Source of the DNA: Desulfosporosinus sp.
GTDB taxonomy: Bacteria > Bacillota > Desulfitobacteriia > Desulfitobacteriales > Desulfitobacteriaceae
Assembly (NCBI GenBank): GCA_020692355.1
Contig: JAIMKP010000021.1
Location: 1-47,859 of the forward strand
Direction of reading: 5' to 3'
Length of the DNA stretch: 47,859 nt
Shown: one piece after another, positions 1-47,859 of the stretch
Numbering within the stretch: position 1 is the stretch's first letter
Layout: the number at the start of each line of letters is the position of its first letter
Translations under genes and position numbers: made by a program
The notes under the pieces: generated by a model
Databases searched by the model: none
Seen by the model: only the letters and a program-made list of their open reading frames with translations
What the model was told of the DNA's origin: nothing

Positions 1-14
1 CGAGGGGGATTATT

Positions 15-1394
15 ATGGATTCTTTTCATGCGGTAGTTTCCACACTCGATAGTTGGCTATGGGGTTGGCCCTTATTAATTTTGCTTTTAGGCACACACTT
101 ATTTCTTACAATTCGGCTCAGATTTATCCAGCGGTATATCGGAAAAGCAATCAAGATTTCCGTAACCAAAGATGATTTTGCGCAAGGTGATGTCAGCCAG
201 TTCAGTGCTTTGGCTACAGCACTGGCAGCTACGATTGGTACGGGCAACATTGTGGGCGTTGCCACGGCTATAGCCATTGGTGGCCCTGGTGCAGTGCTCT
301 GGACCTGGTTTACAGGAGTATTCGGGATTGCTACCAAGTACGCGGAGGCTCTGTTGGCTGTTAAATATCGGATTAAGACCAGTGACGGTACCATGGCTGG
401 CGGCCCGATGTATGTACTGGAATACGGGCTTAAGATGAAATGGCTTGGAATATTATTTGCCTTATTTGCCAGTATCGCGGCTTTTGGTATTGGCAATATG
501 GTGCAGGCCAACTCCATCTCGACGTTGGTTCATGAACAATTCAGCATTCCAACCTATGTTACAGGCTTAGTTATGGCTGCTTTGACAGCAGTTGTTATTC
601 TTGGTGGGGTTAAAAGAATAGCTAAAGTCAATGATCTGCTGGTGCCGTTTATGGCAGCCTTCTATGTTTTGGGATGTCTCATCATTCTCGCCCTGACCTG
701 GCAGTCCATTCCTAATACCATTGCAACCATTATTACGAGTGCGTTTACCGGTCAGGCAGCTGCGGGAGGTTTTGCCGGATCCACAGTCATGATGGCAATG
801 CGTTATGGGGTATCCAGAGGCCTCTTTTCCAATGAATCCGGGCTTGGCAGTGCGCCTATCGTTGCGGCAGCAGCCCAAACCAGAAACCCCGTCAAGCAGG
901 CTTTGGTATCTTCGACAGGAACCTTTTGGGATACGGTCATTATCTGCGCTATAACCGGTATCACCATTGTTAACACGGGTGTTTGGACTCAGGGGTTGAA
1001 CGGCGGTAAACTGACCCATGCAGCGTTCGGGAGTATTCCGGTGATTGGGCCGCTGGTTTTAACACTAGGCCTCTTAACCTTCGTTTTCTCTACCATCCTT
1101 GGGTGGTCCTACTATGGTGAGAAAAGCTTTGAATACCTGTTTGGGAAAAAGTCAATCATATTCTATCGCCTGGCTTGGGTGGTAGCGGTTTTTGCAGGCT
1201 CGGTATTCTCGCTCTCCCTGGTCTGGGATCTGGCGGACCTTACCAATGGCTTAATGGCGATTCCTAACCTCATCGCACTCTTGGCGCTGAGCGGAGTCAT
1301 TGTTAAAGAAACGAAAAAATACCTATGGGACGATAACCTAGACCTGATATCAGAAGATGAAACTATAGATTTAAGTGCGTCTAAGCCCGTCTAG
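15..1394 (+). CDS. Amino acid:cation symporter, AGCS (alanine/glycine) family
   Basis: A 459-aa polytopic membrane protein that probably imports alanine or glycine with Na+ or H+. The chain is hydrophobic throughout, with about 11 likely membrane segments, and shows family hallmarks: GTGNIVGVATAI near residue 75, GGPGAVLWTW near 90, and the conserved SNESGLGSAPI segment near residue 275. Length is typical for AGCS carriers (DagA/AlsT type). The ATG is preceded by GAGGGGG, a good ribosome site. The gene stands alone; its TAG stop overlaps the first base of a modular hairpin repeat, so the 3' end of its mRNA would carry that repeat. Family assignment is strong; the exact substrate is inferred. 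Confidence 0.93.
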   Translation: MDSFHAVVSTLDSWLWGWPLLILLLGTHLFLTIRLRFIQRYIGKAIKISVTKDDFAQGDVSQFSALATALAATIGTGNIVGVATAIAIGGPGAVLWTWFTGVFGIATKYAEALLAVKYRIKTSDGTMAGGPMYVLEYGLKMKWLGILFALFASIAAFGIGNMVQANSISTLVHEQFSIPTYVTGLVMAALTAVVILGGVKRIAKVNDLLVPFMAAFYVLGCLIILALTWQSIPNTIATIITSAFTGQAAAGGFAGSTVMMAMRYGVSRGLFSNESGLGSAPIVAAAAQTRNPVKQALVSSTGTFWDTVIICAITGITIVNTGVWTQGLNGGKLTHAAFGSIPVIGPLVLTLGLLTFVFSTILGWSYYGEKSFEYLFGKKSIIFYRLAWVVAVFAGSVFSLSLVWDLADLTNGLMAIPNLIALLALSGVIVKETKKYLWDDNLDLISEDETIDLSASKPV

Positions 1395-1511
1395 TGAACT
1401 CGTTCAGCTCAAGCTGAACATCGAGACTTCGGTGGGGGAGTCTACCCCCACCGAAGTAGAGTACGGGGGACCCACTCCCACTTCTACAAGTGGGAGTCTT
1501 ACGATTGGATA
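1394..1511 (+). repeat. Modular hairpin repeat, copy A
   Basis: First copy of the window's dispersed repeat. It starts GTGAACTCGTTCAGCTC and ends CTTACGATTGGAT. It contains three hairpins: GTTCAGC/GCTGAAC, then CTTCGGTGGGGG/CCCCCACCGAAG, then ACTCCCACTT/AAGTGGGAGT. The first stem differs from the other copies by compensatory changes (GTTCAGC/GCTGAAC instead of GTTCAAC/GTTGAAC), so base pairing is conserved. The first base lies in the stop codon of the upstream symporter gene. Confidence 0.9.
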
Positions 1512-1518
1512 AAAAGCC

Positions 1519-1553
1519 GCTCCTTCGGCCCATGAAACCGAGGGGGCATTTTT
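1519..1553 (+). terminator. Intrinsic terminator of leader copy 1
   Basis: GCTCCTTCGG pairs with CCGAGGGGGC (one A/G wobble) across a short CCATGAAA-type loop and is followed by ATTTTT. A homologous terminator with the same loop sequence occurs at 13772-13807, at the same place relative to the second helicase module. Confidence 0.75.
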
Positions 1554-1827
1554 GTGTTCCAAGTGCAGGTATCGAATCGACAACATCCAGGCTGGCAGAA
1601 GAATGTCTGAGAGGGGTGGTATGATAGCAATGAAGGCAGAGGTTGCTTGGACGACTTTGCCCCAGCTCAAATATTCGGAAAACTGGGATAAACTTGCTGG
1701 ATAAAGAAGGATTTTTGTTGCGGAGAGAGAAAAGGAACAATATTTGGATGTCGAAGGAAGTTCGATCTTTGTATTGGGCAGGAGGTGCATCATGCACCCA
1801 ATGCAAAATGTAACGGAGAGGATAAAG
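1554..1827 (+). promoter_or_regulatory. Leader copy 1 upstream of the HNH/helicase module
   Basis: A non-coding leader between a terminator and the HNH gene. It resembles the leader at 13808-14020 throughout its length: an AAGTGCAGG start, GAATGTCTGAG, a -10-like TATGAT at 1620-1625 (TATACT in the other copy), GTTGCTT, and then a 59-bp block at 1701-1759 that differs from 13948-14006 at only 4 positions. The -35 is not clear. I read it as a promoter region plus 5' UTR shared by two defence-type modules. Confidence 0.6.
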
Positions 1828-2763
1828 ATGAAACTATATGTCGGGGTTACAGACAGTACCTGGTACAATTACCTAGCTCATATTAAACCTGACGAAGTAA
1901 ACTTTTGGCAACCTGGAGGCAAACAGACATTTAAGGCCCTTGGGTCTAATGATATGTTTCTATTTAAGCTGCATAGTCCTTTGAACTACATTGCCGGTGG
2001 GGGGTTCTTCGTTCGTCACTCATTTCTGCCTGTTTCTTTAGCCTGGGAGGCATTTGGCGACAAGAATGGGCGTGCCGATTATCAAAGCTTTTACAGTGCC
2101 ATTCATAAGTATCGTAAAAGTGACCGCAAAACTGAACCAGACCCTGTTATAGGATGCATTATTCTAACCTCTCCCTTTTTCTTTGCTCAGAGTGACTGGA
2201 TTCCGATTCCGGAAGATTGGCAACCTAACATTGTGCAGGGCAAATCGTACGACACAGACACGATTGTCGGCCAGAGACTATACCAAAAAGTTACCGAAAG
2301 AATTGGCCAGCTTGTACCTTTTCGCGCTGGTGCAACCTATCAATGGGCTGAAAATCAATGCCGCTATGGTGTTGCTCAGACTGTCTACCCGAGGATTGGA
2401 CAAGGAGCATTCAAAGTTTTGGTTACGGAAGCTTACCATCGTCGTTGCGCTGTATCGGGAGAGAAGACTCTTCCGGTGCTTGAAGCAGCTCATATCCGAC
2501 CGTACTCCTTAGATGGCCCGCACGCTACCAACAATGGACTTCTATTAAGAAAGGATCTGCACACACTATTTGATCGTGGATACATAACGGTTGATAAAGA
2601 TCTTCATGTGCTAGTCAGCAAGAGGATAAAGGAAGACTATGGAAATGGTCGGGAATATTACGCATTTCACGGTAAGGAATTGGTTGGGGTGCCTGACAAA
2701 CTTGTGGAACGGCCTTCGCCAGACTTCCTACAGTGGCATAACGAAAGTGTTTATTTGGGGTAG
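1828..2763 (+). CDS. HNH endonuclease (HNH_2-like)
   Basis: A 311-aa protein with a C-terminal HNH nuclease core. The motif runs RRCAVSGE (about residue 203), then EAAHIRPYS with the paired catalytic His, then NGLLLRKDLHTLFDRG carrying the final His; this is the layout of HNH_2 (PF13391) domains in restriction-type proteins. The N-terminal 200 residues are not recognised. The reading frame is open upstream to 1744, but the ATG at 1828 has GGAGAGG at the right distance and is preferred. It lies 96 bp before a large helicase gene and probably forms an operon with it, so it may supply the nuclease of that module. Its target is unknown. Confidence 0.8.
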   Translation: MKLYVGVTDSTWYNYLAHIKPDEVNFWQPGGKQTFKALGSNDMFLFKLHSPLNYIAGGGFFVRHSFLPVSLAWEAFGDKNGRADYQSFYSAIHKYRKSDRKTEPDPVIGCIILTSPFFFAQSDWIPIPEDWQPNIVQGKSYDTDTIVGQRLYQKVTERIGQLVPFRAGATYQWAENQCRYGVAQTVYPRIGQGAFKVLVTEAYHRRCAVSGEKTLPVLEAAHIRPYSLDGPHATNNGLLLRKDLHTLFDRGYITVDKDLHVLVSKRIKEDYGNGREYYAFHGKELVGVPDKLVERPSPDFLQWHNESVYLG

Positions 2764-2769
2764 TGGGCA

Positions 2770-2803
2770 CAGTTCCTTGCGCGGAACTGAAGGATTTTAT
2801 TCT
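2770..2803 (+). terminator. Small hairpin after the HNH gene
   Basis: CAGTTCC and GGAACTG form a perfect 7-bp stem with a 6-nt loop, followed by AAGGATTTTATT. It could be a weak terminator or processing site that lowers helicase expression relative to the HNH gene. Confidence 0.3.
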
Positions 2804-2859
2804 GAGCAGCGGTTTCCATACGAGGCCCAGCAAGGCCAAGGTTTTGGGGAGGGTGAGTC

Positions 2860-5800
2860 ATGAAGGTCTTCGAGTTATATCAGAACTTGATTAAGGATTA
2901 TTCCGATTATATTCGGAGTTTCATCCAAATCAAAGACAGTCGCATCAGTGAATATGTGGAACAGGCTTTGGACAATGGCCATCTCTGGCCAGAGCCACTG
3001 ATTCAATTAAATCCTTCCTTTGAACCGGGCGGGACCATTGAAGAACTGGTGAGCCAGGGGATCCTGCACCCGGAATGTTCCCGGGTCTTTCGGTTGGATA
3101 AGGGGTCTCAGGCGGGTAGAATAACCATGTTTGCTGCATAAACATCAAACCGAAGCTATTGAGACGGCCTACAAAAAAGAGAACTATGTTCTCACGACTG
3201 GGACGGGCTCTGGGAAGAGTTTGGCCTACATCATTCCGATTGTCGATCATATCATTCGCCGGGGAAGTGGCAAAGGCATTCAGGCTATTATCATCTATCC
3301 GATGAATGCTTTGGTCAATAGCCAATATGGTGAGCTGGAGAAATTTTTATGCTTGGGATATCCTGAAGGACAACAACCGGTTACCTTTGAAAAATATACG
3401 GGTCAGGAAAGCGATGAAAGGAAACAGCAGATTATTGCCCATCCACCCGACATTCTTATCACGAACTATGTGATGATGGAGATGATTCTCACCCGGGTTA
3501 AGGATCGCCCCTTAATTGAGGCTGCGAAAAATATGCGTTTTCTGGTGTTGGATGAACTGCACACCTACCGGGGGCGGCAAGGTGCTGATGTGGCGATGCT
3601 GGTGCGTCGCGTGCGTGATCATTGTGGGGGAAACACGCTTCAGTGCGTCGGTACATCGGCTACTCTAGCCGGCGAGGGAACCTTTGATGAACAACAAGTG
3701 GAAGTGGCTAACGTTGCTTCTCTGCTCTTCGGGGCACCGGTCAAACCGGAATCTGTAATCGGTGAAACTCTGCGCAGGGCGACCCCAGCTAGGGATGCTG
3801 ACGAGCCGGAATTTCTGGCTGAAGTGACCACTAGATTAACAGATAATGGCTACAGGATCCCGGAGGATTACGAAGGTTTTATTCGCGATCCCCTGGCAAT
3901 TTGGATTGAAAGCACGTTTGGTTTGACCACTGAGGCAGCATCGGGCAGATTGCGCCGGAGCCAGCCTCGTTCTATCGCCGGCGAAAAAGGTGCCGCGCTG
4001 GAACTGAGTCGATTGACGGGTATCCCTGAGAATCAAGCCATTCAAGCTATTCAGGAATGTTTGTTAGCAGGTTATCGCTGCAAAAAAACAGGTTCTCCCT
4101 TCCCAGTGTTTGCATTTCGTCTCCACGCCTTTATCAGCCGGGGAGAAACTGTGTACACCTCGATCGAAACTGACAGTGAACGATATATCACTCTGGAGGG
4201 TCAGCAGTTCGTACCAAACGACCGAAACAGGGTGTTGTTACCCCTGGCTTTTTGCCGGGAATGTGGCCAAGAGTTCTATGTCGTCAAAGCATTTAGCGAT
4301 AAGAAGTCCGGTGAAAAGGTTTACGCAAGAAGAGAACTTAACGAAGTTTACAGTGATGAGGATAAGGAGTTCGAGTCGGGGTTTCTCTATCGCAACGTAG
4401 AGAACCCTTGGCCAACGGACGAACGGATGATCGTTGATAGTTTACCAGATGACTGGATTGAGAATTTCAAGGGAAGCGATCGCGTCCGCCGTAATCGTCA
4501 GGGGGATTTACCTCAACCCATCCGGGTGAATTCCCTAGGACAGAGTGTCTTAGATAAAGATTCGGGTCTGGAGTTCTTTTACATCAGAACCCCGTTTCAT
4601 TTCTGCCCTCATTGCGGAGTTGCTTATGGGGCCAGGCAGACTTCCGATTTTAGTAAATTGACAACACTTGGCTCCGAAGGGCGCAGTACGGCCACGACGA
4701 TTCTCAGTATGGCTTCTGTGCGTCATTTACGCAGGGAAGGTTCCTTGCCCGTAAAAGCGCAGAAACTTCTGAGCTTCACGGATAATCGCCAGGATGCATC
4801 ATTACAAGCCGGACATTTTAACGATTTTGTAGAAATCGGCCTTTTGCGCTCTGCCTTATATCAGGCTGTCACAAGCGCAGGGGCAGAAGGTCTGTCCCAC
4901 GACCGCCTTACCTTGGAGACCTTTCGGGCGATGGACCTGCCGCTGGAGCTCTACGCCAGCAGTCCGGAAGCACGATTCCAGGCTTTGAAGGATACCCAGC
5001 AGTCTTTGCGCAATGTTCTAGGCTATAGGCTATACTATGATCTGAGGCGGGGCTGGCGCATCACTTCGCCGAATCTGGAGCAATGCGGACTTCTGGAGAT
5101 CAAATATGATTCTTTAGAAGATATGGCCGGAAGTAACGATGATGATATTTGGCCTTTTTACAAACGAGGGGATATTCTTGTGGAAGGTCACCCTGCTTTG
5201 GTTACCGCTTCAGCCCAGACAAGGCTTAGGGTGGCCAAGGTCTTGCTCGACTATATGCGACGCGAACTGGCGATTAAGGTTGATTATCTCGATCGGGAGT
5301 TTCAGGAACGGATCCAGCAGCAGAGCAGCATGAAGCTCATCAGCCCTTGGGCTATTGATGACGGTGAGCGCATGGTTCATGCGGCAATTCTCTATCCCCG
5401 TTCGCGTAGCAGCAAAGATTTTCAGGGTCATGTCTATTTATCGGACCGCAGTGGGTTTGCCCAATACTTACGTCGGAGGGGTACTTTCCCAGAATACGGC
5501 CAAAGGCTTACTTTATCTGAGACGACGATTATCATTGAGCAATTGCTCAATGCTTTAGTTATCGCTGGGCTACTTGAGATTGTCGATCCAGGCAAAGAGG
5601 GTGAGGTTCCCGGCTACCAACTCAACGCCGCTGCGATGACCTGGTGTGTGGGAGACGGCACGCGAGCTTTTCACGATCCGATCCGGGTGCCAAATGTACC
5701 GGAAGGCGGGGGAAGGACCAATCCCTTTTTCCTGGAGTATTACCGTTCACTCGCCAAGGATTTTTGTGGAGTGATCGCGCGGGAGCATACCGCTCAGGTG

Positions 5801-6931
5801 CCAAACAGCCTACGCTTGGAACGAGAAAAAGACTTCCGCGAAGGGCGTTTGCCAGTGCTGTATTGTTCGCCGACCATGGAACTCGGCGTCGACATAGCGC
5901 AGCTCAATCTCGTGAACATGCGGAATATCCCGCCCACCCCGGCTAACTATGCCCAACGGAGTGGTCGGGCCGGACGAAGCGGTCAACCTGCCCTGGTGTT
6001 CTCGTATTGCTCAGCAGGAAGTCCACACGATCAGTACTTTTTTAAGCATCCTGAACTTATGGTGGCTGGAGCTGTAAAACCACCACGTCTGGATCTGAGT
6101 AATGATGAGTTGATTAAATCCCATATTCAGGCGGTGTGGCTGGAAGAGTCAAAGCTAGACTTGGGCAAGTCCCTGAAGGACGTCTTGGATGTCGATGGAG
6201 ATGTACCCAGCTTGGAATTGTTGCCCTCCGTTAAAGACCATTTTCAGGATCAAAATGCCCGACATAGAGCTTTAACCCGTTCCCTGGCCTTGGTTAAGGA
6301 GCTTAATGCTGAAATGGATGGAATTCTAAATTTCGATGAGGAGCGTATCCGGGAAACCATCAATCAGATTCCTCTGGCTTTCCAGAATGCCTGTGAGCGC
6401 TGGCGGGGACTCTACCGCGCCGCTCTTAAACAGTGCACTGTGCAAAACCGAATCATTACTGATGCTTCCCGTCCCTCCGGCGATAAAGACCAGGCTAAAC
6501 TCCTGCGCCGTGAGGCTGAATCTCAGCTTGACCTCTTGACGGAATCGGATAATATTAGCCAATCCGATTTCTACAGTTATCGTTATTTCGCCAGTGAGGG
6601 CTTCTTACCAGGATATAGTTTTCCCAGGTTGCCCATATCAGCTTATATTCCGGCCAGGCGCAGGGGAGCCGAACGGGATGAATTTCTTAACCGGCCTCGC
6701 TTCTTAGCAATTTCCGAATATGGTCCGCAGAGTATCATCTATCATGAGGGCGCAAGGTATGTGATCAATAGGGTCATCTTGCCGGTGGGTGACCGTAATG
6801 AAGAGATTCTCACCCGTTCGGCCAAGGTCTGTCCGGCCTGCGGCTATCTCTACCCCTTAAGTGACGCCAGTGGCCCGGATCTTTGCGAACGCTGTGGAGC
6901 CTACCAATATCGGCCAAATAGTATTGCGTAG
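2860..6931 (+). pseudogene. Large DEAD/DEAH helicase with Zn knuckles, frameshifted near 3120-3131 and 3'-truncated
   Basis: Two frames together encode about 1350 aa of a Ski2/MrfA-like helicase. Residues 1-93 run from ATG 2860 (ribosome site GGGGAGGG) and end at a stop just past 3131. The helicase core then continues in the next frame: TGTGSGKS (motif I), DELH (II), GTSATL (III) and QRSGRAGRSG (VI). Removing one base from ATAACCATG at 3121 would rejoin the frames. Cysteine pairs (CRECG, CPHCG, and CPACG with CERCG) suggest Zn binding. The first about 80 residues resemble the start of the helicase at 18011 (shared KD..., PG-T-LV-G spacing), so the two are distant paralogues. The last codons lie in a 47-bp segment also found at 25657, and the expected DUF1998 C-terminus is missing. 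A sequencing error could explain the frameshift but not the truncation. Confidence 0.75.
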
Positions 6932-6949
6932 CCGCTTTGTTGGAGTGTT
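6903..6949 (+). repeat. 47-bp duplicated gene-end segment, copy 1
   Basis: These 47 bases match 25657-25703 exactly as read. Here they supply the last residues and stop of the helicase in one frame. In another frame both copies encode TNIGQIVLRSRFVGVL, and only the 25657 copy goes on to an acidic C-terminus (YPDYDEWDE). The segment probably belongs to a third gene whose tail has been joined to unrelated genes. Confidence 0.85.
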
Positions 6950-7508
6950 GAGCAGGTGGGTTGTATTTTGTTATCAACACTATGCCAGAGGGCCGTTACC
7001 CGACGACTTTGACATCAAAAATATGGCGCTCGTGCAGGCCAAAACCTCGCGCCAACTTTTGGACACGATTCTCATCCCTGCCGTGGAAGAAGCCATTTTC
7101 AATGGGGAAGAAGACGCCAAGCGCCTGGCGCAAGCCTTTCAGAAGGTAAATAAAAGCCTCATCCGCCTGCCGGAGTCGGAAAAGGACCTGCAGGATTTTC
7201 AGCTCCTGCGCACGGAGGGGGAGCGGGTTGAAATCATCGCCCAATACGAAGAAAAAGCCGCTTTTGAGCTGAAGGAAGCGGATAGAAATAAACAGGAACT
7301 CGTCGAGTGCTCCATCAAGCAGGTGGAGCGGGTTGCCTAGGAAATGCAGATGATCGACCGCTATGTCAAAGCGGATTATGCCGGGCGGCGGGTGAATGCG
7401 GTCCAGATCAAGCTGAAAGAGATCGAAGCAGACAAAGCAGTCGCCAGAAAACAGGAGGGCTGGCTAAGCAGAAGAGAAATCCCAGGGCAAGAAGTTAGGA
7501 AGGATTGA
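6950..7508 (+). pseudogene. Relic of an unrecognised, helix-rich protein
   Basis: An open frame continues from the 47-bp segment into about 130 codons rich in Glu, Lys, Leu and Ala (for example LIPAVEEAIFNGEEDAK), stops at a TAG at 7338-7340, and continues in the same frame for another 55 codons (EMQMIDRYVKADYAGRR...). The regular heptad-like spacing suggests a helical or coiled-coil segment. Base composition is visibly more GC-rich than the neighbouring genes and resembles the Wadjet remnant at 37-41 kb. With no start, an in-frame stop and chimeric ends it is best read as a fragment. I do not recognise the family. Confidence 0.5.
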
Positions 7509-7513
7509 CGGAT

Positions 7514-8326
7514 TTGACAGTGAAACTTAAACTGCACGATGAGTCTGCACAACACAGGAACAACAAAGATAAGGTTTTCGTCGTTCGCTTTAATGATGGT
7601 CTCAAAGCTGCGATTGTGGATAAGTACTGTACAGTTCCTGATAGTAACTGTGTAACAATACGTCTGGAATTTAACGAAGTCAACGAAAGTGGCAGTTTCC
7701 TAGGGAAGCGTTTTTCTCTCAGCCTGGATACTGAAACATGGAAAGTAAGCGAACTACAGTGCGAGAACGTCAACGTAGATTGCGAAGGACTGTTAAAGGA
7801 ATTTGTCGCAGGTTTGGATGCATCATTAAAAGAAACATTCAGGACGCGCGTAAAACTAGCCAAAGAATATGGAAACGATGAGGTCATGGATTGGCTTGAT
7901 GATGTGAATGTTGAGGATGGTTTGTGCTTTAGTTATACTCAGGTTTATGGTGAGAGGGATAGCCAAGCGTTCATCTTTGAGTACAAGGATAGAAAGTACC
8001 TTGTCGATAACCAGTACTGCTCCAACCCTAAATGCAAATGCAATGAGGCTGTCCTTTCCTTTATCAACATAATTCCCGACAGGGATAAACTGATTTCTTG
8101 GTCTGGAGTTGCCAGCAAGCAAAGAGGGTTTGGTGGTCTGTGTCAACGATTGGGACGATATGGAATTGGTTTTGGGGCAGGCGCGCATTTCGGTGGACGA
8201 AATCCGCCGCGTGTTAAGTTAATATTTACTAGCACTTATCAGAGTGCGGTTCCGGTCGAAATGACGGGTGTCCTACGGCAACTGCGAGAAAGACAAACGG
8301 TACCGGGCTCAACAAGGGGTTCGTGA
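7514..8326 (+). CDS. Unknown protein with a Cys cluster, 3' end possibly altered
   Basis: About 270 aa of unknown function. The start is set at TTG 7514, which has AGGAAGG ten bases upstream; a TTG at 7505 touches that site. The body is acidic and ends in YCSNPKCKCNEAV near residue 175, a small Cys cluster like those next to SEC-C-type metal-binding motifs. After about position 8095 this frame becomes Gly/Arg-rich and unnatural, while another frame gives a plausible protein tail (VCVNDWDDMELVLGQARIS) stopping at 8221. The gene is therefore probably cut near 8095 and joined to another gene's tail. No function is claimed. Confidence 0.5.
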   Translation: MTVKLKLHDESAQHRNNKDKVFVVRFNDGLKAAIVDKYCTVPDSNCVTIRLEFNEVNESGSFLGKRFSLSLDTETWKVSELQCENVNVDCEGLLKEFVAGLDASLKETFRTRVKLAKEYGNDEVMDWLDDVNVEDGLCFSYTQVYGERDSQAFIFEYKDRKYLVDNQYCSNPKCKCNEAVLSFINIIPDRDKLISWSGVASKQRGFGGLCQRLGRYGIGFGAGAHFGGRNPPRVKLIFTSTYQSAVPVEMTGVLRQLRERQTVPGSTRGS

Positions 8327-8351
8327 TTGGATGATTTAAGGGGTATTTCGG

Positions 8352-9470
8352 ATGAGGGAAAATAATGTGCAACCTATTGAAAATCTGCTCAGAGAGCGTA
8401 TTTCATTGCGGCGTTTTGCCGATTGTCCACTGAATCAGGGAGACGTGGACTGGATTGTGGAGGGAGCCATGAGGGCACCCACCGCTGGGAATATGATGCT
8501 CTATTCCATGATTCTGATTACCGATCCTATCAAGAAGCAAGTGTTAAGCGAAACTTGTGATCACCAACCCTTCATTGCCAAGGCTCCCTTGGTCGTTGCT
8601 TTTTTAGCGGATTATCAACGGTGGTTTGACTATTATAGGAATTCCAATGTCAACGCCTATTGCCTGGAGCGTGGTCTGGAATTCTGCGGTCCGGATGAAG
8701 CGGATCTGCTGTTGGCTTGTTCCGATGCGCTCATTGCTGCCCAAAACGCGGTGATCGCGGCGGAAAGCCGAGGAATTGGTTCCTGTTACATCGGAGATAT
8801 CATGGAAAACTATGAAAGACACCGGGAACTGCTGAATCTTCCTGCTTGGGTTTTCCCAGTCGCGTTGCTCTGCTTCGGGTATTATCCCGAGGGAGAACGC
8901 CCAGCTCCCAGGTCACGTTTTGACCGAAAATACATCGCGTTTGCAGAACAGTATCAACGGTTCAATCCCGAAGGGCTTAATGAGATGTTGGCCGCTCGGG
9001 CTGCTGCTTTTACTCCGGCTAACCCCTACGGGGCACAGAACTATGGTCAATGGATGTATGCCCGGAAAACGGGCGCACCGTTTTCGGCAGAGATGGCCCG
9101 GTCTGTGCGTGAAGCCTTAAAGAACTGGAAAGGGGATCGGATCCGCATGAATAATCACGTGGATGAGCTTGATGAGGGCTTAACAAATGTTTGGGAGCCC
9201 AGAGTCAGCGAAGACGCGTCTTCGGTGCCTAAGTGGTGGCGCGTGCTCGAAATTATGCGCAAAGAACTTTCGCGGCCTTCCTTTGAAACCTGGATAGCTC
9301 CTTTGCGTCCGGTGCATTTGGAGGGTGAACTTTGTCTATACTGCCAAAACCTTTTTCAAAAAGACTGGGCTGAGTCCCGCTATAAACAGAGCCTTGAACG
9401 CGCTGTGCTTGCCGTCATGCCGGACATTCGCGGAATCACCTTTACACTTGAAAAAACTGTGGAACAATGA
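8352..9470 (+). CDS. Nitroreductase-family protein fused to a DnaA domain-I-like module
   Basis: A 372-aa protein with two parts. Residues 1 to about 245 form a flavin nitroreductase of the FRP/NfsA type: RISLRRFAD with the FMN-contacting arginines near residue 18, APTAGN at about 43, and the ESRGIGSCYIG segment at about 138. Residues about 295-370 read like DnaA domain I (PF11638): WWRVLEIMRKELSRPSFETWI, a variable strand, then an F-KDW-ESRY element, ending GITFTLE. A polar linker of about 45 residues joins them. DnaA domain I is a helicase-loading and regulator-binding platform, so the enzyme may be tethered to a replication or DNA partner; that is inference. AAGGGG lies nine bases before the ATG. 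The TGA stop is supplied by a relic of the hairpin repeat. Confidence 0.8.
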   Translation: MRENNVQPIENLLRERISLRRFADCPLNQGDVDWIVEGAMRAPTAGNMMLYSMILITDPIKKQVLSETCDHQPFIAKAPLVVAFLADYQRWFDYYRNSNVNAYCLERGLEFCGPDEADLLLACSDALIAAQNAVIAAESRGIGSCYIGDIMENYERHRELLNLPAWVFPVALLCFGYYPEGERPAPRSRFDRKYIAFAEQYQRFNPEGLNEMLAARAAAFTPANPYGAQNYGQWMYARKTGAPFSAEMARSVREALKNWKGDRIRMNNHVDELDEGLTNVWEPRVSEDASSVPKWWRVLEIMRKELSRPSFETWIAPLRPVHLEGELCLYCQNLFQKDWAESRYKQSLERAVLAVMPDIRGITFTLEKTVEQ

Positions 9471-9524
9471 ACTCGTTTAGCTTCGAAAATTGAACGTAGC
9501 TCCTATCACATTGACCCCTGGAGG
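9469..9524 (+). repeat. Relic of the hairpin repeat joined to a possible FlgM-type tail
   Basis: TGAACTCGTTTAGCTTC (9468 on) resembles the left end of the modular repeat and provides the stop of the nitroreductase fusion. Bases 9483-9524 then match 31125-31166 with 3 differences in 42. In frame, both encode SKIER-SYHIDPWR, resembling the C-terminal signature of FlgM anti-sigma factors, although neither gene is whole. The rest to 9660 holds no gene I can support. Confidence 0.55.
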
Positions 9525-9664
9525 TACATGCATACGGTAATAGTCATCGGCTGGGAGCCGGTGGGTTGGAGGGTGGAGCCGGGTTCTGGAATCAAGGACA
9601 TGGGCGTCGGAGCGATCTGAGATCCCAGCATGTCCTGATCTGTGGTGGGCATGTAATGAATTGC

Positions 9665-9707
9665 AAAGCATCGAACCGTCCTGTTGTATGAGGTGGTTCG
9701 ATGCTTT
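9665..9707. terminator. 13-bp perfect hairpin after the ABC operon
   Basis: AAAGCATCGAACC and GGTTCGATGCTTT are perfect inverted repeats with a 17-base loop. There is no strong T-run on either side, so it may be a weak terminator or an RNA-stabilising hairpin at the 3' end of the minus-strand ABC operon. Confidence 0.5.
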
Positions 9708-9759
9708 ATGCCTGGGATAATGATAAAATATGAGATCCCTGCGACATTCGGATGGAATT

Positions 9760-10524
9760 TTACAATTTCTTTTTCCGAAACAGAATCAGCGACAGGATTA
9801 GGCAGAGTACGGTCAGCGAAAACGTAGTCCAGACCGCTGCGGAAAGGTCGCCGACTGTTTTTGCATTTAAAAGAAGCGAACTGTTATCCGACGCTAACGT
9901 AACCGGATTCCATTTATTTATCCGGGGGAATACATTGACAGCCAGCATAACGGCCAGAACCACGGCAGTCAGGAGCAGCCCTCCATAATTTCCGGAAACG
10001 ACCGTGCCGGCAAGCATAATGACGGCCAGCAGAAAGGCCCCAAACAGCCACAGGCAGAAAAGTGAAAAAAACAGATGGGGCGCAGAGAATCGCCCAAACA
10101 GGTAAAATGTGTATCCGCAAGCGGTGACGCCGGCAAGTGCATAGCTGAATGTCCATGAAATTATGGACGCAAAATATTTCGACAGAATCACTGCGTTACG
10201 GGACAGCCCTTTGGAGATTGGTAAGACAAGGGTGCCCTTTGTCACTTCCCGCGAAAGCGTCCCGCTGAAAACCAGCAGCACGACAATTATGCCCATCTGG
10301 CTCATATTCTTGAAAAACTGGACCCAGGCATCCAGAATGGTCGGTTTCGGGATGGTGATAGAAATTCCCTGAACGGGCATCTGCGAGAAAATAACCGGCA
10401 TCATTTTGGCGAGCAGTGGGCTTGCCATGCCGAAGAGAAACAGTACTGCAATCAGGGTCAGAGCCTTATAGCTACGGAGCTGTTCCATAAATTCCTTTTT
10501 GGTGAAGGCAATCCATCCGTTCAT
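9760..10524 (-). CDS. ABC-2 type transporter permease
   Basis: A 254-aa membrane protein with about six hydrophobic segments, the usual layout for ABC-2 permeases of the BcrB/NatB kind. It starts with an amphipathic segment (MNGWIAFTKKEFMEQLRSYK), typical of the family, and contains SREVTKGTLVLPISKGLSRN after the second span, the cytoplasmic loop that contacts the ATPase. Its ATG overlaps the stop of the upstream ATPase gene by four bases, indicating translational coupling. With that ATPase it should form a transporter; the substrate could be a peptide antibiotic, a lipid or Na+, which the sequence does not settle. Confidence 0.88.
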   Translation of the reverse strand: MNGWIAFTKKEFMEQLRSYKALTLIAVLFLFGMASPLLAKMMPVIFSQMPVQGISITIPKPTILDAWVQFFKNMSQMGIIVVLLVFSGTLSREVTKGTLVLPISKGLSRNAVILSKYFASIISWTFSYALAGVTACGYTFYLFGRFSAPHLFFSLFCLWLFGAFLLAVIMLAGTVVSGNYGGLLLTAVVLAVMLAVNVFPRINKWNPVTLASDNSSLLLNAKTVGDLSAAVWTTFSLTVLCLILSLILFRKKKL

Positions 10525-11438
10525 TTCACCACCTCCAGAAACACGTCTTCCAAAGAAGACTCCTGCACTTCGTATTTCAGAACGGGAGACTGTTCCCGGA
10601 CGAGCAGCTCCAGAATTTTGTGGCCATGTTTTTCAACGCCTGCCAGACGGACGGTCACGGCATTTTCCTTCACCTCCGTCGCCGAAACGAACGGAAAATC
10701 TTGGAGCTTTTCTGCCAGGACGGAAACACCGCTTGGGCCGGCGAGCTCGATCCGCACAGTATCCGGACGGTAGGTGCTTTTAATGTCGGATATATCCCCC
10801 TGCAAAACGAGCCTCCCCTGATCCAGAATGCCGATCTGGTTGCAGATCCGTTCCACATCGGACAAAATGTGGGTGGAAAAAACAATGGCGGTCTGCTGCC
10901 CGGCAAGGGATAAAATGTCCAGGATTTCTTTCCGCCCGATGGGGTCGAGCGCCGACGTGGGTTCGTCGCAGATCAAAAGCTTGGGTTCACTCAGCAAAGC
11001 CTGGGCAATCCCAAGCCGCTGTTTCATCCCCCTGGAAAAGCCGTGGATTTTTCGGTTGACATTTGCAAGCCCCACAAGGGTTAAGAGCTCTTCCGTTCGC
11101 TTGCGGATTTGCTCGGGCTTTTGTCCGGCAATCCGGCCGCATAATTTCAAATATTCTTTCGGTGTCATGTAGCCGTAAAACTCCGGCACGTCCGGCAGAT
11201 AACCGATAGACCGATTCGTTTGGGTTTTTCCGTACGTGACTTTCTCCCCGCATACCCGGATTTCGCCGCGGGAAGGTTGCAAAAAGCCCAGGACCATTTT
11301 CATGGCAGTGGTTTTGCCAGCCCCGTTTTTCCCGATGAGGCCGAAAAGAGAATGTTCGGAAACCGTAAGACTCAAATCCTGGATGACAGAAAGCTTCCCG
11401 AAACTCTTTTGGATGTGGTCCAGCTTCAGAATTTCCAT
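10521..11438 (-). CDS. ABC transporter ATP-binding protein
   Basis: A 305-aa ATPase of the BcrA/NatA class. It has Walker A GKNGAGKT (about residue 37), signature FSRGMKQRLG (about 133), Walker B LLICDEPTSALDP (about 155) and the switch His in FSTHIL. A C-terminal extension of about 80 residues is typical of drug or bacteriocin exporters. It is the third gene of a tightly packed minus-strand operon, overlapping the PLDc_N gene before it at a single base and the permease gene after it by four bases. Confidence 0.95.
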   Translation of the reverse strand: MEILKLDHIQKSFGKLSVIQDLSLTVSEHSLFGLIGKNGAGKTTAMKMVLGFLQPSRGEIRVCGEKVTYGKTQTNRSIGYLPDVPEFYGYMTPKEYLKLCGRIAGQKPEQIRKRTEELLTLVGLANVNRKIHGFSRGMKQRLGIAQALLSEPKLLICDEPTSALDPIGRKEILDILSLAGQQTAIVFSTHILSDVERICNQIGILDQGRLVLQGDISDIKSTYRPDTVRIELAGPSGVSVLAEKLQDFPFVSATEVKENAVTVRLAGVEKHGHKILELLVREQSPVLKYEVQESSLEDVFLEVVK

Positions 11439-11638
11439 CAGTCGTCACCCTTGCCAAGGGTGAAGTACAGGATGGGACCGAGGATTTCGAACACCACAAC
11501 GACAATCACCCAAAGTCCCCGGTTGCCTATCCGGTAGTTTTTGTGGCGAAAGATGTGGACAAGCGCTGCCACGGCGAGAGCAATTTGAATCACCGCAATG
11601 GGAATGAGAAACGGCAAATAAGGCAGAATGTTTTTCAT
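11438..11638 (-). CDS. Small PLDc_N-domain membrane protein
   Basis: A 66-aa protein with two membrane segments. It matches the PLDc_N layout: a first helix, then HIFRHKNYRIGNRGLW, then a second helix ending GPILYFTLGKGD. These small proteins resemble the N-terminal membrane anchor of cardiolipin synthase and are commonly found beside ABC-2 transporters and XRE regulators in Firmicutes, probably as immunity or transporter accessory proteins. The gene shares single-base overlaps with both neighbours. Confidence 0.85.
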   Translation of the reverse strand: MKNILPYLPFLIPIAVIQIALAVAALVHIFRHKNYRIGNRGLWVIVVVVFEILGPILYFTLGKGDD

Positions 11639-12756
11639 TACACTGTCTCCCCCAGACGTTCCAGCTTACCGGTAAGGCGCTGGTAACGTTCTTCCGACGC
11701 AAGACTTTGAAATGCGGGATTGTGAATCACCGCGTCTTTTAAGTCTTTTTGAATGAGTTTATCACTGCGCGGGGCTGAAGTTCCCAGGTTGAGGGAATCA
11801 AAGTAAGGCTTCAGCCGATCAAAAAACTCGTTGCCTTTGAGTTTAACCGGAAAGATATTCTTTTGAGACAGCAGATCAGTATAAGCTTCCAAAATCTCCA
11901 GCGTCCGTTCCTTCTGTTCCTGCGCGGCGAGCAGCGAAGCCGCCGTCAAATATAGCTTAAAATAAAGGGATGGCTGCATTTCTTTGAGCTTGAACACCCG
12001 CCCCATCTCCAATGCTTTTTGCAGGTAGGTTTCGATTTTCTCAGTATCATCGGCGTACAGAACCATCAGGTCGGAAAAGGCGTCCCAAAGGCTGATAAGA
12101 TTTTTATAAAGATAGCTTTGCAGCCGGTCTTTTGCTCGCTCGGCATCGCCTTTCATGGCATACGCTTTTGCGAGTAGAACCTCCGATGATAACATGGGCT
12201 CTTCGATTCTGTCCAGAAGATTAATGGCTTCGGCAGGTTGCCCAAGTGCAAGGTCGCAATACGCCCGCATGGAAAGCGCCAGCCGCGCCAGCACAGCGTC
12301 GCTTCCGCTTTCTTCCACGTGCTCGAACAGATCGGCGGCCTCGTGAAAAACAACATTCATCCGGTCGGGTTTGCCGGCAAGCGACGCATGGTTCACCAAC
12401 AATTGTGCCATAGAAAAAACTAAATTGTCGCAGGAATGATAGGTTTTGACCTGTTCCAGGCATTCCGCATAAACTTGTTCAAAAGGCTCATTGGCGAAAG
12501 CGTCCGCCAGTTTAAGATACAGTTTTTTGACATCTTCCGGGCTCATCTGAGCCTCATACCCTAAAAGGTCATCTACGGTCATGTTGAAATAAGCTGCCAG
12601 TATGGGCAAAAGGGTAATATCCGGGTAGCTTTGTCTGGATTCCCATTTGGAAACCGCCGGTTTGGATAGGCCCAGATAGCTTGCCAAATCTTCCTGTGTG
12701 ATCCCTTTTTCTTTTCTCTTTTTGGCAATCACGGTGCCGATATTGATGCTTTCCAT
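11638..12756 (-). CDS. XRE-family transcriptional regulator with helical-repeat domain
   Basis: A 372-aa regulator. The start is the ATG at 12756 (MESINIG), which has GGAGGTG six bases upstream; the frame remains open to 12780. Residues about 5-65 are a helix-turn-helix (KKRKEKGITQEDLASYLGLS, PAVSKWESR). The rest is helical with TPR-like spacing, a sensor layout used by peptide- or antibiotic-responsive regulators. It heads the four-gene operon, and the GTTAAC array just upstream of its -35 is the natural binding-site candidate, which suggests autoregulation. The inducing signal is unknown. Confidence 0.9.
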   Translation of the reverse strand: MESINIGTVIAKKRKEKGITQEDLASYLGLSKPAVSKWESRQSYPDITLLPILAAYFNMTVDDLLGYEAQMSPEDVKKLYLKLADAFANEPFEQVYAECLEQVKTYHSCDNLVFSMAQLLVNHASLAGKPDRMNVVFHEAADLFEHVEESGSDAVLARLALSMRAYCDLALGQPAEAINLLDRIEEPMLSSEVLLAKAYAMKGDAERAKDRLQSYLYKNLISLWDAFSDLMVLYADDTEKIETYLQKALEMGRVFKLKEMQPSLYFKLYLTAASLLAAQEQKERTLEILEAYTDLLSQKNIFPVKLKGNEFFDRLKPYFDSLNLGTSAPRSDKLIQKDLKDAVIHNPAFQSLASEERYQRLTGKLERLGETV

Positions 12757-12794
12757 TTCCTTCACCTCCATATACTTCACCCCGTTTCAGGTTT

Positions 12795-12823
12795 AGTATA
12801 GGTTGCTCACGCCATTTTCTCAA
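12795..12823 (-). promoter_or_regulatory. SigA-type promoter of the XRE-ABC operon
   Basis: On the minus strand, TTGAGA (12823-12818) and TATACT (12800-12795) are separated by exactly 17 bases and lie 39 bases before the chosen start codon. This is close to the consensus housekeeping promoter. Confidence 0.8.
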
Positions 12824-12832
12824 CGGACGTGT

Positions 12833-12870
12833 AGTTAACTTCCGTTAAATAAGTTAACTGTTAGTTAACT
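12833..12870. promoter_or_regulatory. Phased GTTAA(C/A)T operator array
   Basis: Four GTTAA-containing boxes (three of them AGTTAACT) begin at 12834, 12844, 12853 and 12864, about one helical turn apart, just upstream of the operon's -35. Same-face spacing fits cooperative binding of the XRE regulator. A position upstream of the -35 fits activation as well as repression. Confidence 0.65.
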
Positions 12871-13131
12871 CGGGTACTGAGAGAAGAACACGCTAATCGA
12901 AGTGATTGAGCGCGTAGTTTATTGCCATTGCTTGGGGGTGATGGTACAATCACCGCTTTTGTGCGAATAGTATTTTCGTCAGGCCCGCTCTGTCAGGTCC
13001 GTTCTGTCAGAAGCGTCTGTCCTGATTCTGAAGGTATAGGGCAGCCGTCTTTGGCTTGTTCGATACAATACTTTCGCCTAAAGCAATAAGGCATTAACGA
13101 AATGCAGGCAATGTGGGATGAGGGAAAGTGC
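12871..13131. other. Intergenic region with a short direct repeat
   Basis: No credible gene is visible. Bases 12978-13018 hold nearly three tandem 13-14-bp units beginning GTCAG (GTCAGGCCCGCTCT, GTCAGGTCCGTTCT, GTCAGAAGCGTCT), an iteron-like array of unknown role. A small GGTGAT/ATCACC hairpin lies just before it. Confidence 0.5.
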
Positions 13132-13160
13132 TTGGCATGGGCCAAAAGAGGTGATATGAT
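13132..13160 (+). promoter_or_regulatory. SigA-type promoter before the AAA ATPase relic
   Basis: TTGGCA and TATGAT are separated by 17 bases and lie about 28 bases before the ATG at 13188. Confidence 0.7.
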
Positions 13161-13187
13161 GATACCAAATTGTGGAATTAAAGGTCA

Positions 13188-13702
13188 TGGACAATAACTA
13201 TCTGTCTTAGGCCGAGACAATTTAAGAGTTTCGAACAAGCGGAACTAAAAATAGGCGCAATGACAGTTCTCATGGGAACGAACGCATCAGGAAAAAGTAA
13301 TATCCGGGATGCCATCCGGTTCTTCGACGGAGTCTTCAGAGGCTACACACTGGCAGAGATCTTGGGTGAAAAGTGGTTCGAAGGGGGTATTCTTCAGTGG
13401 CGGGGAATTCGTGGTGGAACCCGCAAGGTGGCATATAAACATAAGAAAAACTTTATACTTGGTTTGGACTTCAGTATGAACGGAGGAACAGTAATTTCTT
13501 ATGACATTGAGGCCATAAAAACGCACAAGGAGACCCTTGATAACCTGAAGCAAATGAAGTTTCTCGATTTGAGCCCGGATGCGATGCGGCAACCTTCCAT
13601 ACCCGGACAGACTGAGCTCAGCGATATGAAAGAATTTGTAGATTATGCCCGGAAGACATTTGGGAATTAGAAAATAGGATCAGACAGGTCCTGGAAAGAT
13701 AA
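13188..13702 (+). pseudogene. Decayed AAA ATPase (OLD/RecF-like), N-terminal part
   Basis: This resembles the N-terminus of an ABC-type AAA ATPase of the OLD/RecF kind: RQFKSFEQAELKIGAMTVLMG leads into Walker A GTNASGKSN. The signature and Walker B regions are absent. The ATG at 13188 reads MDNNYLS then stops, and the ATPase frame is off by one. Near 13660 the frame breaks again: the preferred continuation (ELENRIRQVLER) lies in another frame and stops at 13700. It therefore carries two frameshifts and a large truncation. Proteins of this family are common in defence islands, often with a partner nuclease. It directly precedes the second helicase module and was probably an older neighbour. 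Confidence 0.6.
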
Positions 13703-13771
13703 TTTAAAAGATTGCATAGAGGTTGGAAACACGAGAGAACTCTGGACGAATTGATTTCCAAAGTAAAGATC

Positions 13772-13807
13772 CGCTCCTTCGATATATGAAACCGTAGGAG
13801 CGTTTTT
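13772..13807 (+). terminator. Intrinsic terminator of leader copy 2
   Basis: CGCTCCT pairs with AGGAGCG and is followed by TTTTT. It corresponds to the terminator at 1519, with the shared ATGAAACCG loop. Confidence 0.75.
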
Positions 13808-14020
13808 CACGTTACAAGTGCAGGCAGCACGAACGTGGTTGCAAAAGGATGTCTGAGCTGGGTAGTATACTGTAGTTAAAGTTGCTTATGAGGGGTAATC
13901 CGTTTTGCCATCTGTTAATATTCAGAATAGGAAGACGAATTTGTTGAATAAAGAAGGATTTTTGTTACGGATAGAGAAAAAGAACAATATTTGGATATCG
14001 AAGGAAATTTGAGGTGCTGT
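13808..14020 (+). promoter_or_regulatory. Leader copy 2 upstream of the DruH/DruE-like module
   Basis: Homologous to 1554-1827: it shares an AAGTGCAGG start, ATGTCTGAG, a -10-like TATACT at 13866-13871, GTTGCTTA, and a 59-bp block at 13948-14006 that differs from 1701-1759 at 4 positions. The downstream genes of the two modules are different, so the leader is conserved apart from the coding regions. Confidence 0.6.
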
Positions 14021-14201
14021 ATGTGCGACAGCAAGTACATCGTAGATCAAAACAGCGGATTCTTGTGGCGCTATAAAAGCGGATTTGACAAATGTATATG
14101 TTGAATATAGTTAAGGAAGTTACTCAATTGTCGGTCTAGCTGAAGAATTTGTTAAAGACCATAAAGAGGCATTTGAAACAGCGAAACATTACCCATCATA
14201 A
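14021..14201 (+). pseudogene. Small broken ORF after leader copy 2
   Basis: ATG 14021 has GAGGTG five bases upstream and encodes MCDSKYIVDQNSGFLWRYK before stopping at 14104. The natural continuation seems to lie one frame over (ADLTNVYVEYS, a stop, then SIVGLAEEFVKDHKEAFETA), ending at 14201. A protein of about 60 residues with a frameshift and an in-frame stop is the best reading. I do not recognise it. Confidence 0.35.
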
Positions 14202-14246
14202 GCGGGGCAAGACGTTCAATTGCTTAATAGATGGAGGAATCAGCCG

Positions 14247-17200
14247 GTGGAGACTACACTAACTGGTACACCAAGAATAACGATAAGAGGGAATTGGGAC
14301 ATTGGTGCTATAGAAATCCACATCAAGGACTACCTGAGTCAATGTGAGATGTGGGGAGATCTGAATATAAGCTGGGAAGAGTATGACCACATTAAGTCAA
14401 GAATTGCAGGAGCATTGGGCAGCAACCCAACCGCTAAACAAGCGATAACCCTTATTAGAAGGTATCCGATAGTAATGGTGACTGACATTATTAGTTTTGT
14501 ACTCTATGAATATGATAACTGTGAATTTTGGAGCGGGTGGGCAAGCCGTTACAACATAGATATTGGAACCAATAACCAAACTGAAATAGGCAGAATGGTA
14601 CGGGATATATTTGAAAAGTATAATTTTAAGGTTATTGAGGACGGGGGATATGTCTATGTTACACCGATTCTCTGCCAAGCTGGCATTCCCAGTGTTTGCT
14701 TCGATAAATTGTTTGATATTTTAGATTGCACCCTAAACTCATCCTATTTCATGGCACGTGAACTCGTCAATGAATTAATGGGCTATCGCAACTATCTGAT
14801 TGACGTTCCAGTAGAGCGGTATTTTAAACTACATACAGAAAGGGCCATTGAACTCATCGTACAGCTTCGAGAAATGATACATACGGTTAGCGAGGTTTCT
14901 ATAGCGTGTGCCGATGTTCCTGACGTGCCTGGAGTGCAGCTGCGGATCGTGAAGAGGTATGCAATATGGAGTGCGGAAATTAAAAAATTGGGAACGAAAA
15001 GCAGAAAGACTACTCAGTACTACTTTTCACCCAAACTTGTTTACGATGAGACAAAAGGCGTTTGCCTATTTATTCCAGAACAAACCTTAAGGCAAGATTC
15101 AATCTACAAATTAAAGTGGACTATTATCAGTAATGGTAATGTAGAAAGTGAGAAAACTGTTTATTCACAAGTTTATAATGACAAGCGCAGGAATTACACC
15201 CGTGAAGCAAACGTTCCGATAGATTTTGCGAACACCTATACAATTCAACTTACGGATAATGATGACGATTCAGTCCTATTGACAAGTCCTTGGATAATCA
15301 ATGGATTGGGTAAAGAAAACGATATTCTGACTTTTAACGAAAGCGGCTCACTCTTGCCAAAAACACAGAGATACATTTCACGAAAAGGATCTGTCGTGGT
15401 CTTTGATAGCAGTAGGGCAACAATTATAGAAATTCACAGTATCAATAAGATTGACATAGATTTGCCCAAAAGTTGGGCTGGGTTTCAGGCGTTTTGTGCC
15501 TATCCTGCCGAAAAGGATGCTCGTCTAACGATACAGACGTCAAGTGAAGTGGTCAATATTGAAGCTAAGCATTCCTTTGACATTGAGCTAGTTCAAATCG
15601 GCACTTTATTCGACGAGAAATATAATGGCAATGAAACACCGGTTTATACTCGCTTCCCTACTGTTGAGATAATTGGTAATATCGATAATTATTATCAAGC
15701 GTTATTTAATAATTGGCAAGTGGTGATAATTCACAGATTATCAAATACAAAGCATACGGCGATGCTTACCGAACTCGGTCTAAAGGTGTACGACGACCAT
15801 GTGCAGTTTAGTTTAAGTGATTATGCACAAGAATATTACGTAGGCCTGTATGGTGCGTACGATTTGAGGGTTTATGATGGCAAAACCCGAAAGTATTTCA
15901 CCTTTTACCTTTCTCCTAAAATTGAGTATATCGCTCATATTGAAGATATACAGTCGGATCGATATTTTGAAAATAGCCGGGCAGTTTTTTATGTGCAAAA
16001 GAATGAGGCTATAACACTGGAGTTTGAAAATAGAAGTGGGATCAATGTTTTACCGGCAGCTAACAGGGGCGCAGATTGGCAAGAAATATCAACAACGAAT
16101 AGACCAGCCTATATCAGCGGCCAGGTTATTTTTAAAGACAGTGATGGCCTTCAAAAAATCCCTTTTAGAAAAACCATCCGAAAATTAGAGTGGAGCTTTT
16201 GGGATGAACGAGAAAATGACGTAATGGAAATTGGTAAGTCAAAGCAGTTTAATATAGAGGATTTCAAAAAAACAACGTGGCGTTTAGCTTTACGTTTTAC
16301 GGATGCAGCCGAACGGTATGATGCGGTTAAATTAGTGCTTGAAGCAGCAAATTCGGAACAACTGCAAAGTAAAAATATTGTGCTGGATGGGTTCGGTAGC
16401 AGTTCCGTAACGTTAAATTTGTTTCAAGATACAATGGCTGCGTACTTGTTACCTCAAAGGCTGATGCTATATATCACAAAAGGGTATGACGACTATTTGC
16501 CCATTTGCATTGCTGTCGTTAAAAGTTTTGTGCAGTTGAAAAACCCGAAATATACCATTAGTCATGATAGGCCTACTGTATATTGGGATCCAGGACGTGA
16601 AAATGAGTTGTTAAATAAACGGTTGGAGTTTACCTCCCTGAGTGATCTTGATATGGAACCCCTAAAATATTCTCTAAATGAGAAGGTACGAAGGTTCAAA
16701 GATAAGGCCGGTAAAACCTTTGAGGGCCTCGTACTGGACCAACCGTTAAGAGATGGCATTTACTATGTTGATGCGAGGGAAGACCTGGAGTTCTCGTTTT
16801 TCGAGGATGAGGAGCAAGCAATACCCGTCTATGATAGGGAGCATATAATATGTGTCAATGGGAAGCACGTCATAGAGAAACTATTGAACAGTAAAAGCAA
16901 TCAAGTGATTGATTGGTTATCTGGTACAGCCATTGCACTTCATAAATCAGAATGGCTTATCGTCTTATTAAAGAAGCTTAGAGATCAAGTTGAACAAGGT
17001 GAAATGATATTTAACCCCAAGGGATGCGCTCCTTTGCTTTTTTCATTGCTCATCAATTCTGGAGAGAAGTCAAATTTGGCAATAGACATCAAATTAAACG
17101 TCAAAGCAGTTTGTGAACTAATTAGTGATTTTTTGATTACAAATACCGACCGCCTTGAAATTCTAAACCATCTATTAGAGAGCAGCATACCAGATAGTGA

Positions 17201-18008
17201 TTGTCAAATTATAATCAGTGAATTGCAACTTTATCTGTTTTGTCCCAATAACTCAGTCTTACTTGAGAAATCATCTATTCAAAAAATGTGGGACCTAAAT
17301 CAGTATATGGCGATTCTTATGAACGTGAGAAACTGTGTCAGTAATAGTTCCGTTGATATAGACCGTGTCTTGAGTAAAATTGGCTATGAATCCTTGAAAG
17401 AGATTATAAAAATCTCTCCAAAAGCAGATTGTGACAATCAGGACTGGACTGATTGTCTAGAACGAAGTTTAAGTGGTCAATGCCAATGTAATTATGTTAA
17501 GTTTGAGTGTTCCAAGAGAGTCTGGGGTGACGGATTGGAATATTCAACGTTGTTTGTTGCTGATCGAAGAGGTAATTGGAGCAGGCAAACCCCTAACGAA
17601 AGCCATACTGATGGATATGAGATATTTGGAAAAACCTACCTAACCCTGATATTTGAAATCACACCTGAAAACCAGGATGCGGCCACGAAGAAATATGTTG
17701 AATACGCCAATAAGGAAATGTATAAGTCAGAGAATCTTACCTTAAAATATGCGCCGCTCTTCCCTGATTTTCATAAAGTGTTGAAGCATCGGTTAGCGGA
17801 TAGCGCTGGCAGTCAAAGACTGTTTTACCACATTGGCTGTTCAAGCGCCTTGGCGGCCTTATCAACGCGAAAAGCCATTGCTTCAGCCGACTTACAGGAG
17901 CTGTTACCCTTTTGGAAAAATGCCATGGGTGCTTATCCTGAGCTGGTCTACAGAGATTTTATTCTAGCTGAATTATATATACTTTTTACAAATGGAAGAA
18001 GGAATTAG
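14247..18008 (+). CDS. Large protein of unknown function, DruH-like candidate
   Basis: A 1253-aa protein with no motif I can name. The start chosen is GTG 14247, with GGAGG nine bases upstream; a TTG at 14220 lacks a site. The first 200 residues are helical, with a striking YEYDNCEFWSGWA segment near residue 90. Residues about 230-800 look like consecutive beta-rich domains (many short strands, GFQAFCAYPAEKD and similar). The C-terminal 300 residues are helical again. The gene ends two bases before the DUF1998 helicase, so the two are almost certainly co-expressed. A large unknown protein followed by a DUF1998 helicase is the layout of Druantia type III (DruH-DruE, Doron et al. 2018). That identity is inferred from size and order only. 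Confidence 0.6.
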   Translation: METTLTGTPRITIRGNWDIGAIEIHIKDYLSQCEMWGDLNISWEEYDHIKSRIAGALGSNPTAKQAITLIRRYPIVMVTDIISFVLYEYDNCEFWSGWASRYNIDIGTNNQTEIGRMVRDIFEKYNFKVIEDGGYVYVTPILCQAGIPSVCFDKLFDILDCTLNSSYFMARELVNELMGYRNYLIDVPVERYFKLHTERAIELIVQLREMIHTVSEVSIACADVPDVPGVQLRIVKRYAIWSAEIKKLGTKSRKTTQYYFSPKLVYDETKGVCLFIPEQTLRQDSIYKLKWTIISNGNVESEKTVYSQVYNDKRRNYTREANVPIDFANTYTIQLTDNDDDSVLLTSPWIINGLGKENDILTFNESGSLLPKTQRYISRKGSVVVFDSSRATIIEIHSINKIDIDLPKSWAGFQAFCAYPAEKDARLTIQTSSEVVNIEAKHSFDIELVQIGTLFDEKYNGNETPVYTRFPTVEIIGNIDNYYQALFNNWQVVIIHRLSNTKHTAMLTELGLKVYDDHVQFSLSDYAQEYYVGLYGAYDLRVYDGKTRKYFTFYLSPKIEYIAHIEDIQSDRYFENSRAVFYVQKNEAITLEFENRSGINVLPAANRGADWQEISTTNRPAYISGQVIFKDSDGLQKIPFRKTIRKLEWSFWDERENDVMEIGKSKQFNIEDFKKTTWRLALRFTDAAERYDAVKLVLEAANSEQLQSKNIVLDGFGSSSVTLNLFQDTMAAYLLPQRLMLYITKGYDDYLPICIAVVKSFVQLKNPKYTISHDRPTVYWDPGRENELLNKRLEFTSLSDLDMEPLKYSLNEKVRRFKDKAGKTFEGLVLDQPLRDGIYYVDAREDLEFSFFEDEEQAIPVYDREHIICVNGKHVIEKLLNSKSNQVIDWLSGTAIALHKSEWLIVLLKKLRDQVEQGEMIFNPKGCAPLLFSLLINSGEKSNLAIDIKLNVKAVCELISDFLITNTDRLEILNHLLESSIPDSDCQIIISELQLYLFCPNNSVLLEKSSIQKMWDLNQYMAILMNVRNCVSNSSVDIDRVLSKIGYESLKEIIKISPKADCDNQDWTDCLERSLSGQCQCNYVKFECSKRVWGDGLEYSTLFVADRRGNWSRQTPNESHTDGYEIFGKTYLTLIFEITPENQDAATKKYVEYANKEMYKSENLTLKYAPLFPDFHKVLKHRLADSAGSQRLFYHIGCSSALAALSTRKAIASADLQELLPFWKNAMGAYPELVYRDFILAELYILFTNGRRN

Positions 18009-18010
18009 CA

Positions 18011-21000
18011 GTGCCTATGAATCCTATTGAAACGACAGAAACCATTAAAGACGATTATTTAGCCTACTTGCAATCAATCTTAAAAGTGAAAGACGATACC
18101 CTGACAAAGCAAGCCTATCTCGCCTTGAAAGAAAATGAATTCGTTAAAGGCCCCTTTTTGGAAGCCACTCCACCGTTCGTTCCAGGAACAACACTCGCAA
18201 GACTGGTTGAGGAGGGCGTGGCGAGCAAAGGCTTTCAGGCTATCGCGGCAGCCGTCGAAATTGACCGCCCACTGTATGTTCACCAAGAAACAGCGTTTCG
18301 AAAATTAACGACGGGTAGAAAAAACGTCATTGTTGCTACGGGTACCGGGAGCGGAAAAACCGAGTGTTTTATGTATCCTATTTTTAACGAACTCATGCTT
18401 CAAAACGAGGCAAATGACCTGACTTCAGGTATCAGAGCCTTGCTTTTGTATCCCATGAATGCGTTAGCGAACGACCAAATGAAACGCTTAAGAGGATTGT
18501 TAGCTAACTATCCAAGCATCACCTTTGGTCGATATACGGGTGAAACGCTAGAAAATCAAGATAAAGCAATTGAGGCTTATCGTGAAAAGAAAGAAATGGA
18601 ATACAAAGCAAAGAAAAAACGCAAGGGAGTTGATTATACAGACTTCGACTTAAACCCTTTGCCGAATGAACTCATTTCGCGTCAGAGGATGAGAGAAACC
18701 CCACCGCATATTTTGCTCACCAATTATGCTATGCTTGAATATCTCTTGATTAGACCAGAGGATACGTCATTTTTTGATGGTGATCTGGCAAGAGCCTGGC
18801 GTTTCTTAGTCTTAGATGAAGCACATACTTATAAAGGTGCGAATGGAACCGAAATTGCCTTATTGTTAAGACGGCTCAAAGAACGAGTTTGTCAAAACGA
18901 GAAGAACAAGCTGCAATGTATTGCGACCAGCGCCACGCTCGGAAACAGAGATGCCTTACCGGATCTCGCCGCCTTCGCTTCGAATATATTCGATGAGACG
19001 TTTAACGTTGAAGATATTATCACCTCTGAACGCAGAAAGTGTAAAATCGAAGAGGGTATGAAAAAGTATTCATTGGAGGAATATCATGATTTTAAAACAC
19101 ACGTTCAAGCGATGAAGGATGAAGTTAAGGTCGGAGCATGGCTCTATGAGAGACTTGTCAAAGACGAACGAATCGTTACAATCTTAAATTTGTTAGAAGC
19201 CAAGCCGAAAGATCTAACCGAGGTTGCCAAGCGGGTTTTCGTAGATTATGCAGAGCTGTCAACAAGAGAGCAGGGGCTTATACTATTAATCGAACTTGGG
19301 GTAATGGCGAAGCCCGATGCAGACTCTGCCGCTCTTTTACCGGCCCGCTACCATCTTTTTGTTCGAGCCTTAGAGGGCGTTTATGTTGCTCTATATCCAG
19401 GAAAACAAGTCTTTTTAGATCGAAAAGAGCTGTTTGAGGTCGATGACTTGAAAGTACGGGTGTTTGAGCTTGCCAACTGTCAGAACTGTGGGCAAGAATA
19501 CTTGGTCGGCAAAGAGAAAAGTGGATACCTTAAACCCGCTATCGACGGAGAAAAGTTAGAGTATTATATGCTGTCACATGATATCGTTGAAACGGATGAG
19601 GTGGATACTAACGGCGATGATGAAGCCTTTGAAACGGCGGACGTTAAAAAAGTAGAGGCCTATGAATTGTGTACAGTATGTGGCAAACTGACCCTGTCAG
19701 GCGCCAAGAAACGAGAAGAATGTTGTAACACGAAAAGCAGTCGTAAAATCATCAATGTCTATAAGATGAAGACAAAACCAAATGCCAGAGACGTGAATAC
19801 CTGTGCCGCCTGTGGTGGAGTTTCTATGTCAATTATTAAGCGTTTTATGACGGCCAATCAACCCTCCACCTATATTGTAGCAAACAGTCTCTATTCCATG
19901 ATACCCCCACAAAAAATCACAGTTGATGCGCAGATTCCTGAAGATAGCTTTTTTGAGGTTGAAGAGGAGCTTAAAAACCTCGAGTATTATGATGAGTCGG
20001 GCAGAAAGCTACTCGTGTTCTCGGATAACCGACAGGAAGCAGCGTTTTTTGCTGCCTATATGGACAACAAGTATAACCAGTTGATGTGGCGAAGACTTAT
20101 CCTGAGGGAATTAAAAAATAAGTCAGAGGGGTTACTGCTCGAGGATTTGATGAGAAGTCTCGTGAAAAAGGCGAAAGAAGCCGTGTTGTATCCAGACAAT
20201 CTTTCCAATCAGGAAAAGGAAATAGTCGCTGCCACTTATCTAATGAAAGAATTCATGGGCCTTGAGCGTAAACAAGGCTTGGAAGGCAGCGGATACCTTA
20301 AATTCAGTCCGGAGAAAATGTCCCTCAAAAGTGGAAAATGGGATTTGTCAGCGGATGAGGTGTGGGAAGTATGCTGTGTTATGATGGATACCTTGCGCTA
20401 TGCCGGTGCGACAACGTATCCGGAAAATATCGATCCGGAAAACGAAAGCTTTGCACCACGCAACCGCAATGTCTATTTGAGGAAAATAGAAAGTGGAACT
20501 TATGAAAAAGGGACGATTTCCAGCTTTCTACCCGTTGGCTCAGCCAATAACCGGAGATATGATTATCTTCGTAAACTCCTTGAAACTATGGGTAGTGATA
20601 GTGAACAGGCAAAAGTTAAAGGCATGGAAATCCTCAACAGTATTTATGAAAGTATTATTCTTCCGTTAAGTGAGAAAAATTATTTAGAGCGAGTCTTGTT
20701 GGGAAGCGAAGGGGAAGTTACGAGACTTAACTACAAAAAATGGGTTGTGCGCTATTGTGAAGAGGAGGACACCGTGTATCGGTGTCAGCGCTGCGGAAAA
20801 ATCGCGTCTCATAATGTCAAAGATGTCTGTCCAGAGTTCCGTTGCAGGGGTAAACTAGAAACAATCTTAGCCAAAGAATTTCGAAACGACCCATATTACT
20901 TCCAAGCCTATAGCAATGAAAAGATCATCCCTATGGTTGCCAAAGAGCATACAGGACAGCTCAACAAAGACACGGCGGGTACTACGCAGACAAGATTTGA

Positions 21001-22867
21001 AGCGGGTGAAATTAACGTGCTCAGCTGTACGACGACCTTTGAAATGGGGGTCGATGTTGGGCAACTTGAAGCTATACTCCTGCGAAATGTACCGCCGGAA
21101 ACCTCAAATTATGTCCAAAGAGCCGGCCGGGCCGGTCGTAGAACATCGGCAACTGCCTTCTCGGTAACTTATGCGAGGCGTAATAGTCATGACCTTAACT
21201 ATTTTGAAAACCCCACCGAAATTATTAGTGGCAAAATAAAGTCACCCTATATTGAATTGAACAACGATAAGATCGCAGGAAGACATGTTAACTCCATCGT
21301 GTTAGCCTGGTTTTTTCGTAGAAATGAAGAGTGCAAGACCTATTTTAAAGGGGGAGTTCGTTCTCTGGTGGGAAGGGATGGTCGAGCGACGATTTTAGAG
21401 GTGCTTCAGAAAGAATTGGACAAACGACCAGAAGATCTAATTCAATCGATAGAGAGGGTTCTGACACCGCAATTAATGAGCAGACTGGAAATCAAGAAGT
21501 GGGCCTTTGTTGATAAGTTAATCGGAGTTGACGGCACGCTCACCAATTCGATTGAGGAAATGCAAAGGGATCTTGAAACACTTGGTGAAAACCTCAAAAA
21601 ACGGATGTCTAAAATGCAAAAAAGCGATGATTTGCTGCGCTTAATCAATACCTTTGAAAAACAACAAACCATTAACTTCCTTGCTTCGAGTGGTGTCATA
21701 CCAAAATACGGTTTCCCCGTCGATGTCGTTAAACTCAAAATATTAAGTAATGCTTCGGAAGCCAAAGATGTTGATTTGTCACGTGACTTGAAAATGGCAA
21801 TTTCCGAATATGCTCCTGGCAGTGAAATCATTGCTGCTGGTAAAGTGTGGACAAGCCATTCCATCATCAAAATTAGGGATAAAGAATGGCCAACTTACCA
21901 ATATTTTGAGTGTCCGGATTGTAGACGAACTTCGTTCCCCGATGGGATTACCACGATCGAAGAAAAGAACGATGAGAACCTTCAATTGTGCATTTGTGGT
22001 ACACCCATGAAAGCACATAAAGTAATTATACCGATCTTTGGCTTTTCGACATCCTGGATTGAAAAAGCAAAACGAGTGGGGGAGAGCAGGCCTAAACGTT
22101 TCTACCCTACAAGAGTGCAGTTCGGTGGTTTTGATGCGTTAGACTCGTATCAAGAAGCAGAAAAACAAGAAGCAGAACTTCAAATTGCCGATAAGAGCAT
22201 CCATTCTAAATATTCACCCCAAGGAAAACTGGTGATCATGAATAAGGGAACCACGGGAGCAGGGTTGTTCATTTGCAAATATTGTGGCTACGCACAATCA
22301 ACGCCGCAGGAGTTTAAGCATAAGAACAAAATGGGAAAAGACTGCCCGAATAAATACGCCACGAATGCCGCCTTGGGTCATATCTTCACGAGCGATATCT
22401 TGTGGCTTGAATTCCCTACGAGACATGTAAGCCTCATTGAGGGTAAGGACCAATGGACAACATTATTGTATGCCATCCTTGAAGGAGCCTCAGATGCCTT
22501 AGGAATATCAAGGGATGATATAAACGGATGCATCGATAGGTCTGGAAATCATCCCGTCGTGATACTATTTGATGAGGCACCCGGAGGAGCGGGACACGTT
22601 AAACGCATATATTCACAATTTGATGCGGTGTTGAAGGCTGCCTATCATCGTGTCGATGGCCACTGCAAGTGTGGTGAGGAGACAGCCTGCTATGGCTGTT
22701 TAAGAGGGTATTCCAACCAGCTAGACCACGATGTTTTGGCTCGTGGAATGGCCAAGGAATATTTAGAATGGTTGTTATTGGAGAAGCCTGATTCGAGGAT
22801 TAGATATCTTGATAAGTTAATAATAGACAAAAACATAGCTGAAAATGTTATGGCGGAGGAAGTATGA
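18011..22867 (+). CDS. DEAD/DEAH helicase with Zn knuckles and C-terminal DUF1998-type domain, DruE-like
   Basis: A 1618-aa helicase. Starts at GTG 18011 or ATG 18017 share an AAGGA site. Motifs: GTGSGKTE (I, residue 111), DEAHTYKG (II, 269), SATLGN (III, 306), a second RecA half with EAGEINVLSCTTT and RAGRAGRR (VI, 1037). Between and after the RecA halves are many Cys pairs (CQNCG, CTVCG, CAACG, CQRCG, CPDC, CKYCG), probably Zn knuckles. The C-terminus has FDEAPGGAGHVKRI and then CKCGEETACYGCLRGYSN, the MrfA/DUF1998 ending with four Cys. MrfA-type enzymes are 3'-5' DNA translocases, and DruE of Druantia belongs to this group. It is intact, unlike the helicase at 2860, and directly follows its large partner. 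It probably drives DNA sensing or remodelling in a defence complex. Confidence 0.85.
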   Translation: MPMNPIETTETIKDDYLAYLQSILKVKDDTLTKQAYLALKENEFVKGPFLEATPPFVPGTTLARLVEEGVASKGFQAIAAAVEIDRPLYVHQETAFRKLTTGRKNVIVATGTGSGKTECFMYPIFNELMLQNEANDLTSGIRALLLYPMNALANDQMKRLRGLLANYPSITFGRYTGETLENQDKAIEAYREKKEMEYKAKKKRKGVDYTDFDLNPLPNELISRQRMRETPPHILLTNYAMLEYLLIRPEDTSFFDGDLARAWRFLVLDEAHTYKGANGTEIALLLRRLKERVCQNEKNKLQCIATSATLGNRDALPDLAAFASNIFDETFNVEDIITSERRKCKIEEGMKKYSLEEYHDFKTHVQAMKDEVKVGAWLYERLVKDERIVTILNLLEAKPKDLTEVAKRVFVDYAELSTREQGLILLIELGVMAKPDADSAALLPARYHLFVRALEGVYVALYPGKQVFLDRKELFEVDDLKVRVFELANCQNCGQEYLVGKEKSGYLKPAIDGEKLEYYMLSHDIVETDEVDTNGDDEAFETADVKKVEAYELCTVCGKLTLSGAKKREECCNTKSSRKIINVYKMKTKPNARDVNTCAACGGVSMSIIKRFMTANQPSTYIVANSLYSMIPPQKITVDAQIPEDSFFEVEEELKNLEYYDESGRKLLVFSDNRQEAAFFAAYMDNKYNQLMWRRLILRELKNKSEGLLLEDLMRSLVKKAKEAVLYPDNLSNQEKEIVAATYLMKEFMGLERKQGLEGSGYLKFSPEKMSLKSGKWDLSADEVWEVCCVMMDTLRYAGATTYPENIDPENESFAPRNRNVYLRKIESGTYEKGTISSFLPVGSANNRRYDYLRKLLETMGSDSEQAKVKGMEILNSIYESIILPLSEKNYLERVLLGSEGEVTRLNYKKWVVRYCEEEDTVYRCQRCGKIASHNVKDVCPEFRCRGKLETILAKEFRNDPYYFQAYSNEKIIPMVAKEHTGQLNKDTAGTTQTRFEAGEINVLSCTTTFEMGVDVGQLEAILLRNVPPETSNYVQRAGRAGRRTSATAFSVTYARRNSHDLNYFENPTEIISGKIKSPYIELNNDKIAGRHVNSIVLAWFFRRNEECKTYFKGGVRSLVGRDGRATILEVLQKELDKRPEDLIQSIERVLTPQLMSRLEIKKWAFVDKLIGVDGTLTNSIEEMQRDLETLGENLKKRMSKMQKSDDLLRLINTFEKQQTINFLASSGVIPKYGFPVDVVKLKILSNASEAKDVDLSRDLKMAISEYAPGSEIIAAGKVWTSHSIIKIRDKEWPTYQYFECPDCRRTSFPDGITTIEEKNDENLQLCICGTPMKAHKVIIPIFGFSTSWIEKAKRVGESRPKRFYPTRVQFGGFDALDSYQEAEKQEAELQIADKSIHSKYSPQGKLVIMNKGTTGAGLFICKYCGYAQSTPQEFKHKNKMGKDCPNKYATNAALGHIFTSDILWLEFPTRHVSLIEGKDQWTTLLYAILEGASDALGISRDDINGCIDRSGNHPVVILFDEAPGGAGHVKRIYSQFDAVLKAAYHRVDGHCKCGEETACYGCLRGYSNQLDHDVLARGMAKEYLEWLLLEKPDSRIRYLDKLIIDKNIAENVMAEEV

Positions 22868-22944
22868 GAATTATTTCTTGGAACTGTGCGATGGCTTTTA
22901 GGGCCTTCCGGCGTGCCCATTGCCGTCCTGTGCTTTCAAAATAG
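22864..22944 (+). pseudogene. 5' stub of an endonuclease/exonuclease/phosphatase (EEP) gene
   Basis: ATG 22864 overlaps the helicase stop (ATGA). The first 12 codons (MRIISWNCAMAFR) match the N-terminus of EEP-family nucleases, where the Asn of the WN pair is a metal ligand. The sequence then loses family resemblance and stops at 22944. The coupled start suggests the third gene of the helicase operon was an EEP nuclease that has been deleted. Confidence 0.6.
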
Positions 22945-22978
22945 CTGAGGTAAACGGTTGCCCATGCCCAGCTTTTAT

Positions 22979-23001
22979 TATCACAAAAAACGTGATATAA
23001 T
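22979..23001 (+). promoter_or_regulatory. Operator-like inverted repeat over a -10 box
   Basis: TATCAC and GTGATA form a perfect 6-7-6 inverted repeat at 22979-22997, and TATAAT (22996-23001) overlaps its right arm. No good -35 is present. This could be a repressor site controlling the AAA ATPase gene. Confidence 0.5.
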
Positions 23002-23039
23002 ATTACCGATGATGTGATGTGAAAGAAGGCGATTTATCC

Positions 23040-24152
23040 ATGTCAAATACCTTATTTCCCTTGGGTGGTCCCGTAGCAGAGGATGACATCGTCGATCGTG
23101 AGGACTTCTTGAAATCAATACAGACCAGGTTGGCTGATGGGCAAAGCATCATGCTGACGGGGCCACGCAGGATCGGTAAAACATCACTGGCCTTAGAAAC
23201 ATTAAGACAACTCAAAAAACAAGGTTTTTATGTTGCTTCGGTTGATTTCTTTAGGGTTTCCACTAAACAAGAACTGGCCACCGCTATTATTGATGCTTGC
23301 CTAGAAAATAGGACCGGAATTCATAGAACTATGGATGCGCTAAAAGAAGGAATTAAATCCGTTACGAGTGCTACTAAGCTGGCTATGAAGTTAAAAGGCT
23401 TGGAGTTTTCACTAAATCTGCCTGACAAGAATACATCCGATGATATTCTGTTATCTTATGCCTTGGATTTACCGGAAAAGTTGGCTGTTGTCGACAAAAA
23501 ACAAACCATTGTTGTCTTTGATGAATTTCAAGATGCTGCCCGTATTGTCGGCGACGATGTTTTTAAACTTATGCGTTCTCATTTCCAGCTGCATACCAAG
23601 GCTAATTATCTCTTTCTGGGTTCCAAAGAAGGGATTATGAACACTATCTTTGCTGGGCCGGATCAAGCATTTTACCGTTTTGCAACCATATTGCCTTTGC
23701 CACCCATTTCTCCATTGGCGTGGACAACATACATTAAAAGGAAATTCGGAGATCAGGGAATCAAGTGTAAGGACCAAGTCATACACGAAATCATTAAAAT
23801 AAGTGGCGGACATCCACAGGATACCATGCTTATCTGTTCAGAAACGTACTATCTGTTGCTGGAAACAGGCGAAAAAACCTTGACCCTTGATTCGGTACAG
23901 TTAGGAACAAACCGGGCCTTAGCCTCGCTTACCCCAGTTTTCGATGGTATATTGGACGAGTTAGGAGCGGCTAAAAGAATCCTAACCCGCTTAATCCAAA
24001 AGCAATCTATCTATGAAAAAGGAACACATCCGACTGAAATTAAACGAAAGGTCGATATGCTCATTAATAAGGGTATCATTGAAAAGACTGACCATGGAAC
24101 CTATGTGTTTGTAGAGCCCATGTTGAAAGAATACTTACAAAGAGAATATTGA
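23040..24152 (+). CDS. AAA ATPase, archaeal ATPase (ATPase_2/STAND-like) family
   Basis: A 370-aa protein. ATG 23040 (AAGAAGG about ten bases upstream) is preferred over GTG 23019. It opens FPLGGPVAEDDIVDRE, the usual lead-in of PF01637 proteins, then Walker A GPRRIGKTS (about 41), Walker B IVVFDEFQD (about 158) and the sensor segment LGSKEG (about 198). A helical lid follows (ISGGHPQDT) and a C-terminal winged-helix region. The family includes ORC/Cdc6-like and STAND-type switches, often orphan genes in mobile regions. No partner gene is adjacent. Role unknown; a regulatory or defence sensor is plausible. Confidence 0.85.
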   Translation: MSNTLFPLGGPVAEDDIVDREDFLKSIQTRLADGQSIMLTGPRRIGKTSLALETLRQLKKQGFYVASVDFFRVSTKQELATAIIDACLENRTGIHRTMDALKEGIKSVTSATKLAMKLKGLEFSLNLPDKNTSDDILLSYALDLPEKLAVVDKKQTIVVFDEFQDAARIVGDDVFKLMRSHFQLHTKANYLFLGSKEGIMNTIFAGPDQAFYRFATILPLPPISPLAWTTYIKRKFGDQGIKCKDQVIHEIIKISGGHPQDTMLICSETYYLLLETGEKTLTLDSVQLGTNRALASLTPVFDGILDELGAAKRILTRLIQKQSIYEKGTHPTEIKRKVDMLINKGIIEKTDHGTYVFVEPMLKEYLQREY

Positions 24153-24154
24153 GC

Positions 24155-24298
24155 GTTACCAACTTAGCAAGGAAATCTTTGGGCAAGCTATTGGGAATGC
24201 ATCCTCTCATTAAAAGTGAAGCTTATGGGCAGGAAGCACGGCCAGATCGTTTTAGACGGTTTGGCTTGATTTTTGTGCCGGAAGGCATTGCACCCTGA
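24155..24298 (+). pseudogene. Unidentified gene tail
   Basis: A frame without a start encodes about 47 residues, including RKSLGKLLGMHPLIKSEAYG and ending RRFGLIFVPEGIAP. It reads like a genuine C-terminus that has lost its gene. The family is not recognised. Confidence 0.4.
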
Positions 24299-24304
24299 AA
24301 TATA

Positions 24305-24680
24305 TTGAAATTGCATATTGACCTTGACGTGTTGATTATGTTATATGATACAGCTGCCAGAGCTCAGGAAATTGTTGACCTAACTCTGCGTGACCTGCAC
24401 CTTGTCAATGTTAAGTCGCCCTTTGTCACCCTGACAGGTAAAGGCAACAAAAGCCGAAATGTCCCGTTGATGGAGAAAACAGTTGCACACATAAACAATT
24501 ATCTTCGGGAGTTTCATCCGCATCCAAGTACAGATGGTAAAGATCCGTTGTTCTTTTCTAGAAGAGACGGGAAACCTCATGCCTTATCTACTGATACGGT
24601 AAATCTACTTCTTGGCTATTATGCAAACCAGTCAAGGTCTGTTTGCCCCCAAATTCCGCAGCATGTTCTAAAGAAAATGA
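24305..24680 (+). pseudogene. Tyrosine recombinase core fragment
   Basis: Part of a phage-integrase-type recombinase catalytic domain: YDTAARAQEIVDLTLRDL contains the first catalytic Arg, and LTGKGNKSRNVPLM contains the Lys of the beta hairpin. The N-terminal core-binding domain is absent, and the frame leaves the family at PQIPQHVLK, before the H-x-L-R-H box and the tyrosine. It cannot be active. The open frame runs on to 24844 through unrelated sequence, including a copied helicase tail. Confidence 0.75.
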
Positions 24681-24686
24681 GCTATA

Positions 24687-24760
24687 CCGATCAGCATTGT
24701 CTGGAAGATGAAGGAGCCATTGCCGGGGTTTGTGATGTAAAAGACGGTGAAGGTTTGATG
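24687..24760 (+). repeat. 74-bp copy of the DUF3427-helicase gene end
   Basis: Matches 36201-36274 with 5 differences in 74. In the helicase frame it encodes PISIVWKMKEPLPGFVM followed by TAA, i.e. the C-terminus of a second DUF3427 helicase of which nothing else remains here. Confidence 0.8.
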
Positions 24761-24868
24761 GTCACTAAGCAGGATCTTTTCGCTGACATGGTGAATAAAG
24801 AACCTGTAGACTCTGTCATGCAAGTAGAAGTCAAGAAAGCTTAGTTGTAGATAAGGGATGGATAATCG

Positions 24869-25099
24869 TTGAGAGAATTTAGGGGAAAAAATAAGCTGGT
24901 TTCACCCGTGGTCAAATGGGTGGGTGGCAAGAGGCGGATTTTAGACCGGATTATGAAATACATTCCGCAAAACGTGTCAACTTACTATGAGCCCTTTTTA
25001 GGCGGTGGAGCCGTTTTGTTTGAATTGCAGCCAAAGAAGGCTGTAGTCAATGATGTCAAGACGATTTTTTCCGAGTTTCTAAACACCCAAGTGTATTAA
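24869..25099 (+). pseudogene. DNA adenine methylase (D12 class), N-terminal fragment
   Basis: About 76 residues from TTG 24869 match the start of Dam-type N6-adenine methylases: SPVVKWVGGKRRIL, the AdoMet-binding FLGGGAVLFEL loop, and the VVNDV position where the D-x-N-x-x-L motif begins. It then diverges and stops, so the target-recognition domain and catalytic DPPY are missing. Confidence 0.75.
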
Positions 25100-25218
25100 G
25101 AAATCCGGTTAATAATTCGCCTTTGTTTCTTCTCTGTTTTGCGGTCAGTAATAAATCACCTAAGGCTATTGAATTGTCTCTGAAAGCTGCCGACAATATT
25201 TTGACTCACACTAGCTAG
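25099..25218 (+). pseudogene. Probable TcmP (three-Cys-motif partner) tail
   Basis: A 39-codon frame without a start encodes NSPLFLLCFAVSNKSPKAIE and ends at 25218. It resembles the C-terminus of three-Cys-motif partner proteins, which commonly sit next to DUF5131/Gp37 genes, as one does here. Short, so the assignment is tentative. Confidence 0.45.
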
Positions 25219-25241
25219 AACAGGGAAGGAAGGTACGAACC

Positions 25242-25675
25242 ATGGGCGTCAAATCCAAAATCGAATGGACGGAGAATACGTGGAATCCGGTGACCGGCTG
25301 TCCGACCTGTCCGGAGAGCTGAATTGGACCCCGAACATTTGGCAAGGAGTTACCGTTGAAAGTGATAAGTACAGAGATAGGATTGACGCCTTGCGTCAAG
25401 TCGGTGCGCGGATACGTTTTATATCCTTCGAACCACTGATCAGTGATGCTGGGAAATTAGACTTGACTGACGTGGACTGGGCTATTGTTGGCGGAGAAAG
25501 CGGTTCGCAAGCCAGACCGATGGAGCTTGAGTGGATTCTCTCAATTAAAGAACAATGTGAACGGCAGAATGTGACGTTTTATTTTAAGCAATGGGATGGG
25601 CCTAACAAGAAAAAAGCTGGACGAATATTGCTCGGCCAGACTTGGGACGCTATGCCACCAATATCGGCCAAATAG
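25242..25675 (+). pseudogene. DUF5131 (phage Gp37/Gp68-like) gene with its middle deleted
   Basis: ATG 25242 encodes the family's N-terminus ([16 protein letters not shown]) but stops at TGA after 26 codons. In another frame the family's C-terminal half follows at once: NWTPNIWQGVTVE, RFISFEPLI, VIVGGESG-like AIVGGESGSQARPM and YFKQWDG, ending near 25650. About 100 or more central residues, including the expected Cys cluster, are gone. The last residues and stop come from the 47-bp segment shared with 6903. DUF5131 proteins are radical-SAM-like and often phage-borne. Confidence 0.8.
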
Positions 25676-25767
25676 TATTGCGTAGCCGCTTTGTTGGAGT
25701 GTTACTTGTTGCTCAGCGCGGTACGGCTGTCGAACAATACCCCGACTATGATGAATGGGACGAATGA
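25657..25767 (+). pseudogene. Conserved gene tail TNIGQIV...YDEWDE
   Basis: In the third frame, bases upstream of and through the 47-bp segment read TNIGQIVLRSRFVGVL and continue to an acidic end, EQYPDYDEWDE, at 25767. Bases 25722-25780 recur at 31232-31290 with 6 differences in 59. It is a real C-terminus of a gene present only as tails in this window. Family not recognised. Confidence 0.55.
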
Positions 25768-25868
25768 GCGAGTCCGATGCAGGAGCCGATGCTCTTGTGG
25801 GCTAATCATGGGCAAATTCCCATTGTCTGTTGATGGTAATTGTGATATGGTATATATAGGAAGTTTAC

Positions 25869-26237
25869 ATGGCGGAGGCGTTGAGTATGGATATCTCCCC
25901 ATATGTCGCCGGAAATAAATCAAAAATTGAAGCTGAGGAACAACGTCGACTAAATTACTATGCAGAAGCTTGCGAAAAAGCGAAAAAGGTTGCTTTGGCT
26001 CTGAGCAGCGCATTTCCCGACGTGGAAGTTTACCTATTTGGCTCACTGACAACCGATTTATTTGAAGAGGAGTCAGATATTGATATTGCCGTAAAGGGGC
26101 TGCCCGAAGAACAGTATTTTAAGGCCTATCGGATAGCCGAAAACATTGCTGAACCTATTCCTTTAGATTTCATACAGTTGGAGTTTGCTCAGGACAGTAT
26201 GAAAGAACGTATCATAAGAGATGGGGTGCGGTTGTGA
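25869..26237 (+). CDS. MNT-domain nucleotidyltransferase (antitoxin-type)
   Basis: A 122-aa minimal nucleotidyltransferase. It has the GSLTTDLFEEESDIDI motif (Gly-Ser and two catalytic Asp) near residue 55 and a third acidic position in PLDFI near 95. The ATG follows AGGAAG. MNT proteins paired with HEPN proteins (MntA/HepT) act as antitoxins that AMPylate and silence the HEPN ribonuclease. Its TGA overlaps the GTG of the HEPN gene, a coupled arrangement typical of these pairs. It appears intact. Confidence 0.88.
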   Translation: MAEALSMDISPYVAGNKSKIEAEEQRRLNYYAEACEKAKKVALALSSAFPDVEVYLFGSLTTDLFEEESDIDIAVKGLPEEQYFKAYRIAENIAEPIPLDFIQLEFAQDSMKERIIRDGVRL

Positions 26238-26749
26238 CGAGTGCAGAAAAAAGACGGGTACAGTACAAAAAACTCGTTGTCGATATTAAGGATGACTTAA
26301 ACTCAATACAAAACTTGGTGAAAGACATTGAGGAAGTAGCCAAAGCTTTAGAAAATAACAAAGGTCCGTTAAGAGGGTCTGACCTTATGGCTTGTGCAGG
26401 CTATTTGCACCATTATTTTACTGGCGTCGAATCCATATTCGAGCGGATTTCAAGAGCTTTTGACGGTAGTCAACCACCGGGTGGAGATTATCACCGCGAA
26501 TTATTACACTCAATGACAGTTACAATTCCCGAGATCCGTCCAAGAATTATATCTCGCGATATAGCCGAGGAATTAGACGAATACCGACGTTTTCGACATA
26601 TGTTTCGCCATGCCTATGGATCCGAGTTGCGTTGGCGCAAGATGGAGCCATTGGCCAAGGGTGTAGCTTCACTGACAGAAACTCTTGTTGAACAAATATC
26701 CGAGTTTATGCATTTCGTAGAGACCTTGAGTGATTCCTTGGTCCTCTGA
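26234..26749 (+). CDS. HEPN-domain (HepT-like) toxin
   Basis: A 171-aa helical protein starting at GTG 26234, overlapping the upstream MNT gene. The catalytic R-x(4-6)-H signature is present as RRFRHMFRHAYG near residue 125, with a preceding acidic helix, as in HEPN ribonucleases. It has family length and is adjacent to an MNT gene, so it is the likely RNase toxin of the pair. Some larger HEPN proteins of this kind are annotated only as hypothetical; the motif and context support the call. Confidence 0.8.
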   Translation: MTSAEKRRVQYKKLVVDIKDDLNSIQNLVKDIEEVAKALENNKGPLRGSDLMACAGYLHHYFTGVESIFERISRAFDGSQPPGGDYHRELLHSMTVTIPEIRPRIISRDIAEELDEYRRFRHMFRHAYGSELRWRKMEPLAKGVASLTETLVEQISEFMHFVETLSDSLVL

Positions 26750-26802
26750 AAATCACTTCTAGGGCATTGCGCCTTTGTTTTAAGTGAAAATGGGTGGATA
26801 AG

Positions 26803-27067
26803 ATGATCATCGGTTTTGGATTCGGGGATTCGGGGATTCGGGGATCCTGTGCAGAGCATTCTCATGCTGTTGTTAACCTCGCTCGTCTGCTACGTGATTT
26901 TTCGCAACTGGCGCAATGCAGGGTGCAGGAATCGGGATCCCGTGCTCGAGAGAGAAAGACGCAGACAGCATTATTATGAGCAACGGCAACGGGCGCGGGA
27001 CTACGCGCGTGAATTTGATCTGACGGATGAAGAGATTGAACGACGGTTAGATGAGGAGTTTAGATAA
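26803..27067 (+). pseudogene. Small membrane protein, frame set by an 8-bp slippage repeat
   Basis: A paralogue of the 84-aa protein at 36513. ATG 26803 reads MIIGFGFGD and then meets three tandem ATTCGGGG units; the frame is lost and the read-through runs out-of-family. The family frame resumes as GDPVQSILMLLLTSLVCYVIF and ends DEEIERRLDEEF at 27067. One unit, or four, would keep the frame; three do not. The body is one membrane helix followed by a highly charged helix. Function unknown. Confidence 0.7.
26820..26843 (+). repeat. Octanucleotide tandem repeat (ATTCGGGG)x3
   Basis: Three perfect 8-bp units, followed by a partial ATC, lie inside the N-terminal coding part of the small membrane protein. 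The unit is not a multiple of three, so copy-number change switches the frame. Confidence 0.9.
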
Positions 27068-27192
27068 CGGTAAGTGAGCAGATGCGGTGAAAATGGTTGA
27101 CATTGGTTTTACCATTCCTTTGCGTTTTCCGTGAGGTGCAGGTCTGAGTCTATGCTATATTTTGGCAATTCTTCGGATTCCGGGGGGTAAAA

Positions 27193-28743
27193 GTGAGACA
27201 TACCGATTTGAAAAAAGCGTCTAGATCGCCCCACCTTAGTTTCCCAGACACTGTCCGCCTGAGGCAGGAACATTTTGGTGGAATTCTCTTTCATACTCGG
27301 ACAGGAACCACGATGGAAGTGGACAGGGAAGCCTACAGGTTGGTCTCATTGATTCAAAGCAGAGGAGTCGTCGATATCAACAATCTCGACAGGGTATGGT
27401 TTGAACGCTATAATCACCATCTTAACCATCCTCAAGCCCTAAAGATCGTTGACAAGCTGGTAGCCTTGAACATGTTGATCGTCATGCCTTCAGGCTTGCT
27501 TCACCGGAATTTGGAGGAAGCTGATGTTTCAGAAAAAGACGGTTTGGAAGAGTGGCCTTCCGGCTCAGTACTCAGCGCGCCGGAAACCGTGCATTGGGCA
27601 GTTACCTTTCGCTGCGATTTGGCTTGTCCGGATTGTTATGTCCAGCGGCATAGTCATACCACAGCGGCGGAGCTCGATACAGAACAGTCCCTGGCACTGA
27701 TTGACAGGTTGGCGGAGGCTGGGATCTTCCAGCTAGCTATAGGCGGAGGGGAACCGTTTTTGCGGTCGGATCTTATCCAACTTCTGGTCCGTGCCAAGGC
27801 CGGAAATATGGTTACCCATGTGACAACAGGCAGGCACCTTGACATTGGAACTTTAAAAGAGATAGGGAAATATATTACCAGTTTGCAGGTCGGCATCAAG
27901 CAGGATGCGTTGATCCAGCACCCAAGCGCGGAAAGGGAAAAGCTAAGCGAACTCATCGTTAGAACCAGGGAGCAAGGCATTGATGTCGGGGCTAATTTGA
28001 TCCTGTCCCGCTCTACCATACATGATTTTGAGTCTATCATTGAAGAACTGTCTAGGGCAGGATTTAAGCGAATAACCTTATTGCGCTATAAACCAGCGGG
28101 AGACAGAAATCGTTGGGTCCAAGAAAAACCTGCAAGTGACGAACTCTTGTCTCTGGAAGAAAAACTGGGAATCACAGTGGATACTTATTCGCATATTCAA
28201 TTCAGAGTCGACTGTGGCTTGGCTTTTCTGGAACGCCATTTGCCACCTGAGCAGGCCGGATATCATGGGATCAGGGGATGTTCCGCAGCCGAGAGGATAT
28301 TGTCCATCGCCCCGGACGGGTCGGTCTATCCTTGTTCCCAACTGGTCGGACCAAAATTCCGAGCCGGACATTTGCCGACGGATGAGTTTCAGGATATCTG
28401 GAGAAACAGCGAAATCTTGCGTAGGTACCGGAAGTTTCGGACGCATAAAGGTTTCAAGAAGAGCCAGTGTGGTCAGTGTATGGCCAAGAGCCAATGCGGG
28501 GGTTGCAGAGTCTTCGCTCCGGATGCTCTGGGCGCTGATCCGGGTTGTCCGGCGCCAATTCTTTTACCGGCTAAGTCCGGAAAACATCCTGTGGATGAAC
28601 GGTATGCCATGCTGGTGGATATTCAGGAAAGCATAGGCTGTACCGAGGGCGGATTTCCGTTTGCCACTTTGGAGGAGATCGAAGGGTGGCTGGAGGAAGC
28701 GGAGTGCCGTGACTATCCCCGGTGGCTGAAGGAAGAGGACTAA
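27193..28743 (+). CDS. Radical SAM/SPASM enzyme with PqqD-like N-terminal domain
   Basis: A 516-aa enzyme starting at GTG 27193 after GGGGGGT. Residues about 20-100 form a PqqD/RRE-like peptide-binding domain (HFGGILFHTRTGTTMEVDRE). The radical SAM cluster motif is CDLACPDC near residue 141, with the AdoMet GGGEPF motif near 178. A C-terminal SPASM region has PDGSVYPCSQ, CGQCMAKSQCGGC and a final Cys. This layout is that of peptide-modifying maturases of the PqqE/sactipeptide type. No clear precursor peptide follows; the next ORF (28798) is a truncated candidate. It appears complete and well expressed by its ribosome site. Confidence 0.9.
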   Translation: MRHTDLKKASRSPHLSFPDTVRLRQEHFGGILFHTRTGTTMEVDREAYRLVSLIQSRGVVDINNLDRVWFERYNHHLNHPQALKIVDKLVALNMLIVMPSGLLHRNLEEADVSEKDGLEEWPSGSVLSAPETVHWAVTFRCDLACPDCYVQRHSHTTAAELDTEQSLALIDRLAEAGIFQLAIGGGEPFLRSDLIQLLVRAKAGNMVTHVTTGRHLDIGTLKEIGKYITSLQVGIKQDALIQHPSAEREKLSELIVRTREQGIDVGANLILSRSTIHDFESIIEELSRAGFKRITLLRYKPAGDRNRWVQEKPASDELLSLEEKLGITVDTYSHIQFRVDCGLAFLERHLPPEQAGYHGIRGCSAAERILSIAPDGSVYPCSQLVGPKFRAGHLPTDEFQDIWRNSEILRRYRKFRTHKGFKKSQCGQCMAKSQCGGCRVFAPDALGADPGCPAPILLPAKSGKHPVDERYAMLVDIQESIGCTEGGFPFATLEEIEGWLEEAECRDYPRWLKEED

Positions 28744-28797
28744 AGCCGAAGGGAGACAAAAGGTATACAACATGTCATCAATAAAAGGGGGGCTCTG

Positions 28798-28938
28798 GTG
28801 AAAATCCTCAGCATCAGGAAAGGTTTTGCGTCTGATCACAGTTCTACGTCCTACGAGTTTTTGGCAGTGAACAAAGCTTTGGGTGTCAAGGAGCGTAAAG
28901 CCGTTGCATCTTTATCCAGCCGGGCAGATCCGACGGAA
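28798..28938 (+). pseudogene. Truncated small ORF next to the radical SAM gene
   Basis: A frame beginning GTG 28798 (AAAGGGGGG upstream) encodes VKILSIRKGFASDHSSTSYEF and about 25 more plausible residues. From about 28938 the reading frame enters the XRE regulator gene out of phase, so its 3' part is lost. The position and the Ser/Thr-rich SDHSSTSYEF segment allow a peptide-substrate role, but that is a guess. Confidence 0.4.
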
Positions 28939-29143
28939 TTTGCGCAAAGCCCGGCTCAACGCAAACATCTGGACACAGAAAGAACTGGCAGTTCGGACAG
29001 GCATCGCCCCTAGCATTATCAGTGACCTGGAGCGAGGTCGGCGGGCCATGAGTCCCCAGTGGGCTGTAAAGATCGCTGAGGTGGTCGGAGTAAACTATGG
29101 AACCTTGATGACAGAATACACCGAGCCAATGAGAGAGGAATAG
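28883..29143 (+). CDS. XRE-family HTH protein, 5' end rebuilt by a junction
   Basis: An HTH_3 domain is clear: QIRRNLRKARLNANIWTQKEL, then TGIAPSIISDLERGRRAMS, of about 60 residues. The normal start is not visible; GTG 28883 or TTG 28904 would begin translation inside sequence belonging to the preceding truncated ORF. It may be functional with a changed N-terminus. Such single-domain XRE proteins are commonly phage- or TA-derived. Confidence 0.6.
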   Translation: MSRSVKPLHLYPAGQIRRNLRKARLNANIWTQKELAVRTGIAPSIISDLERGRRAMSPQWAVKIAEVVGVNYGTLMTEYTEPMREE

Positions 29144-29151
29144 GCAATAGC

Positions 29152-29318
29152 ATGGATTGGCAGGCGATCGTGATTCATCATTCGGCAAGCCCCACGTTGA
29201 GCTCCATCGAGAGATTCCCGGTGCCAACACCGAGTGTCCCGGACGATATTTTCCTGCAGATATCCTGGACAAGGAATTGCACGAGCGCCTTGGGGAAGCC
29301 ACCGAACCTTGGAATTGA
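29152..29318 (+). pseudogene. N-acetylmuramoyl-L-alanine amidase with its middle deleted
   Basis: ATG 29152 gives MDWQAIVIHHSAS, the N-terminal Zn-site strand of amidase_2/PGRP enzymes. One frame over, sequence from 29193 gives HVELHREIPGANTECPGRYF, the C-terminal Zn-site region with the conserved Cys, and stops at 29318. About 80-100 central residues are missing. This is a dead phage-type endolysin gene. Confidence 0.75.
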
Positions 29319-29332
29319 AAGAACGACCAAGA

Positions 29333-29376
29333 AAACCTCCTTCGGCTATCCTAAACTGAGGGAGGTTTCACGTTGT
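29333..29376 (+). terminator. Terminator-like hairpin
   Basis: AAACCTCC and GGAGGTTT pair across a 20-base loop and are followed by a loosely T-rich stretch (TTTCACGTTGTCTT). It follows the amidase relic. Confidence 0.45.
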
Positions 29377-29573
29377 CTTGAACCATAACTCACGACTGAA
29401 GTCACGAGTGTGCGGGGCTACACATCAAAGTTCCCCTGTCTGTAAGCTATTTAAAACACCCCAAAGAAATTCCATAAAGAAGGAAATAGCACTCCTATCG
29501 CCGAATTCTGTGATGAACAGAAAGCGAACGACCCAAAGAAGTCTGAGGAATGTGAAGAGGAGAGGGATAGATC
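29377..29573. other. Intergenic stretch before the FliK-like gene
   Basis: No gene is supported here. An imperfect ACTCACGACT/AGTCACGAGT hairpin at 29388-29409 resembles the end hairpins of IS200/IS605-type elements, but nothing else of an element is present. AGGAGAGGG just before 29574 serves the next gene. Confidence 0.4.
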
Positions 29574-30736
29574 TTGGATGTTAACGGAATATCCCCAGTT
29601 CAAAATCTTATTCTGAAGGTGCTTCCTGCGAGCCCGGCGGAAAAAGTGCCCTCCCCGACTGGCGGAAACGGAAAGGCCCCTGTCCTAACCAGTCAGGAAG
29701 GGCCGGCTCTGGCACCCGCTGAGAGCCCAAATACTTCAGTTCAGAACATACACACTCGAAGTGTTCTCACTCAAAGCACGCTGTCTCAAACAGGGTCATT
29801 ACCGAACCTACCGTCTCAGGGAGCTACATCTCAAGGCATGTCGTCACTGAACCCAATGACTCAGAACGAGCCGTCTCAGACCCCATCGACTCAGAACGAG
29901 CCGTCTCAGACCCCATCGACTCAGAACGTAGCACCTCAAAGCACTCTTATAGAAAGCGTCCCGCTTCAAAATCCGTTCTCTCAAAGCTTACCTCCTCAGA
30001 ACATTGTGTCTCATAACGTACAGCCGCAAGGCGTTCCATCTCAGAACGCATCTCTGCAAAATCTTCAGCTACCAGAGTTGCCGCTATTGGCTTTGTTTAC
30101 TAATGTCGTAACGTCTGAAATTCAAGGATCGAATGTGCAAGCTCTCAGCACCATGTTCCGAAAGCTAGGCCTGGACTATGAAAAAAGGCTTTGGAAAGCT
30201 CTTAGCCTTACCGAACCCTTTCAAAGTCAAGAATTTGCGGACCTTAAGGACACGGTGAAAGCTCAATTGATAGACGCTGCCAGAAAAGACCCCGAAGCCA
30301 AATCTGCGTTGGACACGCTAACAAGCATGCAGCTCAAACATTCCTCCGAGCAAGATTCACAGGCCTACCTGGTGATGGATTTACCATATCTGGCCCAAGA
30401 TAAAGGACATCAGGCGCGGATCGCCATCCATGGCAACAAAAAGGGGAAAACGATTGACGCGGAACACTGTCGCCTCGGCTTAAGCACTGTTACCGACGTC
30501 CTTGGTGAAATAGTATTGATGCACTGTTTCGCGATCGCACTTTGAGCGTTACCATCATGACGGAGATCCCAGAAATGGTGTCCACGATTTGGGGACAACT
30601 TAAAACTTCCGTTGTCGAACAGTTTGCTTCACAAGGCTACCAACTCCTCGGAGTTCGGGTGAGTCCCCTGGGGGATGAACGCTTCGATGCCTTTATTCAG
30701 GGGATCGAGCCGAAAGGAGTGGACATCAAAATATGA
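29574..30736 (+). pseudogene. FliK-like flagellar hook-length control protein, frameshifted near 30515
   Basis: Starts at TTG 29574 (AGGAGAGGG upstream). The N-terminal half is low-complexity and rich in Gln, Ser, Pro and Asn, with a 30-bp tandem repeat, as expected of FliK-type rulers. From about residue 165 it is folded. The first frame ends at 30545 after GEIVLMHCF. In the next frame the FliK_C-like continuation is DALFRDRTLSVTIMTEIPEM and on to 30736 (PLGDERFDAF). One base near ATAGTATTGATG separates them. Either a real inactivation or a sequence error. It lies beside an FlhB-like gene, as in many Firmicutes. Confidence 0.65.
29859..29928 (+). repeat. 30-bp coding tandem repeat
   Basis: Two identical 30-bp units plus ten bases of a third encode TQNEPSQTPS repeats in the low-complexity part of the FliK-like protein. 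Confidence 0.85.
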
Positions 30737-31017
30737 ATCAACGTCCGAAGGCTGCGGCTTTAAAATATGATTATCACGGGGCTCCCAAAGTAGTGGCTCA
30801 AGGCGAAGGTTATCTGGCCGAGCGCCTTATTGAAGTGGCGAAAGAGGAGGGGATCCCAATTCAGGAGAATCCTGCCCTCGTCGATGCCCTGCTGCAAGTT
30901 GAACTTAATCACGAAATACCCCCGAAGCTATTTAATGCTGTCGCTGAACTTCTCGCCTTCGTCTGGCGCTTGAACGATGAGGCCAAGAAGAAAGTTCAGA
31001 GACCCCAAGGAGGATGA
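30733..31017 (+). CDS. FlhB C-terminal-domain-like protein
   Basis: A 94-aa soluble protein corresponding to the cytoplasmic domain of FlhB/YscU (often called FhlB or FlhX): KAAALKYDYHGAPKVVAQGEG, the region after the NPTH cleavage site, then IPIQENPALVDALLQVELN and a helix. Its ATG overlaps the stop of the FliK-like frame. Stand-alone copies next to FliK-like proteins can partly replace the FlhB C-domain in flagellar export switching. It appears intact. Confidence 0.88.
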   Translation: MNQRPKAAALKYDYHGAPKVVAQGEGYLAERLIEVAKEEGIPIQENPALVDALLQVELNHEIPPKLFNAVAELLAFVWRLNDEAKKKVQRPQGG

Positions 31018-31020
31018 AGT

Positions 31021-31175
31021 ATGCTTGAGCTTGTTAAAAAACTGATTGCCGACGCTAAGCAGAAAACCCTGACCAGTTCCAGCCTGGAAATCAGGTGTAT
31101 GACCAGCTGGGAATCGATATGACATCGAAGATTGAACGCGGCTCCTATCACATTGACCCCTGGAGGAAGAGCTGA
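31021..31175 (+). pseudogene. Relic with a possible FlgM-type tail
   Basis: ATG 31021 encodes MLELVKKLIADAKQKT and then breaks. One frame over, VYDQLGIDMTSKIERGSYHI runs to a stop at 31175 (HIDPWRKS). The ending resembles the FlgM C-terminus and is repeated at 9483-9524. With only about 50 residues and a frame change it is a remnant; FlgM is tentative. Confidence 0.35.
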
Positions 31176-31231
31176 AAAAGAGGCGCCAGGTTGAGTTCGA
31201 CTGGTGAGAGGGGTGGAAGTAGCCAACTGTA

Positions 31232-31290
31232 TACGGCTCCCGAACAATACCTCGACTATGACGACTGGGACGAATGAGCGATTCCGATGC
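31232..31290 (+). repeat. Second copy of the ...EQY-DYD-WDE gene tail
   Basis: 59 bp matching 25722-25780 with 6 differences. Reads TAPEQYLDYDDWDE then stop on the plus strand. It overlaps the 3' end of the HD-domain gene on the minus strand, so that gene's last codons may also have been replaced. Confidence 0.7.
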
Positions 31291-31867
31291 CGTCTCCTTG
31301 TAGTCCAATGCTTTCCGCAGCATTTTGCATGCCTTTAATTGTTTCGCCGATGATATAGTCTAGTTCCATATTCAGCATTTTAGCACCTTGCTCGATGACC
31401 TCCCGATTTACACCCGCAGCAAAGCTTTTCTGCTTCCATTTCTTTTTCACTGATTTCAGTTCAAGGTCAAGGATACTCTTGCTGGGTCGTAGGACAACTG
31501 TAGCGGAAATTAATCCGGTTAACTCGTCGATGGTGAATAAAATTTTTTCCATCCTATGGACAGGTTCAACATTGCAGCATAGCCCCCATCCATGACTTTC
31601 CACAGCATGGATATAGTCCTCGTGCCAGTTGTGATCCCTGAGTATTTCCCTGGCTTTTAGGCAATGCTCTTCAGGGTACATTTCGTAATCAACATCATGT
31701 ACCAATCCAATGATGCCCCACTTTTCCTTTTCGGGTTCTTCCAGAATATTAGCAAAATGAAGCATAACAGCTTCAACAGCCAGGGCGTGCTTGATTAGGC
31801 TCTCATTTTTATTGTACTTGGTTAAGAGATCATAGGCTTGTTCTCTTGTTGGTATGATCTGTTCCAC
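31256..31867 (-). CDS. HD-domain (HDIG-type) hydrolase-like protein
   Basis: A 203-aa protein with a metal-dependent HD phosphohydrolase fold. It has the first His in IKHALAVE (about residue 26), the HD pair in GLVHDVDYE (about 56), and later metal ligands HAVESHGWG (about 90). Small HDIG proteins of this kind are widespread in Clostridia, and their nucleotide substrate is not known. It is the only minus-strand gene here and stands alone. Its final residues overlap a duplicated gene tail, so the natural C-terminus may be slightly altered. Confidence 0.85.
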   Translation of the reverse strand: MEQIIPTREQAYDLLTKYNKNESLIKHALAVEAVMLHFANILEEPEKEKWGIIGLVHDVDYEMYPEEHCLKAREILRDHNWHEDYIHAVESHGWGLCCNVEPVHRMEKILFTIDELTGLISATVVLRPSKSILDLELKSVKKKWKQKSFAAGVNREVIEQGAKMLNMELDYIIGETIKGMQNAAESIGLQGDGIGIAHSSQSS

Positions 31868-31969
31868 GATAATCTCCTCTTCCCTTTTCTTTTATGAAAA
31901 TACTAATCCGGTACAACTTCAATGTCAACCTCGGCAGGAAATGCTGGAACCGCATAGGGCGGGGACTGA

Positions 31970-31999
31970 TTGATTACATGGCATGGAAAAGATTATAAT
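31970..31999 (+). promoter_or_regulatory. SigA-type promoter before the Phd stub
   Basis: TTGATT and TATAAT are separated by 18 bases; a second TATAAT lies at 32005-32010. It would transcribe the Phd stub and the genes beyond hairpin repeat B. Confidence 0.55.
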
Positions 32000-32032
32000 A
32001 TGGATATAATTTTACTATGAGGAGCTGATACC

Positions 32033-32065
32033 ATGCAGATTAAACCGTCTGCAAGCATCCGGTAA
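32033..32065 (+). pseudogene. 5' stub of a Phd-type antitoxin gene
   Basis: ATG 32033, with GAGGAG upstream, encodes only MQIKPSASIR before a stop. These ten residues match the start of prevent-host-death antitoxins. Eight bases further on, hairpin repeat B begins. The rest of the gene and any toxin are missing. Confidence 0.55.
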
Positions 32066-32072
32066 AATTATA

Positions 32073-32191
32073 GTGAACTCGTTCAACTAAAGTTGAACAT
32101 CGAGACTTCGGTGGGGGAGTTTACCCCCACCGAAGCAAAGTACGAGGTACCACTCCCACTTGTAGAAGTGGGAGTCTCACGATTGGATCAA
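32073..32191 (+). repeat. Modular hairpin repeat, copy B
   Basis: Minimal form like copy A: GTTCAAC/GTTGAAC, CTTCGGTGGGGG/CCCCCACCGAAG and ACTCCCACTT/AAGTGGGAGT hairpins, ending GATTGGATCAA. It lies between the Phd stub and a 5'-truncated gene. Confidence 0.9.
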
Positions 32192-32611
32192 CCGGAAAAA
32201 GTCAGGGATGAGCTGCGAACTTTTGTGGGAGAAATGCCCACATTTAGAATCCTGAATGATTACCTGCCCCTGTTCAACCAGCCTTATTCCCTGCACAGGC
32301 TATTCAACCTTAAGGAATACAAGGCTGGAGAATATGTCGTGGCTTCTCAAAAACAGTTTCAACTTGACCGGGATCTGCTGGCCAAAGGAGAAAAGCCGTC
32401 GGTCTATCTGGATTTCCCAGTGGATGTCGCGGATTATGAGCTGATTAACCTGTTCAACTGGCAGGATGAAGTTAAAGATATGATATCCCAGCTGGAGTTC
32501 GTCCGGATGGTCGATGCGGAAACTATCGAGAGGTATATCCGTGAAGGCAAGATTGCACCCGATCTGGAAGTTCCGCTGGGCGATAAAAGGAGCAACCATC
32601 TTATAGAATAA
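32093..32611 (+). pseudogene. 5'-truncated unknown gene, open through hairpin repeat B
   Basis: The frame is open from TTG 32093 inside repeat B; about 33 residues come from the repeat (NIETSVGEF...). From 32192 the protein looks natural: FRILNDYLPLFNQPYSLHRL, YVVASQKQFQLDRDLL, and an acidic C-terminus. The first internal Met is at 32235. The original N-terminus has probably been lost where the repeat sits. Whether a chimeric protein is made is unknown. Family not recognised. Confidence 0.5.
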
Positions 32612-32645
32612 GAGTGTCGTGATAAAGTAGTAAAGGTTGATGAGT

Positions 32646-33032
32646 ATGAAGGAAGTAACAGCAGCCATTATCTTGAACGGTGACAAATTCCTAATTGCCC
32701 AACGGGCCCCCGGTGAAAATCTGGCAGGCAAATGGGAATTCCCGGGCGGTAAAATTGAGCCAGAAGAGACTCCCCAGGTATGCCTGAAACGTGAAATAAA
32801 AGAAGAACTTGATGTCGATATAGAAGTCTTGGATTTTTTCGGCGAGAGCATCTATGAGTATGATAGCGGAGAAATCCGGCTCATGGCTTTTTGGTGTAAG
32901 TGGATTTCAGGTGACTTTTCATTGAGTGTGCATAGCCGTATCGAGTGGGTTAATCGCGCCCAGTTGGATCTATATGATTTTGCGCCTGCGGATATTCCCT
33001 TGGTGCAAAAAGTTAAGTCAGTCATGGGTTAG
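32646..33032 (+). CDS. NUDIX hydrolase, MutT-like
   Basis: A 128-aa NUDIX enzyme. ATG 32646 follows AAAGG at a good distance, and the same start context recurs at 37066. The NUDIX box G-x5-E-x7-RE-x2-EE is complete (from GKIEPEE to REIKEEL, residues about 36-58). The early LIAQRAPGENLAGKWEFPGG matches MutT/CTP-pyrophosphohydrolase enzymes. Nine bases separate it from the PLD-helicase gene, so the two form an operon. It could hydrolyse a modified nucleotide made or sensed by that system; the substrate is unknown. Confidence 0.93.
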   Translation: MKEVTAAIILNGDKFLIAQRAPGENLAGKWEFPGGKIEPEETPQVCLKREIKEELDVDIEVLDFFGESIYEYDSGEIRLMAFWCKWISGDFSLSVHSRIEWVNRAQLDLYDFAPADIPLVQKVKSVMG

Positions 33033-33041
33033 AGGTGGAGC

Positions 33042-36000
33042 ATGTCAGGGATTGTCTACGGGCTTTATGAGCAAATCATCAACGGAATCATCATTGAAAA
33101 TCTTAGGAAAATCGATCAGGAACTTGTAGTTAAAGATACTCAACCGTTGGATTCCGCGGAGTCCACCAAGATCTTGGCCGGGTACTTTGCCAGAATCCTG
33201 AGGGAAATATTTGCTTATATTGATGCTGGGGATGCAGCTGTCAGAGACCGGGTTGATTTTTGTAATAGTATTTTGCTGCATATCATCGGGTGCATCCAAA
33301 CAGAAAGTTTTGGTTTCAAAAAGGATGAAACTGCCTTAAAGCGGGTTAAGAGTTTTCTCATCGAGCAAGATGCACAGCTGTTGTTATCCCTGGTTGACAA
33401 GAAAGCAAACAGACAAACAGCATTAATGGATGCAGAAAAGATTGTCAGGCCGGAAACCTCTATCTCAGAAAACTCCCTTTTTACCGGTGCAGTTCATGAG
33501 CCAAGTATGGTTTCAGAACTCAGAAAGGAGATCTTGAGCAGCCACAGGATCGATTTTCTTGTTTCTTTTATCCGGTGGAGTGGCTTAAGGTTGATCATCA
33601 ATGAACTTGCTCGATTTACAGCAAATGGCGGCAAATTAAGAGTGATTACGACATCCTATCTTGGCGCTACTGATTTCAAAGCGGTTGAGCAGCTCAGTAA
33701 ACTTACCAATACGGAAATCCATATTTCCTATGATACTGATAGGACCCGTCTGCATGCCAAGACCTATGTTTTTTGGCGGGATACCGGCTTTAGCACTGTC
33801 TATATTGGATCGTCAAACATATCCGAGTCAGCCATGACCAGTGGGCTGGAATGGAATATTAAGTTATCTCAATATGACTCAGGGGACATCCTGGAGAAAA
33901 TCCGGGCAACATTTGAAGGGTATTGGAATAGTCCTGAGTTCACTACCTTTATCCCGCAGCTCGATTCCGAACGTTTGCGCAAAGCGTTAAAGTCCGAAAG
34001 AAGAATCAGCCAGGATGAACAAGGCAGCGTTGTTTTTAACTTTGACATTAAGCCCTATTATTATCAACAGGAGATCCTAGATAAACTGCAAGCGGAAAGG
34101 AAAGTCCATCATTCTTGCAAAAACCTGATAGTGGCGGCAACGGGTACCGGTAAGACGGTTATTGCTGCGTTTGATTACCGGGACTTCTGCCGGGCGAACC
34201 CTAACAAGCCGAACAGGCTGCTTTTTGTCGCCCACCGGAAGGAAATACTAAGTCAGAGCATGGCCTGCTTTCGAGGGATATTGAAAGATTTGAATTTCGG
34301 CTCCATGATGGTTGGGGGAGTAAAGCCCGACAGCTTCGACCACTTGTTTATATCTATCCAATCATTTAACTCCAAAGAACTCATTGGGGTAACAACTCCT
34401 GGCTTTTTTGACTATATCGTGATTGATGAATTCCATCATGCTGCTGCTCCATCCTACCAAGAACTTTTGGATTATTATAAGCCTAAGGTCTTATTGGGAC
34501 TAACAGCGACACCGGAGAGAGCGGATGGGCGAAGCATCTTGGCGTATTTCGAGGGTAGGATTGCTGCTGAAATCAGATTATGGGAAGCTATTGAACGAAA
34601 ACTATTAAGCCCCTTTCACTATTTTGGCGTGACTGATGATGTGGACCTAAGTCAGGTTCGCTGGGTTGGTGGAAAATATGATGATGCGCAAATCGAAAAC
34701 CTCTATGTTTTTGAGCAAGCCGTCGCTGTCAAACGCGTGGGGAATATCATTAATGCGATTGACAGATACTGTCTTGACCGCTCAGAGATTATCGGCATTG
34801 GATTTTGTGTTACCAAAAAGCATGCGGAATTCATGTGCAATGTCTTTAAGAAATCAGGTATCCCTTCAGATTATCTCATTGCGGAATCAGAGGATGAGGT
34901 AAGGGACAGTGTGAAACGTCGCCTTGTCAACAAGGAAATCAAGTTTGTTTTTGTTGTAGACATTTATAATGAGGGCATAGACATTCCAGAAGTAAATACT
35001 GTTCTTTTCCTGCGTCCGACGGAAAGCTTGACGGTTTTTCTGCAGCAGTTGGGACGTGGACTAAGGCTTAGCGATGGCAAAGAGAGCCTTACAGTTTTGG
35101 ATTTTGTGGGACAGGCGCACACCAAGTACTCTTTTGCAGACCGCTTTAAAGCCTTGCTGGCCAGGACCCGAAAATCTGTCGAGCAGGAAGTTAAGACTGG
35201 TTTTGCCCATGTCCCCCGAGGCTGTTCGATCCAATTGGAAAAGCAGGCCCAGGAATATATCCTGGCGAATATCAGAAATGCCATAAACAGCAAACGAAAC
35301 CTGATCAGCAAGCTCCACGATTTTCTGGAAATCAACGGTGAGCTTAAAGTCAATGAGTTTTTTGAAGGTTACCACGTGAAACCTCAAGATGTCTACAGTA
35401 AGAAGATTTCTATGGTAGGGTTGGCGGCCAAAGCCGGGTTGCTCAAAGGATACAAGGTTTTGCCGGAAAGGGAAAGGCTGATATCGTCTGCGCTCGGAAG
35501 ACTGTCCCTGGCTGATTCCCGGCGCTGGATTCGCTTTAGCCAGATTATTCTACCCAGGATACTGGTAGGTAAAGGTGCATCAATGCCACATTTAGCACCG
35601 GTGGAAAGAACTATGCTTATGATGCTTTATTATACCGTTTGGGGGAAAGGGCTGGAGGATCTGGGCAATAGATTCGCCTCTGTGGAAGAAGCAATATATT
35701 GGGCCATTGACGATCCATTGCTTTATGATGAACTGCTGGGCCTTCTGGAATATCAGTATCAAAAAATAGATTTTGTCGATAAGCCTTTGGACGAATTTGG
35801 GCAGGAGTATCCATTGGATCTATACTGTTCGTATACATTTGATCAGATTTTGGTGGCCCTGGGAAAACATACGGAAAGGAAGAGGAGTCATTTCCGGGAA
35901 GGCGTCTTATACCTGCCTGAAAAGAATCTCGATGTGTTTTTCGTGACCTTGAATAAGTCGGAAAAAGACTATTCACCTTCAACGATGTATCAGGATTATT

Positions 36001-36272
36001 CCATTAACGAGGAGCTATTTCACTGGCAATCCCAGAGCAGAACGACCGAGGAATCTGCCACAGGGCAGAGGTATATTAACCAATCAGCCAAGGGTGGGAA
36101 TGTACTATTCTTTGTTAGGGAGTACAATAAGGAAACGGCCTTCACATCACCCTATACTTGCCTTGGACTGGCCGATTATCAAAGTCACTACGGTTCTGCT
36201 CCGATCAGCATTGTTTGGAAGATGAAGGAGCCATTGCCGGGGTTTGTGATGCGGAAAACGGTGAAGGTTTGA
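33042..36272 (+). CDS. PLD-nuclease/helicase fusion with DUF3427 C-terminus
   Basis: A 1076-aa multidomain protein with GAGGTGG before the ATG. Order: an N-terminal helical region; a phospholipase-D-type nuclease domain with the HxK motif in LHAKTYVF and the following YIGSSN (about residues 237-255); a superfamily-2 helicase with ATGTGKT (366), DEFHH (462), LTATPER and QLGRGLR (669); and a DUF3427 domain to the end (YDYHVKPQD-like GYHVKPQDVYSKK, final PISIVWKMKEP). It is preceded by a co-transcribed NUDIX gene. Such proteins recur in defence and restriction islands. It appears intact. Its last 74 bp also occur at 24687. Confidence 0.92.
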   Translation: MSGIVYGLYEQIINGIIIENLRKIDQELVVKDTQPLDSAESTKILAGYFARILREIFAYIDAGDAAVRDRVDFCNSILLHIIGCIQTESFGFKKDETALKRVKSFLIEQDAQLLLSLVDKKANRQTALMDAEKIVRPETSISENSLFTGAVHEPSMVSELRKEILSSHRIDFLVSFIRWSGLRLIINELARFTANGGKLRVITTSYLGATDFKAVEQLSKLTNTEIHISYDTDRTRLHAKTYVFWRDTGFSTVYIGSSNISESAMTSGLEWNIKLSQYDSGDILEKIRATFEGYWNSPEFTTFIPQLDSERLRKALKSERRISQDEQGSVVFNFDIKPYYYQQEILDKLQAERKVHHSCKNLIVAATGTGKTVIAAFDYRDFCRANPNKPNRLLFVAHRKEILSQSMACFRGILKDLNFGSMMVGGVKPDSFDHLFISIQSFNSKELIGVTTPGFFDYIVIDEFHHAAAPSYQELLDYYKPKVLLGLTATPERADGRSILAYFEGRIAAEIRLWEAIERKLLSPFHYFGVTDDVDLSQVRWVGGKYDDAQIENLYVFEQAVAVKRVGNIINAIDRYCLDRSEIIGIGFCVTKKHAEFMCNVFKKSGIPSDYLIAESEDEVRDSVKRRLVNKEIKFVFVVDIYNEGIDIPEVNTVLFLRPTESLTVFLQQLGRGLRLSDGKESLTVLDFVGQAHTKYSFADRFKALLARTRKSVEQEVKTGFAHVPRGCSIQLEKQAQEYILANIRNAINSKRNLISKLHDFLEINGELKVNEFFEGYHVKPQDVYSKKISMVGLAAKAGLLKGYKVLPERERLISSALGRLSLADSRRWIRFSQIILPRILVGKGASMPHLAPVERTMLMMLYYTVWGKGLEDLGNRFASVEEAIYWAIDDPLLYDELLGLLEYQYQKIDFVDKPLDEFGQEYPLDLYCSYTFDQILVALGKHTERKRSHFREGVLYLPEKNLDVFFVTLNKSEKDYSPSTMYQDYSINEELFHWQSQSRTTEESATGQRYINQSAKGGNVLFFVREYNKETAFTSPYTCLGLADYQSHYGSAPISIVWKMKEPLPGFVMRKTVKV

Positions 36273-36512
36273 TGATTCAGGGCTGGAAAGAAGGCATGGG
36301 CTCGAGTCATGGAATTGAGGATTTGCCTGCCAGGTAGGTTATTGATACGGTGGGGCCGATATGGCGCGGGTGAACAACGAAAAGGTCGGGATGGGTTTCA
36401 GAGCAAAAATGGTATCTAGCCAATGAATAATTCACTTGGCGAGTGATTCGGAGTTCATCCTATGCTAAAATAGACCTAGGACACGATATATATAGGGTCA
36501 GGGGCGGACACA

Positions 36513-36767
36513 ATGATCATCGGTTTTGGTTTCGGAGATCCAATTCAAAGTATCATAATGCTTTTACTGACTTCTCTTCTGAGCTACGTCATTTTTCGGA
36601 GCCTGCGAAACCTCGGGCGCAGAAAACAGGATCCGGACCTTGAGAAAGAGAAGCGCAGACAGTATTATTATGAGCAAAGGCAACGGGCCAGAGAGTACGC
36701 CCGGGAATTTGACTTATCGGATGAAGAGATTGAACGGCGCTTGGACGCGGAGCTTGGAAACCGTTAA
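36513..36767 (+). CDS. Small membrane protein, intact paralogue of 26803
   Basis: 84 aa: an N-terminal IIGFGFGDPIQS, one membrane helix (IIMLLLTSLLSYVIFRSL), then a long charged helix with RRQYYYEQRQRAREYAREFD and DEEIERRLD. Topology suggests an anchor with a cytoplasmic helical tail. No known function. The gene has its own upstream region, and its TAA is followed at once by hairpin repeat C. Confidence 0.7.
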   Translation: MIIGFGFGDPIQSIIMLLLTSLLSYVIFRSLRNLGRRKQDPDLEKEKRRQYYYEQRQRAREYAREFDLSDEEIERRLDAELGNR

Positions 36768-37019
36768 GTGAACTCGTTCAACTAAAGTTGAACATCGAGA
36801 CTTCGGTGACGAAAGCCTCCAGTGACGTTAGTGTCCTGTGGACACTAACGCCGAAGCCGCCAACTGTCAAAGGATGACCTCACGGCTGAGGATGGGTTTC
36901 GCCAAAGCCGCCAACCCCAAGAAGAAGACTTTGCGGCGACGGAGGAGTCTACCCCCACCGAAGCAAAGTACGAGGTACCACTCCCACTTGTAGAAGTGGG
37001 AGTCTCACGATTGGATCAA
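36768..37019 (+). repeat. Modular hairpin repeat, copy C (expanded)
   Basis: Has the standard left hairpin and the right end, with about 130 bp of extra sequence between the CTTCGGTG and CACCGAAG arms. The extra part contains TTAGTGTCC/GGACACTAA and is nearly identical to that in copy E (45311). It begins immediately after a TAA stop. Confidence 0.9.
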
Positions 37020-37065
37020 GGGATCTTCCGAAGATGTCTCTGCTAAAGCCTAAAGGTTGGTAAGT

Positions 37066-37869
37066 ATGAAGGAAGTAACAGCAGCAATTATCATAAACGG
37101 TAACACGGTCCTGATTGCCCAACGGGCCCCCGCCTTTAACCAGAGCGAACAATCGGAAGTGCTTTATGAAGCCACCGTCATGGCGCGCTACTTTATGCGC
37201 TCCTATCCCAAGGACCTTTTTCAGTTTCAGACGAAGGAGGAACTCCTTGCCGCGGATCTGCAGGAAGGGGACGATGAAAGCGGGGGTTCAAGGCGCCGCA
37301 ACCGGGTCTATCGCCAGTTGCTCCTTTCTCCGGTGATGTACCGCGAAGAGATGGAAGAAGGGGATTTTCACTATTTGCGCAACTTCCGCCGCCGCTTGCA
37401 GGAGGATATTGAGGCTCACACCGGCCGGCAGCTCGAACTTTATCGGCATACGGCCCTGGTCGTGGCTCCGGAGTATGATCATGAACTCACTTTGTTCCCG
37501 GATCAAAAAGGGATTACGGATTTGGTCCTGCAATGTTCCTCTGAGCTTCGTGAACACTGGGATGAATTGGGTTTTGCCCGCGATGCTGAGGGTTGCCTCC
37601 TTCTCACACCTTTTGAATTTGAGCAGGAAGTCAGAGCCCTTAAGGCGCGCTATAGTCCGGGCTGGAGCAAACAGTACCGGGAAGGGTTGGTTCAAGAGAC
37701 GGCCAAAGATCTCCTCGCTACGATGATAGACTGGAAAATGGCGGAACGGGAAGGAGAGACGGGACGCATCCGCCTTCGCCCGGCCCTTTTCCGCCTGGCT
37801 GGGGAGTATCCTAAGGATTTCAAGCCGGAAAACGCGCAAACCGGGACTGGAGGTAGAACCATTGACTGA
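37066..37869 (+). pseudogene. NUDIX start fused to a 5'-truncated JetB-like (TIGR02678/DUF2398) gene
   Basis: The first 23 codons (MKEVTAAIIINGNTVLIAQRA) are the N-terminus of a second NUDIX gene, closely matching 32646. At about 37131, just after CGGGCCCCCG, the frame enters a TIGR02678-type protein in phase: QSEVLYEATVMARYFMRSYP, SPGWSKQYREGLVQETAKDL, to a TGA that overlaps the next gene. About 130-150 N-terminal residues of the JetB-like protein are absent. TIGR02678 proteins act with TIGR02677, TIGR02679 and TIGR02680 in Wadjet-type anti-plasmid systems. No TIGR02677 (JetA) gene is present. Confidence 0.7.
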
Positions 37870-40800
37870 ACGCTGGCATGCCAACCGGGCGGGACTTTTT
37901 AATTTTTGGTACTATGATGAGGAAGCATTCGAATTCTCCGGGGGCAAACTTTTGCTTCGCGGTTCCAACGGCTCCGGGAAATCCGTCACCATGCAGAGCC
38001 TGATTCCGGTCCTCCTGGATGGACGCAAAAGCCCGGATCGCCTGGATCCCTTTGGCTCCCGCGCCCGCAGGATGGAAGACTAAATCGCTACCTCTTTGGT
38101 TTCAAATCCTTGGACGAATTTAACGACCTCATGAAGCTCCTCATTCAGGTGCGCAGCCCCAAGCTTTCGAAGGATTTCCGGCCCACGGTCATTTTTGAGA
38201 TTCTGAACGAATCCTTGCCTGCGCTCGCGGATGAGGAACTGCGGCCCCTATCTGAGACGATTGAGAATATAAAGAAGAAAAAGAGGTGCTGGAGCGGGAA
38301 CAAGAGGCTCTGCAGCAGCACGATGTCTTCAAAGCCGAAAAGGAAAAAGCGGAGCTTGAGGCGAAACTGCTGGAAGTTCAGGCCGAAACAAAGAAGAAAG
38401 CGGATCAACTTGAGGCCAAGCAGAGAAAAGAGCGTGAGGTTCAAGAGAGCATTAAGACCACGGAAGGAAAACTGGCCAAGGCAGAGGCTGCCCTGGAGGA
38501 GAACCTGGACGAGATGGACGCCTTGGGTGAGGAAACAGCCTTTCTCAACCATGAGGTGGCGGCCTCGGAATTCCGCGAAGCGAAAGGAAACTTTTCCTTT
38601 GCTCTTTGGCATAAGGAAGCCAAAGATTATGAAGATAAGATCGAATCGGCTTTAGAGGCTTTCCGCTCGGAGGCCCGGGCCAAAGAGAAGCACGGAGAAG
38701 CGGATCGGGAACTGGGCGAGGCTCGCCTGGTCTGGGACAATGCCCGGTACGCGGAGCAAAAAGGTTTAGAAGGGTTGACTGAGGAACGAAAAAACTGGCT
38801 CAACTCGTTTTTCGCCTGGCAAGAAGGAAATCAGGAACTGAAACTTCAGGATGTGGTTGTGCAAACGGTTGCCGGCCGCATTTGGAACTGTCCGGAAGAA
38901 AACGGCTGGGAAAGCTTGAAAGAGCCTGTGGTTCAGGCTAATGAAGTCGCCCGGCAAAGCCTGGGGACGGAGCTTGTGCGGCAAAACCATTCCATTGAGC
39001 AACAGGAGGCTGAAATCGTCAGGGTGAGTGCGGAGCTGGAGTCCTGGCGCCGGAAAAAAGATCCTGAGCCTCCGCGCCATCCGGCTACTGAGGAGGCCCG
39101 CCGCCTTCTGGAAAAGGAGAAGGTGCCCTTCATTCCTTTCTATGCCGGAGTCGAATTTCGTGAACATGTGACGTCTGAGATGCGTGAACGCCTGGAAGCA
39201 GCATTGACTGAGACCGGGATTTTGGATGCGTTGATCGTGCCCGGGACTTTCCCGAACCGCGTGCAGGATGCTTTCATTGAAAACGACCGCATCCTTCGTC
39301 CCGTACCTCAGATATTAGCCCATACCCTGGCAGATTACTTTTATCCCACGCCGGTGGATGGACAGGGGGACGGGCAGGGGGTTGGGGCGGAGGTCATTGA
39401 CGAGGTGCTCCGTTCCATCTTCGTGGGGGACACTCCGGAAACCCTTGGGGAAACCGGAGTCTCTCTCAATGGCGGTTACCGGATAGGACTTTTAGAGGGG
39501 CATGCCCCGGTGAGAGAGGCTTCGATTTACATCGGTAAAGAAGCGCGCCTGCGTTATCGCCTTCAGGAAATAGTCCGGCTGGAAACGGAACTTGCCCGCC
39601 TCCGGGAGGAAAAAGCGGGTCTGCAAGCGGAAAAGGACCGCTTGGAAAAACGGCTGCTGCAGCTGGAAGAAGAATACCGCGGATTTCCTTCGGAGCGGGG
39701 TTTGAGAGAAGCCTATGATCGTTTGGATGTAGCCCGGCGGGATGTGCGCCAAAGTGAAAAAGAGGTGGGGAAAAAGGATCAGCGCCTGAAAGAGGCGCTC
39801 AAGGCGTGGGAATCCGCCAAAGCCGTCTTGCGTGAGCTTACGCGGCTCATCACGCTTCCCCTGCGCCAAGATGTCTACGAGACCGCGCGCCGGAACTTCA
39901 AGGCCTACCGCGAACTCCTGAGAAAGGTTGAATTGGGATATCAGCAGGTGTTGAGCGCCCGCTCAGCTCTGCAAGTGTACCGGTAAAACCTGGACGATGT
40001 ATCCTTCGAGGTGGATGAATTAAAAGGCGAGCTCAACTCCTGGCACGGCAAAGCAAGCCTCATGAAGAAGGAGCTCATTTCGCTGGAGAGCCGTTTGCAG
40101 GCCTTGGGGGCGGAGGAGATCCGCTCCCGCATAGCCGTGTTGATCAAACGTCTGCAGGAGTTGCCCCTGATCTTGGATTCCCGCCGTGAACGCTATCATG
40201 CGCTCAAGAGTGAACAGTCAGCGCGTCTGAATAGGATCACTTCGCTGGAAAATGATGTTGAAAGAGCGGGTGCCTTGGCCCAAGCTTGGGCGGATGTGTT
40301 CAAGGACGAAGAGACACTGCAGCTGGCCTTTCTGCCTGAGCAGAACACTGAGGAAGGGGTTCCGGAAACCACACCCCCTTTGCTGAAACAGGCTAATGGG
40401 ATCCTTGCCCAGGCTCGCAGCGAAAAATCCACCTCGAACCTTGACCGGGAAACCTTGCACGGACGCTTGCAGCAGGCCGTTTTTCAGGAAATGGGCGGTT
40501 TGGTGGAATACCGCCTGACTCAACAAACCGTAGGAGCCCTTCCGGATTCGGTCGTTCCCAATCTTCCGGATGGCGGTGAGAATAGCCTCTGGGGCAACCG
40601 CTGGGAGGAACTCAAAAACAAGGCCCGCCGCACTCAGCTGGTGATGGAATATGATGGGAAAAAAGTCAGCCCGTACTACGTGCTGGAACGCATGGCCCAG
40701 GAAATGTCTTTGCAGCAGCAGATCCTCAGCGAGAGAGACCGCGAACTCTATGAAGAGATCATCATGAACAGCGTGGGACGGATCATCCGTTCCCGCATCG

Positions 40801-41510
40801 AGCGGGCGGAACATTGGGTTGAGGTAATGAATCACTTGATGGGAGAGCGGGATACCTCAAGCGGGCTGAAACTCGGAATCCGTTGGAAAGCGCGGACGGC
40901 CGAGCATGAGGATGAACTTGACACGAAGGATCTGGTGGATTTGTTAAAGGCGGACCCTCGCCTCTTGAAAGAAAACGATATGAACCGGATTACGACACAT
41001 TTTCGCCAGAAGATCGGACGGGCGAAAGAAGCCTTGGAGCAAAAAGGATTTGGCGAAAGCCTGCATCAGGTCATAAAAGAAATGCTCGATTACCGGAAGT
41101 GGTTTGCCTTCTCACTTTTGTATCGAAAAGACGGGAGCGTGTGGAAAGAGCTCACCGATCGGGCCTTTTACACCTTTAGCGGCGGGGAAAAAGCGATGGC
41201 CATGTATATTCCTCTCTTCTCCGCTGCCTTCTCCCGCTATTCAGATGCCCGGCCCGATGCTCCCCGCATCATTTCCCTGGATGAAGCCTTCGCAGGGGTG
41301 GATGAAAACAACATCCGGGATATGTTCGACCTGGTGGAAAAACTCGGCTTCGACTATATCATGAATTCGCAGGCACTCTGGGGAGATTATGATACCGTCT
41401 CCCGGCTTTCGGTCGTGGAATTGGTGCGTCCCCAAAACGCTTCCTTTGTGACCCTCATCCGTTATCTGTGGGATGGAAAAGTCCGGCACTTGGTAGCCGA
41501 GGGAGCATGA
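37862..41510 (+). pseudogene. JetC-like SMC/SbcC ATPase (TIGR02680), broken into pieces
   Basis: TTG 37862 (GGAGGT upstream) begins TERWHANRAGLFNFW, with Walker A GSNGSGKS. After MED the frame stops at 38083; NRYLFGFKSLDEFNDLM follows in another frame, and about 100 residues seem missing. A second break and loss occurs at about 38275, after SETIENI. The frame from 38286 holds coiled coils and a hinge-like region up to an in-frame TAA at 39984, and then continues to 41510. That last part has the signature FSGGEKAMA and Walker B IISLDEAF. Both ATPase halves exist but cannot join. GC content is high relative to neighbours. No JetD (TIGR02679) follows. Confidence 0.8.
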
Positions 41511-42025
41511 TTCTCAGGGCGGTGGGATGATGGACGAGAAAAACATTCAAGATGAGCAGACAAGACGAGTCCAGGAGGAACGGATAACGGGCATCCAGGA
41601 TGATCCTGCGCAAGCTCTGCAAGGTAAAAACCCCGGAACTGATACCGGCCAAAGAGGAAATGCTGCGTAGGAAAAAAGCAGGGTATCAAGAGGGAATTCT
41701 TGCTTTGCTGTGGAAGGATGTTAAGGATGGAAGAATGGGAGAGAGCAATGATGCTCCTCAAGTTCAAGTTGATACAAATAAGACTGAAAAGGGTTTGTGA
41801 AAACTCAACGAGAAAGGCATTTGAAGCGCAGCGGCCTGTTTGTGGTCCTGGATAAGACCCGGAAGGTCATGGTGACATATCGCAATCCACGCAATGGTGA
41901 ACTTTTTTCCTTCTACTATAATGTATAATGCCCTGCCTCCGGAAAGTTCCGCGGTCCCAACTCTCGCCCAACGCTCGGAGATGTGGACCGGGCGAGCGAG
42001 GTGGTGCATGTGGATGTGGCGAAGT
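41511..42025. other. Relic zone where JetD would be expected
   Basis: No complete gene. ATG 41527 opens a 48-codon Gln/Asp-rich frame. A second frame (41640-41800) contains RRKKAGYQEGILALLWKDV. A tail ending at 41928 (SGLFVVLDKTRKVMV, then GELFSFYYNV) resembles the end of small RelE/barnase-type phage nucleases; this is tentative. None matches a JetD (DUF2399/Toprim) protein that I can recognise. Confidence 0.35.
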
Positions 42026-42592
42026 TCAGGTCATTTCCCGTGAGTGGGGTACGTAATGCTCGATCAGAAAACCGATGAGAATGACTGCCGGGAGGGTCAG
42101 TGCGAGGCGCAAAAGGGCAAAGGGAGGCCCAAAGTATTTGAGCTCGACGGTGATCATGGGGATTTTGATGGCTGCCCAGGTATTTAAGAAAATCATGACA
42201 TTGGCGACCTTGGCACCTTTACGCCAGAGGGTGGCTGCCAAGGGAAAGGCGGCATAGAGGGGACCGGCGGCCGCTGTCCCGACAAAGATCGCCAGGGCGA
42301 TGCCGCGCCAGCCTGAGCCAGGTCCGACATGTTTTTCTACGAGTTCGCGGGGAACCCAGACATCCAGGAGTCCCATCAGGATGAAAATGGGCGGGATGAA
42401 AGTCAGCATCTCCCAAAGGTAGTCGCGGGAGGTTTTCAGGGAGGACAGGGCCAGGGAAGGCTGGAACAAGCCAAGCAGGAGATTGAGGAGGATTACCGCC
42501 AGAAAAAGCCAGTATGGTTTCAGGCGTTGGCTCAGCGTGTTTGTGCTCTCTTTGGTCTGAACGGAATCCGGTTTTGTCTGTTTGGTAATCAT
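42026..42592 (-). CDS. Permease half, UPF0718/DUF318 type (second half)
   Basis: 188 aa starting at ATG 42592, which overlaps the stop of the preceding half (ATGA). After a polar N-terminus it has about four or five membrane segments, with GTAAAGPLYAAFPLAATLWRK and NTWAAIKIPM typical of YraQ/ArsP-like permeases. Full permeases of this family are about 300 aa; here two adjacent genes each encode about half. They probably assemble into one transporter exporting a metal, metalloid or organo-metal compound; the substrate is inferred from the His-rich neighbours. Confidence 0.8.
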   Translation of the reverse strand: MITKQTKPDSVQTKESTNTLSQRLKPYWLFLAVILLNLLLGLFQPSLALSSLKTSRDYLWEMLTFIPPIFILMGLLDVWVPRELVEKHVGPGSGWRGIALAIFVGTAAAGPLYAAFPLAATLWRKGAKVANVMIFLNTWAAIKIPMITVELKYFGPPFALLRLALTLPAVILIGFLIEHYVPHSREMT

Positions 42593-43065
42593 GCGAGAAC
42601 CCTCCCCATGATATAAGCGATGATGATAGCGGCAAAAAAACTCAGGATATTCCGCCAAAGCGTTAAACGCCGGCCGAAAAAACTGATTTCCATCGGGGCT
42701 GTGACGATCCCTACCATCGTCAGGGTCGTCACAAAAGCGGCGATCGGCATGACTCCGGCTCCCTCGCGCAGAAAGGAAGCTGCCAGAGGAAAGGCGATAA
42801 AAGCTGGCATGATCGTAAGCGAGCCAAGCACGGCGGCCAAAGCGGTGGACCACCACTGGGCATTGTTAAACACGGCCTGGATGGTTGCCGGGGCAAGGAG
42901 CGTGAGCACAAGTCCGATAAGTCCGATGATGCCAAGCATCATGGGTAAGATGCGAATAAAAGAAGTCCAGGCAATCTTTAAAGCTTTTTGCGTCTTGCCG
43001 GGGCTTTGGACATAGGATAAACTTAGGGCCAGGAGGGCCAGAATAAAAAGGATCACGTTAAACAT
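42589..43065 (-). CDS. Permease half, UPF0718/DUF318 type (first half)
   Basis: 158 aa. ATG 43065 (MFNVILFILALL) has GAGGT six bases upstream and is preferred to earlier in-frame starts. There are about four membrane segments, with PAFIAFPLAASFLREGAG as the family's conserved loop. The same motif position recurs in the second half, so the pair are pseudo-symmetric halves of one fold. It overlaps the second half by four bases, and the two are coupled. Confidence 0.8.
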   Translation of the reverse strand: MFNVILFILALLALSLSYVQSPGKTQKALKIAWTSFIRILPMMLGIIGLIGLVLTLLAPATIQAVFNNAQWWSTALAAVLGSLTIMPAFIAFPLAASFLREGAGVMPIAAFVTTLTMVGIVTAPMEISFFGRRLTLWRNILSFFAAIIIAYIMGRVLA

Positions 43066-43156
43066 GAAGATACCTCGCAGAATATATTTTTGCTCAGGGA
43101 AAATCATATGTTCCGGCATAGAGTCCAGGAAGACTGCACACGCTGATCAACGGAGA

Positions 43157-43190
43157 CCGGGTGCTCCAACTGGAAAGCAGGAGCACCCGG
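43157..43190. promoter_or_regulatory. 11-bp perfect hairpin between His-rich gene and permease
   Basis: CCGGGTGCTCC and GGAGCACCCGG pair with a 12-base loop. No T-run follows on the minus strand, so it is more likely an intercistronic mRNA-stability or attenuation element than a terminator. Confidence 0.55.
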
Positions 43191-43269
43191 CAGGAGACAT
43201 TCTTGGATAGCTGCCCTTGCGCAGAGAACTTTCAGAGGGGGACCATCCCCTGCTGATAGTCACCTGTTG

Positions 43270-43557
43270 TCAGGCGGGATCTGATGGGGAAGTTGTGGAG
43301 TCGGAAGGCGCCGGTTTGCTCTGCAGGAGATCGAGCGTTTTTTGGATCTCAGCCAACTGAGCTTCCAGGGCCTGCTTGACTTCTACGAGGTGTTCCACAC
43401 GTTCTTCGTGGGTCAATAAGGCCCAACCATGGTGAAAGTGTCCGTGACCATGACCATGGGGGCCGTGCCCTGCCGGACGGTGATTAGGAAATTCACCTTC
43501 CTGTTGAGCATGGTCATGACAATGATTGTGGCAGACGTGTCCGTGCGAACCGTACAT
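43270..43557 (-). CDS. His-rich small protein
   Basis: 95 aa. ATG 43557 has AAGGAGG upstream. The first half is packed with His (HVCHNHCHDHAQ, HGPHGHGHGHFHHG), a likely metal chelator, and the second half is a helix (THEERVEHLVEVKQALEAQL) of coiled-coil type with a low-complexity tail. It is first in the minus-strand gene set with the split permease and divergent from a PadR regulator that also carries His/Cys-rich sequence. It probably buffers or delivers a metal ion to the permease. Homology is not recognised beyond this. Confidence 0.8.
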   Translation of the reverse strand: MYGSHGHVCHNHCHDHAQQEGEFPNHRPAGHGPHGHGHGHFHHGWALLTHEERVEHLVEVKQALEAQLAEIQKTLDLLQSKPAPSDSTTSPSDPA

Positions 43558-43594
43558 AAAATTACCTCCTTGTGTGCAATCAGTGGTGTAAAAC

Positions 43595-43622
43595 TTGACA
43601 TCATCATCTATATGACTATAAC
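43595..43622 (+). promoter_or_regulatory. Promoter of the PadR gene
   Basis: TTGACA (43595-43600), a 16-base spacer and TATAAC (43617-43622). The -10 and spacer lie within the inverted repeat at 43603-43633, so repressor binding would block it. Confidence 0.65.
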
Positions 43623-43633
43623 ATATAGATGAT
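43603..43633. promoter_or_regulatory. Perfect 12-7-12 inverted repeat, PadR operator candidate
   Basis: ATCATCTATATG and CATATAGATGAT flank seven bases. It sits between the divergent His-rich and PadR genes. PadR-family regulators bind AT-rich palindromes of this size, so it should control both directions. Confidence 0.75.
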
Positions 43634-43734
43634 GATTGAATTTTAGATCGTTTCCTTTATACTGTCAAGATGGGAAGCGACCATAAAGCAATGTAATTTT
43701 TCAGCGTGTTATTAACGAAAGGAAGGTCAAAATA

Positions 43735-44214
43735 ATGTCAGGTCGATGTATGGATCATGATAGTCACAAATGCCGGGAAGAAAAGACGGAGTGGGCAGGA
43801 GATGATCAGGAGAAGGATAGGGAGGGAGATTTCCATGCTGCTCCCGGTTCTTGCCATGGACGGGGGAAGGGACTCTGTCATGGTCAGCCCCAGGGAAAAA
43901 GCGAACGTTTTACCCAGCCCACCCTGCTTCTCTGTTTGGCTGAGAAATCTTCTTATGGGTATGAACTTCTGGAGAGTTTAAGTCAGTTTCCTTATGCCGT
44001 TAATCCTGATCCCGGTGCGGTCTATCGTCATCTTCGCCGTCTGGAGGCGCAAGGTTATGTCGAGTCACGTTGGGAAACCGGGGAGTCAGGGCCGGCCAAA
44101 CGAGTCTATCGGATTACGCCGGAAGGCCGGGAATTCCTGAATCTATGGGTAGAAGAAATCAAAATCAGACGTTTTGCGCTGGATGTATTCCTCCAAAGGT
44201 TCGAAACGCTCTGA
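43735..44214 (+). CDS. PadR-family regulator with His/Cys-rich N-terminal extension
   Basis: 159 aa from ATG 43735 (GGAAGG upstream). Residues about 60-155 are a winged helix of the PadR type: QPTLLLCLAEKSSYGYELLE, PGAVYRHLRRLEAQGYVESR, RVYRITPEGREFL. The first about 58 residues are unusual, with Cys and His spread through CMDHDSHKCRE and CHGRGKGLCHG, suitable for binding a metal. PadR proteins usually lack such an extension. It is divergent from the His-rich protein and split permease, and is probably their metal-responsive repressor. Confidence 0.88.
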   Translation: MSGRCMDHDSHKCREEKTEWAGDDQEKDREGDFHAAPGSCHGRGKGLCHGQPQGKSERFTQPTLLLCLAEKSSYGYELLESLSQFPYAVNPDPGAVYRHLRRLEAQGYVESRWETGESGPAKRVYRITPEGREFLNLWVEEIKIRRFALDVFLQRFETL

Positions 44215-44378
44215 GGAAAAAGATCAGGTACTCGTTTGTATCAACACTATACTATAAATGGGTACACCAATCGCAGCCGGCACCTAGAGTACGTGGTTGG
44301 CTTTACCAACAAGCCTTCTATAACGGGGTGAATTACATAACAGGGTCTGTTTCACCGTTCACGGTACTTAAGAATCTA
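44215..44378. other. Intergenic region before repeat D
   Basis: Contains no gene I can support. Short frames such as YVVGFTNKPSITG may be a tail relic. Confidence 0.3.
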
Positions 44379-44630
44379 GTGAACTCGTTTAACTAAAGTT
44401 GAACATCGAGACTTCGGTGACGAAAGTGTCCAGTGGACACTTTCGCCGAAAGCGCTTAGCCTTTAACGAACGCTATCGCGCTGAAGGGTGGAGTCTACCT
44501 CCGTCGCCGCTAAGTGTTTCTATTGCGAAAGGCGGCTCGGCGATACTCTCCACTGGAGACTATCGTCACCGAAGCAAAGTACGAGGTACCACTCCCACTT
44601 GTAGAAGTGGGAGTCTCACGATTGGATCAA
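44379..44630 (+). repeat. Modular hairpin repeat, copy D (different insert)
   Basis: Standard left and right ends. The middle differs from copies C and E: GTGTCCAGTGGACAC forms a short hairpin, followed by nested arms around TCGCCGAAAGCGC, and then the standard CACCGAAGC right half. About 130 bp of copy-specific sequence. Confidence 0.88.
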
Positions 44631-44717
44631 CGGTGCGGACTTTTTGGCCCGGCGGAGTATCGGAATTTCCGGGTCTACGATTCAGCTTTTGAGAGGCCGC
44701 AAAGAATAAGATTATGC

Positions 44718-44723
44718 TATAAT
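44718..44723 (+). promoter_or_regulatory. Extended -10 promoter element
   Basis: TGCTATAAT (TATAAT at 44718-44723) lies 63 bases before the TIGR00725 gene. No good -35 is seen; an extended -10 promoter is the best reading. Confidence 0.45.
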
Positions 44724-44786
44724 GAAGTACATGAAGCCCCATATTGACTTATTAATTGTAGTTCATACATAGGAGTGAGTGAATCA

Positions 44787-45314
44787 ATGATACGTATTGG
44801 GGTCATCGGACAATCAGGGGATCTACCCATGGAAGTTCAACAATTGGCTGAAGAAGTGGGGCGAGAAATCGCGCTCAGAGGGGCTGTTCTCTTAAGCGGA
44901 GGCACCAATGGGGTGATGGAGTGTGCTTCCAGAGGGGCCCAAGAGGCCGGGGGACTTGTCGTTGGCATTCTTCCCGGTGATACCCTGGACATGGCGAATC
45001 AATATATCGATATTCCGATCACGACCGGCTTGAGCTTTGATTATCGGAGCTTAATCCTGGTGCATTCCTCTGATGCACTGATTATGATCGGTGGCGGTAA
45101 CGGGACGCTGGGAGAACTATCCACAGCCTATCTGAATCGCAAACCGGTCGTCATTCTGGAACCCACAGGAGGCTGGGCCGGAAAGGTTCGGGGGATGGCT
45201 TATGAACAAGCCTATTTGGATGAAAGAAAAAGCATTCAACTGGACTATGCCCAGACCGCTAAAGAGGCAGTCGATATTGCCATGAGCCGAAGAGGTAAAA
45301 AAATTAGAGAGTAA
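44787..45314 (+). CDS. TIGR00725 (LOG-like, Rossmann) family protein
   Basis: 175 aa from ATG 44787, with AGGAG eleven bases upstream; GTG 44775 overlaps that site. Motifs: IGVIGQSGDLP (N-terminal Rossmann strand), SGGTNGVMECASRGAQEAGG with the PGG-like loop, and IMIGGGNGTLGELSTAYL (GGxGTxxE motif, about residue 105). The family is related to cytokinin-riboside 5'-monophosphate phosphoribohydrolases (LOG), though TIGR00725 members are not characterised. The TAA stop is read within the left end of repeat E (GTAAACTCG). Confidence 0.9.
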   Translation: MIRIGVIGQSGDLPMEVQQLAEEVGREIALRGAVLLSGGTNGVMECASRGAQEAGGLVVGILPGDTLDMANQYIDIPITTGLSFDYRSLILVHSSDALIMIGGGNGTLGELSTAYLNRKPVVILEPTGGWAGKVRGMAYEQAYLDERKSIQLDYAQTAKEAVDIAMSRRGKKIRE

Positions 45315-45528
45315 ACTCGTTCAACTAAAGTTGAACATCGAGACTTCGGTGACGAAAGCCTCCAGTGACGTTAGTGTCCTGTGGACACTAACGCCGAAGC
45401 CGCCAACTGTCAAAGGATGACCTCACGGCTGAGGATGGGTTTCGCCAAAGCCGCCAACCCCAAGAAGAAGACTTTGCGGCGAGGTACCACTCCCACTTGT
45501 AGAAGTGGGAGTCTCACGATTGGATCAA
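45311..45528 (+). repeat. Modular hairpin repeat, copy E
   Basis: Nearly the same as copy C but about 34 bases shorter: it jumps from TTTGCGGCGA directly to GGTACCACTCCC. The lost segment of copy C is flanked by CGA on both sides, fitting slippage or a short-homology deletion. Provides the TAA of the preceding gene. Confidence 0.9.
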
Positions 45529-45548
45529 GAGACAAGGGGGGATAGAGT

Positions 45549-46799
45549 ATGTTCAAAATGAACAAGACCGAGAAAAACTGGGCCTTCTATGACTGGGGCA
45601 ACTCAGCCTACAGTATGACGGTTACCTCCACGATCCTGCCACTCTATTTTAAGTCCGTGTTTGTGAACGGGGGTGGGGATGCGGCTCTCTCGACCGCTTA
45701 TTGGGGGTATGCCAACTCAGTTTCAACCCTTATTCTGGCGTTTCTGGCCCCAATTTTGGGAACACTGGCCGATTATCGAGGGTATAAGAAGAAATTTTTC
45801 AGTTTGTTTTTTGCCTTAGGCGTGCTGTTTACAGCGTTGCTAGCAGTCGTTCCAAACACCTACTGGCCGATGTTACTAGGGTTTTATATTCTGTCCGCAG
45901 TTGGCTTCTCCGGAAGCCTGATCTTCTATGATGCCTTTTTGGTGGATATCACTACAGAGGATCGGATGGATCGGGTATCAACGTTAGGCTTTGCCTTGGG
46001 CTACATTGGGAGTACGATTCCATTCATCCTGTGCATGGCGATCATCATTTTGGCGCAAGCGGGTAAACTCCCCTTATCAGTGGCCGCCGCATCGCAACTG
46101 TCCTTTGTCTTGACCGCGATTTGGTGGGGGATCTTTACCATCCCGATGCTGAAAAGTGTGAAACAGAAATATGGGATTGATATTGAACCAAACCCGGTGA
46201 AAAACAGCTTTATCCGTCTAGGAAGAACTCTTAAAAACATTCGTCAACATAAAACTTTGTTCATGTTTTTGCTGGCCTATTTCTTTTATATTGATGGCGT
46301 GGATACCATCATTAAAATGGCTACCTCCTATGGAGCCGACCTTGGGATCAGTACCACCAACCTATTGATAATTCTTTTGGCGACCCAATTTGTGGCCTTT
46401 CCGTTTGCTATTCTGTTTGGCCGCTTGGCTGAACGGTTTCGGGGGAAGACCATGCTCTTTGTGGGCATCTTAATCTATACTTTTATTTGCATCTACGCCT
46501 ATTTCCTGAAGACGACGCTCGATTTTTGGATCCTGGCGATGTTGGTGGGAACATCCCAAGGGGGGATTCAGGCTTTGAGCCGTTCGTATTTCGGAAAAAT
46601 CGTACCAAAAGATAATGCCAATGAGTTCTTTGGCTTTTATAACATTTTTGGTAAGTTCGCTGCGATTATGGGACCATTTCTGGTCGGTATCGTGACTCAG
46701 ATAACCGGAAGGACGAACAACGGGGTATTGAGCCTTATTGTGCTCTTTATTATTGGCGGGGCGATATTAATGAAAGTCGCTGACCCTGCAGAGAGCTGA
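45549..46799 (+). CDS. UMF1-family MFS transporter (Atg22-like)
   Basis: 416 aa with about 12 membrane segments. The start MNKTEKNWAFYDWGNSAYS is a strong signature of the UMF1/Atg22 group; other conserved parts are GTLADYRGYKKK after TM2-3 and GGIQALSRSYFGKIVP near residue 340. ATG 45549 follows AGGGGGG. Bacterial members are putative amino-acid or small-molecule exporters of unknown substrate. Only 20 bases separate it from the end of hairpin repeat E, so the repeat lies in its 5' untranslated region. Confidence 0.93.
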   Translation: MFKMNKTEKNWAFYDWGNSAYSMTVTSTILPLYFKSVFVNGGGDAALSTAYWGYANSVSTLILAFLAPILGTLADYRGYKKKFFSLFFALGVLFTALLAVVPNTYWPMLLGFYILSAVGFSGSLIFYDAFLVDITTEDRMDRVSTLGFALGYIGSTIPFILCMAIIILAQAGKLPLSVAAASQLSFVLTAIWWGIFTIPMLKSVKQKYGIDIEPNPVKNSFIRLGRTLKNIRQHKTLFMFLLAYFFYIDGVDTIIKMATSYGADLGISTTNLLIILLATQFVAFPFAILFGRLAERFRGKTMLFVGILIYTFICIYAYFLKTTLDFWILAMLVGTSQGGIQALSRSYFGKIVPKDNANEFFGFYNIFGKFAAIMGPFLVGIVTQITGRTNNGVLSLIVLFIIGGAILMKVADPAES

Positions 46800-46819
46800 C
46801 AAGAAAGGAACGATGTCTT

Positions 46820-47710
46820 CTATTCTACTTTTGTTGCTGACATTTTCTTGGGCAAGGCTGCCAGGATACTCCTGAGCGTAATCGCCACGAGCACGATACC
46901 ACCACCTACAAAAGCCCACGGGCCGGGAGCTTCACCCAAAAATAGAAATACCCAGACCGGATTCAGGATGGGTTCAAGTACCAGGATCAGGATGGCTTCC
47001 AAAGCGGTTGCATGCTTAATGGCTCTTGAAAAGAGAATGTAAGATAGTCCCAGTTGTACCGTCCCCAGGATTGATAGGGATAACCATCCGCTGGCATTCG
47101 GCCAGGACTGGAAAAGGAACGGAAGCCCGATTACAGCCGTTAGGATATTTCCCAGAAACACGGATTCCCAAGGGGAACCATCTTTTTGCATACGCATGAA
47201 GATGTTAAGAAAGGCAAAACTCACTCCGCTGGCCATTCCAAGGGCATTTCCCAAAACGCCCTTGGCGCTAAGACGGTCCAAAAAAAATAAGGCCATGCCG
47301 ACGATCACGATGAATATCGTCACCCAATCGGACAGCTTCGTCTTTTCTTTCAATAGCCATGCCCCTAAGAAAGCCACATAGATGGGTGCAGTATATTGAA
47401 GCAGGATAGCATTGGCAGCCGTGGTATATTTAGTTGCCGCAACAAACAGGGTGACCGTAGCCGTATAGGTCAAGGCTGCACCCATCTGAGCCACCGACCC
47501 GTTGATTTTCGGCTTTCCGAGGGCCAGCAGCATGACAGCAGCCGCGATGGCGCTGCGCACCCCGGCAATAGCCAAGGGATTGGCATTGATAGATTTTATC
47601 AAGAGTCCGCCCAAACTCCAGAGTATCGCCGTGATCAGCAAGAAGAGTATAGCTTTGGGTCTTTCCGTCTTAGTCGGAGAAATGTTAACGTTTAATTCAC
47701 TTAAACTCAA
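46820..47710 (-). CDS. DMT-superfamily EamA transporter
   Basis: 296 aa with about ten membrane segments in two EamA repeats: LITAILWSLGGLLIKSI at the start and a second repeat from GMASGVSFAFLNIFMRMQ. EPILNPVWVFLFLGEAP near the end is a typical EamA motif. The ATG follows AAAGGAT. Members export amino acids or other metabolites; the substrate is unknown. It is convergent with the UMF1 gene, 20 bases away, and no clear terminator lies between. Confidence 0.93.
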   Translation of the reverse strand: MSLSELNVNISPTKTERPKAILFLLITAILWSLGGLLIKSINANPLAIAGVRSAIAAAVMLLALGKPKINGSVAQMGAALTYTATVTLFVAATKYTTAANAILLQYTAPIYVAFLGAWLLKEKTKLSDWVTIFIVIVGMALFFLDRLSAKGVLGNALGMASGVSFAFLNIFMRMQKDGSPWESVFLGNILTAVIGLPFLFQSWPNASGWLSLSILGTVQLGLSYILFSRAIKHATALEAILILVLEPILNPVWVFLFLGEAPGPWAFVGGGIVLVAITLRSILAALPKKMSATKVE

Positions 47711-47756
47711 GGGACATTGATCCTTTCACAAAGATTTTTAGCCACCTGACTCCAAT

Positions 47757-47785
47757 AGCATAACAGTGTTTCGGCTATAATTCAA
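47757..47785 (-). promoter_or_regulatory. SigA-type promoter of the EamA gene
   Basis: On the minus strand, TTGAAT and TATGCT are separated by 17 bases and lie about 47 bases before the start codon. Confidence 0.7.
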
Positions 47786-47823
47786 AGCCTTTTAATTCAC
47801 ATTGGCCCCATGGGAAACAAAAA

Positions 47824-47859
47824 GTGAACTCGTTCAACTAAAGTTGAACATCGAGACTT
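47824..47859 (+). repeat. Modular hairpin repeat, copy F (cut by window end)
   Basis: The left end GTGAACTCGTTCAACT, its hairpin and CATCGAGACTT are visible before the window ends. Confidence 0.85.

Follow-up and report, generated by a model that had tools for sequence, protein, structure and literature searches.

In Bacillus subtilis, DnaA domain I residues Thr26, Trp27 and Phe49 are essential and required for DnaD binding, and SirA blocks this DnaD-binding surface (PMC10201431). C-terminal arms of the same family (DnaA_N) already have precedent on other proteins: Rickettsia plasmid DnaA-like proteins (DALP) bear a C-terminal DnaA_N domain (PMC4316617), as do plasmid HTH_36 proteins from Paenibacillus (L171, L173). 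Here we describe a DnaA domain I-like tail on a nitroreductase, encoded in a 47,859-nucleotide stretch of the acid-loving Desulfosporosinus sp. (contig JAIMKP010000021.1), which was analysed as a whole and is called the window below. The fusion is real, rare and recent, and it combines two known families in a new way. Searching the literature for a nitroreductase–DnaA fusion gave nothing relevant.

Architecture and predicted fold of the fused gene

Judged from its sequence, the gene encodes an NfrA/NfsA-type nitroreductase, a linker and a DnaA domain I-like module, arranged as follows:

8352–9470, + strand: whole fused gene, 372 aa; single open frame with an ATG start, and an orthologue of the same architecture in L023 (6001–7200)
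8373–9149, + strand: NfrA/NfsA-type FMN nitroreductase domain, residues 8–266; PF00881, sequence and fold matches to 3eof, 5hdj, 5hei, 3n2s, 1f5v and 1bkj
9144–9149, + strand: fusion joint, codons 265 (CGC) and 266 (ATG); the Desulfosporosinus orthologues L025 and L026 end here in ...RGDLI and a stop
9153–9221, + strand: linker, residues 268–290, predicted disordered
9222–9449, + strand: DnaA domain I-like module, residues 291–366; PF11638, AlphaFold, Foldseek top matches 4tps and 2e0g
9288–9293, + strand: codons T313 and W314, aligned with B. subtilis DnaA Thr26 and Trp27 (DnaD contact; PMC10201431)
9354–9356, + strand: codon F335, aligned with B. subtilis DnaA Phe49 and E. coli DnaA Phe46 (PMC10201431)

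The first-pass annotation had proposed these two domains in one gene, and Pfam, PDB sequence and fold searches all bear this out. The nitroreductase profile PF00881 matches residues 13–177 over profile positions 1–167 of 167 (E 1.3e-16, 61.7 bits against a cut-off of 23.5), and many residues of the domain are invariant in an alignment of 46 homologues, including R20, P43–N47 and C145–E152. PDB sequence matches for the enzyme part are 3eof, NfrA1 and NfrA2. The score against the NfsA-type family PRK10765 is 98.9 bits, under the equivalog cut-off of 223, and the enzyme is therefore a relative of NfsA and not NfsA itself. The DnaA_N profile PF11638, suggested earlier as a check on the tail, matches residues 295–351 above its curated cut-off (E 1.7e-13, 50.5 bits against 24.6, profile positions 4–62 of 65; E 9.1e-15 when the tail is scanned alone), and the PDB sequence match is domain I of B. 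subtilis DnaA (4tps_B, E 7.9e-9). All of the landmarks claimed for the tail are present, namely W295-W296, SRPSFETWI (308–315), F335..KDW and ESRY. Only positions 1–75 of the 437 in the DnaA initiator model TIGR00362 match the fused protein (32.1 bits against a cut-off of 343.9), and by this NCBIfam model the AAA+ and DnaA-box-binding domains are absent after the module.

The fused protein was predicted by AlphaFold2 from an alignment of 46 sequences with a mean pLDDT of 87. The enzyme (about residues 8–266) is mostly above 90, residues 268–290 fall below 50, and residues 291–366 form a compact tail with the predicted order helix-helix-strand-strand-helix-strand; we therefore read the protein as an enzyme with a tethered domain. 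The nearest solved folds to the predicted enzyme in Foldseek are NfrA2, YcnD, NfrA1 and NfsA (E 2.6e-17 and a target TM of about 0.8 for 5hei). The tail folded alone reached a pLDDT of 81, with two sequences in the alignment and two of five models poor. This model, of the kind proposed earlier as a check, is closest to B. subtilis DnaA domain I (4tps, E 1.6e-4, TM 0.69); E. coli DnaA domain I (2e0g) ranks third, and there is otherwise nothing below E 0.01.

Distribution, joint and loss of the fusion

A scan for close relatives over about 85,000 species genomes, which may leave out records very near the window's own genome, gave 80 loci, 70 of them readable without an internal stop. Among these 70, a long C-terminal extension was found only in Acididesulfobacillus acetoxydans, which carries the same fusion (400 aa, with a linker 32 aa longer than that of the window). 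Its frame is continuous in a finished chromosome (L023, NZ_LR746496.1) that is independent of the window's assembly, and an assembly or frameshift artefact is thus ruled out by the identical architecture there. Another long frame, in G037 (455 aa), proved to be an N-terminal extension of the open frame, with the C-terminus ending at residue 274. When the DnaA_N profile was run over six frames of the relative loci, it recovered only the A. acetoxydans fusion and remnants in Peptococcaceae bacterium CEB3, which stands close to A. acetoxydans. Across 83 genomes of the class the fused module occurs in the window's genome and A. acetoxydans and, in broken form, in CEB3 only; a sample of 249 genomes from the phylum gave no further fusion among its strong matches. 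The survey of tails covered nitroreductases at least about 45% identical to the window's enzyme.

The first-pass annotation had also considered two genes with a stop between them. No homologue has two adjacent intact genes parted by a stop; outside the two intact fusions they either lack the module or, in CEB3, hold a broken, frame-shifted remnant of it. Desulfosporosinus orthologues about 79% identical to the enzyme end in ...RGDLI followed by TAG (L025, L026). At the same place the window reads GAT CGG ATC CGC ATG, with CGC (codon 265) replacing the orthologues' TAG, which puts the joint a single codon beyond the ancestral stop. Codon 266 (ATG) is preceded by AAAGGGG and may be a relic start or an internal start.

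CEB3 has an intact enzyme but lacks about 200 bases, from GGGGAGCC to TATACTGCC; with them went the linker and the module's first half, and the reading frame is shifted. This deletion recurs in a second copy, which has lost further sequence, and a third remnant consists of flank and tail end only. These three copies or remnants of the nitroreductase–DnaA_N gene (L136, 6360–6900 and 13130–14060, − strand; L183, about 10950–11190, − strand) lie on one strand within about 20 kb, the first two with a common internal deletion. The nitroreductase of G001, a genome from the same genus as the window, breaks off after residue 67, beyond which the contig continues with unrelated sequence (L138, 1096–1524, − strand). 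By this evidence the fusion predates the genus split, or else passed between the genera, and it has been lost or eroded at least twice since. CEB3 lost half of the module with the nitroreductase still open, which makes the module dispensable.

Family scans recognised no other replication genes near the fusion in the window or in L023, Rfam gave no structured RNA match near the fused gene, and promoter and terminator scans were not above chance. At the A. acetoxydans locus a Mutator-family transposase lies downstream, and upstream there are a DDE transposase and a gene similar to plasmid pRiA4b ORF3. Phage cargo was rejected as an explanation: no viral contig encodes a relative, and phage matches to the tail are weak, with at most 32% identity. 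Membership in a defence system was likewise rejected, as the fused protein has no PADLOC match and no DruE-like gene was recognised beside the L023 orthologue. The window itself does encode DruE-like helicases. One (18011–22867; PADLOC DruE, E 2e-192) lies 2 bases downstream of a 1262-aa frame (14220–18008, + strand) without a Pfam or PADLOC match, which is possibly an unrecognised Druantia-type partner. A second (3131–6931, + strand; E 1e-90) is preceded by an HNH endonuclease (1744–2763) and followed by a weak JetC-like match (6861–7340). The frame upstream of the fusion (7505–8326, + strand) has no Pfam match and may be a remnant, because the G001 match to its last part (L138) has a long open frame in another phase.

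Origin of the module and selection upon it

The module is 36–37% identical to domain I of the host's DnaA, about 33–36% when B. subtilis and the host are taken together, and up to 43% identical to other family members. Domain I sequences of DnaA from B. subtilis and E. coli entered the alignments and trees as references, and the B. subtilis one agrees with the stretch seen in 4tps. The trees place the module with four non-initiator Desulfosporosinus DnaA_N proteins (support 80/85 to 91/93), and the branch uniting these with the fused modules received 100/97 in the set without outgroups. AU tests rejected a grouping of the module with DnaA of its own lineage (its own genome, G003 and G011; p 0.017); groupings with all family DnaA (p 0.07) and with plasmid HTH_36+DnaA_N proteins (p 0.29) were not rejected. 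Because the alignments comprise 80 columns and the branches are long, the trees show only that the module was not recently copied from the host gene, and its grouping with the non-initiator proteins is without firm support. A recent copy of the host's dnaA, which lies on another contig (C82), was rejected on the first of these AU tests. The earlier wording hinted at a piece of DnaA, but the module does not duplicate the host's own domain I and is nearer to non-initiator DnaA_N proteins.

These four proteins (L132, 1138–2031, − strand; L133, 109–876, − strand; L135, 1242–2150, − strand; L134, 1334–1792, + strand) match no other Pfam family. Their DnaA_N domain is joined to an uncharacterised N-terminal domain or stands first in a short protein.

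Between the two intact fusions the module is 77–78% identical. In this comparison the module has a pN/pS of 0.41, between the values of 0.15 for the enzyme and 0.81 for the linker; it is below neutrality (Fisher p 0.0075) and above the enzyme (p 0.017). The counts come from one pair and are therefore modest evidence that the module is under purifying selection, weaker than that on the enzyme; the linker is unconstrained.

Proposed role and comparison with known systems

The equivalents of B. subtilis Thr26, Trp27 and Phe49 (T313, W314 and F335) and of E. coli DnaA Trp6 (W295) are identical in both fusions, and a DnaD with both domains is encoded in the window's genome (C43) and in A. acetoxydans. 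The T-W...F positions are generally conserved in PF11638 and therefore do not single out DnaD.

In the scenario that we consider most likely, an ordinary NfrA/NfsA-type NAD(P)H:FMN nitroreductase would have gained the module in an ancestor shared by Acididesulfobacillus and the window's genus, through loss of its stop codon and read-through into a DnaA_N-bearing frame that was probably a mobile-element leftover. The enzyme, presumably a homodimer like its relatives, would hold two modules on flexible tethers, and these would dock on a partner able to recognise the surface of DnaA domain I. The best candidate in the host would be DnaD, through T313, W314 and F335, followed by DnaA domain I itself and the replicative helicase. 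Docking could localise the reductase near the replication-initiation complex or compete mildly with it. On balance, a recently fused docking arm that tethers the dimeric reductase to DnaD or a comparable partner, with a minor and dispensable benefit, is our leading if tentative reading, held at somewhat below an even chance. It is favoured by profile, sequence and fold matches to both domains, a second intact orthologue, the constraint on the module, the retained contact residues, the host's DnaD, the position of the joint and the precedent of C-terminal DnaA_N domains on plasmid proteins. Against it count the two intact cases only, the loss in CEB3, the faster change of the module relative to the enzyme, the general conservation of T-W...F, and the lack of other recognised replication genes near the locus in the window or in L023.

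Its main rival is a passenger: a module joined by chance when the stop was lost, which folds by itself and is tolerated although it has no function, with selection only preventing it from misfolding and harming the enzyme, while the enzyme does its usual reductase work; this we hold to be possible, though doubtful. It ranks as the main rival on account of how easily the module is lost and of the conservation of its contact residues across PF11638 proteins. CEB3 discarded the module and kept the enzyme intact, its other copies decayed further, a truncated gene occurs in G001 of the same genus, mobile-element genes lie near the A. acetoxydans locus, the module is less constrained than the enzyme, and the linker is unconstrained. 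Yet a module without a role of its own sits uneasily with a pN/pS below 1 (p 0.0075), with retained partner-contact residues, and with reading frames that have stayed open in both intact copies, without stop or frameshift, over about 14% nucleotide divergence. The tail could also act as SirA in reverse, occupying DnaD so that less of it reaches DnaA, with expression or redox state of the flavoenzyme setting a brake on initiation. The kept DnaD-contact residues, the host's DnaD and the avidity that a dimer (by analogy with related NfrA structures) would provide are in line with such a decoy, but the intact loci have no neighbours in common, the fusion is rare and its loss comes easily, and we judge the decoy improbable. 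Least probable of all is that M266 also serves as a start, giving a separate 107-aa DnaA_N protein, so that the overlap would matter more than the fused form: ATG 266 with AAAGGGG upstream stands exactly at the enzyme's ancestral end in both intact copies, but AAAGGGG sits in codons also constrained for the enzyme C-terminus, and the comparison comprises two sequences.

Two functions had been suggested for the domain at the outset. A generic protein-binding arm gains indirect support, as the module matches DnaA domain I in profile, sequence and fold and keeps the residues through which that domain contacts helicase-loading partners; a redox-sensing role at DnaA partners may be possible. A stronger version, in which a flavin reductase is coupled to initiation by a DnaD-binding mimic of DnaA domain I and redox or NAD(P)H state would modulate helicase loading in acidophilic sulfate reducers, seems to us unlikely. 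As to conservation and neighbours, also proposed as a check, the same fusion is intact in A. acetoxydans, but only two intact cases were found and they do not share neighbours. Together with the loss in CEB3 beside an intact enzyme and the unconstrained linker, these points argue against a conserved control function. The fusion, shared with one other species and already lost in a third, is an interesting recent add-on and not a proven control switch. With the place of the joint, one relative's loss and a nearest outgroup without the module, it offers a clear and datable example of how an enzyme acquired a domain for docking to replication partners. Should the tail bind DnaD or DnaA, a redox enzyme would be physically and directly linked to the initiation of replication.

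Compared with known systems, the module has the fold of DnaA domain I (4tps from B. subtilis, 2e0g from E. coli) and keeps the equivalents of W6, F46, Thr26, Trp27 and Phe49; unlike DnaA, it is followed by no AAA+ or DNA-binding domain and is attached to a flavoenzyme. The enzyme has its fold, a homologous span of about residues 8–220 including the C-terminal helices, and PF00881 in common with NfrA1 (5hdj, 3n2s), NfrA2 (5hei), YcnD (1zch), NfsA (1f5v) and FRP (1bkj), none of which has a C-terminal domain. The accessory DnaA_N proteins of Desulfosporosinus (L132, L133, L134 and L135) are nearest in the tree, share WIAPL and in part LYCQN, and are 31–43% identical to the module, but have the uncharacterised N-terminal domain and not a nitroreductase. 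Rickettsia DALP (PMC4316617) and the Paenibacillus HTH_36+DnaA_N proteins likewise have DnaA_N at the C-terminus of an unrelated protein, and in them it ends close to where the module does; their partner domain is a DNA-binding replication module, whereas in the fusion it is an enzyme. More generally, the fusion points to DnaA domain I serving as a mobile docking arm in proteins other than initiators.

Follow-up and report, generated by a model that had tools for sequence, protein, structure and literature searches.

Behind a large helicase gene of Desulfosporosinus sp. (contig JAIMKP010000021.1), a short reading frame begins like a small EEP nuclease and ends after 26 codons. Is this the last trace of a three-gene defence system that has lost its nuclease, or does it lie behind a two-gene system that is complete by itself? 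To answer this, I analysed the window (the whole stretch of 47,859 nucleotides) and related loci.

Two large genes and an overlapping remnant

The features of the locus are as follows.

14233 to 14237, forward strand: GGAGG, ribosome-binding site of the DruH-like gene (from the sequence)
14247 to 18008, forward strand: DruH-like partner gene, 1253 aa, GTG start (from the ORF, family membership, hhalign and an AlphaFold2 model)
18011 to 22867, forward strand: DruE-like (YprA family) helicase gene, 1618 aa, GTG start (MZB/DUF1998, without a C-terminal nuclease domain)
22855 to 22859, forward strand: GGAGG before the EEP start, within the helicase gene (from the sequence)
22864 to 22944, forward strand: remnant of an EEP-nuclease gene, 26 codons plus stop (the first 13 codons correspond to an EEP N-terminus)

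The earlier note had described two intact large genes of 1253 and 1618 aa, two bases apart, and both frames were indeed found to be open with a gap of two bases. The ORF list offers an alternative start for the DruH-like gene at TTG 14220 (1262 aa); GTG 14247 was preferred because a ribosome-binding site lies at 14233-14237. The stop codon of the helicase gene (TGA, 22865-22867) overlaps with the start codon of the EEP stub (ATG, 22864-22866), forming an ATGA junction. The reading that I consider probable is that the window carries an anti-phage system of two intact genes, Druantia type III-like (III-B), for which the EEP gene was an accessory and not a defining part. This reading takes in what was observed in the window and its relatives, namely the open frames, the gene order, the homology, the fold class, the helicase motifs, the EEP remnant and the absence of EEP from the sampled relatives.

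The helicase belongs with DruE proteins lacking a nuclease domain

The second protein had been called a DUF1998 helicase with DruE-like identity. Both parts of this description hold, as it has an MZB/DUF1998 domain and matches the PADLOC models DruE1 (2.4e-192) and DruE3 (7.7e-180); like that of a mycobacterial helicase, its best PADLOC score is with DruE1 and not DruE3. It carries Walker A, DEAH and motif VI, so that the motor motifs are intact, and its closest solved relative is 9tu7 (1.4e-76). No C-terminal nuclease domain, PLD-like ones included, was found on it by Pfam, and the protein ends 29 residues past the conserved region.

In a quick tree of 45 chosen rows, in which the III-B reference GIH50614.1 is absent and the outside rows are long-branched, the window helicase was grouped with those of loci L018-L022 and more widely with actinobacterial pairs, and the helicases of E. 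coli III-A, type I and ARMADA fell apart from it. Its neighbours in the tree come from Clostridium carboxidivorans, Ruminococcus flavefaciens, a Bacillota bacterium, Fictibacillus and Fervidibacillus (43-46% identical). The nearest sisters are L019 and L020, whose helicases have C-terminal extensions without a Pfam match. The helicases of two mycobacterial loci are approximately 34-35% identical to that of the window.

Two other assignments were tried and dropped. Membership in ARMADA was rejected since the ARMADA partner genes are absent; the neighbours are a truncated AAA_21 ATPase gene (upstream) and an ATPase_2 gene (downstream). Classification as III-A by PADLOC DruH3 plus DruE3 was also rejected, as the partner has no DruH-model match and the helicase has no PLD-like C-terminal nuclease.

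The partner is a distant member of the DruH family

Is the first protein a DruH, as the earlier note had guessed? It was recognised by no model of PADLOC, Pfam or NCBIfam. A search against the PADLOC DruH models gave 0 families at E <= 1, while E. coli DruH as a control matched 11 of them. The partners of mycobacterial loci were likewise negative with these models. Used alone as a query, the first protein retrieved no relatives from genome contigs, plasmids or phages, and in viral contigs it gave one confirmed relative and no distinct locus. A helicase profile search did retrieve relatives, the genome loci being the best 80 among the matches listed.

Among the matches listed, an upstream gene of at least 700 aa is present in 69 of the 81 loci with room for one. 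In a BLASTP comparison of 79 upstream proteins of the DruE relatives among the matches listed, single linkage at E < 1e-5 tied the window protein to 66 of them, with direct links to 23 at E <= 1e-3. A six-member profile (the window protein and five Bacillota relatives) matched ten actinobacterial partners over 1055 columns (hhalign E 5.1e-25), and the partners of the two mycobacterial loci are homologous to that of the window. A 35-member family profile then matched seven DruH sequences of the E. coli kind in register (hhalign E 1.5e-8). On repetition the value was 3.8e-7, with 0.67 for a reversed control and six column shuffles at 0.73-0.98. With only the N-terminal part, the E. coli DruH set was matched at 7.6e-4 against 0.31 for its control. 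When the six-member profile was used alone, no convincing alignment with the E. coli DruH sequences was obtained, and BLASTP of the first protein against the partners of a phage locus and of genome G035 gave no significant match. At the residues mutated in M. smegmatis DruH, a gapless check against the mycobacterial relatives gave a score not above shuffles.

A DruH-like and DruE pair (L013:7245-14668) lies between endolysin and exonuclease genes in Ruminococcus phage NatCom_28274. In G035, two short pieces on opposite strands (L011:1055-1363) are 66-71% identical to the DruH-like protein of the window; they lie approximately 6 kb before another DruH-DruE pair and were read as the scrambled remnant of a near relative.

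The profile comparison thus suggests that the first protein is remotely homologous to E. coli DruH. The HMM test that the earlier note had proposed was negative, and membership in a DruH-like family, supported by profiles, stood. Could the protein instead be an unrelated large sensor in a separate system that shares only the helicase? The failure of every DruH model would fit this, as would the variability of the partner, which is far greater than that of the helicase (19-22% identity among six partners vs 43-46% for the helicases). I nevertheless regard this as very improbable, given that the E. coli DruH set is matched collinearly and the controls are clean, that the actinobacterial partners are matched at near full length, and that the predicted order of regions (helical, beta, helical) is the same as in DruH. 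It follows that the PADLOC DruH models cover only one end of the DruH family.

The structure prediction that the earlier note had proposed gave helical ends around an Ig/Fn3-like core. The AlphaFold2 model of residues 1-1200 of the DruH-like protein (pLDDT 71, pTM 0.53) has a predicted helical N-terminal region (approximately 19-247), a predicted series of tandem Ig/Fn3-like beta domains (approximately 257-845) and a predicted helical C-terminal region. Searches with the beta core (Foldseek and VIA-align) returned only general Ig/Fn3-like matches, phage tail-tip proteins among them. No match stood out in either search; DruH 9tud was absent from the rows shown, which excludes nothing. According to the available part of PMC13192584, E. 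coli DruH is helical in its N-terminal and C-terminal regions, contains Ig-like domains and resembles baseplate J proteins. In outline, the model appears to match this published architecture.

The stub is the start of a small EEP gene

The frame from ATG 22864 reads MRIISWNCAMAFRAFRRAHCRPVLSK and stops at 22942-22944. The EEP-like part is MRIISWNCAMAFR, which is followed by 13 residues without likeness and then by the stop codon. An intact small EEP of a genome of the same family (L154), which matches Pfam Exo_endo_phos at 2.2e-9, begins with MKIISWNCNMAFRKK; 11 of 13 residues are the same in the stub and in this N-terminus. Is such a short likeness due to chance? The start motif was found only 6 times among the 4.48 million six-frame residues of the loci analysed, and these occurrences comprise four EEP genes, one chance case and this stub. 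Since the motif is so rare, the likeness is more than chance. In addition, when the stub was put by hand into the six-frame set of 96 DruE loci, an HMM of nine small EEPs ranked it first (E 9e-4) among all pieces. Thus, the claim that an EEP start overlaps the helicase stop was confirmed by the ATGA junction, the motif count and the HMM. At its short length the stub had no match in Pfam, and tblastn of the stub against plasmids reached E 5 only, with the N-terminus of an EEP gene as the top match. The catalytic residues of EEP nucleases are Glu, Asp/Asn and His; the 26-codon stub does not carry this set.

Where could the gene have come from? In a genome-wide Pfam search for EEP, no gene scored above the cut-off. 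The EEP subfamily is rare: of the 398 genomes in the phylum sample, 4 have it. Ten EEP neighbourhoods were examined, six by BLAST (one of them, L171, with a partial EEP gene) and four from gene or ORF lists. The ten EEP genes lie in prophage contigs, on plasmids or near unrelated genes, and none of them was seen beside DruE; a helicase that may or may not be DruE-like lies approximately 4.5 kb from the EEP of L167. Two intact small EEPs of the stub's subfamily (L172:3818-4498 and L173:8001-8678) occur alone as cargo of viral contigs, in one case behind tail-type genes. The junction (22880-23060) was sought in 74 related genomes including its own; it was found only at home, with no donor or empty site. 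Most likely, the EEP gene was added in this lineage specifically and was truncated afterwards.

The third place behind the helicase

Do the relatives carry an EEP gene in the same place? The gene-order count covers 90 related loci, and in 75 of them the sequence continues for at least 800 bases past the helicase stop. The EEP search covered 96 loci, as it also took in L105 and L107 (viral), L012 and L143-L145. In L030 and L078 the helicase is broken into two frames, and one part of each was used. By tblastn with nine EEPs and by HMM, an EEP gene in third place was found in 0 of these 75 relatives (among the matches listed). Weak EEP-like matches were seen at a distance in L065 (approximately 6 kb from DruE, other strand, tblastn E 3.7e-4) and in L021 (approximately 7 kb from DruE, E 0.026). 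The earlier note had proposed that a DruH-DruE-EEP operon of three genes would be a new variant and had named in advance the absence of EEP from relatives as the result that speaks against it. This is the result obtained in this sample, and the proposal is not supported as it stood.

A rival reading is a true three-gene system in which the EEP supplied the nuclease absent from the helicase, so that the copy in the window would be without its effector and perhaps no longer functional. The ATGA overlap with its good ribosome-binding site couples the helicase to the EEP start, the helicase has no nuclease domain, and in 8 of the 75 relatives (among the matches listed) a different gene occupies the third place, all of which speaks for this reading. 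Inactivated EEP domains are also common on ARMADA II helicases, according to the available part of PMC12458937. The 0 of 75 count and the company that EEP relatives keep weigh against it, as does the finding, in the accessible part of PMC13316683, that a related pair, M. smegmatis DruH-DruE, protects against phages without a canonical nuclease domain. I therefore hold this reading to be unlikely, and the intact pair with an accessory EEP is preferred.

The gene found in the 8 relatives has a characteristic MIP-containing start at most 30 bases from the helicase stop. Pfam was run on four of the eight and revealed SF1-helicase-type domains in all four and NERD in three. The NERD plus SF1-type helicase genes directly behind DruE are as follows.

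L019, 15267 to 17144: NERD plus SF1-type helicase gene
L020, 5887 to 7731: NERD plus SF1-type helicase gene
L081, 10455 to 12302: NERD plus SF1-type helicase gene

A NERD-helicase gene in third place of sister systems is a more interesting lead than the three-gene variant. As a tentative and rather doubtful extension, the third slot of Druantia III-like systems might be modular and provide the nuclease absent from the helicase: a NERD-SF1 helicase in L019, L020 and some others, an EEP here and mostly nothing, the slot being gained and lost with the sensor-motor pair kept. Whether the third-place gene of the relatives is an added effector can be tested on such systems.

Surroundings of the pair

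The flanks contain several decayed genes. A truncated AAA_21/PDC-M07A-like ATPase (13260-13670, 136 aa) is a decayed defence gene that shortly precedes the DruH-like gene. On the other side, the EEP remnant is followed by an ATPase_2/AAA_14 gene (23019-24152), which does not seem to belong to the operon; a TATAAT-like site was seen by eye in front of it. Next comes a truncated phage-type integrase (24305-24844, Pfam 3.7e-8), a sign of the past mobility of the island. Farther upstream, a second, degraded DruE/YprA-like helicase (2860-6931, PADLOC DruE3 1.4e-90) is broken near its N-terminus into pieces that lie in different frames, and MZB was not matched. It is preceded by an HNH_2 gene (1744-2763) and followed by a JetC-like fragment (6861-7340). 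A single ORF at 8352-9470 matches Nitroreductase and, at its end, DnaA_N, and is possibly a fusion.

A possible mechanism

Every functional step proposed for the pair is drawn from homology. According to the available parts of the two reports, M. smegmatis DruH-DruE blocks circularisation and replication of phage DNA, with DruE neutralising the toxicity of DruH (PMC13316683), and in E. coli the sensor is probably DruH, which has a dimer-dependent nuclease, and the effector is DruE, a helicase-nuclease on ssDNA-containing intermediates (PMC13192584). By analogy, the DruH-like protein of the window may be an infection sensor that would bind a structural protein of the phage through its tandem Ig/Fn3-like domains and would license its partner. 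The DruE-like helicase would act as the motor, loading on phage DNA that is single-stranded or branched and blocking its circularisation or replication. Cutting, if there is any, would fall to the DruH-like protein or to a nuclease of the host, as the helicase itself lacks a nuclease domain. At the end of the operon, a small EEP gene may have been a late arrival via the coupled ATGA junction, later cut down to 13 recognisable codons.

Comparison with known systems

The E. coli type III system (III-A; DruH WP_001513100.1 plus DruE) resembles the window in gene order, in remote homology of the partner and in a homologous helicase (9tu7). In contrast to it, the window partner is unseen by DruH models, and the window helicase has 1618 aa instead of 2114 aa, without the C-terminal nuclease part.

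The III-B or III-like YprA branch, in the available part of PMC12458937, shares with the window a DruE-like helicase and a large upstream partner, mostly without a nuclease domain; the nuclease is most often absent from III-like helicases there, and an EEP gene in third place is not described for the III-B branch in that part.

The M. smegmatis type III system (DruH MSMEG_1253 and DruE MSMEG_1254), in the accessible part of PMC13316683, is like the window in its large partner, its adjacent DUF1998 helicase of similar size and the absence of a canonical nuclease domain. The likeness was drawn via the two other mycobacterial loci, with their homologous partner and related helicase. The window pair differs in having an EEP remnant behind it. 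Thus, a pair missed by the PADLOC DruH models is placed in a branch with experimental support, and it is a direct test case of whether a DruH-DruE pair without a nuclease domain defends alone.
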